A stretch of DNA of 64,000 bases. It comes from Thauera linaloolentis 47Lol = DSM 12138 (GTDB lineage: Bacteria; Pseudomonadota; Gammaproteobacteria; Burkholderiales; Rhodocyclaceae). Below, piece after piece: positions 1 through 64,000 of the stretch. A program made the position numbers and the translations under genes. Position 1 is the stretch's first letter, and every line of letters starts with the position of its first letter. Location of the stretch: positions 1 to 64,000 of the forward strand of contig NZ_AMXE01000002.1 in the NCBI RefSeq assembly GCF_000310205.1. Reading direction: 5' to 3'. The notes beneath the pieces were generated by a model. That model had not been told where the DNA came from and did not search any database. It worked only from the letters and a program-made list of their open reading frames with translations.

Positions 1-284
1 GTCCGTCAGAGCCCCGGTCAAGTGGCTTCTATATGCCGATCATCGCTGGCTCTATTGTGGCGGTCAGTGACACCTCATCTGCCGTGTAGTGGTGCAGCTT
101 CATGATTATCCCCAATGTTGTCGATAGCATATTCTAGCGGCCCTCCGCTCAGGATGCAGGCACAGCGGGAAACCTGCTGGAACAGGGCTGTCCGTGAGGT
201 TTTCCACAGGGCAACCCCCAGATTTTGGGGATAACGTGGAAGGATGCCTTCATATCATTCGGCTTTGCTGCCATGATCTGAAAT

Positions 285-923
285 ATGACAGCAAGCACCA
301 TCCTGCTCTGCCTCGTGATCGCCATCGCTGATGGCGACACGCTGACGTGCTTGGAGAACGGCCATCAGCAGGTCAAGGTCCGGCTTGGCGAAATCGACGC
401 GCCAGAGTCCGGCCAGGCATACGGCGACCGCTCCAAGCAGTCGCTGGCGGCGATCTGTCACCGCAAGCAAGCGATCGTGCGCATCACTGACACTGACCAG
501 TACGGTCGCACGGTCGGGCGGGTAACCTGCGATGGGGTGGATGCCAACGCCGAGCAGGTCCGCACCGGAATGGCTTGGGTCTATGACCAGCATGTGATCG
601 ACCGCGGGATGTACCGGCTGCAGGATGAGGCAAGGGCCGCGCGCCGCGGATTGTGGGCGGGGCCGGCGGCAACTCCGCCCTGGTCGTGGCGCCAGCAACA
701 GCGATCCGTCAGCGCCCCGCCTGCCCCTTCGAGGACAACGCCGCCCCGGCAAGCACTCGCCGCCGCGGCATCAGTCGAAGTGCGCGGTAACAAGCGGTCG
801 GGCATCTACCATGTCCCGGGCTGCCGGAACTACCACGACATCAGCCCAAGGAACGTCGAGGCGTTCAGGACTGAGGCCGAAGCACGCGCGGCGGGGTACA
901 GGAAGGCGGGGAACTGTCGGTGA
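285..923 (+). CDS. Thermonuclease (SNase-like) family protein
   Basis: This 212-residue protein carries a staphylococcal-nuclease-like domain (about residues 12-120), which in characterised members cleaves DNA and RNA with Ca2+. The expected active-site residues are visible: ADGDTL near the N-terminus, RLGEIDAPE (Arg, Asp and Glu) and YGRTVGR with the second Arg. A Pro/Ser/Ala-rich linker (about 125-165) leads to a small C-terminal module with HVPGCRNY and KAGNC, a Cys/His pattern seen in other bacterial thermonucleases. The N-terminus is only a short hydrophobic stretch before the catalytic core, and an in-frame stop lies just upstream, so secretion is uncertain. It is the first of the accessory genes in the prophage-like region. 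Confidence 0.85.
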   Translation: MTASTILLCLVIAIADGDTLTCLENGHQQVKVRLGEIDAPESGQAYGDRSKQSLAAICHRKQAIVRITDTDQYGRTVGRVTCDGVDANAEQVRTGMAWVYDQHVIDRGMYRLQDEARAARRGLWAGPAATPPWSWRQQQRSVSAPPAPSRTTPPRQALAAAASVEVRGNKRSGIYHVPGCRNYHDISPRNVEAFRTEAEARAAGYRKAGNCR

Positions 924-1103
924 ATCGCCCCAGCAGGCCGCAATTTTTATTATTTAAAACAGTTAGTTATAGAGGTTCGTCACTATGCAACAGGCCCCAA
1001 AAACAGACGCCTCTAAGCTTGGCGTCTGCGCTGTGCAAACGCACCAGTCTCAACATAAGCACACCTCGGTAGAGTAGACTGTAACAATTGCCAGCCTGTT
1101 GAT

Positions 1104-1119
1104 ATACCGAAAACGGTAT
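1104..1119. promoter_or_regulatory. Palindromic operator candidate overlapping the toxin start codon
   Basis: ATACCG-AAAA-CGGTAT is a perfect 6-bp inverted repeat whose last two bases are the A and T of the ATG at 1118. Its position suits an operator for autorepression by the XRE antitoxin encoded downstream. The binding is inferred. Confidence 0.45.
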
Positions 1120-1540
1120 GAGATACTCACCGCCCGATCATTACTCTCTATCTGTTCACAAGTGTGCCGAGGAAGACCTCGATGCTCTCTATGAGCTTGA
1201 TGAAGATGGCGCAGCGGCGATTGACGTGTTTCTCGAGGAAGCATCCTCGTCACAAGAAATACTCGATCGATTCACTATCCAGGACTACCGCAGTTACTCT
1301 ACCGATTTCGACTACGACATCAAGAGATGGAAACAGCTGTGGGGTAATTTTGCGTTGTGGAGAGCGCGCCTCTTTGACGTTCCAAACGTCGCTGCAAATC
1401 ACCGCATCATTTATGCACTTCACCCGATTGAACGCCGCTACTACGTCCTAGGCATCGTTCCGCGAGATTTCGACTATGACTCAGATCATCCGCTCTCGAA
1501 GCGCATCATCCGTACTTACGGAGAGCTCGACCTGCCCTGA
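1118..1540 (+). CDS. RelE/HigB-type toxin of a type II toxin-antitoxin operon
   Basis: This 140-residue protein has the RelE/HigB-like pattern in its C-terminal half: the Trp-rich WKQLWGNFALWRARLF stretch, then HRIIYALHP, RRYYVLGIVPRDFDYD and a terminal Arg-Ile helix. Members of this family are usually ribosome-dependent mRNA endonucleases. The N-terminal 60 residues are acidic and longer than in minimal RelE proteins. The gene comes first (toxin before antitoxin, the higBA order) and overlaps the following XRE gene. No strong ribosome-binding site precedes the ATG, which is buried in a palindrome. The catalytic residues of this subfamily are not certain from sequence alone. Confidence 0.7.
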   Translation: MRYSPPDHYSLSVHKCAEEDLDALYELDEDGAAAIDVFLEEASSSQEILDRFTIQDYRSYSTDFDYDIKRWKQLWGNFALWRARLFDVPNVAANHRIIYALHPIERRYYVLGIVPRDFDYDSDHPLSKRIIRTYGELDLP

Positions 1541-1961
1541 AGTTGTCCGTCGTATATCAACAAGTGATGCAAGCACAACTTCGAGCCCCAGCACTGTACT
1601 GCGGTTCGAAGCCGCCGTAATCCATCCGCGGCAGCGTGAAGGGTGGCGTGACATTCATACCCGCGCTGCTGAACTGGAACAGAATCCGGGCCGGGCGCGT
1701 GCGCTCGTTCGCGCGAGACAGCGTCTCGCTGAAACACTGTTCACGGAAACAACGCTTTCCGCACTGAGGCTTCGGAAAGGAATGTCCCAGGCAGAGCTCG
1801 CACGTCGGATCGGCTCGTCACAGTCTCGCCTGTCGCGTATAGAAGCAGGTTTGGACGACCCGCGGCGCTCAACTCTTCTCAAGCTGTCCGAGGCGCTCGG
1901 CGAAACGCTTGATGTGGTCTCGAGAGCAATCGGTGCGGGCCAAGGAGAACAGAATGGCTGA
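1476..1961 (+). CDS. XRE-family helix-turn-helix antitoxin
   Basis: The C-terminal half (about residues 90-150) is a clear Cro/C1-type helix-turn-helix: SALRLRKGMSQAELARRIG, then SQSRLSRIEAG and a leucine-rich last helix ending in GETLDVV. Such antitoxins bind the toxin and repress their own operon. The only ATG before the helix-turn-helix lies 65 bases inside the toxin gene, which gives an N-terminus of low-complexity Ser/Thr residues. A later non-ATG start is possible, because typical antitoxins of this type are about 100 residues. The stop codon overlaps the start of the next gene, so three genes probably form one transcript. Confidence 0.7.
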   Translation: MTQIIRSRSASSVLTESSTCPEVVRRISTSDASTTSSPSTVLRFEAAVIHPRQREGWRDIHTRAAELEQNPGRARALVRARQRLAETLFTETTLSALRLRKGMSQAELARRIGSSQSRLSRIEAGLDDPRRSTLLKLSEALGETLDVVSRAIGAGQGEQNG

Positions 1962-2424
1962 GCGTCACATTGAGATCGTTTACTGTGATGACATTCGCAC
2001 GGAGCTTGGAAACAAGCACAGTCTTATGGGCGTGTATCTCGGCGACATGTTTATTGACGTGATGCCGGTCGTTCTACCGAAGCTATGTGCTTGGGTAAAT
2101 GTCGTAACGCCATTGGAAAGGCCGTTCAGTCGACTACGAGTTCGAGTGTTCCATAACGACGCAGCCATCATCGACTCAGGGGAACTGACCAAGGACGGCG
2201 GTCAACTGGAATTCGGCGATGGACTCGACGATTCAATAAAAGGCGAAGATGGGCAGCACTTCATGGCAGTGAACTTCGTTTTCGCGCTTTCCCCGTTCGC
2301 AATTGATTCCGAGTCGTCTTTGGTGGTCGTCGCAGAAACAGAAGATGGAGATATGAAGAGCAGGCGGCTGCGCATCAAGAAAGGCGGCGTTGCACCCACT
2401 GTCGCAGGAAAGCTCTCAAGCTGA
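1954..2424 (+). CDS. DUF6941-like hypothetical protein, third gene of the toxin-antitoxin operon
   Basis: I start this 156-residue protein at the ATG at 1954, which has GGAG 6-10 bases upstream and overlaps the antitoxin stop by 8 bases. The N-terminal pattern (CDDIRTELGNKHSLMGVY followed by GDMFIDVMP) resembles the small uncharacterised DUF6941 family, and the fold looks beta-rich with no membrane segment. Nothing in it shows a catalytic site. Coupling to the toxin-antitoxin pair suggests co-expression rather than a proven partnership. The family assignment is from memory of the motif and is moderately sure. Confidence 0.6.
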   Translation: MAERHIEIVYCDDIRTELGNKHSLMGVYLGDMFIDVMPVVLPKLCAWVNVVTPLERPFSRLRVRVFHNDAAIIDSGELTKDGGQLEFGDGLDDSIKGEDGQHFMAVNFVFALSPFAIDSESSLVVVAETEDGDMKSRRLRIKKGGVAPTVAGKLSS

Positions 2425-2453
2425 TGATGGGCGCCCTGTCGTGCGCAATCAAG

Positions 2454-2480
2454 AAGCCCGCTCTCGGTGGGCTTTTTTGT
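2454..2480 (+). terminator. Rho-independent terminator after the toxin-antitoxin operon
   Basis: The arms AAGCCC and GGGCTT are separated by about ten bases and followed by a run of six T. It lies 30 bases past the stop of the DUF6941-like gene. Confidence 0.75.
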
Positions 2481-2528
2481 CCCTGCTCGGTTTGCCCCGC
2501 CCTGCATCTCAGAGTTCCACCCCAACTA

Positions 2529-2548
2529 AACGCCCCTCGCGGGGCGTT
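2529..2548. repeat. Small GC-rich hairpin, first copy
   Basis: AACGCCCC-TCGC-GGGGCGTT is a perfect 8-bp hairpin. A near-identical element lies at 2855-2872, so the SLOG-like remnant between them is bracketed by the same small palindrome. It may be a weak terminator or a small mobile palindrome. Confidence 0.5.
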
Positions 2549-2639
2549 GTCGTTTCTGGGGCCAGCGGCGCAAGCCTACGCGGTCATCTGCGCCTCGCGT
2601 GCGGCGGCGTAGCGCCGGGACTCTGCCTTGTCGTCGTGG

Positions 2640-2801
2640 CCCCATCCAACATCTTTTGCAGTGCAGCCTATGATCTCGTTGGCCTGCTCGGCGATCCACC
2701 CAGATGGTGTGGTGCTTCTACCTGGAGGGCGAGGCACTGCAGACATGCGGCGCGCTGCGGTTGCCGCAGGGGTGAAGGTCTACGAGCCGCTTCGCTCGTG
2801 A
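2640..2801 (+). pseudogene. Remnant of a SLOG-family (DUF2493-like) phage/plasmid gene
   Basis: The gap between 2425 and 2989 has no intact gene. One frame ends at the TGA at 2799-2801 with the segment PDGVVLLPGGRGTADMRRA followed by AGVKVYEPLR. This matches the end of SLOG/YspA-type nucleotide-binding proteins, where a PGGRGTADM loop precedes the last strand. No intact start or N-terminal domain exists, so this is a 3' relic. Confidence 0.5.
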
Positions 2802-2854
2802 AACTGATATCGCAACCTGAGCGAGGAGACGATCGCCGCCTGACTCACACCACA

Positions 2855-2872
2855 ACGCCCCGCGAGGGGCGT
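2855..2872. repeat. Small GC-rich hairpin, second copy
   Basis: ACGCCCC-GCGA-GGGGCGT is a 7-bp hairpin built from the same bases as the element at 2529-2548. It lies about 115 bases upstream of the ATPase gene. Confidence 0.45.
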
Positions 2873-2989
2873 CGTTACGTCTGCCACCGCCAACGAGGTC
2901 TCTTTGGTAGTGCGCACCCAGCGGCTGCGTTCATAATCATAGCAAAGCGTGTCATACTTAGCGAAACCATACTTTACTTGGAGATGAAC

Positions 2990-4201
2990 ATGGCGGCTGA
3001 CAAGCTCACCAAAGCTCAGGAATTGGCACAAACCTTTAGTCCAAGCGCCCCCATTGATCAGCAGTCCCTCTTTTCTGGACGGGTCACACAATTGATGGAC
3101 GTAATCAATGCCGTCAATCAAAAGGGACAACATGCGATTCTGTTCGGTGAGCGTGGTGTCGGTAAAACATCGCTAGCGCGTGTTATCTCCAGCTTAGTGC
3201 AGCATTCAGGCTCCATGATCGTCGCTTCGATTAATTGCGATCCAATGATGACGTTCTCGTCGTTGTGGCACAAGGTGCTTGAGGATACATCGGTAACGAC
3301 GAAGATGTCTCAACTTGGGTTTACTGGAGACATGAAGGTTGAGCGTTCTTCATTGAGTCAGTTTCTTCCGGCAGAGATCACGCCAGATGATGTGAGGCGC
3401 CTATTCTCTCGAGTCGGAAAGTGTCTGATCGTAATTGATGAGTTGGATCGCCTTGAGGATGAAGTAGCGACAACACTCCTTGCCGATACAATTAAGACGC
3501 TTTCTGATCACGCTATTGATGCCACTCTTCTGTTGGTCGGCGTGGCAGACTCGGTTGACGCACTTATATCAGAGCATCAGTCAATCGAACGCGCCCTGGT
3601 CCAAATCCGAATGCCTCGGATGTCGAAGGCAGAACTCTTTGAGATTATTGATAAAGGATTGAGATCCGTAGACATGTCAATAACACCTGACGCAAAGGAG
3701 AGAATTGCGGTTATTTCTCAAGGCCTACCGCACTTCACTCACCTGCTATCGCTGTACGCTGCGCAGGATGCCGTCTCAAGTGATGAAAGCAAGATAAAAG
3801 TCTCTCATGTTAGAAAGGCGATCGACTCGTCCATGGATAAAGCGCAGCAGTCAATTATCGGCGCATATCACAAAGCAACAAACAGCCCTAGAGAAAACTT
3901 GTATCCTCAGGTCCTATTAGCGTGTGCTCTAGCGCCTCAGGACGGACTTGGGTACTTCGCTGCTGTTGAAGTAAGGCCGTACCTAACCAAGATCATGAGA
4001 AAGGAATATGATATTCCAGCTTTCTCACAACACCTGAACAAATTCTGCGAGAATGATCGCGGCCCTGTTCTGCAGCGAACAGGTACGGCTCGAAGGTATA
4101 GATTTCGGTTTATTAATCCTTTACTACAACCATTTGTGATTATGAATGGGATTAAGAAAGGCCTCATTACAGAATCTGAGGTTGAAACTCCTGTTGCCTA
4201 G
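2990..4201 (+). CDS. AAA (Orc/Cdc6- or STAND-like) ATPase
   Basis: This 403-residue protein has a Walker A motif GERGVGKTS (about residues 53-61), a Walker B LIVIDELDRL (about 145-154) and a sensor-like LLVGVADSV, followed by helical and winged-helix-like regions (about 230-400). I use the ATG at 2990 because GGAG sits 6 bases upstream; the upstream open frame is not protein-like. No nuclease or transmembrane domain is fused. Such stand-alone ATPases occur in phage-defence loci and mobile elements, but nothing here proves a defence role. GC content is visibly lower than in the iron-uptake genes downstream, consistent with horizontal origin. Confidence 0.75.
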   Translation: MAADKLTKAQELAQTFSPSAPIDQQSLFSGRVTQLMDVINAVNQKGQHAILFGERGVGKTSLARVISSLVQHSGSMIVASINCDPMMTFSSLWHKVLEDTSVTTKMSQLGFTGDMKVERSSLSQFLPAEITPDDVRRLFSRVGKCLIVIDELDRLEDEVATTLLADTIKTLSDHAIDATLLLVGVADSVDALISEHQSIERALVQIRMPRMSKAELFEIIDKGLRSVDMSITPDAKERIAVISQGLPHFTHLLSLYAAQDAVSSDESKIKVSHVRKAIDSSMDKAQQSIIGAYHKATNSPRENLYPQVLLACALAPQDGLGYFAAVEVRPYLTKIMRKEYDIPAFSQHLNKFCENDRGPVLQRTGTARRYRFRFINPLLQPFVIMNGIKKGLITESEVETPVA

Positions 4202-4243
4202 TGGCAGCAGGATAGTTTTTTGAATGAAGACTGATTGAATTTT

Positions 4244-4265
4244 GAGCCCGCCGCGCCTTGGGCTC
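4244..4265 (+). terminator. Hairpin after the ATPase gene
   Basis: GAGCCC and GGGCTC form a 6-bp stem with a 10-base loop about 45 bases after the ATPase stop. The T-run is poor. A second small hairpin (CATCCAG/CTGGATG) follows at 4300-4318. Confidence 0.4.
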
Positions 4266-4400
4266 TGATGATGCCTTTTCCATCATCGAAGATTGACGCC
4301 ATCCAGCACAACTGGATGTGCCGTGAGTTTAATCACACCCCCCCATCTGAGCTACTGCCATAATCATCGCAGGGAAGTGAATTAGACGACGGAGGACTTC

Positions 4401-4640
4401 ATGAACGATGACGATATTTTCAGGGGCATCTCCCCTTCATATGGAGAATCGGCAGATCAAGCAACGGACGACTTCGAGAAAGCAGTGGAAACTCTGATGA
4501 AGGAATTTCCTTCTCACGGGGAGGCGTCCATCAAACACCTACTCAAAGCCATATGGGACGATCTGTATCGTGATTCTCGTCAGTTCGTGAATACTGAAAA
4601 CTTGGTTGAAGAGTACAAAGAAAAATACGGGAGCAGCTAA
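4401..4640 (+). CDS. Small acidic hypothetical protein
   Basis: This 79-residue acidic, helix-rich protein has a good ribosome-binding site (ACGGAGGA) 6 bases before the ATG. The base composition matches the ATPase gene upstream. I do not recognise a family. It has no signal peptide or membrane segment, and its content of Asp, Glu and Lys suggests a soluble cytoplasmic protein. Confidence 0.6.
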   Translation: MNDDDIFRGISPSYGESADQATDDFEKAVETLMKEFPSHGEASIKHLLKAIWDDLYRDSRQFVNTENLVEEYKEKYGSS

Positions 4641-4715
4641 GTACGCAAGGCGACCGCTGAGTCAATAGCATGCCGTAGCCTTGCACTGCCGGCCCGGTCG
4701 CAGTACAAAGCGAGG

Positions 4716-5066
4716 ATGCATAAAGCCATCCTCGCTTTTTCCTTGCTGGCGCCCTTGGCCGCCCACGCCAACTACGCCGAATGCATCCTGGACCGGATGC
4801 CCGGAGTTCAGAACGACGCAGCGGCCTACGCTGCCCACCAAGTCTGCCTGTCCGACTTCCCCGGCGGGCTTCAGGCGGTCAAGCAGGGCTCCGGCCGCGG
4901 CTTCTTCGGCTTCGACTCAGGCGCCGAATGTACGCTGAAAAAAGCAGGCGACACCCGCAGCCAAAGGGGCGCCGCCATGATCTCGGCGAGTTGCAGGAAG
5001 CTGTACGACGAGCCCACGCCAGACTGGGAGAAAGGGGTAATTACCCCTCCTCCCATGCAGCGCTGA
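4716..5066 (+). CDS. Small exported protein of unknown function
   Basis: The 116-residue product begins with a clear Sec signal peptide (MHKAILAFSLLAPLAAHA, cleavage after residue 18). The mature part has four cysteines (CILDR, VCLSDF, ECTLKK and SCRKLYDE), which could form two disulfides. I do not recognise a family. It converges tail to tail on the minus-strand phage gene ending at 5069. Confidence 0.65.
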   Translation: MHKAILAFSLLAPLAAHANYAECILDRMPGVQNDAAAYAAHQVCLSDFPGGLQAVKQGSGRGFFGFDSGAECTLKKAGDTRSQRGAAMISASCRKLYDEPTPDWEKGVITPPPMQR

Positions 5067-5068
5067 CC

Positions 5069-5995
5069 CTAGCTGCGTTCAACCCACTTCACCCCGTCCC
5101 ATACCGCAACACGGTCACCCACTCGTGATGTGGTGCCGACGGGGCGATTCTGTACAGAAGTCAGAGTCCCCGCCTCCTGCCTCACAAACTCCCCTGTCCT
5201 CGTGTTGAACGGTGCCCGCATCGTCACGGGGTTGCCGTCCATGTCGGTTCGCCCGGTATCGTAGTCCGCCACGATGTAGCGATCCTCGCGGGGCGCCTGC
5301 TGCCCTCGCAGCGCCTGGAGTTGCGCGATGATCCTGCCCTGGGTCTCCGATCCCTCGGCGCTCAGCAGTTGATCCAGTAGATTGCTTTCCTGCTGATAGC
5401 GCGCATTCTGCAGGCGCTGCCCCTCGGCTTCCGCGCCGACACGTTGCTGGTCAAGGCCCAGCCGCTGCCCGGCCAGGTCGGCATCCTGGGTCAGACGCTG
5501 CTGGGCGAGCCCCGCCTGCTGTTGCTGACCAATCAACTGCGCAGCAACCTGCCGGCCGCTACGGCTCGGGCCGGTCAGCAGGCCACGGGTAATCTCGTCC
5601 TGTGTCGCCCGCCGAGACAGGGCGCCGCCAGCGTTGAAGTTGGCTCCATCGCGGATCGCAGTCATCTCACCGCGAATCGCGTTCGCCCTGGCCATGCGCT
5701 CGTTACCGAGGTTCAGGTCGATGCCCCGCGTGAAGGGCTGCGGCAGCGCGTTCGTGCCATCGCCCGAGAACGACATGCGGCCGTTGGCGTCGCGCTGGGC
5801 GGTGATGCCGGTACCGCGCACCTGCTGTTCGGCGTTGTAGAAACCCAGGCCCGGCCCGCTGGCGTTGCGCAGGCCGCCGGGCGCTTCCCGCTGCCAAGCC
5901 GTGCGATAGGCGTCGCCCGCATCATTGCGCTGCTGCTGGGTCAGGTCTTCGGGCCGGAATCCGGGAAACCCGCGGGCGGGACCGGCTGCAGCCAT
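5069..5995 (-). CDS. Phage structural/hypothetical protein
   Basis: Reading leftwards from an ATG at 5995 gives about 308 residues that look like a genuine phage product. There is a Gly/Pro-rich N-terminus (ARGFPGFRPEDLTQQQ), a long Gln/Leu/Arg-rich coiled-coil middle (about 170-225) and a C-terminal beta segment ending AVWDGVKWVERS. The start is uncertain, because upstream the frame runs into a broken gene through a junction near 6000-6045. The gene may be truncated at its 5' end. It lies in the minus orientation, opposite to the tail-fibre gene, within a rearranged prophage block. Confidence 0.55.
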   Translation of the reverse strand: MAAAGPARGFPGFRPEDLTQQQRNDAGDAYRTAWQREAPGGLRNASGPGLGFYNAEQQVRGTGITAQRDANGRMSFSGDGTNALPQPFTRGIDLNLGNERMARANAIRGEMTAIRDGANFNAGGALSRRATQDEITRGLLTGPSRSGRQVAAQLIGQQQQAGLAQQRLTQDADLAGQRLGLDQQRVGAEAEGQRLQNARYQQESNLLDQLLSAEGSETQGRIIAQLQALRGQQAPREDRYIVADYDTGRTDMDGNPVTMRAPFNTRTGEFVRQEAGTLTSVQNRPVGTTSRVGDRVAVWDGVKWVERS

Positions 5996-6029
5996 GCCCT
6001 GCGCGGCGCCCCTCCGAGTCTCGTCCGGG

Positions 6030-6755
6030 TACCCTTGTCGAGCCGGTTCACCACGTCGTTGATCTCGCGGTTCATCGTGCGCATGCGGTTGCGCAGGAAC
6101 TCGGACTTCGCTTGCGCCTCTTCGACCTTGCGCGCCATGTGCGCGGGCGATCCGTAGAACTCGCGCAGTCCGCGGGCGATCCATGCCGGGCCGACGCGCA
6201 CGATCGAGTTGGTCAGACCGAGCGGCTGCAACAGCGCAGTGCGAAGGTTCCAGCCCAGGCCGGCGATGGTTGCGCCGCTGCGCAAGTGCCCCAGGGTGCG
6301 CTCGAACGCGGTCGTGGCCGGCTGGTCGCCGCGGGCGATGTCTTCCATCGCGCGCTTGATCGCCGTCACCTTCTCGGCGCCGAAGTGCTGGCGCATCGGC
6401 GCATCGAGCCGGCGCAGGATCTTGTTGGCGTCGATCAGCCACTCGTGCCACGACAGGTCGTGGATCACCTCGTTCGCGCCTTGGTAGATGCCGTCGAAGG
6501 ACAGCAGCAGCGGGCGGCTCATCACGCGATCGGCGCGGCCCTTGGTGTAGCTGCGCCGCGTGGTGGCGGCGGTGTAGGCGGCGCGCATCATCTGCTTGGC
6601 GCCCTCGGCGTCTGCGTGTGCCGCGGCCTCGCCTGATTGCATCGGGTCGTACTTGATCGGGTAGTAGCCGCCGCGCAGCGACATCGTGCCGCCGTTGGCG
6701 GCCTCGATCGTGAAGGGCGCCGGCTCGACCCACTCGGGCTCCTTCCTGATGGGTT
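6030..6755 (-). pseudogene. Middle fragment of a large phage virion (polyvalent-type) protein
   Basis: The minus strand encodes protein-like sequence without a proper start or end. It runs from PEWVEPAPFTIEAANGG through LRGGYYPIKYDPMQ, SRPLLLSFDGIYQGANEVIHDLSWHEWLID (given in part) and a helical region to NREINDVVNRLDKG. This is the pattern of the very large multi-domain virion proteins of podovirus-like phages. The sequence loses its frame near 6040. Its C-terminal continuation is found on the opposite strand from about 6756, so the gene was cut and inverted. Confidence 0.6.
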
Positions 6756-7057
6756 TCTTCCCGCTCACGCGCGAGATGACGAGCGCGGTGCAGGCGGCCA
6801 CCGGCTTCGGCGGCCAGTTCGGCTACAGCGGGCCGGCGGGCCTGCGGTTCTTCTCGGACCTCTACAGGCTCGGCGCGCAAGTCGGCCAGGGCGACTTCGA
6901 CATGGCCGCCTTCAAGGCCGCGAACAACACCGCGGGCGTGCTCTTCCACTATCCGGCCGGCCAGGTCAATCGCACGGTCGAAGGCACGGCCGCGCTGCTC
7001 GAGGGCCGCACCGACAACCCGCTGGCGGTGATCGCCGGCCCGCCGCCACGCAACTAA
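6756..7057 (+). pseudogene. C-terminal fragment of the same large phage virion protein
   Basis: From about 6756 the plus strand reads FLMGFFPLTREMTSAVQAATG, then GYSGPAGLRFFSDLYRL, and ends NPLAVIAGPPPRN at 7057. This is what is expected at the C-terminus of phage polyvalent virion proteins. There is no start codon of its own, and the upstream bases belong to the oppositely oriented middle fragment. The stop is 63 bases before the tail-fibre start, so the fragment keeps its normal position relative to that gene. Confidence 0.6.
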
Positions 7058-7120
7058 CCCGGTGCGCGTGGTTCGATTCTCCGGGGGTAGCGTGCAGGCT
7101 ACTCCTGGAGACTCACGCGC

Positions 7121-9286
7121 ATGACCATCTCGACCGAACTCCGCAAGGCCGGCCCTTTCACCGGCAACGGCGTAACGACTGCCTTCCCGTTCTCCTTCAA
7201 GGTGTTCGCCGCCTCCGACGTGGCCGTCACGCGAGCCGACACCCTGGGCGCCGAGACTGCGCTCGTTCTCAATTCCGACTTCGCGGTGACGCTCAACCCC
7301 GATCAGGACGTCGCGCCCGGCGGCACCGTCACCCTGGCCGCGCCGCTCGCCACCGGCTACCGGCTCGCTGTCACCAGCGTGGTGCCCAACCTGCAGCCGA
7401 CCGACATCACCAGCAACGGAGGTTTCTATCCGCGCGTCATCGAGGATGCGCTGGACCGGCACGTAGCGCAGATCCAGCAGATCAACGAGAAGGTCGACCG
7501 CGCGTTAAGGGTGGCGATTACCTCCCCACTTGGTGACAAAGCGTTGCCATCGCCCATTGCAGGGATGCTAATTGGCTGGAACGAGGGTAACGACGGACTG
7601 AAAAACTACGCGCCGATCGGAGGCACCCTGCTTGGGCAGCAACTCGCTGAGGCAGACGGTTCATCGCTCGTCGGGTTTCGGCAAAACGGCGCTGGGGCAG
7701 TGCTGCGCACATTGCAGGATAAAGCCCGGGAGCAGGTGAGCGTCATGGATTTCGGCGCGGCGGGGGATGGGGTATCTGATGATACTGCCGCTATTCAAGC
7801 TGCAATTGATTTCGCCGCGCCTAAAGGACTCGAAATTCATGTCCCGGCTGGTGCGTTCCTGGTATCTAGCCCGTTGGTATACGAAACTGAAGGGTTCTCC
7901 CCCGGATTAAGGATATCCGGAGCCGGGATGCAACGCACCACGATTGTGGCGAATTTCATCGCCCCCGACATGTCCCCTGTCCTTGATATATCAGGGGCGG
8001 AAAAAGCGCCATACCTTTATCAACTTGGAGGGCTAATCAGAGGCATCACTTTTACCAAGAAAAATGAGGCGACCAATGTAGCAGGAATCCGGCTTCTCGG
8101 ATGCTGGTATCTAACAATCGAGGACGTCAGAGTTTTTAACCTCGATGGGGATGGAATTTATACGGAGCTTCGGGATGATCTATCCAATGACTGGGGAGAG
8201 CCGAACAATCCGGACGGCTACTCCGTTATTGGGTTGCGCCTAAATAACTGCCTAATGGAAAGTGTCCGATACGGCATCGTACAAGGCAGCGGAATCGGCA
8301 GTTCGCAGTGGCACATATTCCAAACCAGAGTCGCAGGCGCGCGACTCGGAGGCATTGTCGTCGCAGGCTATAACTGCAAAATAGAAAAATGCGGATTCGG
8401 GCTTAATTCCTTACAGGCGCCTGAGGGGGAAGGATTCAACGTAAAAATAACAAGAGTTGTATCTGCTGCCCCCACAGGAGTAACCATCAGCGACACGGAG
8501 TTTGATGCATCAAAAGACAACCACATTATTATTGATCGAACGTCGGGGCTGACGCTAAAGAATAACAGATTTATTACAAGTGATAGGTTCGGCATATCCG
8601 TGCCTACACCGAAGGTCCATATCCTGGCTCAAAGCATCAATCGGGAAATGGTATCGTATGGGTGCATGCACCGGATAGATGATAATTTCGGGGCAGTCAC
8701 ACTTTACAGCGGATCCAGTTCGTGCGAAAACTGCGAAATATCTGGCGTCAGGATTGAAAACAACGGCAACCCCTACGTAGGAGTTACCGGATTCCCCGCA
8801 GATAGAGGAAACAGGGTTTCTCTCGGAAGTACGCTGCTGCGTTATGGCAACAGAAAACCCACAGTAATTGCTGGATTTAGTAGCTCTGCTTTAACGGCCG
8901 GGGTAAACATTGGCGGGAGCTCCGCTGCGCTTTCTTTTGACTCTCTCCTTAATAACGGAGGCATTTATTCAGTAAATTCGTCTTACGACCCCCTGACCGG
9001 AGTTTTTACCGCTCCGCTTGATGGCTGCTACATATTCGATGTTTTTATCTGCATCACCATTAGCGCCGATGCTACCGTTAATTTGATTCTTTCCAAGAAT
9101 GGGAGCGGGGCTGCTTCAAGTAGCGGATTTTCTCGATCTGGATTCAGAACTACGTTTTCGCTCCGTGCAGCTATCGAATTAAAGTCAGGTGACGCTATCC
9201 GTGTTCTGGCCAGTCAGTCGCACGGGGGCAATGTAGCACTCCATAATGATCGAAATACGCATGGCTTTTCTGTTTTCCTAGCATAA
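7121..9286 (+). CDS. Phage tail fibre/tailspike protein with beta-helix and C1q-like C-terminus
   Basis: This 721-residue protein has three parts. Residues about 1-130 are a T7-tail-fibre-like attachment domain (FTGNGVTTAFPFSFKVF, later NGGFYPRVIEDALDRHVAQIQQ). Residues about 205-560 form a right-handed beta-helix starting with the pectate-lyase-3 signature MDFGAAGDGVSDDTAAIQAA. The last about 120 residues resemble a C1q/TNF-like trimer domain (TGVFTAPLDGCYIFDVFICI, then RTTFSLRAAIELKSGD). Such spikes bind and often degrade surface polysaccharide. The ATG at 7121 has CTGGAGA 9 bases upstream. From about 7500 the gene is markedly more AT-rich than its own 5' end, which suggests that the receptor-binding part was exchanged. 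Confidence 0.85.
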   Translation: MTISTELRKAGPFTGNGVTTAFPFSFKVFAASDVAVTRADTLGAETALVLNSDFAVTLNPDQDVAPGGTVTLAAPLATGYRLAVTSVVPNLQPTDITSNGGFYPRVIEDALDRHVAQIQQINEKVDRALRVAITSPLGDKALPSPIAGMLIGWNEGNDGLKNYAPIGGTLLGQQLAEADGSSLVGFRQNGAGAVLRTLQDKAREQVSVMDFGAAGDGVSDDTAAIQAAIDFAAPKGLEIHVPAGAFLVSSPLVYETEGFSPGLRISGAGMQRTTIVANFIAPDMSPVLDISGAEKAPYLYQLGGLIRGITFTKKNEATNVAGIRLLGCWYLTIEDVRVFNLDGDGIYTELRDDLSNDWGEPNNPDGYSVIGLRLNNCLMESVRYGIVQGSGIGSSQWHIFQTRVAGARLGGIVVAGYNCKIEKCGFGLNSLQAPEGEGFNVKITRVVSAAPTGVTISDTEFDASKDNHIIIDRTSGLTLKNNRFITSDRFGISVPTPKVHILAQSINREMVSYGCMHRIDDNFGAVTLYSGSSSCENCEISGVRIENNGNPYVGVTGFPADRGNRVSLGSTLLRYGNRKPTVIAGFSSSALTAGVNIGGSSAALSFDSLLNNGGIYSVNSSYDPLTGVFTAPLDGCYIFDVFICITISADATVNLILSKNGSGAASSSGFSRSGFRTTFSLRAAIELKSGDAIRVLASQSHGGNVALHNDRNTHGFSVFLA

Positions 9287-9513
9287 CCCCAGGACTACCG
9301 CGGAAATCGCATGAACGCCCCGCCAGTTCCCGCTCCCTCCTGCGGCCAGCACTGGGGCATGGGCGTCGCTCTACCGGGGGCGTCAAGGCCAAAAAACATG
9401 CAAACAGGCTTAGTAAGATCAATGAGTATGCCCCTGCCACTGGTGGTGACCAAGGGCGACCAAGTTACAAAAAACATATAACAACACATTGATTTTTATT
9501 AATTTCCTCTTAG

Positions 9514-9559
9514 ATTGTGGCTCCAGGTGTCACCGGTTCGATCCCGGTATGTCGCCCCA
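9514..9559 (+). other. tRNA 3'-end fragment, probable prophage attachment site
   Basis: The bases fold as the 3' third of a tRNA: T-stem ACCGG (9532-9536), loop TTCGATC, stem CCGGT (9544-9548), acceptor strand ATGTCGC (9549-9555), discriminator C and encoded CCA (9557-9559). The 5' half, which would have to begin with GCGACAT about 75 bases upstream, is absent; that stretch is AT-rich and unrelated. A prophage that inserts into a tRNA leaves such a 3' copy at its far end. The 228 bases between the tail fibre and this site show no gene. Confidence 0.7.
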
Positions 9560-9569
9560 AATAGAAAAG

Positions 9570-9603
9570 GGCTGTGGATAGACTTCTATCCACAGCCTTT
9601 TTT
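9570..9603 (+). terminator. Strong terminator after the tRNA fragment
   Basis: A perfect 12-bp stem (GGCTGTGGATAG with CTATCCACAGCC, loop ACTT) is followed by a run of T. It starts 11 bases after the CCA and is most easily read as the native terminator of the original tRNA gene. Confidence 0.85.
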
Positions 9604-9804
9604 CGTGCGTCTCATGGCCGCGGCACTACAGCCATCATTGCGGGAGCACCCGCATCCCCCGCCCCAATGCATCCCCCGGAACCCGACTCGCACCCCACCG
9701 CGACACTGCTGCCAGCCAGGCACCGGTTGACCGAACGAATTTCTATGCGTCGGGGCGAACAGATGCGAATATGACACGACTACATTGAACATCAGAAAGA
9801 AGCA

Positions 9805-12800
9805 ATGACGCGGCCGACTCGATCGTTTACCCGTGTGTTGGTGCAGAACGTGGCCGGGCTGGCGCTGGGAATTGGTGCGGTCGCACTGGCCGCGCTTGCA
9901 TGGCAGGCGGTGTCCAGTACGCGGGAGGTGGCCGAACGCGATCTCGCCCGCTCGCTGGACCAATCGGTCGAGCGGCTGCGCATATTGATCGATGCGGCGG
10001 AAATGACGGTCGACTCGGCCGAACGCGCCGCCAGGACGCTGGCCGTCACCGCCGATACCTTGCGCCCGGCGCTGGAAAACTCGCTGGCCGCCTTCGAGCA
10101 GCGCCCGGAACTGAGCTATCTGAGCATCGCATTGCCGCAGAACGGCGAGTACGGCAACCTGGAACGGACCGCCGACGGCCGGGTGCTGCTCTGGCTTCAT
10201 CCGGGAACGCGGTCGGAGGATCGGGTCACACGCAACTTCATCCTGACGGAGAACGGATTCGCCGCGCATGACCAGCATGCAGCCAATGGCTACGATCCGC
10301 GCGAACGCCCTTTCTATCTCGAAGCCTTGGCGGAGCCCGCGCAAGGACGCTGGATACCGGCCTATCAGTGGATCGTGCACAACGGCGATAGCGGCCCGCT
10401 CTGGGGATTGAGCTACGTGAAAGCACTGCGGGATCGCGACGGCCAGTTGCTCTGCGTCCTCGATGCCGATTTCGATCTCCCCGCGCTCAACCGCTTTCTG
10501 GCCGCCATCGCCACCTCGCAGACGGTACGGCTCCAGATCGTGGAACTGGGGCCGATACCGCGCCTGATCGGCGATCCACTCATCCAGGGAGCCCCGTTGC
10601 CGGTGCCAGACGAATTCGCTCCGCTGATCGACTTTCAGGGGAAAACCACCGTCACCCGTCTCGAATCGCAGAACGGCGACTACTGGGCCGCGGCCAATCG
10701 CCTCGAACTGGCGGGCGGGCTCACCTGGGTCGTCATCGCGACACACAAGGCCTCCCTCATCGAGGAGCCGCTGCGCACCCAGCTGTACCAGGTCGCGTGC
10801 CTGGGCTTGCTGATGGCGATCGGCCTGACACTGATCTCGGCACGCATGGCGAGACGCTTGAGCCGGCCGCTGGCGGAGCTGGAACGCAGCGTCGCGCGGG
10901 CGGGACAGGCGGGGACGCCGAACGCGCTCGTCATCGCCCCCGCCTCCAATCACTTCCGCGAAACCCAGCGGCTGGGCGAAGCCCTCAACCACATGGCGAT
11001 GGCGGTACGGCAGCGCGAGGAACAACTCGCCGTCCAGAACGTCGAGCTGCTCGAAGCCAAGGAGCAGCAGGTGGCCTCGCTTGCATTGAAGGGCGCGATC
11101 TTCGACTCCACCGACGTGGCGGTCATCAGCCTGGACCAGGACCTCGTGGTGATCGAATGGAACGCCGCCGCCGAACGCCTGTTCGGCCTGGACCGCGAGC
11201 AGGTGCTGGAGCAGCCGGCCCGGCAGGCCATCGCCGCGCCGGACGGCCCCGCGCACTGGGACGAAATGCTGGCCACCAAGGATGCCGGCATGTTCCGCCT
11301 GGCAGGCGCACACCACGCATTCGATGCCGAGCTGCGCGCCCTCACGGTGAACCAACACGGACGGCCGATCCATACGCTGTTCATCAACGACATCTCCGCA
11401 CGCCGCATCGCAGAGCGGCGGCTGCAACAGGAACGCGACTATGTCGACGCGGTGCTCAACAGCCTGCCGGGCGTGTTCTACCACTATGACGAGAACGTGC
11501 GCCTGGTGCGCTGGAACCGTAATCTGGAGCGCATCGCAGGCTATACGGCCCAGGAGCTGGCGGGCGCGGACCCGATGATGTTCTACGCCGACGAGGAAAA
11601 GGCGCGGGTCGCAAGCGGCATCCGCGAGGTGTTCGAAAAGGGCGAATGCGCGGTCGAGGCCGACTATCTGCTCAAGGATGGACGGCGGATTCCGTACCTG
11701 TTTACCGGCGTCCGCTTCGAATACGGTGGACAGCGCGGCTTCGTCGGCGTCGGCTACGACATCGCCGAACGCAAGCGGGCGGAAACCGCGCTGCGGGAAA
11801 GCCTCGCCCGCTTCCATGCCGCCGCGCGCGCGACCCGTGACGCGGTGTGGGAATGGGATCTGGTCACGGACGACTTCTGGGTAAGCGACAACGTCCAGAC
11901 GCTGTTCGGCTACTCCGCAAAAGACATCTCCACGGTCTCGGCATGGGAACGCCACATCCACCCCGACGACCTGGAACGCGTGTCCACGCACATCCGCGCC
12001 GTCATCGCCGAGGGCGGACAGACGTGGGAGGATGAATACCGTTTCCGCCGCCTGGACGGCAGTTACGCCGACGTGCGCGACTGCGGCATCGTGCTGCGCG
12101 ACGTCGCAGGACGGGACGTGCGCATGGTCGGCGCGACGCAGGACATCACCGAACGCAAACAGGCCGAGGCACGCATTCGCCGCCTGGCGATGCACGACGA
12201 CCTGACGGGCCTTCCGAACCGCAACCTGATCCAGGACCGCATCGCCCAGGCCATCTCCCACGCCCGCCGCAGCGGCAGCCTGCTTGCCGTGCTCTACCTC
12301 GACCTGGACCGTTTCAAAGTGGTCAATGACGGCTACGGCCACCTGTTCGGCGATGCCGTGCTGAAGGCCGCCGGCGAACGGCTGCAGCAGCTCGTGCGCG
12401 AGAGCGACACCGTGGGCCGCCTCGGCGGCGACGAGTTCCTGATCCTGCTGGCCGACCTGCGCCAGCACACCGATGCCGAGGCCATCGCGCGCAAGATCAT
12501 CGACGGCCTCGACCGTCCGATCATCGTCCAGGGCCGGAACATCCACCTGTCCGGCAGCATCGGCGTGAGTGTGTTCCCCTGCGACGGCGAGACCGCCGAG
12601 GCGCTGATCGAGCACGCCGACATGGCGATGTACCGTGCCAAGGAACTGGGCCGCAATACCTGCCAGTTCTTCACCCACGAGATGAGCAAGGAAACGCAAC
12701 GCCGCGTCGACCTCGAGACCCGGCTGCGCAATGCCGCGGCGGCGGAGCAACTGCGGCTCGTCTATCAGCCCAAGGTCAACCTGCAGGATGGCCGCATCAC

Positions 12801-13494
12801 CGGCTGCGAGGCGCTGCTGCGCTGGCAGCACCCCGAACTGGGAGCCGTTTCTCCCGGGCATTTCATTCCCATCGCCGAGGACTCCGGCCTGATCGTGCCG
12901 ATCGGCGACTGGGTGCTGCGCACCGCATGTGCCCAGGCCCGCGCCTGGCTGGACGCCGGCCTGCCGCCATCCAGCGTCGCGGTAAACATATCGGTACGCC
13001 AGTTCCTGCAGCAGGACGTGGTCGCCTGGGTGAAGCGCACGCTGCAGGAAACCGGCCTGCCGCCGGCCTGGCTGGAGCTCGAGATCACCGAGAGCCTGAT
13101 CGCCCAGGACATCGAAAACGTCACGGACACCATAGACCGGCTCAAGGACATCGGCGTGAAACTGTCGATCGACGATTTCGGCACCGGCTATTCGAGCCTC
13201 AACTATCTGAAGCGCTTCCGCGTGGATACCCTGAAGATCGACCAGTCCTTCGTGCACAACATGCTTACGCAGACCGAGGACGAAACGATCGTGCGCGCTG
13301 TCATTGCGCTTGCTCACAACCTGAAGTTCAAGGTGATCGCCGAAGGCGTCGAGACGAGCGAGCACTGCCACCTGCTGCGCGAACACGGGTGCGACGAGAT
13401 CCAGGGCTATTATTTCAGCATGCCGCTCTCGGCCGAGGAGTTCGCAGCACTGCTGCGCAGCGGGCGGCGCCTCGAGATGGGCCCACGCGACTGA
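9805..13494 (+). CDS. Cache/PAS-containing GGDEF-EAL cyclic-di-GMP enzyme
   Basis: This 1229-residue inner-membrane sensor has a first transmembrane helix (about 12-34), a periplasmic Cache-like sensor (about 45-305), a second helix (about 322-344), a HAMP-like segment and three PAS domains (about 430-790). A GGDEF domain (about 795-955) and an EAL domain (about 975-1225) follow. The diguanylate cyclase motif GGDEF is intact (about 874-878) with an inhibitory RESD site five residues before it. The EAL phosphodiesterase motifs also look intact: CEALLRW, NISVRQF, ELEITES, DDFGTGYSS and AEGVET. Net activity therefore cannot be predicted. It has its own terminator and stands alone between the attachment site and the iron genes. 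Confidence 0.93.
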   Translation: MTRPTRSFTRVLVQNVAGLALGIGAVALAALAWQAVSSTREVAERDLARSLDQSVERLRILIDAAEMTVDSAERAARTLAVTADTLRPALENSLAAFEQRPELSYLSIALPQNGEYGNLERTADGRVLLWLHPGTRSEDRVTRNFILTENGFAAHDQHAANGYDPRERPFYLEALAEPAQGRWIPAYQWIVHNGDSGPLWGLSYVKALRDRDGQLLCVLDADFDLPALNRFLAAIATSQTVRLQIVELGPIPRLIGDPLIQGAPLPVPDEFAPLIDFQGKTTVTRLESQNGDYWAAANRLELAGGLTWVVIATHKASLIEEPLRTQLYQVACLGLLMAIGLTLISARMARRLSRPLAELERSVARAGQAGTPNALVIAPASNHFRETQRLGEALNHMAMAVRQREEQLAVQNVELLEAKEQQVASLALKGAIFDSTDVAVISLDQDLVVIEWNAAAERLFGLDREQVLEQPARQAIAAPDGPAHWDEMLATKDAGMFRLAGAHHAFDAELRALTVNQHGRPIHTLFINDISARRIAERRLQQERDYVDAVLNSLPGVFYHYDENVRLVRWNRNLERIAGYTAQELAGADPMMFYADEEKARVASGIREVFEKGECAVEADYLLKDGRRIPYLFTGVRFEYGGQRGFVGVGYDIAERKRAETALRESLARFHAAARATRDAVWEWDLVTDDFWVSDNVQTLFGYSAKDISTVSAWERHIHPDDLERVSTHIRAVIAEGGQTWEDEYRFRRLDGSYADVRDCGIVLRDVAGRDVRMVGATQDITERKQAEARIRRLAMHDDLTGLPNRNLIQDRIAQAISHARRSGSLLAVLYLDLDRFKVVNDGYGHLFGDAVLKAAGERLQQLVRESDTVGRLGGDEFLILLADLRQHTDAEAIARKIIDGLDRPIIVQGRNIHLSGSIGVSVFPCDGETAEALIEHADMAMYRAKELGRNTCQFFTHEMSKETQRRVDLETRLRNAAAAEQLRLVYQPKVNLQDGRITGCEALLRWQHPELGAVSPGHFIPIAEDSGLIVPIGDWVLRTACAQARAWLDAGLPPSSVAVNISVRQFLQQDVVAWVKRTLQETGLPPAWLELEITESLIAQDIENVTDTIDRLKDIGVKLSIDDFGTGYSSLNYLKRFRVDTLKIDQSFVHNMLTQTEDETIVRAVIALAHNLKFKVIAEGVETSEHCHLLREHGCDEIQGYYFSMPLSAEEFAALLRSGRRLEMGPRD

Positions 13495-13534
13495 GGCGCG
13501 GGCGGAAGACTCCGCCCGCGCCTCAGTCTCTTTT
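13491..13534 (+). terminator. Terminator of the GGDEF-EAL gene
   Basis: A perfect 15-bp stem starts inside the stop codon (CTGAGGCGCGGGCGG with its complement), has the loop AAGACT and is followed by TCTCTTTT. It separates this gene from the convergent operon ending at 13543. Confidence 0.9.
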
Positions 13535-13542
13535 CCGTCCGA

Positions 13543-13908
13543 TCAGCGCCGGCGTGCCTGGAGCGGGCTGATTTCCTCCTGCTCGATCACGACCTGGTGC
13601 CCCGGCCCCACGTCGAACAGCACGTAGAAAGGCTGCTCCGGACGCTTGAACGTCAACGTCGAATCCTCGCCGAGCTTGCCCGCCAGCAGTACCGTTCCAT
13701 CATGGCCGATCACGTCCATGATCGCGTCCGGCGCGCCTTCGCCATGACCGTAGCCGCCCCGGCAACGCACCGTCGCCTCATCCACGAGTTCGCACTTGGC
13801 GATGGGTTCGTGCGCCAAGGCGCCCGAACCCAGCATGGCCAGCAAACCGGCCACCAGCCATTGCCGCACCACGGCGGAACCACCTGCATCACCGATTCGC
13901 ATGTCCAC
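13543..13908 (-). CDS. Small exported protein, last gene of the PepSY operon
   Basis: The product is about 121 residues with an N-terminal signal sequence (hydrophobic WLVAGLLAMLGSGALA, cleavage before HEP). The mature part is a beta-rich periplasmic domain with one cysteine pair (KCELVDE and VRCRGGYGHG). I do not recognise a named family. The start overlaps the end of the preceding gene by 20 bases (an ATG at 13902 is an alternative), so it is translationally coupled to the membrane genes upstream. A role in periplasmic iron or siderophore handling is inferred from the operon only. Confidence 0.75.
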   Translation of the reverse strand: MDMRIGDAGGSAVVRQWLVAGLLAMLGSGALAHEPIAKCELVDEATVRCRGGYGHGEGAPDAIMDVIGHDGTVLLAGKLGEDSTLTFKRPEQPFYVLFDVGPGHQVVIEQEEISPLQARRR

Positions 13909-14743
13909 TCCTTTGCCGATCGAACCACGCCACCGTGGCGGGGGACACCCGCTCCATGCTCCAGGCTGCCTGGTGCACGCTTCCGTCCTTGCCCACCACG
14001 GTCAGCCACAACTCGCTGTCGGCCTGAAGATTGGCGGGCAACTGGATCTCGACCTCGCGTTCCCAGCGCGCGCCTTCGAAGGCCATGCCCGCCGCACGCA
14101 TGGAACGGGGCTTGTTCACCTTGAGGTAGGCATGGCGGATATCCGCATCGCAAGCCTCGCAGAAACGCAGCCGGAAAGCCTTGATCGGCACGTCCATGTC
14201 GACCACCTCGGGCGCATTGCGATCCGCCTCGGCCAGGGTGAAGGACCAGGGGCCGAGCGTTCCCTGGATGGCATCCTCGCGCTGCAGCGGCTGGGGCTCC
14301 ACGCGCAGCAGCGCAATGGCGAACACCGCCACCGTGGCGGCCAGCAACCCCGCCGCCACCCAGCGGCGGGAGCGCGACACGGCAACCGCAGGGGACTGAC
14401 CGGCATCGTCGCGCGGCCTGTTGCGCGCCGGATTCTCACGCACCGGCGGCTGCCAGGGCCACTTCGGCAGTGCGAACACCAGCGCCAGCGCGGCGATGCT
14501 CAGCCAACCCAGCCACAGAGTGATGCCCACCCCGCTGCCCAGCGCTGCGATGCCCTGCGCCAGCGCGACGAACAGCAGCAGCCAGCCCGCCACCCGTGCC
14601 ATCCGCCGCCAGCCCGGCGCCGGCATCCTGCCCAGCAGGTGCTTGGCATGTCGCTCGGTGGCGAAGGCCAGGGCGCAGAAACCCAGCAGGCTCAGCACCA
14701 AAATGGACAGATGCATGCCGCTCAAGGCAAAAACGGGGCTCAT
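13889..14743 (-). CDS. DUF3325-type membrane protein with a periplasmic C-terminal domain
   Basis: This 284-residue protein starts at 14743, where ATGA overlaps the stop of the DUF3649 gene. The first about 100 residues match the DUF3325 pattern with three hydrophobic helices and a conserved His-rich loop (FATERHAKHLLGR). A fourth transmembrane helix (about 150-172) is followed by a soluble domain of about 110 residues containing FCEACDADIRHAYLKV. The CxxC there could bind metal or form a disulfide. DUF3325 proteins are usually about 100-110 residues, so the extra helix and periplasmic domain look like a fusion. The family is found next to TonB-dependent siderophore receptors; its biochemical role is unknown. 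Confidence 0.8.
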   Translation of the reverse strand: MSPVFALSGMHLSILVLSLLGFCALAFATERHAKHLLGRMPAPGWRRMARVAGWLLLFVALAQGIAALGSGVGITLWLGWLSIAALALVFALPKWPWQPPVRENPARNRPRDDAGQSPAVAVSRSRRWVAAGLLAATVAVFAIALLRVEPQPLQREDAIQGTLGPWSFTLAEADRNAPEVVDMDVPIKAFRLRFCEACDADIRHAYLKVNKPRSMRAAGMAFEGARWEREVEIQLPANLQADSELWLTVVGKDGSVHQAAWSMERVSPATVAWFDRQRSGHANR

Positions 14744-15051
14744 GCGCCACCTCCCTGCCCTGCCAGCCAGACCACATATGCAATGCCTGACGTCAGCAGC
14801 GTGCCGACGAGCATGCCGCTCCAGGCGCGGCCGTTGCTGCGGGCATGGAATGCCCAGATCACCGCCACGGTATAGGCGGTGAAACTGAGCATGCTGGCCC
14901 ACAGTAGGGCCTGGGCCTTGGGCGCGGGCCACAACAGCGCCAGCAGCACCGTGGCGGCGGACGCGAGCGCGTAGCCACCCAGCGCGGCAGCCGCCACGCG
15001 CGAAGCCACGGACCAGCGATAAGCCGCCGTCAAACTCGTGGATTTCTTCAT
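14740..15051 (-). CDS. DUF3649-type small membrane protein
   Basis: The 103-residue product has a very good ribosome-binding site (AAGGAGG) before its ATG and three predicted transmembrane helices. It matches the DUF3649 family, which is repeatedly found beside siderophore-receptor and PepSY genes. Its start overlaps the PepSY stop by 4 bases and its stop overlaps the DUF3325 start by 4 bases, which shows strict coupling. The function is unknown; a small subunit of a periplasmic iron-reductase complex is a reasonable inference. Confidence 0.85.
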   Translation of the reverse strand: MKKSTSLTAAYRWSVASRVAAAALGGYALASAATVLLALLWPAPKAQALLWASMLSFTAYTVAVIWAFHARSNGRAWSGMLVGTLLTSGIAYVVWLAGQGGGA

Positions 15052-16688
15052 GCGGCCTCCTTGCCGGGCACGGCCCGGGCATGAATCTCGGTGGGCCGGG
15101 CGGCAGGAGCCAGCCGGCGCTGTACCTTGACGGCCATCACGGCGAGGATCGCCGCCAGGCCCCACATCGTCAGGTCGAACCCCGCCAGCCCCCAGTCGCC
15201 CGCGGGCAGGGTCTGCCCCAGGTGGCGGTCGGTGGTCAGGGCGTTGAGCACCGGCACGAACGCGTAGGCGGCGCAGGCGGCCCACAGCAACTCGACCCAG
15301 GCCCGCCGCAGCGGGCGCGCCTGCGCATAGAACCAGGTCCCCAGCCACACCGCGAACAGGCTGTGCAGTTCCCACGCCGCGCGCTCTGCCAACTCGACCG
15401 GCAGCAAGCGGTTGGCGCAGAAATAGGCCGCCACGGCCAGCGGCAGGCCGGCGATGGTGGCGACGTTGAGCGTTTCCACCAAGCGCACCCCCGGATGCTC
15501 GCCGCCTTCGCTGCCGCTGGCCAGGTGGTGCCTGCGGCGCTTGACGGTCCACAACACCAGGCCGGTGCCGATCATGGCGCACCCCAACAGCCCGGCGATG
15601 AAATACAACCAGCGGCCCCATATGTCGGCGAACAGGCCTTCATGCAGGTTGAGCATCACGCTCTGCGTCAGGGCGGCACTCCCCCCTGTCGGGGGTTCGG
15701 GCCCGAGCGATTCACCCGTTTCGGCATGAAAGCGCAGCGTGGGCGGATTCCAGAAATCCACACTGCCGCCAGGCACCCGCGCGACCACGATCTCCGGCGG
15801 CTCGCCTTCATGGCGCTCGATGACGATCGATGCCACCTGCCCCCGGCCCCACGCCTCTTCGGCCTGGGCGACGAGAGGCGCAACGGGTACCACAGGCCGG
15901 CCGATCGGCGCGTGCGCGTGCTCGCCATGTTCGTGCAGTTCGTCGAAATACGCCGTCCGCGCCGTGGGGCCCGTGCCGTACAGCACATCGCGCCCCGCGG
16001 GCATGTAGGTAAACAAGAAGAACACCAGGCCGCTATAGGTGATCATCAGGAAGAAGGGCAAGGCCATCACGCTGATCGCATTGTGCGCATCCAGCCAGCT
16101 CCGCTGCCCCTTGCCGGGTCTGAACGTGAAGAAATCCTTGAAGATCTTCTTGTGCGTGATCACGCCACTGACGATGGCCAGCAGCATCAGCATCGTGCAG
16201 GCACCGACGATGCGGATCGCCCACTCGTAGGGCAGGTAATGCAGCACATAGTGCATGCGGTACAAACCCCCGCCCCCGGCGGTGTCGCGCGGCTCGGGGC
16301 CGGCTGGCAGCATTGCGCCGGTCGCCGGGTCCAGCCGCTCGCTACCGCTCGCGCCCCATTCGTGGCCTGGCTGGGGCATTTCCTCCCAACGGATCGAGAA
16401 CTCCTGCCAGCCACGGCCGGCGAAGGACTCATGGGGCAGCGTGATGCGCCAGCTGGCGGCCACCGGCGCCACCGTTTCCAGGCGGTTCAGGGCATGGTCG
16501 AGCATCGCCGCCCGGTCTTCGGAAACCGGCGCCCGGACCACCAGCCGCTCGGGCTGCATCCACTGGGTGATCTGGTACTGGAAATAGCCTGCCGTGCCGG
16601 TGACGAACACGAAGAACAGCACCCACCCCACGATCAGGCCGGACCAGGTGTGCAGCCAGGCCATCGACTGGCGGAAATGTTCCTTCAT
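15048..16688 (-). CDS. PepSY-domain membrane protein, putative ferrisiderophore reductase
   Basis: This 546-residue inner-membrane protein has the PepSY_TM layout: a first helix after MAWLHTWSGLIVGWVLFFVF, a periplasmic PepSY domain, two or three central helices (about 190-290) around HKKIFKDFFTF and LDAHNAISVMALPFF, a second periplasmic domain and C-terminal helices. Several membrane histidines could bind heme. Related proteins such as FpvG and FoxB reduce ferric siderophores in the periplasm. I start at 16688 (GGGGGCAAG upstream); a start at 16700 is possible. It is the first gene of a four-gene operon divergent from the C1 sigma gene. Confidence 0.85.
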   Translation of the reverse strand: MKEHFRQSMAWLHTWSGLIVGWVLFFVFVTGTAGYFQYQITQWMQPERLVVRAPVSEDRAAMLDHALNRLETVAPVAASWRITLPHESFAGRGWQEFSIRWEEMPQPGHEWGASGSERLDPATGAMLPAGPEPRDTAGGGGLYRMHYVLHYLPYEWAIRIVGACTMLMLLAIVSGVITHKKIFKDFFTFRPGKGQRSWLDAHNAISVMALPFFLMITYSGLVFFLFTYMPAGRDVLYGTGPTARTAYFDELHEHGEHAHAPIGRPVVPVAPLVAQAEEAWGRGQVASIVIERHEGEPPEIVVARVPGGSVDFWNPPTLRFHAETGESLGPEPPTGGSAALTQSVMLNLHEGLFADIWGRWLYFIAGLLGCAMIGTGLVLWTVKRRRHHLASGSEGGEHPGVRLVETLNVATIAGLPLAVAAYFCANRLLPVELAERAAWELHSLFAVWLGTWFYAQARPLRRAWVELLWAACAAYAFVPVLNALTTDRHLGQTLPAGDWGLAGFDLTMWGLAAILAVMAVKVQRRLAPAARPTEIHARAVPGKEAA

Positions 16689-17103
16689 GCTTGCCCCCAT
16701 CCATGCGGGGCGCACGCACATGGGAAGAAGAGTTGTCTGTCCATCGATGAATGTCTGAAAAAAGGATGCCGCGGTCGACCACGGCTCCGGGCCAAAAAGG
16801 GAACGGGCGGCAACAAGGCCGCCCGTCCGTATGGTGGCTGGCCCCGAACCACAGCAAGCGGCATTCGGGGCCAGTCGTCCTGCACGAGACACCGGGGAGG
16901 AAAGCCGCCCTGGCGTTTTTTTGCGTTCTCATAGGGTATGTCGTTTGAGGCGGCAAAAAGCGGACATTTCTTACACGATGTTACATATCTGAAGATATTG
17001 ACGGCCAGGTGCCGCTCAAATAAAAATAAGAAATATTATCGATAACGAAACAGCAGCACTGGCTGGCCAGCACACCTGCAGTTCTCGAGTTCCGGAGCGT
17101 TCC
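16689..17103. other. Divergent intergenic region between the PepSY operon and C1
   Basis: These 415 bases contain no convincing gene. They must hold promoters for both the minus-strand operon and the C1 sigma gene. Towards C1 the sequence becomes AT-rich and includes the Fur-like site at 17022-17046. Confidence 0.6.
17022..17046. promoter_or_regulatory. Fur-box-like site upstream of the C1 sigma gene
   Basis: An AT-rich run of NATWAT-like hexamers (AAGAAATATTATCGATAAC) in a GC-rich context lies about 60 bases before the GTG start. Confidence 0.6.
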
Positions 17104-17619
17104 GTGCCCGCAACAGCCCATCCCATTGCCGACCTGTACGCCGAACATCACCGCTGGCTGCGTTCCTGGCTGCGCCAGAAGCTCGGCTGCTCGGACCACG
17201 CAGCAGACCTGGCCCAGGACACCTTCGTAAGGCTATTGACCCAGGAGCAACGCGGCACCCCCGTAGAGGCCCTGCGCCAGCCGCAGGCCTATCTGGCCAC
17301 CGTTGCCCACGGGCTGGTGGTCAATCACTGGCGGCGCCTGGAGATCGAGCGCGCCTGGCTGGAAACACTGTCCAGCCAACCCGAGCCGCTCGCCCCCTCG
17401 CCCGAAGAACGCACCCTGCTGCTCGAAGCGCTGTGCGAGCTCGACGCCCTACTCGACCGCCTCAACCCCAAGGCCCGCAGCGCTTTCCTGATGGCGCAGC
17501 TGGAAGGCCTGAGCTACATCGAGATCGCCGGGCACCTGGGCGTCTCCGAACGCATGGTCAAGAAATACATGGCCCAGGCCATGCTCCACTGCCTGCAATC
17601 GGGCCTCGCCCCGGCATGA
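17104..17619 (+). CDS. C1 FecI-type ECF sigma factor
   Basis: This 171-residue iron-starvation sigma factor has region 2 (about 8-75, with DHAADLAQDTFVRLL) and region 4 (about 110-165, with YIEIAGHLGVSERMVKKYM). It should direct RNA polymerase to the promoter of its receptor gene at 18936. The start is GTG, chosen because the protein then begins a few residues before the conserved DLYAEHH segment. Its stop overlaps the FecR ATG (ATGA). The close partners in C3, C7 and C8 share the WLRxKLGC stretch. Confidence 0.92.
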   Translation: MPATAHPIADLYAEHHRWLRSWLRQKLGCSDHAADLAQDTFVRLLTQEQRGTPVEALRQPQAYLATVAHGLVVNHWRRLEIERAWLETLSSQPEPLAPSPEERTLLLEALCELDALLDRLNPKARSAFLMAQLEGLSYIEIAGHLGVSERMVKKYMAQAMLHCLQSGLAPA

Positions 17620-18629
17620 AGACCAACCCTGCCCCCGCGCCCGACTTCCAGGTACTGCAACAAGCGGCCGAATGGTTCGCCGTCCTCGGCTCATCGTCGG
17701 TCAGCGCCGACCAATGGCAGCGCTGGCAAGCTTGGTGCGAGGCCGACGAACGGCACCGCGCCGCCTGGGCCAGGGTCCAGGCCATCAGCGGCGCCTTCAC
17801 CAGCCTGCCAACCACCGACAAGAGCGGCGCCCGCCAGACGCTCGACACGGCCTCCGAACGCCAGCGGGTCCGTCGCCAGGCCGCCAAGATGCTGCTCCTG
17901 CTGTGCGGTACCGGCAGCCTCGGCTGGATGGCGGCCAGCCGCGCGCCGTGGGCCGAATGGAACGCGGGCTACACCACCGCCACCGGCGAACGGCGCGAAG
18001 TCGAACTCGCCGACGGCGGCCGCATCTGGCTCAACACCGCCAGCGCCATGGACGTGGACTACGACACCGGGCGGCGACGCATCCGCCTCCATCGCGGCGA
18101 AATCCTCGTCGAAACCGCCCTCGACACGGTCCAGCCGCCGCGCCCCTTCATCGTCGACACCGCCCACGGCCGCCTGCGCGCCCTCGGCACCCGTTTCAGC
18201 GTCCAGCGCCGCGAAGACAGCACACAGATCACCGTCTTCGCAGGCACCGTCGAACTCAGCCCCGCCAACGGCGGCTCCCCGCGGGTTCTTGCGGCCGGCC
18301 AGCAGAGCCACCTCAACGCAGCCGGCGCCACGCCCGCCGAAACGGCCGGCCACGCCCGCGAAGCCTGGCAACGCGGCCTGCTGCTGGCCGAAGACGTACG
18401 CCTGGAAGATTTCATCGCCGAACTCGCCCGCCACCGCCCCGGCTATCTCGGCTGCGCCCCGGAAGCCGCCAACCTGCGCCTCGTCGGCGCCTACGAACTC
18501 GCGGACACCGACCGCGTGCTCGCCGCGCTGGAAGCCACCCTGCCCGTGCGCATCCGGCGCATCCTGCCGTGGTGGGTGGTGGTGGAAGCACGGCAGAAAG
18601 AATCCGCGCCTCAAGACAGGACGGGGTGA
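17616..18629 (+). CDS. C1 FecR-type anti-sigma/signal transducer
   Basis: This 337-residue single-pass protein has a cytoplasmic DUF4880 domain with the Trp-rich anti-sigma signature (WQRWQAWCEADERHRAAW, about 34-51), a transmembrane helix (about 90-108) preceded by RVRR, and a FecR beta domain (GERREVELADGGRIWLNTAS onward). A C-terminal STN-like domain (about 265-325) contacts the receptor. It carries the signal from receptor to sigma. The RR before the membrane helix would fit Tat-dependent insertion, known for some FecR proteins; that is inferred here. Confidence 0.92.
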   Translation: MKTNPAPAPDFQVLQQAAEWFAVLGSSSVSADQWQRWQAWCEADERHRAAWARVQAISGAFTSLPTTDKSGARQTLDTASERQRVRRQAAKMLLLLCGTGSLGWMAASRAPWAEWNAGYTTATGERREVELADGGRIWLNTASAMDVDYDTGRRRIRLHRGEILVETALDTVQPPRPFIVDTAHGRLRALGTRFSVQRREDSTQITVFAGTVELSPANGGSPRVLAAGQQSHLNAAGATPAETAGHAREAWQRGLLLAEDVRLEDFIAELARHRPGYLGCAPEAANLRLVGAYELADTDRVLAALEATLPVRIRRILPWWVVVEARQKESAPQDRTG

Positions 18630-18840
18630 CGCGCCATCCGCCGGACCGCTCATCGATGACATCCTGGCGCGCACGCCTTCCGTCGGATTTCTCCATGCAC
18701 GTCGCCGAAACCATCCTGGGCGGGCTCCAACGCGCGGCGGCAACGCTTGGGCAATCATCCGGCAGGGCGGGCCGGCGCAACGGATGATGGAACATCGGGC
18801 CGCAGAAAGCCCCATGCCTGCCGGCCTGGGACGGCCCGGC

Positions 18841-18873
18841 GAAAAAAATCGCGATCAAGGTTCCCTTTTCGCC
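18841..18873 (+). promoter_or_regulatory. FecI-like promoter candidate of the C1 receptor
   Basis: GAAAAAAAT followed about 12 bases later by TTCCCTTTTCGCC lies 60-95 bases before the receptor start. The same two blocks recur before most other receptors in the array. The 18630-18935 gap shows no other feature. Confidence 0.45.
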
Positions 18874-18935
18874 TGCCTCGATTGGCTTACCGGATGAAAC
18901 CCCTTTCATCCAACCGATCCGAGCAAGGCATCCCC

Positions 18936-21425
18936 ATGACTGACTCCCGCCCCGCCGCAGTTCCTGCCCCGCGTACCAAGACCCGCCCCACTCTGATGGC
19001 CCTGGCCGTGCGCGGCGCGCTGCTCGGCCTGCCGCTGATCGCCGGCCTCCCCCATGCGATGCCTGCCGCCCAGGCTGCCGAAACCGCCGAAGCACGCCGC
19101 TACGACGTGCCGGCCGGGCCGCTGGCGGGCGCCCTGCTCGCCTTCGCCACGCAGGCCGGCATCCAGCTTTCGGCGGATTCCGGCTTCACCAGCGAGTTGA
19201 ACAGCCCCGGCGTGCGCGGCCGGCACACCCTCGCCGCCGCCCTGGCCACCGTGCTGGCCGGCACCGGGCTGGAGGCCGTTAACCGGGGCGGCAACGAATA
19301 CACCTTGCGCAGGCTGCCGGCGCGGCAGGGAGAAACGACCCTTGCACCGGTGAAGGTAAGCGCCGGCGCGCTGCTCGACGCCACCACCGAAAACACCGGT
19401 TCCTACACCACTGGCAGCATGAGTACGGCCACCAAGCTGCCGCTCTCCATCCGCGAAACCCCGCAGACGGTGACCGTCCTTACCCGCCAGCGGATAGAAG
19501 ACCAAGGCCTGAACACCCTCAGCGATGCAGTGAAATATACGCCCGGTCTGACAGTGAATAAGTGGGGCGGAGAAAGAGATCGTTTTATTTCACGCGGTTT
19601 CGATATCGACAACCTGATGCTCGATGGCCTTCCCGTCACCTATAACTTTGACACTATGTCCACGGGACTATCCATGTACGACAGGGTCGAAGTGGTGCGC
19701 GGTGTTTCAGGGCTGATGGAAGGGGTAGGCTCTCCTGGTGGCTCGATCAATCTGGTGCGCAAACGCCCCACCCGGGAATTCCAAGGCTCTGCTAACGCCG
19801 CCGCTGGCAGTTGGGACAATTACCAAGTCGGGCTGGATGTCTCCGGGCCACTGACAGCACAAGGCGGCCTGCGAGGCAGGGCGGTAGTGTCCTACCAGGA
19901 CAAGAACTCCTTCATCGACTACGCCGAGAACAAGCGCAGCCTGCTCTACGGTGTGCTCGAAGGCGATATCGGCGAAAACACGCTGCTGACGCTTGGCGCT
20001 TCTTGGAGTCGGGAAGATAACCCCGGAACCTCCTGGATCGGCCTGGGCACCTATCTGGACGGAAGCTTCCTTCCCATCTCTCGCTCGACCCGAATGAGCC
20101 CGAGTTGGTCATTTCATGACAAAGAAAGCATGACCGTGTTCACCGAACTGGAACATCGACTCTCGGAAGACTGGAAATCCAAGGTCTCCGCCACATACAT
20201 GCATAGTGAGCATGATTTTTTATCAACTTCTCTCGGATATTCGGCAGACCATAACCCTTATTTCCGGCTGGCCGGTGCCGGTCAGGCTTATCGATATGAT
20301 GAAAAGCAGTACAGCCTTGACGGCCTGCTTTCAGGGAATTTCTCGCTATTTGGAAAAAACCACGACCTGCTGCTGGGCGCCAGCCATAGGAAAGTGAAGA
20401 ATCGTAATCTCGGGGCAAATACCGACTTTTCCGGTAGCAGTTTCGACCCTACCAACTGGGATCCCAGCTCCGTTCCCAAGCCCTCCATTATCTCTGATTG
20501 GCACGCCTGGCATCAGTATGTAGACACTGAACAATCTGCCGCATACGTGACAAGCCGATTCACCTTTAGCGATCAGCTAAAACTGATTCTGGGCGGACGT
20601 CTGGACTGGTATGAATATGAGGTAGATAATGTCATTATAACCAATAACGCCAGCTACAAAGCCACTCGTGAGTTCACACCCTATGCCGGATTGGTGTACG
20701 ACCTGAACGATACTTACACGGCCTATATAAGCTGGACTAGGATATTCAAACCTCAAAACTATCAAACGCCAAGCAGTAGCCTGCTCGATCCGCAGGAAGG
20801 CTCCAACTATGAAATCGGCCTAAAAGGCGAGTACTTGGACGGAAGGTTGAACGCCAGTTTGGCTGTTTTCCAGTTGGACTTGGAGAACCTTCCCATTTCC
20901 TTGTCTACTGCATCTTGTATGGCCGGCCAAGTCTCCTGCTATGTACCTTCAGGAAAAGTAAGAAGCCGAGGCATAGACATAGAACTGAACGGAAGCCTGA
21001 CCGAAAACTGGCAGATCGGTGCTGGCTACACCTATAACTATGCAAAGGTGCTCGAAAAATCATCCTACAGCCAGACTAACGTCTACATTGCCGGAGATCG
21101 CTGGGGGACGAATCTCCCATTGAATCTTTTTAAAGCTTTTACCAACTACAGACTGCCAGGAAAACTGCAAGACTGGAAAATTGGCGGTGGAATCCACACA
21201 CAAAGCAAGACCCACTCTCCTTATGGAACGAATGGAATAAAGCAAGAAGGCTATACCGTGGCGGACCTATTTGTGAGCCACGCGCTCAACAGAAACACTG
21301 AAATATCATTCAAAATCAATAATGTGTTCGACAAAAAATACTATTTCACTATAAGCAGCCCATGGGGATCAAATTTCTTCGGAGATCCGAGAAACTATAT
21401 AATCTCTGCTAAATATAAATTCTAA
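18936..21425 (+). CDS. C1 TonB-dependent siderophore receptor with STN domain
   Basis: This 829-residue outer-membrane receptor has a signal peptide (to about 47), an STN signalling domain (about 55-125), a TonB-box-like TLAPVKVSA, a plug (about 150-265, SIRETPQTVTVLTRQRIEDQ) and a beta-barrel ending in KYKF. A Cys pair (CMAGQVSC) lies in a late extracellular loop. The start is the ATG at 18936; an in-frame ATG at 18894 is weaker. Base composition changes inside the gene: the signal, STN and early plug are GC-rich, but from about 19530 to the end the sequence is clearly more AT-rich. By eye the barrel is closest to that of C7. Confidence 0.92.
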   Translation: MTDSRPAAVPAPRTKTRPTLMALAVRGALLGLPLIAGLPHAMPAAQAAETAEARRYDVPAGPLAGALLAFATQAGIQLSADSGFTSELNSPGVRGRHTLAAALATVLAGTGLEAVNRGGNEYTLRRLPARQGETTLAPVKVSAGALLDATTENTGSYTTGSMSTATKLPLSIRETPQTVTVLTRQRIEDQGLNTLSDAVKYTPGLTVNKWGGERDRFISRGFDIDNLMLDGLPVTYNFDTMSTGLSMYDRVEVVRGVSGLMEGVGSPGGSINLVRKRPTREFQGSANAAAGSWDNYQVGLDVSGPLTAQGGLRGRAVVSYQDKNSFIDYAENKRSLLYGVLEGDIGENTLLTLGASWSREDNPGTSWIGLGTYLDGSFLPISRSTRMSPSWSFHDKESMTVFTELEHRLSEDWKSKVSATYMHSEHDFLSTSLGYSADHNPYFRLAGAGQAYRYDEKQYSLDGLLSGNFSLFGKNHDLLLGASHRKVKNRNLGANTDFSGSSFDPTNWDPSSVPKPSIISDWHAWHQYVDTEQSAAYVTSRFTFSDQLKLILGGRLDWYEYEVDNVIITNNASYKATREFTPYAGLVYDLNDTYTAYISWTRIFKPQNYQTPSSSLLDPQEGSNYEIGLKGEYLDGRLNASLAVFQLDLENLPISLSTASCMAGQVSCYVPSGKVRSRGIDIELNGSLTENWQIGAGYTYNYAKVLEKSSYSQTNVYIAGDRWGTNLPLNLFKAFTNYRLPGKLQDWKIGGGIHTQSKTHSPYGTNGIKQEGYTVADLFVSHALNRNTEISFKINNVFDKKYYFTISSPWGSNFFGDPRNYIISAKYKF

Positions 21426-21537
21426 GGCCAGTTCCGTAGTTTGGGCTGAACGCAGCGATACCCAGGAAAACACGGCACCGCTCCTGTAGCGCCCCTTCGC
21501 AGCCAAAGCCGTCCCGCGCACTGCACACATCAACCAC

Positions 21538-21562
21538 GACGGCACCCGCTTGCGGGCGCCGT
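21538..21562 (+). terminator. Hairpin after the C1 receptor
   Basis: ACGGCACCCGC and GCGGGCGCCGT pair with a single A/C mismatch over 11 positions and are followed by TTTCCTTC. Confidence 0.5.
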
Positions 21563-21663
21563 TTCCTTCAACACGCGCAGGATGGGGCGCTGCGCGTGTC
21601 GCGCCTGCCTTCGTATTCAGACAGACGCCGGACCAGATCGAAAAACGATCCGTCACACGCTCA

Positions 21664-21870
21664 CTATGGCCCATATGCCCACGGATCGATCAGCCCAACG
21701 CCGCTGCTCTCGAAATCCCTGGTATTCCCGGTCACGAAGGCAAAGCCATGTTCCAGGGAGATGGCCGCAATCATGGAATCGTTCATGACCATCGGACCGG
21801 GAATATGCAATCTGGCGCAAATCAAGGCGGCCTGCTCCGAAAACGGCAGCGCCCGACCGAAAAAATGGCC
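21664..21870 (-). pseudogene. C-terminal fragment of a VapC-type PIN-domain toxin
   Basis: The minus strand ends with ARLHIPGPMVMNDSMIAAIS, then EHGFAFVTGNTRDFE and GLIDPWAYGP. These are the hallmarks of the C-terminal half of PIN ribonucleases (the conserved D...A and T.N..DF acidic sites). The N-terminal half with the first catalytic Asp is missing, and the fragment is fused out of order to an antitoxin relic, so it cannot be an active toxin. Confidence 0.75.
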
Positions 21871-22051
21871 ACCATCAACGCCAGCAAGGATTGCCCGCCT
21901 TCTTCCTTTTGCGCGTAGTAGTCCTCTATGGTCTGCAACACGTAGCGCGGCCTTCCCCGGTCCGTGATGAATACCGGTCCGGAAGCAGCCACCGTTTGGT
22001 GACCCCGACATCACGGGTGAACTGACGGCTTGAAACAGCGTGGATGGCCAT
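21865..22051 (-). pseudogene. Frameshifted Phd/YefM-type antitoxin gene
   Basis: From the ATG at 22051 the minus strand reads MAIHAVSSRQFTRDVG, the typical Phd N-terminus, then shifts frame near 21995. It resumes as ASGPVFITDRGRPRYVLQ and TIEDYYAQKEEGGQSLLALM. The natural C-terminal toxin-binding tail is lost because the sequence runs straight into the PIN fragment. This is a dead phd/vapC pair left behind the C1 receptor. Confidence 0.7.
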
Positions 22052-22167
22052 TTTTACCCCCTGCGCATCACCAATGTCTGTACGTTAGGACATTGACTGA
22101 ATGCATACCTGCGGCCAAGAGAACCGGGATTCGAGCCAGCCGCCTGCACGGGCAACGGTGCTATCAT

Positions 22168-22187
22168 TTGCGAATGATTCTCATGAC
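22168..22187. promoter_or_regulatory. Fur-box-like site upstream of the C2 sigma gene
   Basis: GCGAATGATTCTCATGAC is close to classical Fur boxes (AATGATTCTCATT type). It lies about 70 bases before the chosen TTG start and argues against starting the protein further upstream. Confidence 0.75.
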
Positions 22188-22256
22188 AAGCCATCTCCCC
22201 TCCCGTACCCGAGCGTTGCGGATCGAGCGGCCGGCTTGTCCGGCACGGAGCCTGCC

Positions 22257-22778
22257 TTGCAGCACAAAGCGACAGAACAAACCCGATTGATCGGCGAACT
22301 GTATTCCAGCCATCGCGGCTGGCTGCAGGGCTGGCTGCGCAAGAAGGTCGGCTGCCTGCACCAGGCATCCGACCTGGTGCAGGACACCTTCGTCAAGCTG
22401 CTGTCATCCGCCAGCCTGCCGGCGCTGCGCGAGCCGCGCGCCTACCTGCTGGTGATCGCCAGCCATCTGATGATCGATCATTACCGGCGCCGCAAGCTGG
22501 AACAGGAAAGCCTGCAAACCATGGCGGTGCTGGCCGAAGATGCGCTGGCCGCCAGCCCCGAGGAGCAGGCCGCGACCCGCCAGTTGCTGGGCGAGACCCT
22601 GCGCGTCCTGGCCCGCGAGCTGGACGACAAACCCTACCGGGCCTTTCTGATGGCGCGCGTGGATGGCATGTCCTACGCGGAGATCGCCGCCGCGCTCGGC
22701 GTGTCCGAAAGCAGCGTCAAGCAGTACCTGAGCAAAGCCCTGGCGTATTGCCATGCCCGCCTCTACACCCATGACTGA
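22257..22778 (+). CDS. C2 FecI-type ECF sigma factor
   Basis: The 173-residue sigma factor begins at a TTG at 22257 with GGAG 8-11 bases upstream; the frame is open further 5' but there it crosses the Fur box. Region 2 shows LYSSHRGWLQGWLRKKVGC and QASDLVQDTFVKLL; region 4 shows SYAEIAAALGVSESSVKQYL. Its end overlaps the FecR start by 8 bases. It is expected to transcribe the receptor at 23801. Confidence 0.9.
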   Translation: MQHKATEQTRLIGELYSSHRGWLQGWLRKKVGCLHQASDLVQDTFVKLLSSASLPALREPRAYLLVIASHLMIDHYRRRKLEQESLQTMAVLAEDALAASPEEQAATRQLLGETLRVLARELDDKPYRAFLMARVDGMSYAEIAAALGVSESSVKQYLSKALAYCHARLYTHD

Positions 22779-23718
22779 CGCGGTGCTGAACGAATCCGCG
22801 ATCCGCGAACAGGCCGCCGAGTGGATCGTGCGCCTCGACGACGCGCTGGACGACGCCCAGCGCCTGGCCGTGCAGGCGGCCTGCCGGGCGTGGTGCGCGC
22901 AGGACGAGCGGCACGCGCGCATCTTCCGCCAGATGCAGCAGATGTGGCAGGCCGCAGCCCAGCCCGCCAAACCGAAACGCGGCCGAAAAACCGCCGCCGC
23001 GGCCGGCCTGCTCGCCCTGCTCGTGCTGTGCTGGCTGCTGCCGCTGCAGGCTTGGCTGGCCGACGTGCGCGTAGCGCCGGGCGAACTGCGCCAGGTGACG
23101 CTGGAGGATGGCAGCCGCCTGACGCTCGACAGCGGCGCGCGCGTCGATATCCGCTTCGACGGGCAGGTGCGCTCGCTGCATCTGCATGCCGGCCGCGTGC
23201 TGGTCGACGTGGCCAAGGACCCGCAAGGCCGCAGCTTCCGCGTCGTCAGCCGCGACGGCACGGCGACGGCGCTGGGCACGCGCTACATCGTCGACCAGCA
23301 GGCCGCCGACACGGCGGTCAGCGTGCTGGAATCCTCCGTCGCGGTGGCCAGCCGCGCCCGGCCGGACCATCCGGTGGTCCTGCAGGCCGGACAAACGGTG
23401 CGCTATACGCGCGCGGCGCCGGGCAGGCCGGAGGCCCTGGCCCCCGCCGCCACCGACGCGGCCTGGGCAGACGGCCACCTCATCTTCAACGCCACGCCGC
23501 TGCCCGAGGTCGTTGCCGAACTGGCGCGCCACCGGCGCGGCATCCTGACCCTGCGCCGGGCCGAGGCGCTGGCCGGGTTGCGTTTCACCGGCATGCTGCC
23601 GCTGCAGGACAGCGATGCGGCGCTGCGCATCCTGGCCCGGTCGCTGCCCGTGTCGGTGGAACAGGCCACGCCGTACGTGGTCTGGCTGGCGCCGGAGGAA
23701 GCCCGGACGCAAAAATAA
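22771..23718 (+). CDS. C2 FecR-type anti-sigma/signal transducer
   Basis: This 315-residue protein has the DUF4880 domain (AAEWIVRLDDALDDAQRLA, then CRAWCAQDERHARIF), one transmembrane helix (about 75-95, GLLALLVLCWLLPL), a FecR beta domain (LEDGSRLTLDSGARVDIRFD) and a C-terminal STN-like domain. It should pair with the STN domain of the receptor at 23801. An alternative ATG at 22753 would add six residues inside the sigma gene. Confidence 0.9.
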   Translation: MTDAVLNESAIREQAAEWIVRLDDALDDAQRLAVQAACRAWCAQDERHARIFRQMQQMWQAAAQPAKPKRGRKTAAAAGLLALLVLCWLLPLQAWLADVRVAPGELRQVTLEDGSRLTLDSGARVDIRFDGQVRSLHLHAGRVLVDVAKDPQGRSFRVVSRDGTATALGTRYIVDQQAADTAVSVLESSVAVASRARPDHPVVLQAGQTVRYTRAAPGRPEALAPAATDAAWADGHLIFNATPLPEVVAELARHRRGILTLRRAEALAGLRFTGMLPLQDSDAALRILARSLPVSVEQATPYVVWLAPEEARTQK

Positions 23719-23746
23719 TTTCACGATGGACTGCCCGATTTTCTCC
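23711..23746 (+). promoter_or_regulatory. FecI-like promoter candidate of the C2 receptor
   Basis: AAAAATAATTTC and a later GATTTTCTCC occupy the short FecR-receptor gap in the same arrangement as in the other cassettes, though the second block matches less well. Confidence 0.35.
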
Positions 23747-23800
23747 GGCGCCAGTCATGGAGGTTGAGAAGCGACTTCCATCAACCATCAGGAGTTCATC

Positions 23801-26242
23801 GTGCATCGTCCTCATCACCACCGGCTGCCCGCGCGGCTGCCGCTGATCGCCCTGTGTCTGGGGCTGGCCGCGCCGGCCTGGGCACAGACCGGCAGCCCCC
23901 TGGCGTCCCCGCTTCCCCTGTCCATCTCCGCCCAGCCGCTGGACAAGGCGCTGACCGAACTGGCCGCCAAGACCGGCCTGCTGATCGGCGTGGACAGCAG
24001 CCTGCTGGCAGGCAAGCAGGGGCCCGCCCTCGACGGTAGCTATACGCCGGCCACCGCCCTGGACAAGCTGCTGGAAGGCTCCGGCCTGGAGGCGGTGAGC
24101 CAGGGCGGCAACGAATACACCTTGCGCAGGCTGCCGGTGCGACAGGGGGAAACGACATTGGCGCCGGTGGCGGTGACGGCCGGGATCGAACGCAGCGCCA
24201 CCAGCGAAGGCACCGGCAGCTACGCCGCACGGGGCACCACCCTGTTCAAGGGCACCCAGTCGCTGAAGGAAATTCCCCAGTCCGTCACCGTCATCACCCG
24301 GCAGCGGATGGACGACCAGGGGCTGGACACGCTGGAAGACGTGCTCGCCAACGCCACCGGCGTCACCTTGCGCCGGCGTGTGGGCGGTGGCAACGACATC
24401 ATCATCCGCGGCTTCGAGACCAGCACCATCCAGTACGACGGCATGCCGCTGCCGCGCACCTACACCAACGGCAACATGCTGCTGGCCAGTTCCGTCCATC
24501 TCGACCGGGTGGAAGTGCTGCGCGGCGCCCAGGGCCTGCTGGAAGGCGCCGGCAGCCCGGCCGGTGCGGTGAATCTGGTGCGCAAGCGGGGCACGGCCGA
24601 ACGCCGCTTGATGGTGGAAGGCCGCGCCGGCTCGTGGGACAACTACGGCGCCCGCATCGATGCCGGCGGCCCGCTGAACGAAGCCGGCACGCTGCGCGCC
24701 CGCGCGGTGCTGGATTACGAGGACAAGAACGCCTACGTGGACAAGGTGTGGGACCGCAACCTGAGCGCCTACGCCGCGCTGGACTTCGATGCCACGCCGG
24801 ACACCACCCTCGGCCTGGGGCTGGCCCATACCCGCTTCAGAGGCAACAGCAGTATTTACAACGGCCTGCCGCGCCATGCCGACGGCTCCATGCCGGATGT
24901 ATCCCGCCGCGCCAACATGGACGCCGACTGGAGCGAGTCGACGCGGGAGGAAACCCAGCTCTTTGTCGACTTCGAGCACCGTTTCAATCCGGACTGGAAG
25001 CTGAAGGCCAGCGGCATCTACATCGACGAGACCTACGACGGGGCCACCGCCCTGTCCTACTTCCGCCTGATCCCGGTCGGCGGCAACGCGATGACGGCGC
25101 CTGGTTTCGCCTACGATTTCGGCGGCCGGAGCAAGGGCCTGGACATCAACCTGAGCGGCGCATTCCAGGCGCTGGGAATCGCCCATGAAATCGTCGTCGG
25201 CGGCAGCTACTCCAACCAGGAGCGCGACGACGCCTTCGACGAATACACGAACACCACCATCGACATCTTCGACAGCAAGGCCGACATCACGCCGCTCGGC
25301 GCCCGCGCGCTCAACCGCATGCGCGATCTCAGTTCCAAGACCACCCAGCGCGGCCTCTACGGGCTGTGGCGCGGGCACCTCACCGAGCGCGCCACGCTGA
25401 TCCTGGGCGGCCGTACGAGCTGGTACGACTACCGCAGCGCCATCGTCAATCCGGTCAACGGCGTCATCGTCACCCGTTCCCGGGAAAAGGAAAGCGGCGA
25501 ATTCACCCCCTACGGCGGTCTGGTCTATGCCCTGACGCCGCAGTGGTCCGCCTATGCCAGCTACGCCGAGATCTTCGAGCCGCAAAGCGTCACCGACGCC
25601 GGGCTCAAGGTTCTGCCGCCGATGACCGGCGTCAATTACGAACTGGGCATCAAGGGCGAACTGTTCGACGGCGCGCTCAACACCTCGCTGGCGGTGTTCC
25701 GCGTCGACCAGGAAAACCGCGCCATCACCGACTACGAGTCGCCCATGCTCTGCGGCGGCTGGTACTGCTCCCGCGCCGCCGGCAAGGTGCGCAGCCAGGG
25801 CGTCGAGCTGGAAGCCCACGGCACGCTGGCGCGCGGCTGGCAACTGAGCGGCGGCTACACTTACAGCCGCAACAAGTACCTCAAGGATGCGGACGAAAGC
25901 CTGGTCGGCAAGCCGTTCAACTACGAAACGCCCAGACACATGCTGCGCTTGTGGTCCGACTACCAGTTGGCCGGCGAGTTGGGAAAGTGGCGCATCGGCG
26001 CCGGGGTGAACTACCGCAGCAAGCAAGAGACCGACAGCGCCACCATGAAGAACCCGGTGCAGGGCGGCTACGCCGTCTGGAACGCCCGTGTAGCCTACCG
26101 GATCGACAAGACCTGGAGCGCCGCGCTCAACGTCGAAAACCTGTTCGACAAGCGCTACTACTCCAACATCAGCGCCAATTACCTGCACAGCTACGTGGGC
26201 GAGCCGCGCAACGTCCTGCTGACCGTGCGCGGCAGCTTCTGA
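23801..26242 (+). CDS. C2 TonB-dependent siderophore receptor with STN domain
   Basis: This 813-residue receptor starts at a GTG and has a short signal peptide (cleavage after AWA, about residue 28), an STN domain (about 36-105), a TonB-box-like TLAPVAVTA, a plug (SLKEIPQSVTVITRQRMDDQ) and a barrel ending in RGSF. A late loop holds the Cys pair CGGWYC. A 34-bp stretch of its STN-to-linker region is identical to that of C1 (24104-24137 against 19287-19320), while the barrels differ. The plug and barrel style recalls FhuE/FpvA hydroxamate-type receptors; the ligand is not determinable here. Confidence 0.92.
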   Translation: MHRPHHHRLPARLPLIALCLGLAAPAWAQTGSPLASPLPLSISAQPLDKALTELAAKTGLLIGVDSSLLAGKQGPALDGSYTPATALDKLLEGSGLEAVSQGGNEYTLRRLPVRQGETTLAPVAVTAGIERSATSEGTGSYAARGTTLFKGTQSLKEIPQSVTVITRQRMDDQGLDTLEDVLANATGVTLRRRVGGGNDIIIRGFETSTIQYDGMPLPRTYTNGNMLLASSVHLDRVEVLRGAQGLLEGAGSPAGAVNLVRKRGTAERRLMVEGRAGSWDNYGARIDAGGPLNEAGTLRARAVLDYEDKNAYVDKVWDRNLSAYAALDFDATPDTTLGLGLAHTRFRGNSSIYNGLPRHADGSMPDVSRRANMDADWSESTREETQLFVDFEHRFNPDWKLKASGIYIDETYDGATALSYFRLIPVGGNAMTAPGFAYDFGGRSKGLDINLSGAFQALGIAHEIVVGGSYSNQERDDAFDEYTNTTIDIFDSKADITPLGARALNRMRDLSSKTTQRGLYGLWRGHLTERATLILGGRTSWYDYRSAIVNPVNGVIVTRSREKESGEFTPYGGLVYALTPQWSAYASYAEIFEPQSVTDAGLKVLPPMTGVNYELGIKGELFDGALNTSLAVFRVDQENRAITDYESPMLCGGWYCSRAAGKVRSQGVELEAHGTLARGWQLSGGYTYSRNKYLKDADESLVGKPFNYETPRHMLRLWSDYQLAGELGKWRIGAGVNYRSKQETDSATMKNPVQGGYAVWNARVAYRIDKTWSAALNVENLFDKRYYSNISANYLHSYVGEPRNVLLTVRGSF

Positions 26243-26323
26243 CTCCCGTTGCGGCAGGCTTGCCCAGATGGCCGCCGCCGGGCGGCCAGTCATGGTGATT
26301 TGACACGTTCCGCCCATATCCAC

Positions 26324-26346
26324 AAAAATGAGAACCATTCCCGATA
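26324..26346. promoter_or_regulatory. Fur-box-like site upstream of the C3 sigma gene
   Basis: AAAAATGAGAACCATTCCCG is a good Fur-box match (AATGAGAA-N-CATT) about 70 bases before the TTG start. Confidence 0.7.
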
Positions 26347-26414
26347 TCTGACGCCAGCCACCCCCGCAGGATTCCCCCAGGGGCCAGCCAGCCAACCCCT
26401 CCCTGGAGGCATGC

Positions 26415-26927
26415 TTGAGCCCCCCCAATGCTTCGGAATCCATCTCCGCCCTCTATGCGGAACACCATGGCTGGCTGCAAGGCTGGCTGCGCAAGAAGCT
26501 CAACTGCTCCCATCAGGCAGCCGACCTCGCGCACGACACCTTCGTGCGCCTGCTGAGCAAGCAAGAACCCGAAGCCTTGCGCGAACCGCGTGCCTACCTG
26601 ACGACGGTCGCCCGCGGGCTGCTGATCAACCACTGGCGCCGCCAGGCGCTGGAGCAGGCCTATCTGGAAGAGCTGGCGGCACGCCCGGAAGAAAGCGCGC
26701 CTTCGCCCGAGGCACGCAGGCTGATCCTGGAAACTCTGGAAGAAATCGCCCGGCTGCTCGACGGGCTGCCGCCCCGGGTGCGCGAGATATTCCTGCGCTC
26801 GCAGCTCGAAGGCGAGACCTATCCAGCCATCGCCACGCAGATGGGCATCAGCGTCAACGTGGTGCAGAAGGCCATGATCCGCGCCACCGCCCACTGCTAC
26901 AAGGCGCTCTACGGGAGCGGACGATGA
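26415..26927 (+). CDS. C3 FecI-type ECF sigma factor
   Basis: This 170-residue sigma factor starts at TTG with TGGAGG 8-13 bases upstream. Region 2 contains LYAEHHGWLQGWLRKKLNC and QAADLAHDTFVRLL. Region 4 (TYPAIATQMGISVNVVQKAM) differs from its neighbours in the recognition helix, which may give it a distinct promoter preference. Its stop overlaps the FecR ATG by 4 bases. Confidence 0.9.
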   Translation: MSPPNASESISALYAEHHGWLQGWLRKKLNCSHQAADLAHDTFVRLLSKQEPEALREPRAYLTTVARGLLINHWRRQALEQAYLEELAARPEESAPSPEARRLILETLEEIARLLDGLPPRVREIFLRSQLEGETYPAIATQMGISVNVVQKAMIRATAHCYKALYGSGR

Positions 26928-27907
26928 ACGCCGCGCAGGACGGTCTGCCGGTCGCACCGGGCATCATCGACATTGCCATTCTCTGGTACGTGCGCCAGGC
27001 TTCGGGCGAGATGAACGCTAGCGAGCAGGACGAACTCGCCCGCTGGCTGGCCAGGCACCCGGACCACGCCAGGGCATGGCGGCAATTGCAGCGCATGGGC
27101 GAGCAACTGCATGGCGGCACGCCGCGCCTGGCGCCTTCCCTCGCCCGCTCCGTCCTCGGACGCCTGCCCGATCTGGAACGGCGCAAGGTGCTGCGCCTGC
27201 TGTCCTGGGCCGCGATCGGCGGTACCAGCCTGTATTTCGGCCGCGGCGTGCTGAACGAAGCCGCCTTCCCGGCCGACTACCGCACCGCCGTCGGCGAGCG
27301 CCGCGAAGTCCGGCTGGCCGATGGCAGCCTGCTGCAGCTCAACACCGGCAGCGCCGTCGATATCCGCTTCGACGGCAGCACTCGCCGAATCCATCTGCGC
27401 CGCGGAGAAATCCAGGTCGTCACGGCCAAGGACCCATCCGGCCGGCCACTCTGGATCGAGGGCCGGGATGGTCGGCTGGCACCGGCCGGCACCCGTTTCA
27501 CGGTCGATCAGACGGACAGCCACACCTATCTGGGCGTCAGCGAGGGCGCGGTCGACGTCTTCCGCGACGGCAGTGCCGAACCGCAGCGCGTCGGCAGCGG
27601 CCAGCAACTGGTTTTCGGCGGCGACGGCAGCAACACCGTCCAGCCCCTCGACGAATCCCGCCACGCCTGGACCGACGGCATGATCAGCGCGGAAAACCGC
27701 CGCCTCGACGATCTGCTTGCCGAGCTAGGCCGTTACCGCCCCGGCCACCTGGGCTGCACGCCCGAGGCCGGCGCGCTGCGCATCACCGGTACCTGGCCGC
27801 TGCGCGGCGGCGACCCGACCGAAGCCGTGCTCGCCTCACTGGAGCGCCGCCTGCCGATCCGCATCCAGCGCATGACGCGATATTGGGTCAAGGTGTCGCA
27901 CGGTTGA
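26924..27907 (+). CDS. C3 FecR-type anti-sigma/signal transducer
   Basis: The 327-residue protein has a DUF4880 domain (ELARWLARHPDHARAWRQLQ, about 35-54), a transmembrane helix preceded by ERRKVLRLL (about 85-105), the FecR beta domain (GERREVRLADGSLLQLNTGS) and a C-terminal STN-like domain ending RYWVKVSHG. It is the signal relay for the receptor at 28005. Confidence 0.9.
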   Translation: MNAAQDGLPVAPGIIDIAILWYVRQASGEMNASEQDELARWLARHPDHARAWRQLQRMGEQLHGGTPRLAPSLARSVLGRLPDLERRKVLRLLSWAAIGGTSLYFGRGVLNEAAFPADYRTAVGERREVRLADGSLLQLNTGSAVDIRFDGSTRRIHLRRGEIQVVTAKDPSGRPLWIEGRDGRLAPAGTRFTVDQTDSHTYLGVSEGAVDVFRDGSAEPQRVGSGQQLVFGGDGSNTVQPLDESRHAWTDGMISAENRRLDDLLAELGRYRPGHLGCTPEAGALRITGTWPLRGGDPTEAVLASLERRLPIRIQRMTRYWVKVSHG

Positions 27908-27935
27908 AAAAGTTGGCAGTTTTTTCCTTTTCGCC
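27906..27935 (+). promoter_or_regulatory. FecI-like promoter candidate of the C3 receptor
   Basis: GAAAAAGTT and TTTTTTCCTTTTCGCC with about 7 bases between them start right after the FecR stop. The second block shares TTCCxTTTTCGCC with C1. Confidence 0.45.
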
Positions 27936-28004
27936 GGGCATACCGGATAGAGGCCTGCTGCGCGCCGGCCACCGGTCCAAACCCGACACAAAGGAAAAGC
28001 CTTC

Positions 28005-30458
28005 ATGTCCTGCCCGCCCCGCTCCATCCGCCGCACCATGACGCCCGCCGCCCGGGCCTTGTTCGTGGCCTTCCTGGGCGCCTCCGCCGTCCTGGCCCTG
28101 CCCACCAGCCCGGCCCATGCCGCCGAAGCCGGCGCCACGGTCGATATCGACATTCCCGCCGGCAGCCTGGACCAAGCGCTGAACCGCCTCGGACGGCAAA
28201 CCGGCATCCAGCTCGCGGTCAATGCCGAACTCACCGCCGGCCGGCAAAGCCCAGGCGTGAGCGGCCATCACTCCGTCGAAGCCGCCCTGCGCCGCCTGCT
28301 GGCCGGCACCGGCCTGGAAGCCGTGCGTGACGGCAGCGGGGAATACACGCTGCGCAAGCTGCCGCCGGCGGTTTCCGGCGAGGCCACGCTGACAGCGGTG
28401 ACGGTGACGGCCGCCGGCTTCGGCGCCACGACGGAGAATACCGGTGCGTACACCACCGGCAGCGCCAGCACCGCCACCAAGATGAACCTCTCGCTGCGCG
28501 AGACGCCGCAGTCGGTCAGCGTGCTGACGCGCCAGCAGATCGACGACCAGAACCTCACCACCCTGGACGACGCAGTGCAGCAGATCACCGGGCTGACCAT
28601 GCAGAAAGGCTATTACACCGGCGATTCGGGCAGCTTCAGCGCGCGCGGCTTTCCGGTGGCCAATCTGCTGCTCGACGGCGTGCCGACCAGCGCCGGCGCC
28701 AACGGCACCTTCAATGCCGACAACGACGCACTGGACATCTACGACCGCGTGGAAGTCGTGCGCGGCGCCACCGGCCTGACTACCGGCGCCGGCACGCCGT
28801 CCGCCGCCATCAACCTGGTGCGCAAGCGCCCGACGGCGGAAACCCAGGGCCGTGTCACGCTGAGCGCGGGCAGCTGGGACAACTACCGCGCCATGGTGGA
28901 TGCCGGCGGCCCGCTCAACCAGGCCGGCACGCTGCGCGGCCGGGTGGTGGCCACCGTGCAGGATGCCGACAAGTTCTACGACGTCGCCCACGACCGCAAC
29001 CACCAGCTCTACGGCATCCTCGAAGCCGACCTGACGCCCGGGACCACCGCCACCCTCGGTTTCCACTACCGCAAGGTGGACAACGACGGGCTGCTGCCCG
29101 GCCTGCCGACCAACCCGGACGGCAGCTTCCTCTCCGGTCTGCGCCGCTCCGCCAATCCCGCCAACGATTTCGACTACTGGAAGCAGACCGACAAGACACT
29201 GTTCGCCGAGCTGACCCACCGCTTCGCCAACGACTGGCAGCTCAAGGCGGCGGCGCTGTGGAAGCGCCCCGAGCAGGACATGCTGTTCTCCGGCCTGTAC
29301 CGCAACGGCGGCGTGCTGCGCCAGAGCACCCAGCACTACCGCCTCGACAACGAGCAGGACAGCTACGACCTCGCCCTCAACGGCCCCTTCTCGCTGTTCG
29401 GCCGCACGCATGAACTCATGCTGGGCGCCAGCTACCGCAGCCGCGACAACCTCAATTGGGGCGGCTGGGCAGAGTACAGTTGGACGGCGGCCGGGCCGGC
29501 CGTCGATCCGTACGACTGGGATTCGTCGGCCGTGCCCAAGCCGGCCATCGACATGACACGCTGGGCCATCGACAACACCACCCGCCAGAAGGCCGTCTAC
29601 GCGGCCACCCGGTTGAACCTCGCCGACCCGCTCAAGCTCATCGCCGGCGCGCGCATCAACTGGTACGAGAACGAAAACCACCTGACCGGCGCCAGCTACA
29701 AGGTCGACCACGAACTGACGCCCTACCTCGGCGCCATCTACGACGTGAACGACAACCATTCGGCCTACGCGAGCTGGACGGAGATCTTCGAACCCCAGGG
29801 CAGCTACGACAGCAGCGGCAAACTGCTCGACCCGATCACCGGCACCAACTACGAAATCGGCCTCAAGGGCGAGTATTTCGGCGGCCGCCTCAACGCCAGC
29901 CTGGCCGCATTCCTGATCAAGCAACAGAACCGCGCCACCGACGACCTTGCCGGCCCCAACCCCTGCCCCGGCAGCGCCTGGGGCTACTGCCAGCGTGCAT
30001 CGGGCGAGGTCGAAAGCAAGGGCGTCGAACTGGAAATCGGTGGCGCCCTGACACCCGACTGGCAGTTGATGGCTGGCTACACCTATGTGTCCGCCAAGTA
30101 CACCAAGGATGCCGACCGGTCGAACATCGGCAAGCCGTTCGACAGCGACCTGCCGCGCCACCAGCTCAAGCTGTCGTCCAGCTACCGCCTGCCCGGCGAG
30201 CTCGCCCGCTGGCGGATCGGCGGCAATCTTTACGCACAGAACCGCATCAAGGCCAGCGACGATTCGCGCATCCGCCACTCCGGCTACACCGTCGTCGGCC
30301 TGCATACCGCCTACAGCCTCGACAAGCAGACGGAAATCCGCCTGAACGTCCACAACCTGTTCGACAAGCGCTACTACCAGAACATCGGCTGGAGTACCGG
30401 CGGCAACGTCTTCGGTGTGCCGCGCAGCTTCACGCTGACGGCGATGTACAGCTTCTGA
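28005..30458 (+). CDS. C3 TonB-dependent siderophore receptor with STN domain
   Basis: This 817-residue receptor has a signal peptide (to about residue 40; translation might instead start at the in-frame ATG of MTPAARA), an STN domain (IDIPAGSLDQALNRLGRQTG onward), a TonB-box-like TLTAVTVTA, a plug (SLRETPQSVSVLTRQQIDDQ) and a barrel ending in MYSF. A late loop contains CPGSAWGYC. It is uniformly GC-rich, unlike C1. The linker motif TTENTGAYTTGSASTATK is nearly that of C1, so these two share their N-terminal ancestry. Confidence 0.92.
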   Translation: MSCPPRSIRRTMTPAARALFVAFLGASAVLALPTSPAHAAEAGATVDIDIPAGSLDQALNRLGRQTGIQLAVNAELTAGRQSPGVSGHHSVEAALRRLLAGTGLEAVRDGSGEYTLRKLPPAVSGEATLTAVTVTAAGFGATTENTGAYTTGSASTATKMNLSLRETPQSVSVLTRQQIDDQNLTTLDDAVQQITGLTMQKGYYTGDSGSFSARGFPVANLLLDGVPTSAGANGTFNADNDALDIYDRVEVVRGATGLTTGAGTPSAAINLVRKRPTAETQGRVTLSAGSWDNYRAMVDAGGPLNQAGTLRGRVVATVQDADKFYDVAHDRNHQLYGILEADLTPGTTATLGFHYRKVDNDGLLPGLPTNPDGSFLSGLRRSANPANDFDYWKQTDKTLFAELTHRFANDWQLKAAALWKRPEQDMLFSGLYRNGGVLRQSTQHYRLDNEQDSYDLALNGPFSLFGRTHELMLGASYRSRDNLNWGGWAEYSWTAAGPAVDPYDWDSSAVPKPAIDMTRWAIDNTTRQKAVYAATRLNLADPLKLIAGARINWYENENHLTGASYKVDHELTPYLGAIYDVNDNHSAYASWTEIFEPQGSYDSSGKLLDPITGTNYEIGLKGEYFGGRLNASLAAFLIKQQNRATDDLAGPNPCPGSAWGYCQRASGEVESKGVELEIGGALTPDWQLMAGYTYVSAKYTKDADRSNIGKPFDSDLPRHQLKLSSSYRLPGELARWRIGGNLYAQNRIKASDDSRIRHSGYTVVGLHTAYSLDKQTEIRLNVHNLFDKRYYQNIGWSTGGNVFGVPRSFTLTAMYSF

Positions 30459-30537
30459 GCATGGCGCCCGGCCCCCGCATGCGGAAGCCGGGCCATCCGT
30501 ATCCGTTGGACCTCCCGCGGCGGCATCCGATCCAAGT

Positions 30538-30558
30538 TAACGATATTCATTCCTATCT
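30538..30558. promoter_or_regulatory. Weak Fur-like site upstream of the C4 sigma gene
   Basis: TAACGATATTCATTCCTATC resembles part of a Fur box but is less regular than those of C2, C3, C6 and C7. Confidence 0.35.
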
Positions 30559-30648
30559 GAAGGAGGTGGCGATATACTCGCGCGGCGATACGCCATCCAA
30601 CCCGATCACCACGCCCGATGCCCCGTCCGGCGGGCTGACCCGACCGCC

Positions 30649-31215
30649 ATGTATGTCAAGGACGCTTCCTCCTCGCTGGTCTTCACGCTTGCACACCACT
30701 ACGACGACCTGATCGCCTACCTGTGCCGCAAGCTCGGCTTCGCCCGGGGCAACGCGCGCGCCACCCGCGACCTGGCCCACGAGGCGCTCCACGAAGTCTG
30801 CCTGCAACTGCTTCAGGAAGAACCACAGCTCGGTAAGGTGAAGGTGCCGATCGCCTTCCTGCGCACCCTCAGCCAGCGGCGCGCCATCGACGTGCTGCGT
30901 CGCGAGGCGGCCTGGAACCGGTTTGCGGCACATGGCGACGACCACCCGGAATTTCTCTCGCACCCCGCGCCGCGCACCAGCGAGGCCGAATGCCGCGTCG
31001 AGGCGCGCCAGCAGATCGCCCTGCTCACCCAGGCCATCGAATCCCTGCCGCCGCGCTGCCGCGACGTGTTCGTGCTGCACAAGCTGCACGAATGGCCGCA
31101 GGCCGACGTGGCTGCGCACCTCGGCATTTCGGTGAAGGCGGTGGAAAAGCACGTCCGCATCGGGCTGGCCTGCTGCCGGGTCGCCATGGCGGGCTTCCTC
31201 GACGATGGCGCCTGA
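30649..31215 (+). CDS. C4 ECF sigma factor, divergent FecI type
   Basis: This 188-residue sigma factor starts with ATG and is clearly different from the other seven. It lacks the HHGWL motif near the N-terminus and has instead LAHHYDDLIAYLCRKLGFAR. Region 2 continues RDLAHEALHEVCLQLL, and region 4 reads PQADVAAHLGISVKAVEKHV. It is separated from FecR by 6 bases rather than overlapping. It probably joined the array from another lineage. Confidence 0.88.
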   Translation: MYVKDASSSLVFTLAHHYDDLIAYLCRKLGFARGNARATRDLAHEALHEVCLQLLQEEPQLGKVKVPIAFLRTLSQRRAIDVLRREAAWNRFAAHGDDHPEFLSHPAPRTSEAECRVEARQQIALLTQAIESLPPRCRDVFVLHKLHEWPQADVAAHLGISVKAVEKHVRIGLACCRVAMAGFLDDGA

Positions 31216-31221
31216 ACAGCC

Positions 31222-32118
31222 ATGAACGACACACCAGACAGCCGTCCGCCGCGTAGCGGGGTCGCATTCAAGGCCGGCAACACGGCCCAGGCAGCCCCCC
31301 GCGCCGCGCTCGACGACGCGCTCGACACCCACCGCGGCGCCCTGCAGTCGATGTTCCCCATTCCGCCAGCCCGCCCGCAGCGCAAGCGCACGGCCCGCAA
31401 CGCGGCGGGCACCGCTGCCGCCGTACTGTTGGCCGCCGCCGTGTGGTGGGCCGACCCCGCCTACCGCAGCCAGCGCTTCGACACCGCCATCGGCGAACTG
31501 CGCGAAATCGCGCTGGCCGACGGCAGCCGCGTCGTGCTCGATACCGGAAGCGCGGCGCAGGTGAGCTGGCATCTGCGCTCGCGCCGCGTCGAACTGCAGC
31601 AGGGCCGGGCTCATTTCGACGTCGCACCCTCCACATTGCGCCCGATGACGGTGGCGGCCGGCGATGCCCGCGTGCGCGTCGTCGGCACACGCTTCGACGT
31701 CTGGCGCCATGCCGCGGGCACCCGCGTCACCGTCCAGGAAGGCACGGTCGCGGTGTGGCACGGCGCCCGCGCGCAAGAATCCATCCTGCTGCAGGCCGGT
31801 CAGCAGATCCGCCTCGCCAGCGTCCTCCGCCCCGACCAACCCCTGCCGTCCGGCACCCCGGCGGACGCGGCAAGCCTCGGCGCCTGGCAGACGGGCCTGC
31901 TCGTGTTCCAGAACACGCCGCTGGACGAAGCCCTGGCCGAAATCCAGCGCTACCGCCAGGCGCCAATCCGGATGCACGGCCGCTTCGGCAGCGACACCAA
32001 GGTTTCCGGCGTGTTCGACAGCCGCAACACCGATCAACTGCTCGACCGCCTGCCCGACGTCCTGCCGCTTCAGATCGTGCGCCACCCCAGCGGCGAAGTG
32101 GACGTGCTGCGCCGCTGA
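31222..32118 (+). CDS. C4 FecR-type protein lacking the usual anti-sigma domain
   Basis: The 298-residue protein has a transmembrane helix (about 58-75, AAGTAAAVLLAAAVWW), a FecR beta domain (GELREIALADGSRVVLDTGS) and a C-terminal STN-like domain (TPLDEALAEIQRYRQAPIRM). Its cytoplasmic N-terminus of about 55 residues is Pro/Ala/Arg-rich and lacks the Trp-rich DUF4880 signature seen in the other seven FecR proteins. It may control its sigma through a minimal segment or have lost that role. No frameshift is obvious upstream. Confidence 0.85.
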   Translation: MNDTPDSRPPRSGVAFKAGNTAQAAPRAALDDALDTHRGALQSMFPIPPARPQRKRTARNAAGTAAAVLLAAAVWWADPAYRSQRFDTAIGELREIALADGSRVVLDTGSAAQVSWHLRSRRVELQQGRAHFDVAPSTLRPMTVAAGDARVRVVGTRFDVWRHAAGTRVTVQEGTVAVWHGARAQESILLQAGQQIRLASVLRPDQPLPSGTPADAASLGAWQTGLLVFQNTPLDEALAEIQRYRQAPIRMHGRFGSDTKVSGVFDSRNTDQLLDRLPDVLPLQIVRHPSGEVDVLRR

Positions 32119-32180
32119 ACGCCCGCGCGGCCCTCCGTCCTTTCCTCTGCTGCGCGAGGCAGAACCCCGTGCCCGCCAGC

Positions 32181-32201
32181 CTGCGACTTTTTTTCCGAAC
32201 G
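32181..32201 (+). promoter_or_regulatory. Possible promoter element of the C4 receptor
   Basis: Only the T-run block (GACTTTTTTTCCGAACG) is seen; no clear A-run partner lies upstream, unlike the other cassettes. Confidence 0.25.
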
Positions 32202-32270
32202 AAGGTAGGGGTGGGCAAGCGCCCATACGACATGTGTTCATCACCCACTCACGGCAACGCAGGAGCCTGC

Positions 32271-34754
32271 ATGAACACGGTCCGACCTTTCCACCCCTCG
32301 CACCACCAATCCCGCCCGCTGCGCCCGGCGGCGCCCGATCACGCGGCCGCTTTCCGCCTGCATGCACTGGCCCTGGGCTGCGTCATTGCGCTGGGTACGC
32401 TGGCCATTGCGCCGCCCGCGCATGCGCAACAGAACGGCGGCACCGAAGCCCGGGCGGTGCTGGCCTTCGACCAGCCCGCGCAGCCGCTTGGCGAAGCCAT
32501 CAACGCCCTGGCACGCCACGCCCGCGTACAAATCGTCTTTGCCGCCTCGGCCACCGAAGGCTTCACCGCCCCCGCCCTGCGCGGCAGCTACACGCCCCGC
32601 CAGGCGCTCGACCGGCTGCTGGCCGGTAGCGGGCTGGTCGCCACGCATGCGGGCGGCTCGTTCATCATCCAGACCCGGCCCCACGCCCCTGAGGCCACGC
32701 TCAAGGCAGTGACGGTCAGCGCCCAGCACGACCGCAGCGGCACGACCGAAGGCACCGGCAGCTACACTCAGCGCGGCCCGAGCGGCACCGCCACCGGCCT
32801 GGCGCTGAGCCTGCGCGAGACGCCGCAATCGGTCAGTGTGATGACGCGCCAGCGCATGGACGACTTCAAGCTGGAGACGCTCACCGACGTGCTGGAGCAG
32901 GCGCCCGGCGTCACGGTGAGCCGGCAGAACGACATGACGACCTTCAACGTGCGCGGTGCCACCGTCAACCTGCAGACCGACGGCGCGCGCCGGACCAGCG
33001 CCGGCTGGGGCTGGAACACCCACATCGTGCACACCCTCGACGATCTGGCCGAAATCGACCGCGTCGAGGTCCTCAAGGGATCTTCCGGCCTGATCAACGG
33101 CGACGGTGCCTATGGCGCCACCGTCAACCTGATCCGCAAGCGCCCGACGCGTGAGTTCCAGGCCAGCGTCACGGCCGGCGCCGGCAGCTGGGACAACTAT
33201 CGTCTCGACACGGATGTCGGCGGACCGCTGAATGCCGACGCCAGCCTGCGCGGGCGGCTGGTAGCGGCGCACAAGGAAAGCAAGACCTTCAACGGCAAGG
33301 AAACCGACAGCTCGATGCTGTACGGCACGCTGGAGTACGACCTGGGCCCCGATACCCTGGCGAGCGCCGGCCTCACCTGGCGCCAGCGCGAGCAGCGCGG
33401 CGCCGGCGGCACCACGCCGATCCAGGGCTTCGACGGCAACGGCAACGCGGTGCCGCGCATGGCCCGCGACTACAACATCGGCGCACCCTGGGCCGGCTAC
33501 GAGCAGGATTCGCTCAACGCCTTCGCCCGCCTCGAACACCGCTTCGCCAACGGCTGGACGGGCAAGCTGCAAATCACCCACGACGGCATCGAAACCCCCA
33601 AGATGCACATCGGCTCGCTGCGCTACGCCCTGCCCGCGGTGACCGGCCAATTCGGGCTGTACAAGGACATCGAGTCGCGCGACCAAAGCCTCATCGTCGA
33701 TCTGCAAGGCCCCTTCCAACTCTTTGGCCGCGAGCACAAGCTGCTGCTCGGCGCCGGTGCGTCCCGCAGCCGCACCACCTTGCTGCGCGGCGGCCCCCCC
33801 GACGCCGCGCTACCGCCAGGTGTCGAGTATGCCCAGGGCGGCAGTGTGATTCCGCAACCCGACGATGCCTTGTCGACCTACTCGAACGACAAATTCAGCA
33901 GCAAACGGCGTTATCTCTACGCCGCCAGCCAGCTTTCGCTGGCCGACCCGGTCAAGCTGATCGTCGGCACCCGCGTCAGCAACTACGAACAGAAGGACGT
34001 CACCGACATCGGCTGGTACAACTACGATCTGAACGAAAAGGGTGTGGTCACGCCATACGCCGGACTGGTGGTGGACGTGGCCAGGGACATCTCCGTCTAC
34101 GCCAGCTACGCCAGCATCTACCAGGTGCAGAGCGCCAAGGACGCCAACGAACGCACCCTGGACCCGGAAGAAGGGCTGACCTATGAAGTCGGCGCCAAGG
34201 GCGAGTTCTTCGACAAGCGCCTGAACGCCAGCGCCAGCTACTTCTGGATGCGCACCGACAACACGGCCGAGGAGATCGGCCTCAACGACCGGGGGGACTC
34301 CATCTACCGGGCGGTCATGGGCACCATCCGGCGCGGCTACGAACTGGAACTGTCCGGCGAACTGGCGCGCGGCTGGCAGGCCCAGGGCAGCTACGTGCAG
34401 AACAGCAGCGACCTGGACAGTTCCAGCGCCACACCCAAGCACCAGTTCAAGCTGGGCAGCACCTGGCAATTCACCGGCGGCGCGCTGCGCGGCCTGACGG
34501 TAGGCGCCGCCACGCGCTGGCAGAGCGCCATCTCCGTCCAGCGCGGCAACGCCAGGCTCGGCCAGGATGCCTACTGGCTGCTCGACCTGATGGCACGCTA
34601 CCAGATCGACGAGCGGCTGAGCATCAGCGCCAATCTCAACAACGCGCTCGACAAGAAGTACTTCGCCGGGGTCACCAACTTCAACGCCCAGGGGCTGTTC
34701 TACACCTGGGGCGCGCCGCGCAGCTTCACCGCAAGCCTGCGCTACGATTTCTGA
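32271..34754 (+). CDS. C4 TonB-dependent siderophore receptor with STN domain
   Basis: This 827-residue receptor starts at the ATG at 32271 (AGGAG 6-10 bases upstream), has a long signal region (to about 52, PPAHA), an STN domain (about 60-130), a TonB-box-like TLKAVTVSA, a plug (SLRETPQSVSVMTRQRMDD) and a barrel ending in LRYDF. It has no Cys pair in the late loop, which sets it with C5 and C6 and apart from C1, C2, C3, C7 and C8. The frame is open some 830 bases further upstream, but that overlaps FecR and is not real. Confidence 0.92.
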   Translation: MNTVRPFHPSHHQSRPLRPAAPDHAAAFRLHALALGCVIALGTLAIAPPAHAQQNGGTEARAVLAFDQPAQPLGEAINALARHARVQIVFAASATEGFTAPALRGSYTPRQALDRLLAGSGLVATHAGGSFIIQTRPHAPEATLKAVTVSAQHDRSGTTEGTGSYTQRGPSGTATGLALSLRETPQSVSVMTRQRMDDFKLETLTDVLEQAPGVTVSRQNDMTTFNVRGATVNLQTDGARRTSAGWGWNTHIVHTLDDLAEIDRVEVLKGSSGLINGDGAYGATVNLIRKRPTREFQASVTAGAGSWDNYRLDTDVGGPLNADASLRGRLVAAHKESKTFNGKETDSSMLYGTLEYDLGPDTLASAGLTWRQREQRGAGGTTPIQGFDGNGNAVPRMARDYNIGAPWAGYEQDSLNAFARLEHRFANGWTGKLQITHDGIETPKMHIGSLRYALPAVTGQFGLYKDIESRDQSLIVDLQGPFQLFGREHKLLLGAGASRSRTTLLRGGPPDAALPPGVEYAQGGSVIPQPDDALSTYSNDKFSSKRRYLYAASQLSLADPVKLIVGTRVSNYEQKDVTDIGWYNYDLNEKGVVTPYAGLVVDVARDISVYASYASIYQVQSAKDANERTLDPEEGLTYEVGAKGEFFDKRLNASASYFWMRTDNTAEEIGLNDRGDSIYRAVMGTIRRGYELELSGELARGWQAQGSYVQNSSDLDSSSATPKHQFKLGSTWQFTGGALRGLTVGAATRWQSAISVQRGNARLGQDAYWLLDLMARYQIDERLSISANLNNALDKKYFAGVTNFNAQGLFYTWGAPRSFTASLRYDF

Positions 34755-34775
34755 TGCGCTTGCCGAGGAGCATCC

Positions 34776-34799
34776 CGGCGCGCGATTTTCCGCGCGCCG
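34776..34799 (+). terminator. Hairpin after the C4 receptor
   Basis: A perfect 9-bp stem (CGGCGCGCG/CGCGCGCCG) has the loop ATTTTC; no T-run follows. A second perfect 10-bp hairpin lies at 34839-34861. Confidence 0.5.
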
Positions 34800-34838
34800 C
34801 CAAACGCGGCACCCAACCCGGGCAGCAGAAATCTGCCA

Positions 34839-34861
34839 GCGGCACCTCTTCGAGGTGCCGC
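34839..34861. terminator. Second hairpin between C4 and the FyuA-like gene
   Basis: GCGGCACCTC-TTC-GAGGTGCCGC is a perfect 10-bp stem. The rest of the 34755-35138 gap holds only weak open frames (34910-35113) without a ribosome-binding site or recognisable domain. Confidence 0.45.
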
Positions 34862-35138
34862 ATTTCGCCGGACTACGGCGAAGCTTGATACGGCAGGCTT
34901 ATCAATGATTTAGTCGCATTCAGCATGTGCCGGAGCTTTCCGATGCTCCCGAACGGCAAGGCCACCCACCTCATCAGCGACGAGAACATGGGCAAGCCGC
35001 TCCGGCAGCTCGACAAGATCGACACCGAGGGGCTGGAGAGCCACGTCATCGCCTTGGCGATTCACCTGCAATTCGAGTTTTTCACGTTGTACCGGATTCA
35101 GGTCATACGTCACGCTGAACAGCTTCTCCCCTCGTGCA

Positions 35139-37355
35139 TCAATACATGTATGTCGCTGTCAGCCCCACGGTCCGGCCCGATGCCACTTGGGCAAAATTGC
35201 CAGTCGCTCCGTAGGAGAAACCATAGGTCCGGTAGTCCTTGTCGGTCAGGTTCTTCGCATGGAGCATCAATTCCAGGTCGCTGGTCGGACTCCAGGCCAG
35301 CCCGGCATCGACCACGGTGTAGGCGTTCTGGCGCAGGGTATTGGCGCTGTCGAAGTAATGTGCTCCGGTCCGGCGCACTGACAGTTGCGGCCGCAGTACG
35401 GTATCACCCACCCGCACATTGCCCTTGGCACCCAGGGTCAAGCCATAGCGGGGAGTCATCGGCACGTCGTTGTGCTTGCAGCCGGTGCAGGCACTGGAAT
35501 CCTCGAAGCGGCGGAAAGTGGCGTCATTCACAAACCCTCCGGCACTCAGCGTCCACTGCCGGGTGACATCCCATTCTGTGTTGAACTCCACGCCCACCGA
35601 ACGGGTATCGCCGACATTACGCAAGGTCTGGTTGCCCATATCGCCATCGCCATAGAGCTGCACATCCCTGCTGTCCACACGGTACAGGGCCATGCTGGCG
35701 CGCACCGCATCACCGCTAAAGCGCACGCCCGCCTCATAGCTGATCGAGCGTTCTCGGCCATAACCCTTGGCATCGTCCACGCTGGATGGCGCCAGGTTGT
35801 AGCCCAACGGCTTGTAGCCCTGAGCCACGTTGATATAGCCGCGCCATTGCGGCGCGAACTGATAACCCGCAGCGATATGACCAAGCCAGGTGTTCTGGCT
35901 CGATGACGCCTGGCCCTGGAAGCCATTGCCCATCTGTTCGCCTTCGAAGCGGGTTCTGGCTTCATCACGGGTGAATCGCAGGCCGGTCGTGACATCCGCC
36001 TTGGGGGTAAGGTGCCAGGTCACGTCACCGTATGCAGCCAGGGACTCGGTGCGGTTGGTCGATGCGGAATCCACCACCCGGTAGAAGCTGGGCACCACCA
36101 TGTCGAACTGGTAGCCCCGCGACATATCCACTTCCTGGCGGTACAGGCCGAACACGGCATCCCAAGCGCGTGAAGAGACGCCACCAGTCTCATCCACCCG
36201 TGTCGACAGGCGCACTTCCTGGGTATTCTGTTTCCAGTGCTCGGAGAACTGCGGGAAATAAATGTCGATCGGCCAGTGCCGTGACGTATGCACGCGCTGG
36301 CTGCTGGCAATCACGTTCAGACGCCACTGGCCGAAATCGTACTGCCCATTGGCAGCAAAGCTGTTGGCGCAACGCTTCTGGTAGTAATCCCGGTAGGCTT
36401 CCGGCAGATTCGGCGACACATAGGCCCTGCGGGACTTGTAGTCGTCGAACAGCGTATAGACCTCCTGGTCGCCCGTTGCACAATCTCGCCCGCCACTCAG
36501 GCCCAGCTCCCATGGGCTGCCGGTCGGTGCCAAACGCAGCTTGACGTTGCCGGCCCGAGAGCGCACGCCACCCAGCTTGTCGCTGCCGATGACATCGCTG
36601 CGAATATCCCCATTGACGTCATTGCCCAACAGCGACACCGAGCCATAGAGCAGATCCTCGACCAGCAGCCCGGATCCCTCGGCCTGCAACTGGTAGCCAT
36701 CGCGGCTCGATACCCCGGCGCGGGCGGCAAACTGCGCGGTATTGTCCGGCTTGTGAGAAACAATATTGAGGACGCCGCCCTGAGCGCTCTTGCCATACAG
36801 CGTACCTTGCGGCCCTTTGAGCAGTTCCACCTGCTCGATGCCCAGTAATGACTGGGCGGCAAAGTTCGGCAGTTGCGGTACGCCATCCACATACACCGTC
36901 AGGGCCGGGTTGTAGAAATCCTGCGCCGAAGTCACCCCGCGCAGTGTGATGATCGGGAACAGGAACGTCGCGCTATGCGACATGTACAGCTCGGGAAAGA
37001 CCCGATCCAGTTCCATGGTCGAACTTACCTGGGCATCATCCAGGGTCAGGCGATCAACCACACCGGCGGCGCCATTGAGTTGATCCAGGGTTTCACCACG
37101 CTTGCTGGCTGACACCACGACAGGAGCAAGCGTGCTCACGTCATGTACATCTCGTGCGGCAAAGGCATCAGACTCCTGAGCCTGCGCATGCAGCGGGCCT
37201 AGGGTCAGTGCAACGGCCAGGCACACCTGGCGGACTTGCAGGGCAGGCCTCACCCATGCGCCTGAATGTTCCACCGCCACGCCTGCTGACGCTGTGCTGC
37301 TGCGATTGTCGCGTGTCGTGATGTCCTTGCTCCCTCCGTGTGTGTGCCGCTTCAT
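35139..37355 (-). CDS. fyuA: FyuA-like TonB-dependent receptor (yersiniabactin type)
   Basis: This 738-residue receptor has a signal peptide (to AQA) and no STN domain; instead the TonB-box-like STLAPVVVSASKR follows directly. The plug has the short FyuA style (ITLRGVTSAQDFYNPALTVY, then LLKGPQGTLYGKSAQGGVLN) and the barrel ends TATYMY. Lack of STN fits AraC rather than sigma control. I use the ATG at 37355 (GAAGGTGG upstream) rather than a TTG 15 bases earlier. It lies downstream of the YbtA-like regulator on the same strand, and the uptake permease genes are divergent. The substrate, a yersiniabactin/pyochelin-like thiazoline siderophore, is inferred from family and neighbours. Confidence 0.85.
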   Translation of the reverse strand: MKRHTHGGSKDITTRDNRSSTASAGVAVEHSGAWVRPALQVRQVCLAVALTLGPLHAQAQESDAFAARDVHDVSTLAPVVVSASKRGETLDQLNGAAGVVDRLTLDDAQVSSTMELDRVFPELYMSHSATFLFPIITLRGVTSAQDFYNPALTVYVDGVPQLPNFAAQSLLGIEQVELLKGPQGTLYGKSAQGGVLNIVSHKPDNTAQFAARAGVSSRDGYQLQAEGSGLLVEDLLYGSVSLLGNDVNGDIRSDVIGSDKLGGVRSRAGNVKLRLAPTGSPWELGLSGGRDCATGDQEVYTLFDDYKSRRAYVSPNLPEAYRDYYQKRCANSFAANGQYDFGQWRLNVIASSQRVHTSRHWPIDIYFPQFSEHWKQNTQEVRLSTRVDETGGVSSRAWDAVFGLYRQEVDMSRGYQFDMVVPSFYRVVDSASTNRTESLAAYGDVTWHLTPKADVTTGLRFTRDEARTRFEGEQMGNGFQGQASSSQNTWLGHIAAGYQFAPQWRGYINVAQGYKPLGYNLAPSSVDDAKGYGRERSISYEAGVRFSGDAVRASMALYRVDSRDVQLYGDGDMGNQTLRNVGDTRSVGVEFNTEWDVTRQWTLSAGGFVNDATFRRFEDSSACTGCKHNDVPMTPRYGLTLGAKGNVRVGDTVLRPQLSVRRTGAHYFDSANTLRQNAYTVVDAGLAWSPTSDLELMLHAKNLTDKDYRTYGFSYGATGNFAQVASGRTVGLTATYMY

Positions 37356-37558
37356 CTGAACCACCTTCAATCAATAATAAAAATACGAATGAGATGTAGT
37401 CATAAATGAGCTCACAACTACCCCCTGCCAATAGCACTGCGCCGCTTCCTGCCCGGCTGCCCGATACCACGTCCACAACGCAGGCGTGTTCGGAAAAGAC
37501 CGTGATGGAAACTGACACAGTGACCAAACAGGGGAATGATCACGAAAGCACGCCAGAG

Positions 37559-37596
37559 CCGCTAACGATTTACGGCAAGAACTTGACGATTCGGGA
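37559..37596 (-). promoter_or_regulatory. Predicted YbtA-like (AraC) operator upstream of the FyuA-like gene
   Basis: On the minus strand the element reads TCCCGAA...CGTCAAG...CCGTAAATCGTTAGCG. It matches the element at 38744-38782 over about 38 bases, including CCGTAAAYCRTTAGCG. It points at the receptor gene, 200 bases away. The 37356-37722 gap shows no gene. Confidence 0.6.
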
Positions 37597-37722
37597 ATAT
37601 TTTGCGTACCCGCATCCTCAGGCTTGCTGCGCTACAGGCTGGCCTGCAGATCGGCCAATGTTTCGCGCTTACCGGGGGTGGTATTGGTGGACGTGGGCAT
37701 GGGGCAATCTCCTGACATTGCG

Positions 37723-38736
37723 TCAATTGCAGCCAGACGTACTGTCAATGTCATTACGCCTTGGCGAATGCCCCAGCGCGCACTGCTTGGGCGAGATGCC
37801 GGTATGGCTGCGGAACACCCGGCTGAAGTGGCTGAGGCTGGCAAAGCCACAACTGGCAGCGGTTTCGGTAACGTTGGTGCCGCATTGCAGCAGCGCGACC
37901 GCGGCATCCAGGCGGATGCGGGTCAGGCAAGTGTGCACCGTGCAAGCGAACAAGGCCTGAAAACCCGATTGCAGGCGTTTTTCGTTCAGGCCTACGGCGC
38001 GCGCCAGGGATTGCACGCTCCAGTCCTGATCGTAGCCTTGCTCCAGCAGCAGGCGGGCTTCCAGCAGACGGGAGCGGTCAGCAGGCACCGGCAGCGGTGT
38101 TTGCCGGGGCGCCAGACTGTCACGGAGGAAGCAGGCAATGGCTTCAAATGCCTTGCCACGCAAGTAGATATCTCGCGAGATGCAGGGGCCGGGGCTGGCG
38201 CAGCCATAACCCAGTAAATCACTGGCGACACGTTGCAGGCTGCTGGATGCGGGCGTGACCTTGAGCAGTGCGCAAGTGCCACGCGGTTCGTCCGTGCCAC
38301 CGCAAAGCCGGTGGCGCAGGTCATCCATATGCAGCCCGGTGAGGTCTTCCAGGGCGGTTTGTGGAATGTGGATGCTGAGCATGCGGAACGCGCCATCGGC
38401 CTTGGCGTCAAGCACATCCCACCCGGCTGCGGGCTGGGCAGCGGCCATCAGGATGGTCGAGCCTGCCTGGGCGTTGAGTGACGCGCCCTGATCAAAGGCG
38501 GTCTGGAGGCGACCTTCAAGCAGGATGTTGAGACTGAAGGCGGCCGGGCCTTCGGCCTCGAAAGCCCATTCACGACGGGGCCGTCCCTGGATGCAGTTGA
38601 TGTGCAGCCCTTCGCAGGGGCGATACATGTGCATGGCGTGGCGCCAGTCTTCCTGTACGCCTGCCAGCCCTTTCGCTTCGATGGTTCCAGGGTCAAGGGC
38701 AGGCTGACCCGAGGCCTTTGCGGTCACTCCCGCCAT
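37723..38736 (-). CDS. YbtA/PchR-like AraC-family regulator
   Basis: This 337-residue regulator has an N-terminal siderophore-sensing type domain and a C-terminal AraC DNA-binding domain (about 235-325: WSVQSLARAVGLNEKRLQSG and TETAASCGFASLSHFSRVF). YbtA and PchR activate uptake genes when bound to their siderophore. The gene lies upstream of the FyuA-like gene on the same strand and is divergent from the MFS-ABC operon, as expected for local control. The predicted operator at 38744 adjoins its own start codon, so autoregulation is likely. Confidence 0.88.
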   Translation of the reverse strand: MAGVTAKASGQPALDPGTIEAKGLAGVQEDWRHAMHMYRPCEGLHINCIQGRPRREWAFEAEGPAAFSLNILLEGRLQTAFDQGASLNAQAGSTILMAAAQPAAGWDVLDAKADGAFRMLSIHIPQTALEDLTGLHMDDLRHRLCGGTDEPRGTCALLKVTPASSSLQRVASDLLGYGCASPGPCISRDIYLRGKAFEAIACFLRDSLAPRQTPLPVPADRSRLLEARLLLEQGYDQDWSVQSLARAVGLNEKRLQSGFQALFACTVHTCLTRIRLDAAVALLQCGTNVTETAASCGFASLSHFSRVFRSHTGISPKQCALGHSPRRNDIDSTSGCN

Positions 38737-38743
38737 GAATTTT

Positions 38744-38782
38744 TCCTGAAAACATCAAATTTTTTCCGTAAACCATTAGCGC
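38744..38782 (+). promoter_or_regulatory. Predicted YbtA-like (AraC) operator for the MFS-ABC operon
   Basis: TCCTGAAAACATCAAA followed by CCGTAAACCATTAGCGC recurs upstream of the FyuA-like gene. It lies 8 bases from the regulator start and about 140 bases before the MFS start, reading towards the MFS gene. Confidence 0.6.
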
Positions 38783-38798
38783 AATATGCGCAACAACG

Positions 38799-38819
38799 GA
38801 AATGATATTCGTTCTCAAC
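38799..38819. promoter_or_regulatory. Fur-box-like site in the regulator/MFS divergent region
   Basis: GGAAATGATATTCGTTCTCAA is a good Fur-box match adjacent to the predicted AraC operator, which implies joint iron and siderophore control. Confidence 0.7.
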
Positions 38820-38919
38820 AATTCTCGCTGATTCCTGCCGTACCGGCAAGACGCAAATCGGCAATCGAGAATGACCCGAACCCTGAACGAGAAGGCCCTG
38901 GTGCCGTGGATTGCCTGAA

Positions 38920-40185
38920 ATGTCGAATGCTTCCCACCTGCTGTCACGCCTGAGCGCCTGGCGCGTTCTGCCCGCCATTGCCGGCATCTACATCAGCCAG
39001 ACGGTCATCACCGCGCTGACCACGCAGGCGCTGCCTTCGCTGCTGCGCGATGCCGGTGCTTCGCTGCAGGTGGCGGGGCTGACCGCGCTGCTGTGGATTC
39101 CCTGGGGTATTCGCTTTCTGTGGTCGCCTGCGGTGGAACGCTGGCGCTTGCCTGCCGGACGGCTGGAGCGACGTTCGCGCACACTGGTGCTGGCCGGGCA
39201 ATGGCTGATCGCTGCCGTATTGCTGCTGCTGGGTGTGGCGGCACTGAACGGGTATTTGTCGCTGGCAGACCATGCCGGGTGGATTCTGGGCGGGCTGCTG
39301 GCGGCGGCGCTGGTGGCGGCAACGACGGACGTGGCCAGCGATGGCTTTACGGTCGAGCAACTTGCTGCGCAGCAGCGCGGCTGGGGCAATGTGGCGCAGG
39401 TAGGCGGCAGCTATGTGGGCGCCATGATCGGGGCCGGTGGCTTTCTGTTGGTGGCCGGAACACTGGGCTGGCCGCAGGCGCTGTTGGCAGCGGCCCTGGC
39501 GATCGTTCTGTTGAGCGTGCCCATGCTGCTGTTGCGCGAACCGCCGCGTGATGCGGCGCTGGCGGTGGATCACCGCCCCGCCCTGCTGCATGCCTTGCGC
39601 CGCCCGGAGGTGCGTACGGGGCTGCTGTTGATGCTGTTGTCGAGCATCGGCGTGCGCTTGACGCTGGGCATGTTCGGCCCCTTCCTGCTGGACAAGGGCT
39701 TGAGCCTTGAGCAACTGGGCTGGTTGTTCGGTTCGCTGCATATCGGCGCGGGGCTGAGCGGGGCCGTCCTGGGCGGCGTGCTGGTGCGCGCTGTATCCGG
39801 CTGGCGAGCGGTATGGATTGCCGTCAGCCTGAAGGCCTGCGTATTGCTGGCACTGACCCTGGCGGCACCTACGGCATCCTTGACGGTGTTGATGGTGCTG
39901 GTGGGGCTGATGTTTGCCGCATTGGGTTTTGTCTGGGTGGCCTTGTACTCGGCGCTGATGGGGCTGACCTCACCCTTGCAGTCCGGGGTGGATTTCACCG
40001 TGTTCCAGAGCGCCGATGCGCTGCTGGCCATGGCGGGCGGCGTGGCCGGTGGCTGGCTGTCGCAGCATCTGGGCTACAACGTGTGCTTCGCGCTGGCGGC
40101 GGCATCGGCCGTGGTGGCGGTGTTTGTCGTGCGGCACAAGGCGCCGGCGCTGGATGCCATGGCAACGAGGCAGGCCGCAGCATGA
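38920..40185 (+). CDS. YbtX/RhtX/FptX-like MFS siderophore transporter
   Basis: This protein of about 421 residues has twelve hydrophobic helices and the MFS layout with a central loop (LLREPPRDAALAVDHRP). Early motifs such as TTQALPSLLRDAGAS and IPWGIRFLWSPAVERW fit the RhtX/FptX/YbtX group of siderophore permeases. The ATG at 38920 is preferred over a TTG at 38911. Its stop overlaps the next ATG (ATGA), so it leads a three-gene operon. Confidence 0.85.
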   Translation: MSNASHLLSRLSAWRVLPAIAGIYISQTVITALTTQALPSLLRDAGASLQVAGLTALLWIPWGIRFLWSPAVERWRLPAGRLERRSRTLVLAGQWLIAAVLLLLGVAALNGYLSLADHAGWILGGLLAAALVAATTDVASDGFTVEQLAAQQRGWGNVAQVGGSYVGAMIGAGGFLLVAGTLGWPQALLAAALAIVLLSVPMLLLREPPRDAALAVDHRPALLHALRRPEVRTGLLLMLLSSIGVRLTLGMFGPFLLDKGLSLEQLGWLFGSLHIGAGLSGAVLGGVLVRAVSGWRAVWIAVSLKACVLLALTLAAPTASLTVLMVLVGLMFAALGFVWVALYSALMGLTSPLQSGVDFTVFQSADALLAMAGGVAGGWLSQHLGYNVCFALAAASAVVAVFVVRHKAPALDAMATRQAAA

Positions 40186-41963
40186 GCGCAAGCCGTCAAC
40201 AAACCGTGCCGGGGCCATGGGCCATCATGCGCCCGGTGCGCGGGCAGATCCGCGTTGCCATGCTGTTGTCCGCCCTGGCAGCCACTGCCTCATTGGGTGC
40301 ATTGTGCGCCCTGGCATGGACCGTACACGCCTTGCTGATGGTGGCGGGTCAATGGCCCTGGCCGGCCCTGCTGCTGGCGGCGGCGCTGACGGTGCTGGCC
40401 TATGTGTTGCGGCTGACGGCGTTCAACCAGTCGCACTTTGCCGCCTTCAAGTTGGAAACGCGCTTGCGCAGCGCGCTGTCGGAACACCTGGCACGGGTGC
40501 CGCTGGGCTATGTGCAGCAGGCCGGCTCGGGTGCCTTGACCAAGGTGATGATGGATGACGTAAAGGCGCTGCATGTGTTCGTGGCCGACAGCACGCCGCT
40601 GTATGCGCGGGCCTATGTGTCGCCGGTGCTGACCTTCGCCTTGCTGTTCTGGCTGGATTGGCGGCTGGCGCTGGCCGCCACGGCGGTGCTGGCCGTCGGC
40701 ATGGCGGTAGTGTCGCCGGCAACGCGCGGCAGCAGCGCGATGATGCAGCAGTACAACGCGGCGGGCGAGAACGTCAGCCGCGCGGTGGTCGAATACGTAC
40801 AGGCCATGCCGGTGGTGCGCACCTTCGATATCGGCACCATGACCTTCGGCCGCTATCAGCGGGCACTGGAGGCTTACCGCGACGTGGTGACACGCTGGTA
40901 TCGCATGGCAGGCGTGTCATCGCGGCTGTCGCAGATCATCCTCAGCCCGCTGCCCACGCTGGCCGTGCTGGCGTGGCTGGGCGCCTGGCTGCTGACGCAC
41001 GATACGCTGAATGCCGCCACTTGGCTGGCGGTGTTGCTGGTGGGCACCGGCATGGCGGAGTCGCTGCTGCCGATGGTGTCGCTCAAGCATCTGGTCGGCA
41101 AGACGCAAATGAGCATTCACCGCATCCATCAAGTGCTGGCGGAGCCGCCTCTGCCCATGCCGGATGAAGCCGCTGCCAGACCGCCCAAGGATGGCAGCGT
41201 GCGTTTTGAACAGGTGGGCTTTCGCTACACGGCCGATGGGCCGATGGCGCTGGAAGACGTGAGCTTTGAGGTGCCACAGGGCAGCGTGACGGCGCTGGTT
41301 GGGCCGTCCGGCGCGGGCAAGACCACGGTGGCGCGGCTGATCCCGCGCTTCTGGGATGTCAGTGCCGGGCGCATTCTGGTGGGCGGCGTGGATGTACGGC
41401 AGATGCTGCCCACCATGCTGATGCAGCAGGTAGCCTTCGTATTCCAGGACACCTTTCTGTTTGCCGACACCATCGCCAACAACATTCGGCTGGGACTGTC
41501 GGGCGCAAAAATGGATGAGGTGATGGCCGCCGCCAAAGCCGCCCAGGCACACGACTTCATCATGGCCTTGCCGCAGGGCTACGACACGCAGGCCGGGGAA
41601 CGCGGCCTGTTCCTGTCCGGTGGGCAGCGCCAGCGCATCACCATTGCACGGGCCATTCTGCAGAACCGGCCCATTCTGGTGCTGGACGAAGCCACCGCCT
41701 TTGCCGACCCGGAAAACGAGGCCGCATTGGTGGCGGCGTTGTCGAACCTGATGCGCGACAAGACGGTGCTGATGGTAGCGCACCGGCTATCCACCATCCG
41801 CGATGCCGACCAGATTCTGGTATTCGACCGGGGCCGGCTGGCCGAGCGCGGCAAACACGATGCACTGGTGGCGCAAGACGGCGTGTATGCCCGGCTGTGG
41901 CGCAACTATGAAACAGCCCGGGACTGGGCACTGACGGCAGGCAAGACAGGAGGGCAGGCATGA
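40182..41963 (+). CDS. ybtP: YbtP-like ABC half-transporter (inner-membrane siderophore import)
   Basis: This 593-residue protein has an exporter-fold transmembrane domain (about 1-320) and a nucleotide-binding domain with Walker A GPSGAGKTT (about 373-381), signature LSGGQRQR (about 478), Walker B ILVLDEATAF and the switch AHRLST. The D-loop reads ATAFADPENE instead of the usual TSALD, a feature I associate with the YbtP/IrtA type. In the known systems YbtP and YbtQ form a heterodimer that imports the ferric siderophore despite the exporter fold. Confidence 0.87.
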   Translation: MSASRQQTVPGPWAIMRPVRGQIRVAMLLSALAATASLGALCALAWTVHALLMVAGQWPWPALLLAAALTVLAYVLRLTAFNQSHFAAFKLETRLRSALSEHLARVPLGYVQQAGSGALTKVMMDDVKALHVFVADSTPLYARAYVSPVLTFALLFWLDWRLALAATAVLAVGMAVVSPATRGSSAMMQQYNAAGENVSRAVVEYVQAMPVVRTFDIGTMTFGRYQRALEAYRDVVTRWYRMAGVSSRLSQIILSPLPTLAVLAWLGAWLLTHDTLNAATWLAVLLVGTGMAESLLPMVSLKHLVGKTQMSIHRIHQVLAEPPLPMPDEAAARPPKDGSVRFEQVGFRYTADGPMALEDVSFEVPQGSVTALVGPSGAGKTTVARLIPRFWDVSAGRILVGGVDVRQMLPTMLMQQVAFVFQDTFLFADTIANNIRLGLSGAKMDEVMAAAKAAQAHDFIMALPQGYDTQAGERGLFLSGGQRQRITIARAILQNRPILVLDEATAFADPENEAALVAALSNLMRDKTVLMVAHRLSTIRDADQILVFDRGRLAERGKHDALVAQDGVYARLWRNYETARDWALTAGKTGGQA

Positions 41964-43747
41964 GCACACCGCAACCCATGCCGACCATCACCCCCTTGCG
42001 CGATACCTGGCGCCAACTGATGACGAGTGCGCGCAGCCGCGCCCCACGATTGCGGGCCAGTCTGATTGGCCTGGCCATCGCTGCCATGCTGCAAGGGCTG
42101 GCGCTGGCCTGTCTGATGCCGCTGTTTCAAGCGTTGATGCCCCGGCCGGAGTGGGCAAATGCCCTGCCTTGGCTGGCGGCGATGACGGGCCTGATGCTAG
42201 CCAGCATGACCGTGCAATGGTGGTCACAGGGCTTCGACTACCGGGGCGACATGGTGCAGAACACCCATGAGTTGCGCACTGCCCTGGGCGAACAATTGCG
42301 CCGGGTGCCGCTGGAGCAGTTGCAGGACAAGCGCGCCGGAGAGGTCAATGCCACCTTGCTCGGCAGCGTGGATGAAAACCTCAGTTATCTGCTGACGGTC
42401 GCAGGCATGATGGCCCATGCGCTGATCACGCCGGTGGTCGTGGCGCTGGCGGCACTGTGGTTAGACTGGCGCATGGGTTTGATTCTGTTACTGGTATTCC
42501 CGCTGCTGATTCCGCTGTACCGCTGGCGACGCCCGGCCTATGGGCGCGGCATGCGCATGCTGGCCGATGCCAATGCGCGCGCCAGCAGCGACATTCTGGA
42601 ATACACACAGGGGCTGCCGGTATTTCGTGCGGCCTGTTGCGTGGGCCAGCAGGCGCAGGCCTTGCAGGCCAGCTTCCAGCACCTGGAGACCATCCAAAGC
42701 ATCGGCCAGAAACGCGGCGCCAAGCCGAACCTGATTCTGGCCTCGGTAATGGAGCTGGCGATCCTGTTGGTAGTGTTTGTCGGCACGCTGTTCGTGGTGC
42801 AGGGCTCGATGGCGCTCGCGATTCTGGCGGCGCTGATGGTGATCGTGGTGCGCTTCGCCGAGCCGCTGGCCACCTTCGTGCTCTACGCCAAGGTGATCGA
42901 CCTGATCGAAGCGGCGTTGGGGAAGATCGACGCCATGCTGTCGATTGCGCCATTGCCACAACAGCAGCCTGCCCAGATGCCGACCACCTTCGAGGTCGCA
43001 TTCGAGAATGTGACGTTCCGTTACGCCAACACGGATGCGCCCACGCTGGACAGCCTGAATGCCAGGCTGCCAACACACAGCCTGACCGCACTGGTCGGGC
43101 CATCCGGATCGGGCAAAACCACGGTGACACGGCTGCTGATGCGCCATGCCGACCCGCAAGCTGGCCGCGTGACCATTGGCGGCGTGGATGTACGCGCCAT
43201 CGCGCCGGAACAGTTGAATGCCCTGGTGTCGGTGGTATTCCAGGACGTGTACCTGTTCAACGACAGCATCCTGGCCAACATCCGCATGGCAAAGCCCGAT
43301 GCCAGCGATGCAGAGGTCGAAGCCGCAGCCCGTGCCGCGCATTGTCATGACTTCATCACCCGCCTGCCGGACGGCTATGCCACCCGTGTGGGCGACATTG
43401 GCGGGCGGCTATCCGGCGGCGAACGCCAGCGCATCAGTATTGCCCGCGCCATGCTGAAAAACGCGCCCATCGTGATTCTGGACGAGCCGACTGCCGCGCT
43501 CGATACCGAAAGCGAAGTGGCGGTGCAAATGGCCATCGACGCACTGGTGCGTGACCGTACGGTGATCGTGATTGCGCATCGTCTGTCCACCATCGCAGCG
43601 GCTGACCAGATTCTGGTGATCGATGGTGGCAAAGTGGTTGAAGCAGGACAGCATGAAACGCTACTGGCCCGCGATGGCCGTTATGCCCGGATGTGGCAGG
43701 CGCAGCAAAGCGCCAAGCGCTGGCATGCCGCAAGCGTCCAAGCTTAG
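41960..43747 (+). CDS. ybtQ: YbtQ-like ABC half-transporter
   Basis: This 595-residue partner of the preceding gene overlaps it by 4 bases (ATGA). It has a six-helix transmembrane domain (about 30-325), Walker A GPSGSGKTT (about 380), signature LSGGERQR, Walker B IVILDEPTAALD and AHRLST. The complete set MFS plus two half-transporters matches ybtXPQ content, but no synthetase or salicylate gene follows. Base composition of the cluster resembles the surrounding cassettes, so there is no sign of very recent transfer. Confidence 0.87.
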   Translation: MSTPQPMPTITPLRDTWRQLMTSARSRAPRLRASLIGLAIAAMLQGLALACLMPLFQALMPRPEWANALPWLAAMTGLMLASMTVQWWSQGFDYRGDMVQNTHELRTALGEQLRRVPLEQLQDKRAGEVNATLLGSVDENLSYLLTVAGMMAHALITPVVVALAALWLDWRMGLILLLVFPLLIPLYRWRRPAYGRGMRMLADANARASSDILEYTQGLPVFRAACCVGQQAQALQASFQHLETIQSIGQKRGAKPNLILASVMELAILLVVFVGTLFVVQGSMALAILAALMVIVVRFAEPLATFVLYAKVIDLIEAALGKIDAMLSIAPLPQQQPAQMPTTFEVAFENVTFRYANTDAPTLDSLNARLPTHSLTALVGPSGSGKTTVTRLLMRHADPQAGRVTIGGVDVRAIAPEQLNALVSVVFQDVYLFNDSILANIRMAKPDASDAEVEAAARAAHCHDFITRLPDGYATRVGDIGGRLSGGERQRISIARAMLKNAPIVILDEPTAALDTESEVAVQMAIDALVRDRTVIVIAHRLSTIAAADQILVIDGGKVVEAGQHETLLARDGRYARMWQAQQSAKRWHAASVQA

Positions 43748-44095
43748 CTGCTGAAGGCAGCGGGTCCGGCCACAGATTCAAATCGACAAGCCGCGCTGCC
43801 TTCCAGCCTCCCATGACACGCCACCGCCGCATATCGTCGCGGCGATCTTCTGTCCCAGCCTCTGTTCGACCACTGGCCGCCACGGCACCACACCGAATCC
43901 CTTTGCCCAACCCATTGTCCTGCATGGACCATCAATTCACCGCAGCAGAAAAAATATCTTGATAGCGGACATTTTTCACGGGAACCGTGACCGGCTGCGG
44001 ACTTCCCCAAGAAATTGACACTTCCTGCAAAAATCCACAACAATGCGAATCGTTCTTAATAGCAAGCCAGTTGCTTGAGTTTCCGGGGACTTCCC
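43748..44095. other. Intergenic region between the ybt-like operon and C5
   Basis: These 348 bases hold no supported gene. The last about 60 bases are AT-rich and include the Fur-like site of C5. Confidence 0.6.
44039..44062. promoter_or_regulatory. Fur-box-like site upstream of the C5 sigma gene
   Basis: CAATGCGAATCGTTCTTAAT has the AATNNGAATCGTTNT arrangement of Fur boxes about 35 bases before the start. Confidence 0.6.
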
Positions 44096-44617
44096 TTGAG
44101 CCGCACGACCGCATCCGACACGCTTTCCCATCTTTACCGCGAGCACCACGGCTGGCTGCGCGGCTGGCTTCGCCACCGGCTCGGCAATGCCGACGATGCC
44201 GCGGATCTCGCCCAAGATGCCTTTCTGCGCGTACTCAAGGCGCGCAACGCCGAATCGATTCGCGAGCCTCGCCATTACCTGACGACCATCGCCAAGGGGC
44301 TGGTGGTCGATCTGTTCCGGCGCCGCGCACTCGAAGCCGAGTACCTGGCAGCCCTCGCGCACCTGCCCGAGCCCGAATGGCCCTCGCCGGAAACGCGGGC
44401 ACTGGCCGTCGAGGCCCTGATCGAGATCGACACCATGCTCGACGGCCTCGGCGAGCGCATCCGTCAGGTTTTCGTGCTTTCACAGTGCGGCGGTTTCACC
44501 TATCCGGAGATCGCAATGCGCACCGGCCTTGCCCTGCGCACCGTCAACAAGTACATGGCCGCGGCCATGGAACACTGCTGCCTCTACCGCCTGCGGCAAG
44601 CCGCAACGACCGCATGA
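44096..44617 (+). CDS. C5 FecI-type ECF sigma factor
   Basis: This 173-residue sigma factor starts at TTG (44096), after CCGGGGAC. The frame is open to another TTG at 44075. Region 2 has LYREHHGWLRGWLRHRLGN and DAADLAQDAFLRVL; region 4 has TYPEIAMRTGLALRTVNKYM. Its stop overlaps the FecR ATG by 4 bases. It restarts the array after the ybt-like insertion. Confidence 0.9.
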   Translation: MSRTTASDTLSHLYREHHGWLRGWLRHRLGNADDAADLAQDAFLRVLKARNAESIREPRHYLTTIAKGLVVDLFRRRALEAEYLAALAHLPEPEWPSPETRALAVEALIEIDTMLDGLGERIRQVFVLSQCGGFTYPEIAMRTGLALRTVNKYMAAAMEHCCLYRLRQAATTA

Positions 44618-45597
44618 CCCCTGCGGCCGAAACCATCGCCGCCGACGAAGGCGAAGCCATCCGCAGCGCCGCCGCCTGGTTTGCGCGCAAATGCTCGGGC
44701 AGCTTCGGCAACGACGAGCATGCCGCCTGGCAGGTCTGGCTGAACGCCTCGGAACTGCACCGCAGCGCCTGGCAGCAAGTCGAAAATGTCCGCACCAGCC
44801 TCGGCGGCCTCCCCGGCCATCTCGCAGGTCCGGCCCTGCGCGGCGTCTCCGCCCGCAAGCGGCAGACCTTGCGTACGCTCGCCGTCATCGCCACCGCCGC
44901 GCCGCTCGCCTGGCTCGGCTACCGGGCCGCGGCCGCCCAGGGTTTCACCGCCGACCTGCGCACTGCCGTCGGCGAACGCCGGACCCTCGAACTGGCCGAC
45001 GGCAGCAGCCTGAGCCTCGACACCGACAGCGCCGTCGACGTCGCCTTCGATCAGGAGCGGCGCCTGCTGCGCCTGCGCCGCGGCCGCATCATGGTCACGA
45101 CCGCCGACGATCCGCAAGCCCGGCTGAACACCAGCGGCCGGCCTTTCCTCGTCGCCACCGCGCACGGCACCTGCGAAGCCCTGGGCACCCGTTTCACCGT
45201 GCGCACCGACGCCGTCGGCAGCCAGGTCGCGGTCCTCGACGACATCGTCCGCGTCACACCCAACGCCCACCCCGACCGCCCGCTGATGCTCAACGCCGGC
45301 CAGCAGCTGCGCTTCGACGCCACCGGCGGCGGCGCCATCGAGCCCGCCGCCGTGGCCACCGGAACCTGGGCCGGCGGCAGCTTGGTCGCCCTGGACATGC
45401 CGTTGGCCGAACTGCTCGCCGAACTCGCCCGCTATCGCCACGGCATCCTCCGCTGCGCTCCGTCGGTCGCCGGCCTGCGGATTTCCGGCGCCTTCCCGCT
45501 CGACGACACCGAACGGTCGCTGAAACTGCTGACCGAAACCTTCCCGCTGCAAACCGTCAGCCGCACCCGCTACTGGGTGGAAGTGCATCCAGCCTGA
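44614..45597 (+). CDS. C5 FecR-type anti-sigma/signal transducer
   Basis: The 327-residue protein has a DUF4880 domain (AAAWFARKCSGSFGNDEHAA, then WQVWLNASELHRSAWQQ), a transmembrane helix (about 88-108) after ARKRQTLRTL, a FecR beta domain (GERRTLELADGSSLSLDTDS) and a C-terminal STN-like domain ending RYWVEVHPA. It overlaps the sigma gene and should be dedicated to the receptor at 45845. Confidence 0.9.
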   Translation: MTPAAETIAADEGEAIRSAAAWFARKCSGSFGNDEHAAWQVWLNASELHRSAWQQVENVRTSLGGLPGHLAGPALRGVSARKRQTLRTLAVIATAAPLAWLGYRAAAAQGFTADLRTAVGERRTLELADGSSLSLDTDSAVDVAFDQERRLLRLRRGRIMVTTADDPQARLNTSGRPFLVATAHGTCEALGTRFTVRTDAVGSQVAVLDDIVRVTPNAHPDRPLMLNAGQQLRFDATGGGAIEPAAVATGTWAGGSLVALDMPLAELLAELARYRHGILRCAPSVAGLRISGAFPLDDTERSLKLLTETFPLQTVSRTRYWVEVHPA

Positions 45598-45610
45598 CGG
45601 CATTGCTTTG

Positions 45611-45733
45611 CTAGCCGATATCGGGTTGCGGGCGCGCGAACACGTAGCCTGTGCCGCGTCCGCCGCCGGGCGATTTCTTCAGCACGCCCAATTCGAGCAA
45701 TTGTGTGATGTCGCGCAGCGCGGTGTCAGGCAA
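45611..45733 (-). pseudogene. C-terminal scrap of a Fic-family protein
   Basis: Between FecR and the receptor the minus strand encodes LPDTALRDITQLLELGVLKK followed by PGGGRGTGYVF and a short tail. This is the winged-helix end typical of many Fic proteins (TATRDL..L...GIL...GGGRST.Y). Nothing of the Fic catalytic domain is left. It lies in the gap that should hold only the receptor promoter. Confidence 0.55.
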
Positions 45734-45763
45734 GGAACAGCAGGGCGACTCTCTGGCCGGAAA

Positions 45764-45795
45764 GAAATTTCCGCGCCGCGTGCACTTTTTTTTCC
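45764..45795 (+). promoter_or_regulatory. FecI-like promoter candidate of the C5 receptor
   Basis: GAAATTTCCGCG and, about 10 bases later, CTTTTTTTTCC match the C6 arrangement (AATTTCCGCG then CTTTCCGCC) about 50-80 bases before the receptor ATG. Confidence 0.4.
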
Positions 45796-45844
45796 ACTGC
45801 TTCGGCTCCCCGGTGAACACCCCTGTTTTTCACCGAGGAAAGCC

Positions 45845-48238
45845 ATGTCCATCAACCACCACCAGCCCCCGTTCAAACGCCGCCTCTGCGCCCTGCTCTG
45901 CCTCGCCGGCCTGGCCGCGTTGCCACCGGCAACGCACGCCGCCGAACCGGACACGGCCTCCGCTCGGAACGCCCCCCGCGTCTTCGACATTCCTCCTGGC
46001 GCCCTCAGCGAAGTGCTTGCCCGCTACGCCGCCAGCGCCGGTGTCGCCCTCTCCTTCGACGCCGCCAGCCTGCGCCAGATCCAGTCGCCGGGGCTGAAGG
46101 GGAATTACACCGTGCAGCAGGGTTTCGACCGGCTGCTGGCGGGAAGCAGCCTGGAGGCGGTGCAGACCAGCCCGGGAGACTTTGCCTTGCGCAAATTGCC
46201 GCAATCCTGGCCGAGTGAAACCACCCTGTCCACCATCACCGTATCGGGCAAGGGCGCAGGTTCGACGACCGAAGGCAGCGGCTCCTACACCACCTGGTCC
46301 ACCAGCAGTTCGACGCGTCTGAACCTGACGCCGCAGGAGACGCCGCAGGCGATTACCGTCATGACCCGCCAACGGCTGAACGACCAGAATCTGCGAAATC
46401 TCGTTGATGCGCTGGAGGCCGTGCCGGGCATCATCGTCCAGAAAACCTTGATCGGCGAGGGCCAGGACGGTACCGACATCTACGCTCGGGGCTCCCGGCT
46501 GCGCAATTACCAGATCGACGGCGTACCAACGTCACTCGCGGTCGGTCCCTTTCTGTCAAACACGGCGGCCTATGACCGCATCGAAGTGGTACGCGGCGCA
46601 ACCGGCATCATGAACGGGCTGGGATCGCCCGCGGCGACGATCAACCTGATCCGCAAACGCCCGACCGCCACGCCGCAGAAGTCGGTGACCACCCAGGCAG
46701 GCAACTGGGATCGCCACGGCGTCGGCATGGACCTCTCCGGCGCGCTGAACGAGAGCGCCACGGCGCGTGGCCGCCTCGTGGCCGACTACGACCGGCAAGG
46801 CGCATGGGTGAAGCACTTCGACCAGGAAAACCTCACGCTCTACGGCATCGCCGAATTCGACCTGAGTGATCAAACCCAGCTCACGATCGGCTTCAACCAT
46901 CTGGACCAGAAAACGGACTCCACCATCCTCGGGAACCCTTTGTTCTATACCAACGGCCAGCGCACCAAACTTTCGCCATCGGACGATGGCACACCCGCAT
47001 GGAGCTACTACGATCACGAGTCGAACAACCTGTTCGCCTCGCTTGAGCACCGCTTCGGCACGAACTGGGTCGGCAAGGTCGAGTACAGCCAGACACGGTA
47101 CGAGGACGATGCCCTGACGGTGGGCATCCCGGACTCGGTGGATGCCGCAACGGGCAACGGCGTGGAGGTCTGGCCGTACCGTTGGAGCAGCACAACCCGC
47201 CAGAACAACCTGGATGCCTACATGAGCGGCGTGTTCTCGCTGTTCGGGCGCGATCACGAACTGATCGGCGGTGTCACGCTGTCGCGCAGCCGCTCCAGTA
47301 CCAACCTCTACGACTACGACTGGATGAACTACCCGGCCGACTTCAACCTTCGCGACTGGAAGGACACCGCCCCCGCTCCGGATTTCTTCAGAACAGGCAA
47401 GGGAGGTTTCCGCGAACGCCAATACAGTGCGTACCTCAATGCCCGCTTCCAGCTCAGTGATGCCACCAGCCTGTTGCTCGGCGGCCGCAGCGCGCACTGG
47501 CAATTGGACGAAGGTTCGGGCAAGCGCACGGAAGACGTGTTTGTCCCGTACGTCGGGCTGGTTCATGCGCTGAACGACATCTGGTCGGTGTACGGCAGCT
47601 ATACCAAGATCTTCCAGCCGCAGGACGGAGTCGTATTCCTGTACGGCCGTCCCGGTGCCTCGCCCGACCCCGAACAGGGTGAAGGCTACGAAGCGGGCAT
47701 CAAGGCCAGCCTCAACGACGGCCAGTTGACCACCAACCTTGCAGTGTTCCAGATGGACGTCTCGAACCTGGCCTTCTGGAATCGCGACACCCGCTTTTAC
47801 GAAGTCCATGGCGAAACCCAGACACGGGGCGTTGAACTCGAAGTGAACGGCAAACTGGCCGAAGGCTGGCAGGCCGGCGCAGGGTACGCCTACGCACGGA
47901 CCGAGGATGAGAACGGCCAGCGTACGCTCACCCGGCTGCCGCTCCACAACCTGAAGCTGTTCACCACCTACCATCTGCCGGGTGCGTGGAACAAGCTCAC
48001 GCTGGGCGGGGGCGTCAACTGGCAGAGCACCATCCGCAGTGGCGCCGCCATCGACTACAGGCAGGGCAGCGTTGCGCTGGTCAACCTGATGGCGCGCTAC
48101 GAGGTCAACCGGAATCTGTCCGTCTCGTTCAACCTGAACAATGCGCTGGACAAGCAATACTTTTCGACGGTCGCCAGCAATTTCGGCACCTTCGGCGCAC
48201 CGCGCAACTTCATGGCGTCGGCGAAGTACAGCTTCTGA
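45845..48238 (+). CDS. C5 TonB-dependent siderophore receptor with STN domain
   Basis: This 797-residue receptor, the shortest of the eight, starts at the ATG at 45845 (GAGGAAAG upstream). It has a signal peptide (to about 32), an STN domain (FDIPPGALSEVLARYAASAG onward), a TonB-box-like TLSTITVSG, a plug (TPQETPQAITVMTRQRLNDQ) and a barrel ending in KYSF. Its late loop has no Cys pair. The barrel is moderately GC-rich and the plug carries a distinctive ARGSRLRNYQIDGVPTS segment. Confidence 0.92.
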   Translation: MSINHHQPPFKRRLCALLCLAGLAALPPATHAAEPDTASARNAPRVFDIPPGALSEVLARYAASAGVALSFDAASLRQIQSPGLKGNYTVQQGFDRLLAGSSLEAVQTSPGDFALRKLPQSWPSETTLSTITVSGKGAGSTTEGSGSYTTWSTSSSTRLNLTPQETPQAITVMTRQRLNDQNLRNLVDALEAVPGIIVQKTLIGEGQDGTDIYARGSRLRNYQIDGVPTSLAVGPFLSNTAAYDRIEVVRGATGIMNGLGSPAATINLIRKRPTATPQKSVTTQAGNWDRHGVGMDLSGALNESATARGRLVADYDRQGAWVKHFDQENLTLYGIAEFDLSDQTQLTIGFNHLDQKTDSTILGNPLFYTNGQRTKLSPSDDGTPAWSYYDHESNNLFASLEHRFGTNWVGKVEYSQTRYEDDALTVGIPDSVDAATGNGVEVWPYRWSSTTRQNNLDAYMSGVFSLFGRDHELIGGVTLSRSRSSTNLYDYDWMNYPADFNLRDWKDTAPAPDFFRTGKGGFRERQYSAYLNARFQLSDATSLLLGGRSAHWQLDEGSGKRTEDVFVPYVGLVHALNDIWSVYGSYTKIFQPQDGVVFLYGRPGASPDPEQGEGYEAGIKASLNDGQLTTNLAVFQMDVSNLAFWNRDTRFYEVHGETQTRGVELEVNGKLAEGWQAGAGYAYARTEDENGQRTLTRLPLHNLKLFTTYHLPGAWNKLTLGGGVNWQSTIRSGAAIDYRQGSVALVNLMARYEVNRNLSVSFNLNNALDKQYFSTVASNFGTFGAPRNFMASAKYSF

Positions 48239-48262
48239 TCCAGCCGACCAGAAGACACCCGG

Positions 48263-48288
48263 CGGCACCTGGCCAAGGTGCCGTTTTT
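48263..48288 (+). terminator. Rho-independent terminator after the C5 receptor
   Basis: An 8-bp stem CGGCACCT/AGGTGCCG with loop GGCCA is followed by TTTTTCC. Confidence 0.85.
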
Positions 48289-48425
48289 CCTTGGATTCCG
48301 GACCATGGTGAAGGATGCGCATCGAACCCGTCCTTCAGCGCAACGTTTCCATACCCTGGCGCCCACCCCATGCACCATGCCCATCGCCTTCCGGAGCGAG
48401 CGATTGACTCCCCCGGGCTTCACCA

Positions 48426-48453
48426 GGAAAATGAGAACGATTATTGATTAAAA
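48426..48453. promoter_or_regulatory. Fur box upstream of the C6 sigma gene
   Basis: AATGAGAACGATTATTGATT is a strong Fur-box match. The same 25-base stretch, including the flanking GGAAA, recurs exactly upstream of C7 at 54153. Confidence 0.8.
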
Positions 48454-48516
48454 AGCCCGCCAAGCCGCCCCTCGGATAGCGGTACAGCCAGCCCCTGCAT
48501 TTCCCGGAGCGCCCGC

Positions 48517-49053
48517 TTGAGCACCGCCGCCCCCAACGACCAGACCACCGAGCACACCGTCGCAAGCCTCTACTCCGCACATCACGGCTGGCTGCAGGGC
48601 TGGCTTCGGCGAAGGCTGGGCTGCACGCATCAGGCTTCCGATCTCATGCAGGACACCTTCGTCCGTCTGCTCAGGCACGAAACCCTGCCCCGCATCGACG
48701 AACCCCGCGCCTACCTCACCACCATCGCCAAAGGCGTGCTGGTGAACTGGTACCGGCGCCAGTCGCTCGAACAAGCCTGGCTGGAAGCCCTTGCCGCGCA
48801 GCCCGAGGCGCTGGCGCCGTCCGAGGAAGAGCGCTACCTCATCCTCGATGCCCTGAACGAGCTGGACGCCCTGCTCGACGCCCTGCCGCCGCTCGCCAAG
48901 CGCGCCTTCCTGCTCGCCCAGGTGGCCGAATACAAGTACGAGGACATCGCCGCAGAACTCGGCGTTTCGCTCGCCACCGTCAAACGCTACATGCGCCAGG
49001 CCTTCCGCCACTGCCTGCAGCACTTCGACGACATCATGGCCGAGCGCTCGTGA
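48517..49053 (+). CDS. C6 FecI-type ECF sigma factor
   Basis: This 178-residue sigma factor starts at TTG (context CCCGCTTGAGCACCGCC, nearly the same as at the C7 start). Region 2 has LYSAHHGWLQGWLRRRLGC and QASDLMQDTFVRLL; region 4 has KYEDIAAELGVSLATVKRYM. The FecR gene begins inside its last codons (GTGA overlap). The shared leader and Fur box point to common descent with C7. Confidence 0.9.
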   Translation: MSTAAPNDQTTEHTVASLYSAHHGWLQGWLRRRLGCTHQASDLMQDTFVRLLRHETLPRIDEPRAYLTTIAKGVLVNWYRRQSLEQAWLEALAAQPEALAPSEEERYLILDALNELDALLDALPPLAKRAFLLAQVAEYKYEDIAAELGVSLATVKRYMRQAFRHCLQHFDDIMAERS

Positions 49054-50030
49054 AACGCCCGCCCCCCATTTCTCCCATTCCCGCCGACGTGCTGGACGAG
49101 GCCGCCGACTGGCTGCTGCTCATGCAGGAAGGCGGCGCCGACCGCGACGCTTTCGAACAATGGCGCGCACGCAGCCCGGAACACGGCCGCGCCTGGGAAC
49201 GCGCCGAAGCCCTGCTCGGCAAGCTCGGCGCCCTGCCCCCCGCCCTGGCCCTGCCCACGCTCGGCCGCCCCGCTGCGCGGGGGCGCCGGGCCCTGCTGGC
49301 CAAGGCCGGCAAACTGGCCGTGCTGCTGGCCCTGCTGCCCGCCGGCTGGAACGGCTGGCGCATGCTGGAGCGCAAGGGACTGGGGGCGGACTACCGTACC
49401 GCTGCGGGCGAACAGCGCGAAATCCTGCTGGAAGACGGCACGCGGCTCACGCTCAACACCGCCACCGCCCTCGACGTGCACGCTAGCGACACGGCCCGCA
49501 GCATCCTGCTGCGCGCAGGCGAAATCCTCGTCCATACCGGGCACGGCGACACCGCCGGGCGCCCGCTGCACGTCGTCACCCCGCACGGCATCGCCAGCCC
49601 CATCGGCACCCGTTTCAGCGTCCGCCTCGACGAGGCCGGCACCCGCGTTGCCGTGCTCGAAGGCCAGGTGCGCATCGCCCCCGCCGCCACGGCGTCCACC
49701 CAGATACTGCGACCCGGGGAGCAGCTCCGCTTTGCGCGAGACACGTCCGGCCCCGTCACCCCGGCCGGCGACAACGCCACCGCCTGGACGCGCGGCATGC
49801 TGCTGGCCGACGACATGCCACTCGGCGAACTGGTCGCCGAACTGTCGCGCTACCGCATGGGCGTGATCCAGTGCCACGAGGCCGTCGCCGCCCTGCGCAT
49901 CAGCGGCGCCTTCCCGGTCGGCAGCGCGGCGTCCACCGAGCGCTCGCTGGCGATGCTCGCCGGCACCCACCCGCTGGACATCAGCAGCCGTCTCGGCGGC
50001 CTGTGGATCAGCGTCGATCCGCGCAACTGA
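49050..50030 (+). CDS. C6 FecR-type anti-sigma/signal transducer
   Basis: The 326-residue product starts with GTG overlapping the sigma stop by 4 bases. It has a DUF4880 domain (AADWLLLMQEGGADRDAFEQ, then WRARSPEHGRAWERAE), a transmembrane helix (about 88-108) after RGRRALLAKAGK, a FecR beta domain (GEQREILLEDGTRLTLNTAT) and an STN-like C-terminal domain. The RR upstream of the hydrophobic helix resembles the C1, C7 and C8 FecR proteins. Confidence 0.9.
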   Translation: MKRPPPISPIPADVLDEAADWLLLMQEGGADRDAFEQWRARSPEHGRAWERAEALLGKLGALPPALALPTLGRPAARGRRALLAKAGKLAVLLALLPAGWNGWRMLERKGLGADYRTAAGEQREILLEDGTRLTLNTATALDVHASDTARSILLRAGEILVHTGHGDTAGRPLHVVTPHGIASPIGTRFSVRLDEAGTRVAVLEGQVRIAPAATASTQILRPGEQLRFARDTSGPVTPAGDNATAWTRGMLLADDMPLGELVAELSRYRMGVIQCHEAVAALRISGAFPVGSAASTERSLAMLAGTHPLDISSRLGGLWISVDPRN

Positions 50031-50031
50031 A

Positions 50032-50061
50032 GAAAATTTCCGCGTACTGACACTTTCCGCC
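50032..50061 (+). promoter_or_regulatory. FecI-like promoter candidate of the C6 receptor
   Basis: GAAAATTTCCGCG and CACTTTCCGCC start directly after the FecR stop, 55-85 bases before the receptor ATG. Confidence 0.45.
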
Positions 50062-50114
50062 GCCGTCGGCTGGCAAGCAGGTTGAAGCCCGTTTGCCACC
50101 CGAGGAAAACACGC

Positions 50115-52550
50115 ATGTACGCACACCCCCGCAAGCTTGCCCCCACCCCGCTGCAACGCGCCCTGGGCGCCGCCCTGCTGAGCCTGGCCCTGAGCGGCCC
50201 CGCGCTCGCGCAAGGCACGCCCGCGGCGCAACCCGCCGCGCAGGCCTTCGAGATTCGGCCCGGCCCGCTGGGCCACAGCCTGGCCACCTTCGCCACCCGC
50301 GCGGGCGTGGCCCTGTCCTTCGACCCCGCCCTCACCGACGGCCTGCAAAGCCCCGGCCTGCAAGGCACGCACACCACCGGCGAAGCGCTCGCCAGGCTGC
50401 TTGCCGGCAGCGGGCTGGAGGCCATCCTGCGCGCCGACGGCAGCTACACCCTGCGCCACCGCGGCGCCGGCGATACCGCCCTGGCGCCCGTCACGGTGAC
50501 CGCCGCCGCCGAGCGCAGCGGCATCACCGAAGGCAGCGGCAGCTACACCACGCGCAGCACCGCAGCAGCCACCGGCCTGGATCTTTCGCCGCGCGAGACG
50601 CCGCAGTCGGTCAGCGTGGTCACGCGCCAGCGCATCGACGACCAGGGGCTGCAAGACCTGGGCAACATCCTGCTGAACACCACCGGCGTTTCCGCGCAGC
50701 AGCTGGACAGCGAACGCACCGTCTTCGCCGCACGCGGCTTCGCCATGTCCGATTTGCAGTACGACGGCATCTCCACCTACTACAAAAGCAATTACGCCAT
50801 CGGCGAATCGGAACTCGACTCCATTCTCTACGACCGCATCGAAGTCGTGCGCGGCGCCACCGGCCTGCTCGCAGGCTCCGGGGAACCCTCGGCCTCGGCC
50901 AACCTCGTGCGCAAGCATGCGGACAGCAAGACCTTCAAGGGCGAAGCGACCCTCGGCCTGGGCTCCTGGAACAACCGGCGCGGCACGCTGGACGTTTCCA
51001 CGCCGCTCACGCAGGACGGCCGCATCCGGAGCCGGATCGTCGCTGCCCATGAGGACAAGGACGCCTTCTTCGATCGCTACGAGCGCCAGCGCAGCACGTT
51101 CTATGGCGTCGTCGATGCCGACCTGACGCCTGCCACCACGCTGAGCGTGGGCGCGAGCTATCAGCACAACGATGCCCAAGGCCTGACCTATGGCGGCGTA
51201 CCGTCGTGGTACAGCGACGGCACGCCGGCCCGTTTCAGCCGCTCCTTCACGGTGGCCCCCAAATGGAACAGGGAAGAATCCAAGGTGCGCAATGCCTTCG
51301 TGAATCTCGATCATCAGTTCGACAATGGCTGGAAAGCCCAATTGCGGCTGATGCGCAGCAAAAGCACCGTGGACAACCAGCGGCTGTTCGTCTGGGGCTT
51401 TCCCGACCCGGAGTCGAACCTGATCGCGGATGAGCCGTCCATTGGACGCTTCCCGGGCTACCGCAAGCAAAGCAGCATCGATGCCCGGCTGTCCGGCCCC
51501 TTTACGCTGGCGGGGCGCGAGCATGAGGCCATCGTGGGCGTGGCGCATATCGATCACCGGTATGCCTTCGATTGGGTCGGCCCCAGCACCGCCTGGAATT
51601 CTCCGCTGGCTATCCATGACTTCGGCTCCGTTGCCGAGCCGAAATGGGACTACAGCACGCGCGAGCTGTCCGAGCGCAATCACACCCGGCAGACGGCGGC
51701 CTACGGCGCGCTGCGCCTGTCGCTGGCCGACCCGTTGAAGCTGATCGTGGGCGGGCGCTACACCCGCTACGACCGTGAGGGCGCGGGCTGGGCCTCCAGC
51801 GGCGAGTACGACTACAACGCCGAAAAATTCGTACCCTATGCCGGACTGGTGGTCGACCTGAATGCCACGTACTCGGTCTATGGCAGTTACACGAGCATCT
51901 TCAACTACCAGGATTACCGCGACCGCAGTGGCGCCTGGCTGGACCCGGTGACGGGCAAGGCCTATGAAACCGGGATCAAGGGCGCATTCCTGGGCGGCAG
52001 GCTCAACGCCTCGCTGGCGCTGTTCCGCATCGAGCAGGACAACCTGGCCCAGGAGGATGCCGGCCATCTGATACCGGGCACCGACAGTACCGCCTACTAC
52101 GGCGCCCAGGGCGCGGTGTCCAAGGGCTTCGAGGCCGAACTGTCCGGCGAATTGAAGCCCGGCTGGCAAGTGGCATTGGGCATTTCCCACTTCTCGGCCA
52201 AGGATGCGTCGGACAAGGACGTCAACACCAGCCACCCACGCACGCTGTTGCGCCTGTTCACGACCTACCGCCTGCCCGGCGAATGGCACAGGCTGACGCT
52301 GGGCGGCGGCGTCAATTGGCAAAGCCGGGTGTATTACGACAAGGTCGGACCGAATGGCGAACGCCAGCAGCAAGACGCCTACGCGCTCGCCAGCCTGATG
52401 GCGAGCTACGACTTCAGCCCGGCACTGTCGCTGCAAATGAACGTGAACAACGTCTTCGACAAGCAATACCAGCGTGCCGTCAACTGGTATGGCCAAACCA
52501 TCTGGGGAACGCCTCGGGAGTTTCTGGCGACGTTGCGTTATAAATTCTGA
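50115..52550 (+). CDS. C6 TonB-dependent siderophore receptor with STN domain
   Basis: This 811-residue receptor starts at the ATG at 50115 (GAGGAAAAC upstream), preferred over a TTG at 50082. It has a signal peptide (to about 32, GPALA), an STN domain (FEIRPGPLGHSLATFATRAG onward), a TonB-box-like ALAPVTVTA, a plug (SPRETPQSVSVVTRQRIDDQ) and a barrel ending in LRYKF. The late loop lacks cysteines, as in C4 and C5. From about 51200 codon use is slightly less GC-rich than in the 5' third. Confidence 0.92.
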   Translation: MYAHPRKLAPTPLQRALGAALLSLALSGPALAQGTPAAQPAAQAFEIRPGPLGHSLATFATRAGVALSFDPALTDGLQSPGLQGTHTTGEALARLLAGSGLEAILRADGSYTLRHRGAGDTALAPVTVTAAAERSGITEGSGSYTTRSTAAATGLDLSPRETPQSVSVVTRQRIDDQGLQDLGNILLNTTGVSAQQLDSERTVFAARGFAMSDLQYDGISTYYKSNYAIGESELDSILYDRIEVVRGATGLLAGSGEPSASANLVRKHADSKTFKGEATLGLGSWNNRRGTLDVSTPLTQDGRIRSRIVAAHEDKDAFFDRYERQRSTFYGVVDADLTPATTLSVGASYQHNDAQGLTYGGVPSWYSDGTPARFSRSFTVAPKWNREESKVRNAFVNLDHQFDNGWKAQLRLMRSKSTVDNQRLFVWGFPDPESNLIADEPSIGRFPGYRKQSSIDARLSGPFTLAGREHEAIVGVAHIDHRYAFDWVGPSTAWNSPLAIHDFGSVAEPKWDYSTRELSERNHTRQTAAYGALRLSLADPLKLIVGGRYTRYDREGAGWASSGEYDYNAEKFVPYAGLVVDLNATYSVYGSYTSIFNYQDYRDRSGAWLDPVTGKAYETGIKGAFLGGRLNASLALFRIEQDNLAQEDAGHLIPGTDSTAYYGAQGAVSKGFEAELSGELKPGWQVALGISHFSAKDASDKDVNTSHPRTLLRLFTTYRLPGEWHRLTLGGGVNWQSRVYYDKVGPNGERQQQDAYALASLMASYDFSPALSLQMNVNNVFDKQYQRAVNWYGQTIWGTPREFLATLRYKF

Positions 52551-52602
52551 CTAGCTCCGGGGCCGTCATTCAGGCCGTGTCTCGACCGCCTCATGAACGA
52601 AC

Positions 52603-52629
52603 GGCCCCGGCGAAAAACCCGCCGGGGCC
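52603..52629 (+). terminator. Hairpin after the C6 receptor
   Basis: GGCCCCGGCG and CGCCGGGGCC form a perfect 10-bp stem around an A-rich loop; no T-run follows. Confidence 0.5.
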
Positions 52630-52717
52630 ATACTGTCCTCCAGTAGCGGCCCCCGTAGCGCTCCTTGACGCCACACCATGTGATGCGCACAATCATGCGC
52701 ATACTCAGGAGGCTGCC

Positions 52718-52972
52718 ATGGACACCACCAAGCCTTGCATTTCCCCGCGCAAGGGAAGAATTCAGCTGTCGATCAGCCAGGAGGTGCTGGATCGCATCGA
52801 GCCCCTGCGCGACGAGGTCAATTTCTCCGCCGAGGCGGAGCATCTGTTCCGCACGATCGCCGAACGCGTCGAGCGCCGGAAATGGGTCGAGCGCAATGCC
52901 GGGGCGCTATGCGAACACGGCCGGGCGATTGCACGGACCGGCCTGGCCGGTACCGAGTTCGACAGGATTTGA
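52718..52972 (+). CDS. ccdA: CcdA-type antitoxin
   Basis: This 84-residue protein has a ribbon-helix-helix N-terminus (GRIQLSISQEVLDRIEPLRD) and the CcdA C-terminal toxin-binding pattern (RTIAERVERRKWVERN, then GRAIARTGLAGTEFDRI). It neutralises CcdB and represses the pair. The ATG at 52718 has a perfect CAGGAGG; the open frame upstream is not real. It precedes ccdB by 4 bases. Confidence 0.85.
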   Translation: MDTTKPCISPRKGRIQLSISQEVLDRIEPLRDEVNFSAEAEHLFRTIAERVERRKWVERNAGALCEHGRAIARTGLAGTEFDRI

Positions 52973-52976
52973 GCGG

Positions 52977-53285
52977 GTGCAGTACGGCATCTACCCGAAT
53001 CCCGGCAGCCATCGCAGGGACATCCCTTTCCTGGTGGTGGTCCAGAATGATCATATTTCCAGCCGGACGGGCGCGTCCGTGGTCATCCCACTGCGCGTCG
53101 GCGTAGCGCCCATCGAGGTCATGAATCCCTTGGTCGATGTCCCCGGCCATGGCGCGTTCGTCCTCTCCGCCGATGAAATCTTCGCCATCGACAACACCCG
53201 GCTCCGCAACCCTGTGGGCAGCCTTGGCATGGACGACCGGATGAAGATCAAACCCGCAGTCGATCTGGTGATCGGCGATTTCTGA
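52977..53285 (+). CDS. ccdB: CcdB-type gyrase toxin
   Basis: This 102-residue protein (GTG start) shows the CcdB pattern: QYGIYPNPGSHRRDIPFLVV, then VVIPLRVG, NPLVDVPGHGAFVLSADEIF (given in part) and a conserved GSLGMDDRMKIKPAVDLVIGDF-like end. CcdB poisons DNA gyrase. The C-terminal residues needed for gyrase binding appear present, so the module is probably functional. It lies between cassettes C6 and C7. Confidence 0.85.
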   Translation: MQYGIYPNPGSHRRDIPFLVVVQNDHISSRTGASVVIPLRVGVAPIEVMNPLVDVPGHGAFVLSADEIFAIDNTRLRNPVGSLGMDDRMKIKPAVDLVIGDF

Positions 53286-53424
53286 GCCGGCTCGGGCCGG
53301 CGGGAGAACCACCGGCCAGGTCCGCTCCTGCAACCCTGAATGCAGCGCAGCCCGCCACCGCTCGCCCTGAGCCTGTTGCAGGCCATGCTCATGCATTCAA
53401 GAGCAGCCCGAACGGTATGGGACA

Positions 53425-53766
53425 TCAGCTTCCCGCAGGGCGGGCTCCCAGGCCGAAATCTTCGCGGAAGCGCTCGATCTGGTGCATCCGCTCGTGCAGG
53501 ATCGTCACGATGCCGATGTCACCATTCGATAACCTGCGCCAGTAGACGAAATGCCGTTCGTAGCGGAAGAAATAACCCTCGATGCCGAACTCGGCCGGAA
53601 TGGGCCGCGATGGCGTCGCGCGGGTCTCGATGCTATCGAAAACCTCGAACAGGCCGACGATGTAGCGATCGGCCTGCTGAGCGCCCCAGCGGTCGCGTGT
53701 GTAGCGGTAGATTTCGTCGATTCGGTAGGACGCCGATTCCTGGACACGGACGGGCACGGTGGCCAT
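53425..53766 (-). CDS. ParE/RelE-family toxin
   Basis: The 113-residue protein has the ParE layout: an N-terminal RIDEIYRYTRDRWGAQQADR helix pair, a central PIPAEFGIEGYFFRYERHFV strand region and the C-terminal IGIVTILHERMHQIERF. ParE-type toxins target gyrase. It follows the antitoxin by 4 bases on the minus strand and faces the ccdAB pair tail to tail. Confidence 0.82.
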   Translation of the reverse strand: MATVPVRVQESASYRIDEIYRYTRDRWGAQQADRYIVGLFEVFDSIETRATPSRPIPAEFGIEGYFFRYERHFVYWRRLSNGDIGIVTILHERMHQIERFREDFGLGARPAGS

Positions 53767-53770
53767 GCCG

Positions 53771-54031
53771 TCAGGCCCGGTTGCGTGCGATCACCTCGGC
53801 CGCCGTCAGCGGCTGATAGGACGACTCCGGGGCAGCGTAGGCGTGGGCCAGTTCCGCTTTCAGCCGGTCGAGCGCTTCCCGTTCGGTACGCTCCTTGTCG
53901 CGGCGGATGAGGTCCCGCATGTATTCGCTGACGTTCTCGTAGGAACCGTGTTCTCCCACATTCGCGGCGACGAAGTCGCTCAGGGCTCCGCTGAGGCGCA
54001 CAGTCATGGTCGTAGTCGTAGATCGGGGCAT
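53771..54031 (-). CDS. ParD-like ribbon-helix-helix antitoxin
   Basis: The 86-residue protein, started at the ATG at 54031, has a ribbon-helix-helix domain (TMTVRLSGALSDFVAANVG, then GSYENVSEYMRDLIRRD) and a C-terminal helix for toxin binding. It pairs with the ParE-like gene. Its promoter region is divergent from the C7 sigma gene and shares the 54032-54242 intergenic space. Confidence 0.82.
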   Translation of the reverse strand: MPRSTTTTMTVRLSGALSDFVAANVGEHGSYENVSEYMRDLIRRDKERTEREALDRLKAELAHAYAAPESSYQPLTAAEVIARNRA

Positions 54032-54152
54032 GGCGGCAGTCCTCAAGACCTTGCTGATGTATTCAATATATTCAAAAACGAATACACCGGCAACGATCAG
54101 TGGCAATCGGATGCCGGTCGCATCCAGGCAAGGTCTTTGCCTGGAAACTCCT

Positions 54153-54180
54153 GGAAAATGAGAACGATTATTGATTAAAT
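54153..54180. promoter_or_regulatory. Fur box upstream of the C7 sigma gene
   Basis: AATGAGAACGATTATTGATT is identical to the C6 Fur box and has the same flanks. It lies about 65 bases before the TTG start. Confidence 0.8.
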
Positions 54181-54242
54181 GTGAGCACGTCAAACCGCGA
54201 TGCAAAGCACTGGCATCGCCCGCATCGCCTCGGAGAATCCGC

Positions 54243-54755
54243 TTGAGCACCGCCAGCCCCCAGGATCAGCACGTCGCCGCCCTCTACTCGGCGCACCACA
54301 ACTGGCTGCGGGCCTGGCTGCGCAAGAAGCTCGGCTGCTCGCACCACGCCGCGGACCTGGTGCAGGACACCTTCGAGCGCGTGCTCAGGACGCAGGCCAA
54401 CGCCCAAGCGGAGATCCTCCGCGAACCGCGTGCCTACCTGGTCACCGTGGCCAGCCGGCTGGTCGCCAACCATTACCGCCGCCGGACGCTGGAAGACGCC
54501 TGGCTGGCCGCGCTGTCACAAATGCCCGAGCCTGTCTCGCCATCGCCGGAAGAACAGTTGCTCATCCTCCACACACTCAACGAAATCGATGCCCTGCTCA
54601 ACGCGCTGCCGCACAAGGTGCGCACCGCCTTCCTGCTGTCCCAGCTCGAAGGCCTGGGCTACGCCGAGATCGGCGAACGCCTGGGGGTCACCGTGCGCAC
54701 CGTCAAACGCTACATGGCGCAGGCGTTCGAAGAATGCCTGATGAGCCTCGAATGA
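54243..54755 (+). CDS. C7 FecI-type ECF sigma factor
   Basis: This 170-residue sigma factor starts at TTG (54243). Region 2 reads LYSAHHNWLRAWLRKKLGC and HAADLVQDTFERVL; region 4 reads GYAEIGERLGVTVRTVKRYM. It overlaps the FecR ATG by 4 bases. An ATG further 5' (54171 region) is rejected because it would place the Fur box at the coding start. Confidence 0.9.
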   Translation: MSTASPQDQHVAALYSAHHNWLRAWLRKKLGCSHHAADLVQDTFERVLRTQANAQAEILREPRAYLVTVASRLVANHYRRRTLEDAWLAALSQMPEPVSPSPEEQLLILHTLNEIDALLNALPHKVRTAFLLSQLEGLGYAEIGERLGVTVRTVKRYMAQAFEECLMSLE

Positions 54756-55747
54756 GCAGCCCGCCGCTCACCCGCGAGGTCGCGCGCGCCGCCGCCGGCT
54801 GGCTGGCGCTGATCCATTCCGGCGAAGCGGGCCCCGCCGATCTGGCGGCCTGTCAGCGCTGGCGCGCCGAGGCACCGGAACACGAACAGGCCTGGCAGCG
54901 CGCCGAGCGGCTGGCCGGCATGCTGAGTGGTTTGCCCGGCGCGGCCGGCATGGCCGTGCTGGGCCGCGGCAACCGCGGCGGGCGGCGGCAGTTCGCCAAG
55001 ACGCTGCTCGTGCTCCTTATCGCCGCCCCGGTCAGCTACGCCACCTGGCGCGCATGGGACGATGGCCTGGTCGGCCAGTTGACCGCCGCCCAGCACACCG
55101 CCACGGGCGAGCGCCGCCGCCTGGTGCTGGACGATGGCGGCATCCTGCATCTGAACACCGCTACCGCCGTCGACATCGCCTATGGCGAGGATCGCCGCGA
55201 GATCCGCCTGTACGATGGCGAGATCCTGATCGAAACCGCGCCCGATCACGCCCGCACGCCGCCCCGCCCCTTCACCGTGCGCACCGCGCACGGCCGCCTG
55301 CGCGCGCTCGGCACGCGTTTCGTGGTGCGCACCGAAGGCGGCGCGGCGGCGGGCAATACTCACCTCACCGTGATCGAAGGCGCGGTCGAGGTTGCACCGC
55401 GCCATACCTCGGCCGCCACGCTCGTCGTGCAGGCCGGTGAACAGGCCCGTTTCGGCGCCGCGGCCATCGGCAAGGTCGAGGCCGCCGCCACTCACTCCGG
55501 CGACTGGACGCGCGGCCTGCTGGTGGCGGACAAGCTCCGGCTGGCGGATTTCGCCGCCGAACTCGGCCGCCACCGCCCCGGCATCCTGCGCTGCGACCCG
55601 GCGGTGGCCGACCTGCGCATCACCGGCGCCTTCCAGCTCGACAACATCGACGCCACGCTGGCCGCCCTGCCCGACACGCTGCCGGTCAGCATCGTCTACC
55701 GCACCCGCTGGTGGGTCGGCATCACGGCGCCCAAGGCGGAAAAATAA
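54752..55747 (+). CDS. C7 FecR-type anti-sigma/signal transducer
   Basis: The 331-residue protein has a DUF4880 domain (AAGWLALIHSGEAGPADLAA, then CQRWRAEAPEHEQAWQRAE), a membrane helix (about 84-104) directly after GGRRQFAKTLL, which looks like a Tat signal (RRxFxK), a FecR beta domain (GERRRLVLDDGGILHLNTAT) and an STN-like C-terminus. Of the eight FecR proteins it has the best twin-arginine motif. Confidence 0.9.
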   Translation: MSSPPLTREVARAAAGWLALIHSGEAGPADLAACQRWRAEAPEHEQAWQRAERLAGMLSGLPGAAGMAVLGRGNRGGRRQFAKTLLVLLIAAPVSYATWRAWDDGLVGQLTAAQHTATGERRRLVLDDGGILHLNTATAVDIAYGEDRREIRLYDGEILIETAPDHARTPPRPFTVRTAHGRLRALGTRFVVRTEGGAAAGNTHLTVIEGAVEVAPRHTSAATLVVQAGEQARFGAAAIGKVEAAATHSGDWTRGLLVADKLRLADFAAELGRHRPGILRCDPAVADLRITGAFQLDNIDATLAALPDTLPVSIVYRTRWWVGITAPKAEK

Positions 55748-55882
55748 CCCTCGCTTGCCACATCTGCGACGGCAGAAATACCGGCCTTGCCCTCCCCCTG
55801 TTCCGCAGGCAGGCCGGAGCAGTATCCCACGGCCCCCTGCCCGCCTCAGGGGGCGCTTTGCCTCCGGAGGTGGGGCGGCGAT

Positions 55883-55913
55883 GAAAAAAGTCTCGGCGGC
55901 ATGTCCCCTTTCG
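55883..55913 (+). promoter_or_regulatory. FecI-like promoter candidate of the C7 receptor
   Basis: GAAAAAAGTCT and TCCCCTTTCG about 12 bases later resemble the C1 and C3 elements. They lie 60-90 bases before the receptor ATG. Confidence 0.45.
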
Positions 55914-55973
55914 AAAGTTCGCGTGTCATTGCCCAAGTAGCACCCGGCAAGACTTCACGAAAGGAACACATTC

Positions 55974-58472
55974 ATGCCCCGCAATACCTCGCTTCCCCAT
56001 GCTCTTCCATTACGCGCCTCTGCGCACCCCCGGCTGCCGGTCAGCCGCCGGCCCAGCCTTGGCGCCTTGTTGCTGGGCATGGCGCTCGCTACCGGCTACG
56101 GCACACACGCGGCTGCGCAGACTACCGGCCAGGCGCCATCGTCGCCGCAGACTTACGACATCCCCGCCGGTCCGCTGGCCCAGGCGCTGGCCCGCTTCGC
56201 CGCCAGCGCCGGTGTTTCCGTGCAGGCCGACGCACGGCTGGTGGAAGGGCTGCGCACCACTGGCCTGAGCGGCACGCACAGCGCCGCCAGCGGGCTGGCC
56301 GGCCTGCTCGCCGGCAGCGGGCTGGAAGCCGTGGAACGCGCCAATGGCACCTATGTGCTGCGCGTGGCCCCCAGGCCCGCACCGGGGGAAGACACCCGGC
56401 TGGCGCCTGTGACGGTCAGCGCCGCAGCAGACCGCAGCGGCACCACGGAAGGCAGCGGCAGCTACACCTCCGGCGCAATGAATACCGCTACCCCGCTCAG
56501 CCTCTCCATGCGTGAAACGCCGCAATCGGTCAGCGTCGTCACCCGCGACCGCATCGAGGATGGCGGCATGACCACCGTGGAAGATGCGCTGGCCTACACC
56601 ACCGGCCTCACCATCCTGGCCACCGCCGGCGAGCGCAGCACCTACAGCGCCCGCGGCTTCGGCGTGACCAACATCATGGTGGACGGACTCGCCCTCGGCC
56701 ACGACTCGGACACCCTGGGTTCGGCCAGCCTGGCGATGTACGACAGGATGGAAGTGGTACGCGGCGCCACCGGCCTGCTCGAAGGCAGCGGCAACCCCTC
56801 GGCCTCCATCAACCTCCTGCGCAAGCGCCCCACCGATACCCTGCAAGCCTCGGTATCCGCCTCGGTCGGCCGCTGGGACAACTACCTCGGCACCCTGGAC
56901 ATCGGCGGCCCGTTGAACGAAGCCGGGAGCCTGCGTGCCCGCGCCGTCGTCTCGCTGCAGGACAGCGATACCTTCACCAAGGACTACAGCCATGAACGCC
57001 GGCTCTTCTACGGCATCCTGGAAGCGGACCTGAGCGACAGAACCCTGCTGACGCTGGGCGCCTACCACAACACCGAGGACAACCCCGGCGCCGACTGGAA
57101 CGGTCTGCCCACCCGCAGCGACGGCAGCTTCTACGACTTCAAGCGCTCCGTCCGCGCCAGCCCGTCTTGGTCATACTGGAACAAGGAGAACACCAACGTC
57201 TTCGGCGAACTCAAGCACAGCTTCGCCAACGACTGGAGCGTCTCGCTGAAAGGCAGCTACCTCGACAGCAAGCTGGACATGCTGGGTACCTCGCTGATCG
57301 CGCGCAGCGCGGCCGATACCTTCACCTACAACGTCGGCAAGTACGATTACCACCACAAGCAGACCTCGGTGGATCTCCGGGCAAGCGGCCCCTTCGCCCT
57401 CTTCGGCCGCGAGCATCAACTGGCCATTGGCGCCAATTACCGGCGCAAGGATTACGACGACGGTCCGGGCGGATGGCCCAACGCAGGCTCTTACAACTAC
57501 AGCTTCGATCCGTCGAACTGGCAGAACACGATTGATCCCCCCGGGCCCGGCATCGACTATGTCTGGAGCCGGGATGTGGAAGAGGTGGAGTACGGCGCCT
57601 ATGCGACGGCGAAATTCAGCCTCGGCGATCCGCTGAACCTCTTCGTCGGCGGCCGGCTGAGCTGGTTCGAATTGGAGCAGACGATCAAGAGCGGTACCTT
57701 CCTCGGCAACACGGCCTACGATGCAAGCTCCGAGTTCACGCCCTATCTTGCGCTGAGCTATGACGTCGACCACCATCACACCGTCTATGGTTCGGTCACC
57801 GGCATCTTCAACCCACAGAACTACGCCTCCACCAGCGGCAGCCTGCTGGACCCGGTGGAAGGCACCAACTATGAACTGGGCATCAAAGGGGAATACCTGC
57901 AGGGCAGGTTGAACGCCAGTGCGGCGCTCTTCCAGATCAACCAGGAAAACCTGCCGGAAAGTCTGCCGGCCACGAGCTGCCCCACCCTGCCGTCATGCTA
58001 CGCTGCGGCGGGCGAAGTGCGCAGCCGCGGCATCGAACTGGAACTGTCGGGTAATCTCACCGACAACTGGCGCGCCTTCGCCGGCTACACCTACCAGCAA
58101 GCGGAATACGTCGAGGACTCGATGAATGGCAACAGCGGCGACGATTTCAGCACCAATATCCCGCACCGCCTGCTGACGCTCTCCACCCTGTACAAGCTCC
58201 CCGGCCGGTTCCAGAATTGGCGCATCGGCGCCTCGGCGCGCATCCAGAGCAAGACCAAGCGCACCATCGCCGGCTACGCCACCGTGCGGCAGAGCGGTTA
58301 CGGCATCGTCAATCTGATGGCCGGCTACAGCCCGACCAAGAACCTGGATTTCCAGCTCAACATCAACAACGTCTTCGACAAGGAGTACTACCGGTCTGTC
58401 GGCTACCCGGACAACGCCAGCCTGTTCGGCGAGCCGCGCAACTTCGTGCTGACCGCCAAGTACAGCTTCTGA
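55974..58472 (+). CDS. C7 TonB-dependent siderophore receptor with STN domain
   Basis: This 832-residue receptor (GAAAGGAAC before the ATG) has a signal peptide (to about 48), an STN domain (YDIPAGPLAQALARFAASAG onward), a TonB-box-like RLAPVTVSA, a plug (SMRETPQSVSVVTRDRIEDG) and a barrel ending in KYSF. A late loop has the Cys pair CPTLPSC. The barrel is the nearest in the array to that of C1: both have an ASPSW or SPSW motif after strand 6 and end with FGxPRN followed by AKY. Confidence 0.92.
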   Translation: MPRNTSLPHALPLRASAHPRLPVSRRPSLGALLLGMALATGYGTHAAAQTTGQAPSSPQTYDIPAGPLAQALARFAASAGVSVQADARLVEGLRTTGLSGTHSAASGLAGLLAGSGLEAVERANGTYVLRVAPRPAPGEDTRLAPVTVSAAADRSGTTEGSGSYTSGAMNTATPLSLSMRETPQSVSVVTRDRIEDGGMTTVEDALAYTTGLTILATAGERSTYSARGFGVTNIMVDGLALGHDSDTLGSASLAMYDRMEVVRGATGLLEGSGNPSASINLLRKRPTDTLQASVSASVGRWDNYLGTLDIGGPLNEAGSLRARAVVSLQDSDTFTKDYSHERRLFYGILEADLSDRTLLTLGAYHNTEDNPGADWNGLPTRSDGSFYDFKRSVRASPSWSYWNKENTNVFGELKHSFANDWSVSLKGSYLDSKLDMLGTSLIARSAADTFTYNVGKYDYHHKQTSVDLRASGPFALFGREHQLAIGANYRRKDYDDGPGGWPNAGSYNYSFDPSNWQNTIDPPGPGIDYVWSRDVEEVEYGAYATAKFSLGDPLNLFVGGRLSWFELEQTIKSGTFLGNTAYDASSEFTPYLALSYDVDHHHTVYGSVTGIFNPQNYASTSGSLLDPVEGTNYELGIKGEYLQGRLNASAALFQINQENLPESLPATSCPTLPSCYAAAGEVRSRGIELELSGNLTDNWRAFAGYTYQQAEYVEDSMNGNSGDDFSTNIPHRLLTLSTLYKLPGRFQNWRIGASARIQSKTKRTIAGYATVRQSGYGIVNLMAGYSPTKNLDFQLNINNVFDKEYYRSVGYPDNASLFGEPRNFVLTAKYSF

Positions 58473-58495
58473 TTCAGTCAGGGCAGCACAATCAG

Positions 58496-58522
58496 ACGGC
58501 GCCGGCCCAGGCGCCGTTTTTC
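58496..58522 (+). terminator. Rho-independent terminator after the C7 receptor
   Basis: ACGGCGCC/GGCGCCGT is a perfect 8-bp stem with loop GGCCCA and a following T-run. Confidence 0.88.
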
Positions 58523-58619
58523 TAATGTGGCTTGCATAGCGGCTCCATGGTCCTCGCGCTTATCGGAGCCACTCACGATTGGTCGCGACGGCGGCTTCGA
58601 CCCACTGCAAACCACCGCC

Positions 58620-58744
58620 TCCAGTTGCTGCACGTCGTCGAGGTACCGGCCGATCTCATGGCCGAACGGCCGCTGAACAGACCGCCGCCGGAACGCGGCG
58701 TCTTTGACGACGAGGCGGAGACCAGCGACGGCGGAAAGAGATAG
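58620..58744 (+). pseudogene. Possible C-terminal remnant of a VapB-type antitoxin
   Basis: One frame ends VPADLMAERPLNRPPPERG and VFDDEAE before a stop at 58744. This recalls the C-terminus of VapB antitoxins (DDFMAER...PPQERE.LF). No DNA-binding domain is found upstream. The call rests mainly on the VapC-like start that follows 4 bases later. Confidence 0.4.
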
Positions 58745-58748
58745 CCAT

Positions 58749-58868
58749 GCTGTACATGCTCGATACCGATACCGCCAGCTACCTCATCAAAGGGAAATCT
58801 CTGGCGATCGAGAGCCGGCTGGCGGCCCTTGCCCCATCGATGGTCTGCATTTCAGTGATGACCTGATC
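58749..58868 (+). pseudogene. Truncated VapC PIN-domain toxin, N-terminus only
   Basis: The frame begins MLYMLDTDTASYLIKGKS and continues to SMVCISVMT before a stop at 58868. This is a typical VapC N-terminus with the first catalytic Asp, but only 39 of about 130 residues remain, so the active site is incomplete. The following 110 bases up to the Fur site show nothing further that I can place. Confidence 0.7.
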
Positions 58869-58979
58869 GAACCGTCTTGGGATATAGCCGCATTGCGCAG
58901 GGATTTCGGCTGCCCGGAACAGCCAACAGGGAAATCGCCTGCTTGCGAAGACGATTGACGGTGACAATCTCGACGCATC

Positions 58980-59002
58980 AAAATAAGAATCGATATCAAT
59001 AC
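58980..59002. promoter_or_regulatory. Fur-box-like site upstream of the C8 sigma gene
   Basis: AAAATAAGAATCGATATCAA resembles a Fur box and is similar to the C1 site; it ends about 45 bases before the GTG start. Confidence 0.6.
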
Positions 59003-59045
59003 AAAATTACCCTAAGGACCGTTAACGGTCTCCCTGGAGCTTCCC

Positions 59046-59540
59046 GTGCCCACCGCTCATCCCGTCGCTGAGCTGTACGCCGACCACCACCACTGGCTGC
59101 ACGCCTGGCTGCGCAAGAAGCTGGGATGCTCGGAGCGCGCGGCGGATCTGGCGCACGATACCTTCGTGCGCCTGCTCGACCGCGAGGGGCTGGTTCGCCC
59201 GCAGGAGCCGCGCGCTTTTCTGACAACCATCGCCAAGGGGCTGGTCGCCAACCATTTCCGCCGCCAGAAGATCGAACAGGCCTGGCTGGAAACCCTGGCC
59301 CGCCTGCCGCAGGCCGAAGCCCCCTCGCCCGAGGCGCGCACGCTGATCCTGGAAACCCTGATCGCCATCGACCGCCAGCTCGATGCACTCGGCCCGCTGG
59401 TACGCCGCGCCTTCCTGCTCTCGCAGCTGGACGGCCTGCCGCAGGCCGAAATCGCCGCCCGCCTGGGCGTCTCCGTGCCGACCGTGAAACGCTACGTCGC
59501 CAAGGCATTGGTGGCGTGCTGCTTTGCCGATGCCGACTGA
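59046..59540 (+). CDS. C8 FecI-type ECF sigma factor
   Basis: This 164-residue sigma factor starts at GTG after CTGGAGC, like C1. Region 2 has LYADHHHWLHAWLRKKLGC and RAADLAHDTFVRLL; region 4 has PQAEIAARLGVSVPTVKRYV. Its end overlaps the FecR start by 11 bases. The GTG start, the PTAHPVAELYA N-terminus and the type of Fur site link it to C1 rather than to C6 and C7. Confidence 0.9.
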   Translation: MPTAHPVAELYADHHHWLHAWLRKKLGCSERAADLAHDTFVRLLDREGLVRPQEPRAFLTTIAKGLVANHFRRQKIEQAWLETLARLPQAEAPSPEARTLILETLIAIDRQLDALGPLVRRAFLLSQLDGLPQAEIAARLGVSVPTVKRYVAKALVACCFADAD

Positions 59541-60510
59541 GGCGCAGCGCGCCGGCAACGCTCAGGACATCCGCCTGGAAGCCGCGCTGTGGCTGGTCGA
59601 ACTGCAGGCCGGCGGCGACGACGCGGAACTGCGCGCGCGCTGGCAGCGCTGGTACGACACTTCCGCCGAGCACCGCCAGGCCTGGGAACGCATCGAAGCC
59701 TTCGGTGCCAACCTGCGCCAGCTACCACCCGCACTGGCCCATGCGGCGCTGGCGCCGCGCGCATCGCGCCGGCGCGCGCTGAAGACGCTCGCGGTGCTGC
59801 TCGGCGCCGGCGGCGGTGCCTGGATGGTGGCGGAGTCCCACCATCTGCCGGCGCTGGCCGCCGACCTGCGCACCGGTCGCGGCGAACGCCGGCAGATCGC
59901 GCTGGAGGATGGCAGCCGGATCCATCTCAACGTCGATACCGCGCTGGACCTGCGCTTCGACGGGCAAGTCCGGCGGCTGGTGCTGCATCAGGGCGAGATT
60001 CACATCGTCACCGCGCCCGACCCGCAAGGGCGCCCGTTCTTCGTCGACACCCCGCAGGGCCGCGCCCGTGCGCTGGGTACGCGCTACACCGTGCGCAGCG
60101 GCGTGGGCGAGGCGGAAACCCGCGTGGCCGTCCATGCCGGCACGGTCGCCATCGAACCCGCAAGCGGTGAACAGGCCGCCGCCGTCCTGCTTCCCGCCGG
60201 CCAGCAGACCCGGTTCACCGCCCAGGCCGTGCAGCCGGCCACGGCCACCCACGAGAAGGACGCCGCGTGGACGCGCGGCATCCTGGTGGCCGAGGACATG
60301 CCCCTGCCCGCTTTCACCGCCGAACTGGCCCGCCTCACCGGCCGCGCGCTACGCTGCGATCCGGCGCTGGCGCACCTGACGGTCAGCGGCACCTATCCAC
60401 TGGCCGATCCCGAGGCCGTGCTCGATCTGCTCGCCGCCGCGCTGCCGGTGCAGCTGGAACGACGCAAGCGCTGGTGGGGGAGCGTGGAAACGCGCCTGTC
60501 GCCGGCCTGA
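59530..60510 (+). CDS. C8 FecR-type anti-sigma/signal transducer
   Basis: The 326-residue protein has a DUF4880 domain (AALWLVELQAGGDDAELRAR, then WQRWYDTSAEHRQAWERIE), a membrane helix (about 82-100) after SRRRALKTL, a FecR beta domain (GERRQIALEDGSRIHLNVDT) and a C-terminal STN-like domain. The ATG at 59530 is used; a TTG at 59524 is possible. It should serve the receptor at 60653. Confidence 0.9.
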   Translation: MPTEAQRAGNAQDIRLEAALWLVELQAGGDDAELRARWQRWYDTSAEHRQAWERIEAFGANLRQLPPALAHAALAPRASRRRALKTLAVLLGAGGGAWMVAESHHLPALAADLRTGRGERRQIALEDGSRIHLNVDTALDLRFDGQVRRLVLHQGEIHIVTAPDPQGRPFFVDTPQGRARALGTRYTVRSGVGEAETRVAVHAGTVAIEPASGEQAAAVLLPAGQQTRFTAQAVQPATATHEKDAAWTRGILVAEDMPLPAFTAELARLTGRALRCDPALAHLTVSGTYPLADPEAVLDLLAAALPVQLERRKRWWGSVETRLSPA

Positions 60511-60557
60511 GCGCGCACGGGCGATGCCGGCCGGAAAGCGCCGATGGCGGGGGACGC

Positions 60558-60599
60558 ACATTTTTTTGAGCACCTGTGATCCCGATTCCGTTTTCGCGG
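60558..60599 (+). promoter_or_regulatory. FecI-like promoter candidate of the C8 receptor
   Basis: A T-run (CATTTTTTTGAG) and a downstream ATTCCGTTTTCGCGG occupy the usual position. The second block shares the TTTTCGC core with C1 and C3, whereas the first block is T-rich rather than A-rich. Confidence 0.35.
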
Positions 60600-60652
60600 G
60601 GCATGGATAACGAGACCTGCGTTTTCCTGCCCATCCACGAAAGGGGAATTTC

Positions 60653-63190
60653 ATGAAGCAACCCGCGCGTTCCAGCGGCACCGCCCACCACTCTTCCCGC
60701 CTGCGCATGCATGCACTGGCACGCACGCTGCGCCACGTAGCGCTGGGCGCAGCCCTGGCTTCCACGCTGCTGCCGGTCGCCCTGCACGCCCAGCAGGAGG
60801 AAAGCCGCGCCTACACCATTCCGGCCGGCAGCCTCACCGATGTGTTGAACCGCTTCGGCGTGGAAAGCGGCCTGCTGCTGTCCTTTTCCACCGAACTCAC
60901 CACGGGCCGCCAGAGCCCCGGCCTGCAGGGCCGCTACACCACGGCCGCCGCGCTGCATGAACTGCTCCGCCAGAGCGGGCTGGAAGCCGTGCCCCAACCC
61001 CGCGGCGGCTACCTGCTGCGCCAGGCGCCGGCCTCAGGCAATGCCGAATTGCCCACCCGGCTGGCGGCGGTGCGCGTCCTCGCGCGGCGGGCCGGAGACG
61101 GCACCACGGAAGACAGCGGCGCCTACACCAGCCGGGTGACCAGCATCGCCTCGAAGACCGACATGGCCTTCCGCGAGATTCCGCAATCGGTTTCCGTGCT
61201 CACCCGCGCGCAGATTGACGACCAGAAGCTGGTCGACATCAACGACGCGCTGAAGCTGATGCCCGGCGTCACCGTGAACCGGATGAACGACAATTCCTTC
61301 AACTTCTACTCGCGCGGCTTCCAGATCACCTCGATGCAGGTGGACGGCGGCGCCCCGCTGGCACTCGGCGCCTATACCTATAGCCCATTGCAGGACATGG
61401 CGTTCTACGACCGCGTGGAAGTCATGCGCGGCGCCTCTGGCCTGCTCGGCGGCATGGGCGACCCCGGCGGCATCATCAACCTGGCGCGCAAGAAGCCGCT
61501 GGCCGAGGCCCGGACCGTGCTGGAACTGTCCGCCGGTAGCTGGGACCACTACCGCGCAATGGCGGACTTCAGCCGCCCATTGACCGAGGACGGCCACATC
61601 CGCGGCCGTGCCGTGGTGCTCTACGAGAACCGCGACTACCACCTGGACCACCGCAGCACCGAGCGCCCGGCCTTCTACGGCGTGGTCGAGGCCGACCTGG
61701 GTGACGACACCCTGCTCACGCTGGGCGGCAGCTTCAACCGCCGCAAGGAAACCGGCGGTGGCAGCGGCCTGCCGCGCTATGCCGACGGCCGCGCGCTCGA
61801 TCTCAAGCGCAGCACCAGCCTGACCCAGCCCTGGGCCTACAAGGACAGCGACGAAACCGAGGTATTCGCCCAGCTTGCTCATACCTTCGCCAACGGCTGG
61901 GCGCTCAAGCTCAACCTGACCCACAGCGAAACCGACACGGAAGCCAATACCGCCTTCGTCGGCGGCCCGGTCGATCCCGCCACTGGTCTGGGCGTCTGGG
62001 CCGGCGGCCACTACGAGTACGAGAACCAGCAGGATCTGGTCGACCTCAACCTCAGCGGCAACTTCAAGCTGTTCGGCCGCACGCACGAACTGCTGGTGGG
62101 CGCGGACTGGCAACGTGTGACGAGCCGCTGGGTGGCTTCCACCTTCCCCGGCCACTGGAGCGATCCGGCGGATGTGCTCGACAGTGGCGGCAACTGGAAT
62201 CCGGACCGCGACGTATCCCTGCGCAACCACCTGCGCTACGGCCCCTGGGGCCAGGAACAGGTCGGTGGCTACGCGGTGCTGCGCCTGCATCCCACCGATC
62301 GCCTGCACGTGGTCGCCGGCGTACGCGCCAGCCGCTACGACTTCGACCAGCGCGTTTCCTCCGCGTCCTCGGCCTCGGCGCCGTGGACCACCACCTCCGA
62401 TCTGCCGTTCACGCTGAAGACCAAGATCACCCCTTACGGCGGGGTGATCTACGATCTGAACGACGCGTGGTCCGCCTACCTGAGCTATGCCGGCATCTAC
62501 AAGCCCCAATCGCTGATGCTCGCCGGTCCGCCGCCGGGAAGCGGCTCGCTCGATCCGGTCAAGGGCAAGAGCTACGAGGCCGGCCTGAAAGGCGAACTGT
62601 ACGGCGGCCGCCTCAACGCCACGTTCAGCGTGTTCAACGTCGAACGCACCGGCACCGCCCTGCTCGACGCCCGCTATCCCTCCAACTACGACGCCTGGGC
62701 CGGCAACTGCTGCTATCTGCCGCAGGGCAAGGTCACCAGCCGCGGCGTGGACGTGGAGATCGGCGGAGAACTGCTACCCGGTTGGCAGATCGCGCTGGGC
62801 TATACCTACAACCGCACGCGCGACGAGAACGCCGGCAACACCTTCAGCACCATCACGCCACGCCATCTGCTCAAGCTGTCCACGGCCTACACGCTGCCGG
62901 GCGACTGGTCGCGCTGGAAGGTGGGCGGCAGCGCGCACGTGCAGAGCAGGACCCTGGTCAGCGGCAGCGCCACCATCAATGGCGCCGATCGGGCCTACGA
63001 CTTCCGTGAGGGCGGCTACGCGGTGGTCAATGCCATGGTGCAGTACCGCCTGGACCCGCAGTGGACGCTGGCGCTCAACGTCAACAACCTGTTCGACCGC
63101 GAGTACTACGAGCGCATCGGCGATACCACCAACGGCAACTGGTTCGGCACGCCGCGCAGCGCCATGCTGACGCTGACCTGGCGGCAGTAG
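60653..63190 (+). CDS. C8 TonB-dependent siderophore receptor with STN domain
   Basis: This 845-residue receptor (GAAAGGGG before the ATG) has a signal peptide (to about 46, ALHA), an STN domain (YTIPAGSLTDVLNRFGVESG onward), a TonB-box-like RLAAVRVLA, a plug (AFREIPQSVSVLTRAQIDDQ) and a large barrel. A late loop carries adjacent cysteines (NCCYLP). The protein ends in TLTWRQ, so the terminal aromatic residue that usually guides outer-membrane assembly is missing, with Trp at the third-last position. It is the last member of the array. Confidence 0.92.
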   Translation: MKQPARSSGTAHHSSRLRMHALARTLRHVALGAALASTLLPVALHAQQEESRAYTIPAGSLTDVLNRFGVESGLLLSFSTELTTGRQSPGLQGRYTTAAALHELLRQSGLEAVPQPRGGYLLRQAPASGNAELPTRLAAVRVLARRAGDGTTEDSGAYTSRVTSIASKTDMAFREIPQSVSVLTRAQIDDQKLVDINDALKLMPGVTVNRMNDNSFNFYSRGFQITSMQVDGGAPLALGAYTYSPLQDMAFYDRVEVMRGASGLLGGMGDPGGIINLARKKPLAEARTVLELSAGSWDHYRAMADFSRPLTEDGHIRGRAVVLYENRDYHLDHRSTERPAFYGVVEADLGDDTLLTLGGSFNRRKETGGGSGLPRYADGRALDLKRSTSLTQPWAYKDSDETEVFAQLAHTFANGWALKLNLTHSETDTEANTAFVGGPVDPATGLGVWAGGHYEYENQQDLVDLNLSGNFKLFGRTHELLVGADWQRVTSRWVASTFPGHWSDPADVLDSGGNWNPDRDVSLRNHLRYGPWGQEQVGGYAVLRLHPTDRLHVVAGVRASRYDFDQRVSSASSASAPWTTTSDLPFTLKTKITPYGGVIYDLNDAWSAYLSYAGIYKPQSLMLAGPPPGSGSLDPVKGKSYEAGLKGELYGGRLNATFSVFNVERTGTALLDARYPSNYDAWAGNCCYLPQGKVTSRGVDVEIGGELLPGWQIALGYTYNRTRDENAGNTFSTITPRHLLKLSTAYTLPGDWSRWKVGGSAHVQSRTLVSGSATINGADRAYDFREGGYAVVNAMVQYRLDPQWTLALNVNNLFDREYYERIGDTTNGNWFGTPRSAMLTLTWRQ

Positions 63191-63295
63191 GGCACAGGCG
63201 GCGGCGCCCGCCGTCCTCCGCCACGTAGAATGGAAGCGCCCCACATGAGCGCGATCAGCATCCGACGCCGGCATACGAGAGGGGTGCCACGGCCT

Positions 63296-64000
63296 TCACT
63301 TGATGCTGCGCAATGCGCGCTGGCAGATGCGCCGGGTGGCGGCAACCGGTTCGTCCCGCAGCCATTGGCCGCAGAGAGCTTGCACCCAGGCGGGCTGGTC
63401 CTTTGCCGCGTCGTTGAGCCAGTTCGCCACCGAGTCCTGCACATAGGCCGACGGATCGGCGCGTAGCGGCAGAAGAATCGGCAGGCCGCGCTCGGGACGA
63501 AGCTTCAGCGCCGCGATGTGGGCGCACCACACACCGCGCGGGCGCAGTGCCTCGCTGGCGAAGCGGCGCAGGCGCTCGGATGGCGACGCCGTCCACGCCG
63601 CCAAGAGCTCGATGGCACCATCCAGTTCCCGCGCCAGATGCGGGCGCACGGCCATCCAGGCCCACTCGCGCACGCCGAAGTGCGCGTCGTCCGCCAAGGG
63701 CCGGATGGCGGTCAGCCGGGCGGGCAGATCCAGCCCCGGTTGCATGCCGATCATGAAGCAGGCCCAGCCGCGCACGGTGTCCGACCCATGTTCCCGGCAG
63801 CGGTCGATGCCGTTCTCCCCCAAAGCCTGCAGCAGCACTTCGCCGATGCCCGCCATCCGCTTGACGATGCCAAGCCCGCAGGCGGCCTCGGCGACATCCA
63901 GCGCCTGTGCCGGCAGGCCGGGAAAGGCCATGCGCAACAGCCGGCCGTGGTCGAGCGCCAGGCATTCGGCCAAGGTGGCGCTCTGTATTTCACCGCTCGA
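63296..64000 (-). CDS. DNA-alkylation-repair/HEAT-repeat protein, 5' end outside the window
   Basis: The minus-strand frame is open to the window edge, and the last residues upstream of the first possible start (SGEIQSATLAEC) still look like protein, so the gene begins beyond 64000. The visible 235 residues are helical with HEAT-like repeats (RGWACFMIGMQPGLDLPARL, FGVREWAWMAVRPHL, SERLRRFASEALRPRG and VQDSVANWLNDAAKDQPAWV), matching AlkD/DNA-alkylation-repair relatives. It converges on the C8 receptor and marks the end of the iron region. Confidence 0.7.
   Translation of the reverse strand, partial: SSGEIQSATLAECLALDHGRLLRMAFPGLPAQALDVAEAACGLGIVKRMAGIGEVLLQALGENGIDRCREHGSDTVRGWACFMIGMQPGLDLPARLTAIRPLADDAHFGVREWAWMAVRPHLARELDGAIELLAAWTASPSERLRRFASEALRPRGVWCAHIAALKLRPERGLPILLPLRADPSAYVQDSVANWLNDAAKDQPAWVQALCGQWLRDEPVAATRRICQRALRSIK

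Follow-up and report, generated by a model that had tools for sequence, protein, structure and literature searches.

Exchange of plug and barrel behind a resident signalling head in an FpvA-like receptor of Thauera linaloolentis 47Lol

Background

A siderophore importer that switches on its own synthesis faces a puzzle: it must change its ligand without breaking its signal. According to a review (PMC9249621), ligand in the barrel of such a receptor sends a signal via the plug and STN domain to FecR, and the sigma factor then transcribes the receptor gene. The protein families, their architecture, this signalling logic and laboratory swaps of receptor heads are already known. The C1 receptor gene of T. 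linaloolentis 47Lol (own genome, G000) raises the question of how nature handles the same problem. It lies in an array within the window, the whole 64,000-nucleotide stretch of contig NZ_AMXE01000002.1 that was analysed here. An initial annotation made from the sequence described the gene as a mosaic, GC-rich in its 5' part and much less so from about position 19530, and proposed that the plug and barrel had been replaced while the signal peptide, STN domain, FecR and sigma factor were kept.

Identity and layout of the C1 unit

The C1 receptor (18936-21425, forward strand) has 829 amino acids encoded in an open frame that is uninterrupted, including across the joint described below. Its Pfam domains are STN (residues 77-126; PF07660, 32.7 bits against a cut-off of 28.4), Plug (172-269) and barrel (351-797). 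The protein passes the curated cut-off for TonB-dependent siderophore receptors (TIGR01783; 376.6 bits, cut-off 223.5), and its closest solved structures are ferripyoverdine receptors. Genes for an ECF sigma factor and FecR adjoin it, as judged from gene order and from Pfam matches over their cut-offs (Table 1). C1 is therefore predicted to be an FpvA-like TonB-dependent transducer in a cell-surface signalling unit. Because it scores under the cut-offs of both the FauA (NF049960; 522.7 bits, cut-off 900) and FhuE (NF007447; 457.2 bits, cut-off 666) equivalogs, no ligand is assigned. The LAPVKV motif is presumably the TonB box, a name given from its position. Elements similar by eye to the promoter-like element between fecR and the receptor gene are present in many of 84 units, and the element is near-identical, again by eye, among units that have the same head and differing barrels.

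Table 1. Parts of the C1 locus in window coordinates
Feature	Coordinates	Strand	Evidence
FecI-like ECF sigma factor, C1 unit, resident head	17104..17619	+	Pfam Sigma70 regions 2 and 4; GC3 0.83
FecR anti-sigma regulator, C1 unit, resident head	17616..18629	+	Pfam FecR and DUF4880; GC3 0.86
Promoter-like element (A-tract, then TTTTCG, TCG) in the FecR-receptor gap, travelling with the head	18842..18890	+	By eye
Signal peptide, STN (19164-19313) and TonB-box-like LAPVKV (19341-19358), resident C1 head part	18936..19358	+	STN by Pfam
Joint zone, linker and plug start	19359..19532	+	G023-head homology fades; GC3 step at codons 178-199
AT-richer plug and barrel to the stop codon, very probably imported	19491..21425	+	GC3 0.571; closest kin 62% in G425; barrel tree
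Resident right flank with terminator-like hairpin (by eye), common to the G023 unit with another barrel	21510..21611	+	Local alignment

Receptors of this kind were catalogued by similarity to C1. The catalogue holds 37 siderophore-type receptors of the own genome, in which 32 of 41 STN matches fall (nine lie outside it, and five catalogued receptors are without a listed STN), together with 14 receptors of G023 (21 STN matches), 31 of G198 (37) and two of G003 (7); in these three genomes some of the remaining loci were not fetched and others have no siderophore-type barrel match. Five own-genome frames of 1145-1312 aa with an STN domain (contigs C32, C34, C45, C46 and C62) are a separate observation. 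Four of them match only the C1 head and the fifth (C34) has no match at 1e-8, and all five may combine a signalling head with a partner that is no siderophore-type barrel.

A composition step inside the receptor gene

The maximum likelihood change point of GC3 in C1 is codon 186 (2-lnL interval 178-199, about 19467-19532), with GC3 at 0.855 upstream and 0.571 downstream, which agrees with the boundary first placed at about 19530. The likelihood ratio of 55.9 compares with a maximum of 26.5 over 1000 codon permutations. Along the gene, 50-codon blocks have GC3 values of 0.80, 0.92, 0.86 and 0.76 and, after this fourth block, drop to 0.50-0.64 save one of 0.78. The head part of the receptor gene has a GC3 of about 0.86-0.89. 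The sigma factor, FecR and STN parts match the host; own-genome means are 0.854 for sigma factors (n = 27), 0.876 for FecR (n = 32) and 0.856 for STN (n = 36), with standard deviations of 0.032-0.044. Barrels of the same genome are more scattered (n = 37; mean 0.783, standard deviation 0.103, range 0.58-0.92), their GC3 is uncoupled from that of FecR (rho 0.005, n = 32), and the C1 barrel is the lowest of the 37. The seven other receptors of the 64-kb window have barrels of GC3 0.82-0.91.

GC at fourfold sites in the C1 unit is 0.87 for sigma, 0.92 for FecR, 0.91 for STN and 0.61 for the barrel. Since these sites show the gap between STN and barrel, amino-acid make-up is not its cause, and a control set rules out the same explanation: in a sample of 50 receptors from other proteobacteria, chosen for their resemblance to C1 and each with both FecR and STN, GC3 of the STN exceeds that of the barrel by at least 0.15 in one (mean difference -0.018, standard deviation 0.066). 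Nor is C1 a unique case, as 7 of the 36 own-genome receptors show a fall of 0.15 or more (0 of 14 in G023, 1 of 31 in G198). In G023, STN GC3 correlates with barrel GC3 (rho 0.72, n = 13), which counts against exchange.

Two further low-GC features were seen. A unit on contig C7 of the own genome (L111) has a barrel of GC3 0.67, and its barrel and FecR are 97% and 90% identical to those of a G198 unit (L163, contig C4); it may be an older import shared together with its head. Beside the array, window positions 1001-5000 and 8001-10000 are low in GC (0.49-0.58 per kb) and hold long frames, and one of these frames, at 7121-9286, has a phage-like appearance by eye.

One head with several barrels

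The congeneric genome G023 shares the array of the window. Its orthologues of the C1 sigma, FecR and STN parts are syntenic (71-78% nucleotide identity); the sigma factors are 86% and the FecR proteins 69% identical, and C1 residues 44-157 are 63% identical to the G023 head. Behind this C1-type head G023 carries a different barrel, which is 94% identical to the barrel of C2 in the window and has 35% amino-acid identity to that of C1. The G023 gene has no GC step (GC3 0.85 in the first 170 codons and 0.88 afterwards). The right flanks also correspond: the C1 flank aligns to that of G023 with a local score of 134 (best of 300 shuffles, 51), and the C2 flank scores 40 against it. As both the C1 head and the right flank are common to G023, the middle was exchanged in place. 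Beyond the C1 flank, about 300 bp of the window (21612-21913) that lead up to the region upstream of the C2 unit are without a counterpart in G023.

The same re-pairing affects other units. G023 also has a C4-type head with a C3-type barrel and a C6-type head with a C4-type barrel, so that three of its five units are chimeras relative to the window. In 150-nt windows, the best partner between G023 and the window changes at the STN/plug joint, over a span of a few hundred bases. The C2 and C8 units of G023 keep their partners, and identity at the joint falls from mostly 87-98% to 59-86% in C2 and rises from 61-80% to 83-96% in C8 (last window 69%).

Matches to the C1 FecR with E-values of at most 1e-60 are found in 29 of 395 sampled family genomes (own genome included), four others exceeding 60% identity. 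Besides G023, these are G186, G156 and G003, at 63-66%. G156 and G186 place a third barrel behind a C1-type head (42% and 41% identity, respectively, to the C1 barrel and about 56% to G198_C2_15860). G003 has kept the sigma factor (89%) and FecR (66%), and the 9 kb fetched there hold no STN or barrel match. At this locus (L216, G003:C61:18000-27000) the C1-type FecR matches over residues 9-293 only, and it is perhaps an orphan or decayed head. One C1-type head thus appears with three barrels across these genomes.

Relatives of the C1 barrel

The closest relatives of the C1 barrel are two proteins of G425, from another family of the same order (62% and 58-59% identity). Their loci have a local GC of 53-58%, with barrel GC3 of 0.70 and 0.51, and they carry an STN, FecR and sigma factor of their own; these FecR proteins are 32-38% like that of C1. 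Outside the own genome, identity above 50% to the C1 barrel is found only in G425 and G198 (57%). None closer than 62% was found among 29 genus, 395 family, 399 order and 369 class genomes, the last three sets being samples of larger groups. The best segment identity was 45% in a pattern scan of 84,980 species genomes and 44% in plasmids.

Conflict between head and barrel trees

The trees of the two parts are not congruent. In the FecR tree, C1 groups with the G023, G003, G156 and G186 units (support 99), and in the barrel tree with G425_a (97), these two being joined by G425_b, C54 and G198_C6_267889 (99). The barrel of the same-head G023 unit groups with C2 (100) and those of G156 and G186 with G198_C2_15860 (100). 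These C1 trees are quick searches; long branches are flagged in the FecR tree, with none in the five-row C1 clade. Together with the head and right flank common to G023, this discordance bears out the replacement proposed in the initial annotation.

The conflict extends to 67 complete units of four genomes, all with four parts and within length limits (FastTree, SH-like supports). Strong splits in conflict number 0 of 26 between the sigma and FecR trees, 2 of 28 between FecR and STN and 18 of 28 between FecR and barrel. Quartet agreement (chance 0.333) is 0.636 for sigma-FecR, 0.528 for FecR-STN and 0.471 for sigma-STN, and 0.446, 0.368 and 0.347 for the barrel with STN, FecR and sigma, respectively. 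The STN segment agrees almost equally with the sigma and barrel trees, a point against exchange. The segment was cut at residue 172, and its intermediate place may arise because the TonB box and linker are counted in it. Likelihood tests reject the barrel tree for every head alignment and every head tree for the barrel alignment. AU tests (2000 replicates, too few according to the program) also reject head trees against one another, with far smaller likelihood gaps; for the fecR alignment the gap is 332 for the sigma tree and 4206 for the barrel tree.

Pairwise counts, in which pairs are not independent, point the same way. Of the 27 cross-genome pairs whose FecR proteins share 75% identity or more, 14 have barrels below 50% and none has STN segments below 50%; where barrels share 75% or more and both partners have a FecR (25 pairs), FecR is below 45% in nine. 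The same counts in control taxa are 1 of 28 and 4 of 31, in a set drawn by C1 similarity that gives no fair rate. Barrel exchange seems to occur also in Pseudomonas, perhaps less often.

Position of the joints

Left joints cluster between the TonB box and the plug start. Thirteen discordant barrel pairs have a main stretch of common DNA whose start lies 69-366 nt before the codon of residue 172; its end, counted downstream from the first base of the stop codon, lies at 3-13 nt in ten pairs and at 34, 53 and 149 nt in three. In one concordant pair the shared DNA extends more than 2 kb further upstream. Nine three-way breakpoint tests, covering six recombinants, put the left breakpoint at -114 to -3 nt in six cases; of the other three, one gave -200 to -154, one +59, and one anywhere from -161 to +71. 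Right breakpoints are poorly resolved by these tests (3 to about 145 nt past the stop); that of the G023 unit seemed to be placed at the stop codon, and that of C1 is bounded by direct alignment to the 84 nt after the stop.

The TonB box, linker and plug start are the best-conserved stretches of 32 own receptors (nucleotide identity 0.64, 0.60 and 0.69, against 0.55 or less elsewhere and 0.53 at the C-terminus), which makes the left joint a suitable place for homologous recombination. A conserved block is missing at the right joint, which counts as weak for this process. No fixed site was noticed by inspection of the joints. In C1 itself, clear head homology stops at about residue 157, upstream of the GC step. 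The intervening linker is similar to C54 and to the G198 orthologue of C54, so that two joints may be present in C1.

Origin of the mosaic

The proposed model is as follows. The C1 unit very probably kept its resident head and had its plug and barrel exchanged in place from a lower-GC relative, as recurs in related arrays. The head (sigma factor, FecR, promoter, signal peptide and STN) would be kept and the plug and barrel replaced to about the stop codon. Homologous recombination is the most likely process, with one crossover in the conserved stretch from the TonB box to the plug start and a second at or shortly past the stop codon. The new barrel would recognise a different ferric siderophore, and the new ligand would switch on synthesis of this receptor by way of the old FecR and sigma factor.

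Import of the whole unit from a lower-GC donor, with later homogenisation or amelioration of sigma, FecR and STN, could draw on the genome-wide uniformity of head GC3 and on short DNA shared between heads, such as 28 identical nucleotides right before the TonB box in C1 and C2. It is nevertheless highly improbable, since the C1 head is orthologous and syntenic with a G023 head that has another barrel and the same right flank, and the C1 FecR clusters with its own family and not with G425. That an imported receptor landed here and a native head was fused in front of it, no barrel being replaced, is likewise very unlikely. Relatives lacking an STN do exist, and in several of 80 loci the match to C1 starts no earlier than about residue 128-149, but the G425 barrels most like that of C1 come with an STN, FecR and sigma factor. 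Unless the change was in G023 alone, its combination of the same head and flank with another barrel further implies that a barrel of some kind stood behind the head at this place beforehand.

Drift of the barrel toward AT in place under relaxed codon selection is scarcely credible. C54, a relative of this barrel, also loses GC3 late in the gene, but in the barrel tree C1 sits with G425, apart from the barrels of units that share its head, and the 35% identity of the C1 barrel to its G023 counterpart contrasts with 86% for sigma. The genome is a draft of 220 contigs, in which paralogues might have been misassembled; against this, the open frame crosses the joint, both flanks match a syntenic locus, and discordant pairs turn up repeatedly among genomes assembled independently of one another (in one such pair, barrels are 97% and FecR 28% identical), so that an artefact has hardly any probability. 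Exchange in place behind a resident head is the preferred explanation.

Relation to known systems and implications

The C1 unit shares with FpvA, FecA and PupB the same three genes in the same order and the STN, plug and barrel; it differs in that its head and barrel are of different ancestry and the exchange recurs across units and genomes. Its closest parallel is a laboratory construct. In the review PMC9249621, the PupBA chimera (Koster 1994) is told to transport the A ligand, which then induces the pupB circuit, and PupAB to transport without signalling, so chimera function cannot be assumed. C1 has the PupBA layout, a resident-type head of one receptor on a foreign barrel, but is natural, in place and one of many. 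A changed ligand without a rewired signal, as the initial annotation expected, would fit these chimeras as there described. Pseudomonas pyoverdine receptors, in the sections available of PMC11444679 and PMC2777410, resemble C1 in that their types vary with the ligand and are spread over unrelated strains. Those sections deal with the exchange of synthetases, with plug regions by which the receptor groups can be told apart and with how fpvA types disperse; in contrast to C1, they describe no barrel exchange behind a fixed FecR/sigma head. In the portions seen of the open-licence literature, no description was found of barrels being exchanged naturally, repeatedly and in place behind fixed heads, which is weak evidence of novelty.

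Because the same exchange recurs in the arrays of related genomes, barrels behave as interchangeable modules behind fixed signalling heads, and such receptors seem to evolve by exchange of interchangeable parts. The chances are about even that the stretch from TonB box to plug is a standing recombination joint at which some 40 tuned heads per genome receive barrels from array neighbours or other species, specificity and circuit evolving as a pair of nearly independent libraries. The laboratory chimeras appear to have a counterpart in nature: the head fits FecR and sigma and stays, and the barrel fits the ligand and is exchanged at a fixed joint. If true, barrel orthology would be no predictor of regulation, as in the two genomes with barrels 97% and FecR 28% alike. 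The natural sets of one head with three barrels and one barrel with several heads would be ready material for testing how a ligand signal crosses the outer membrane.
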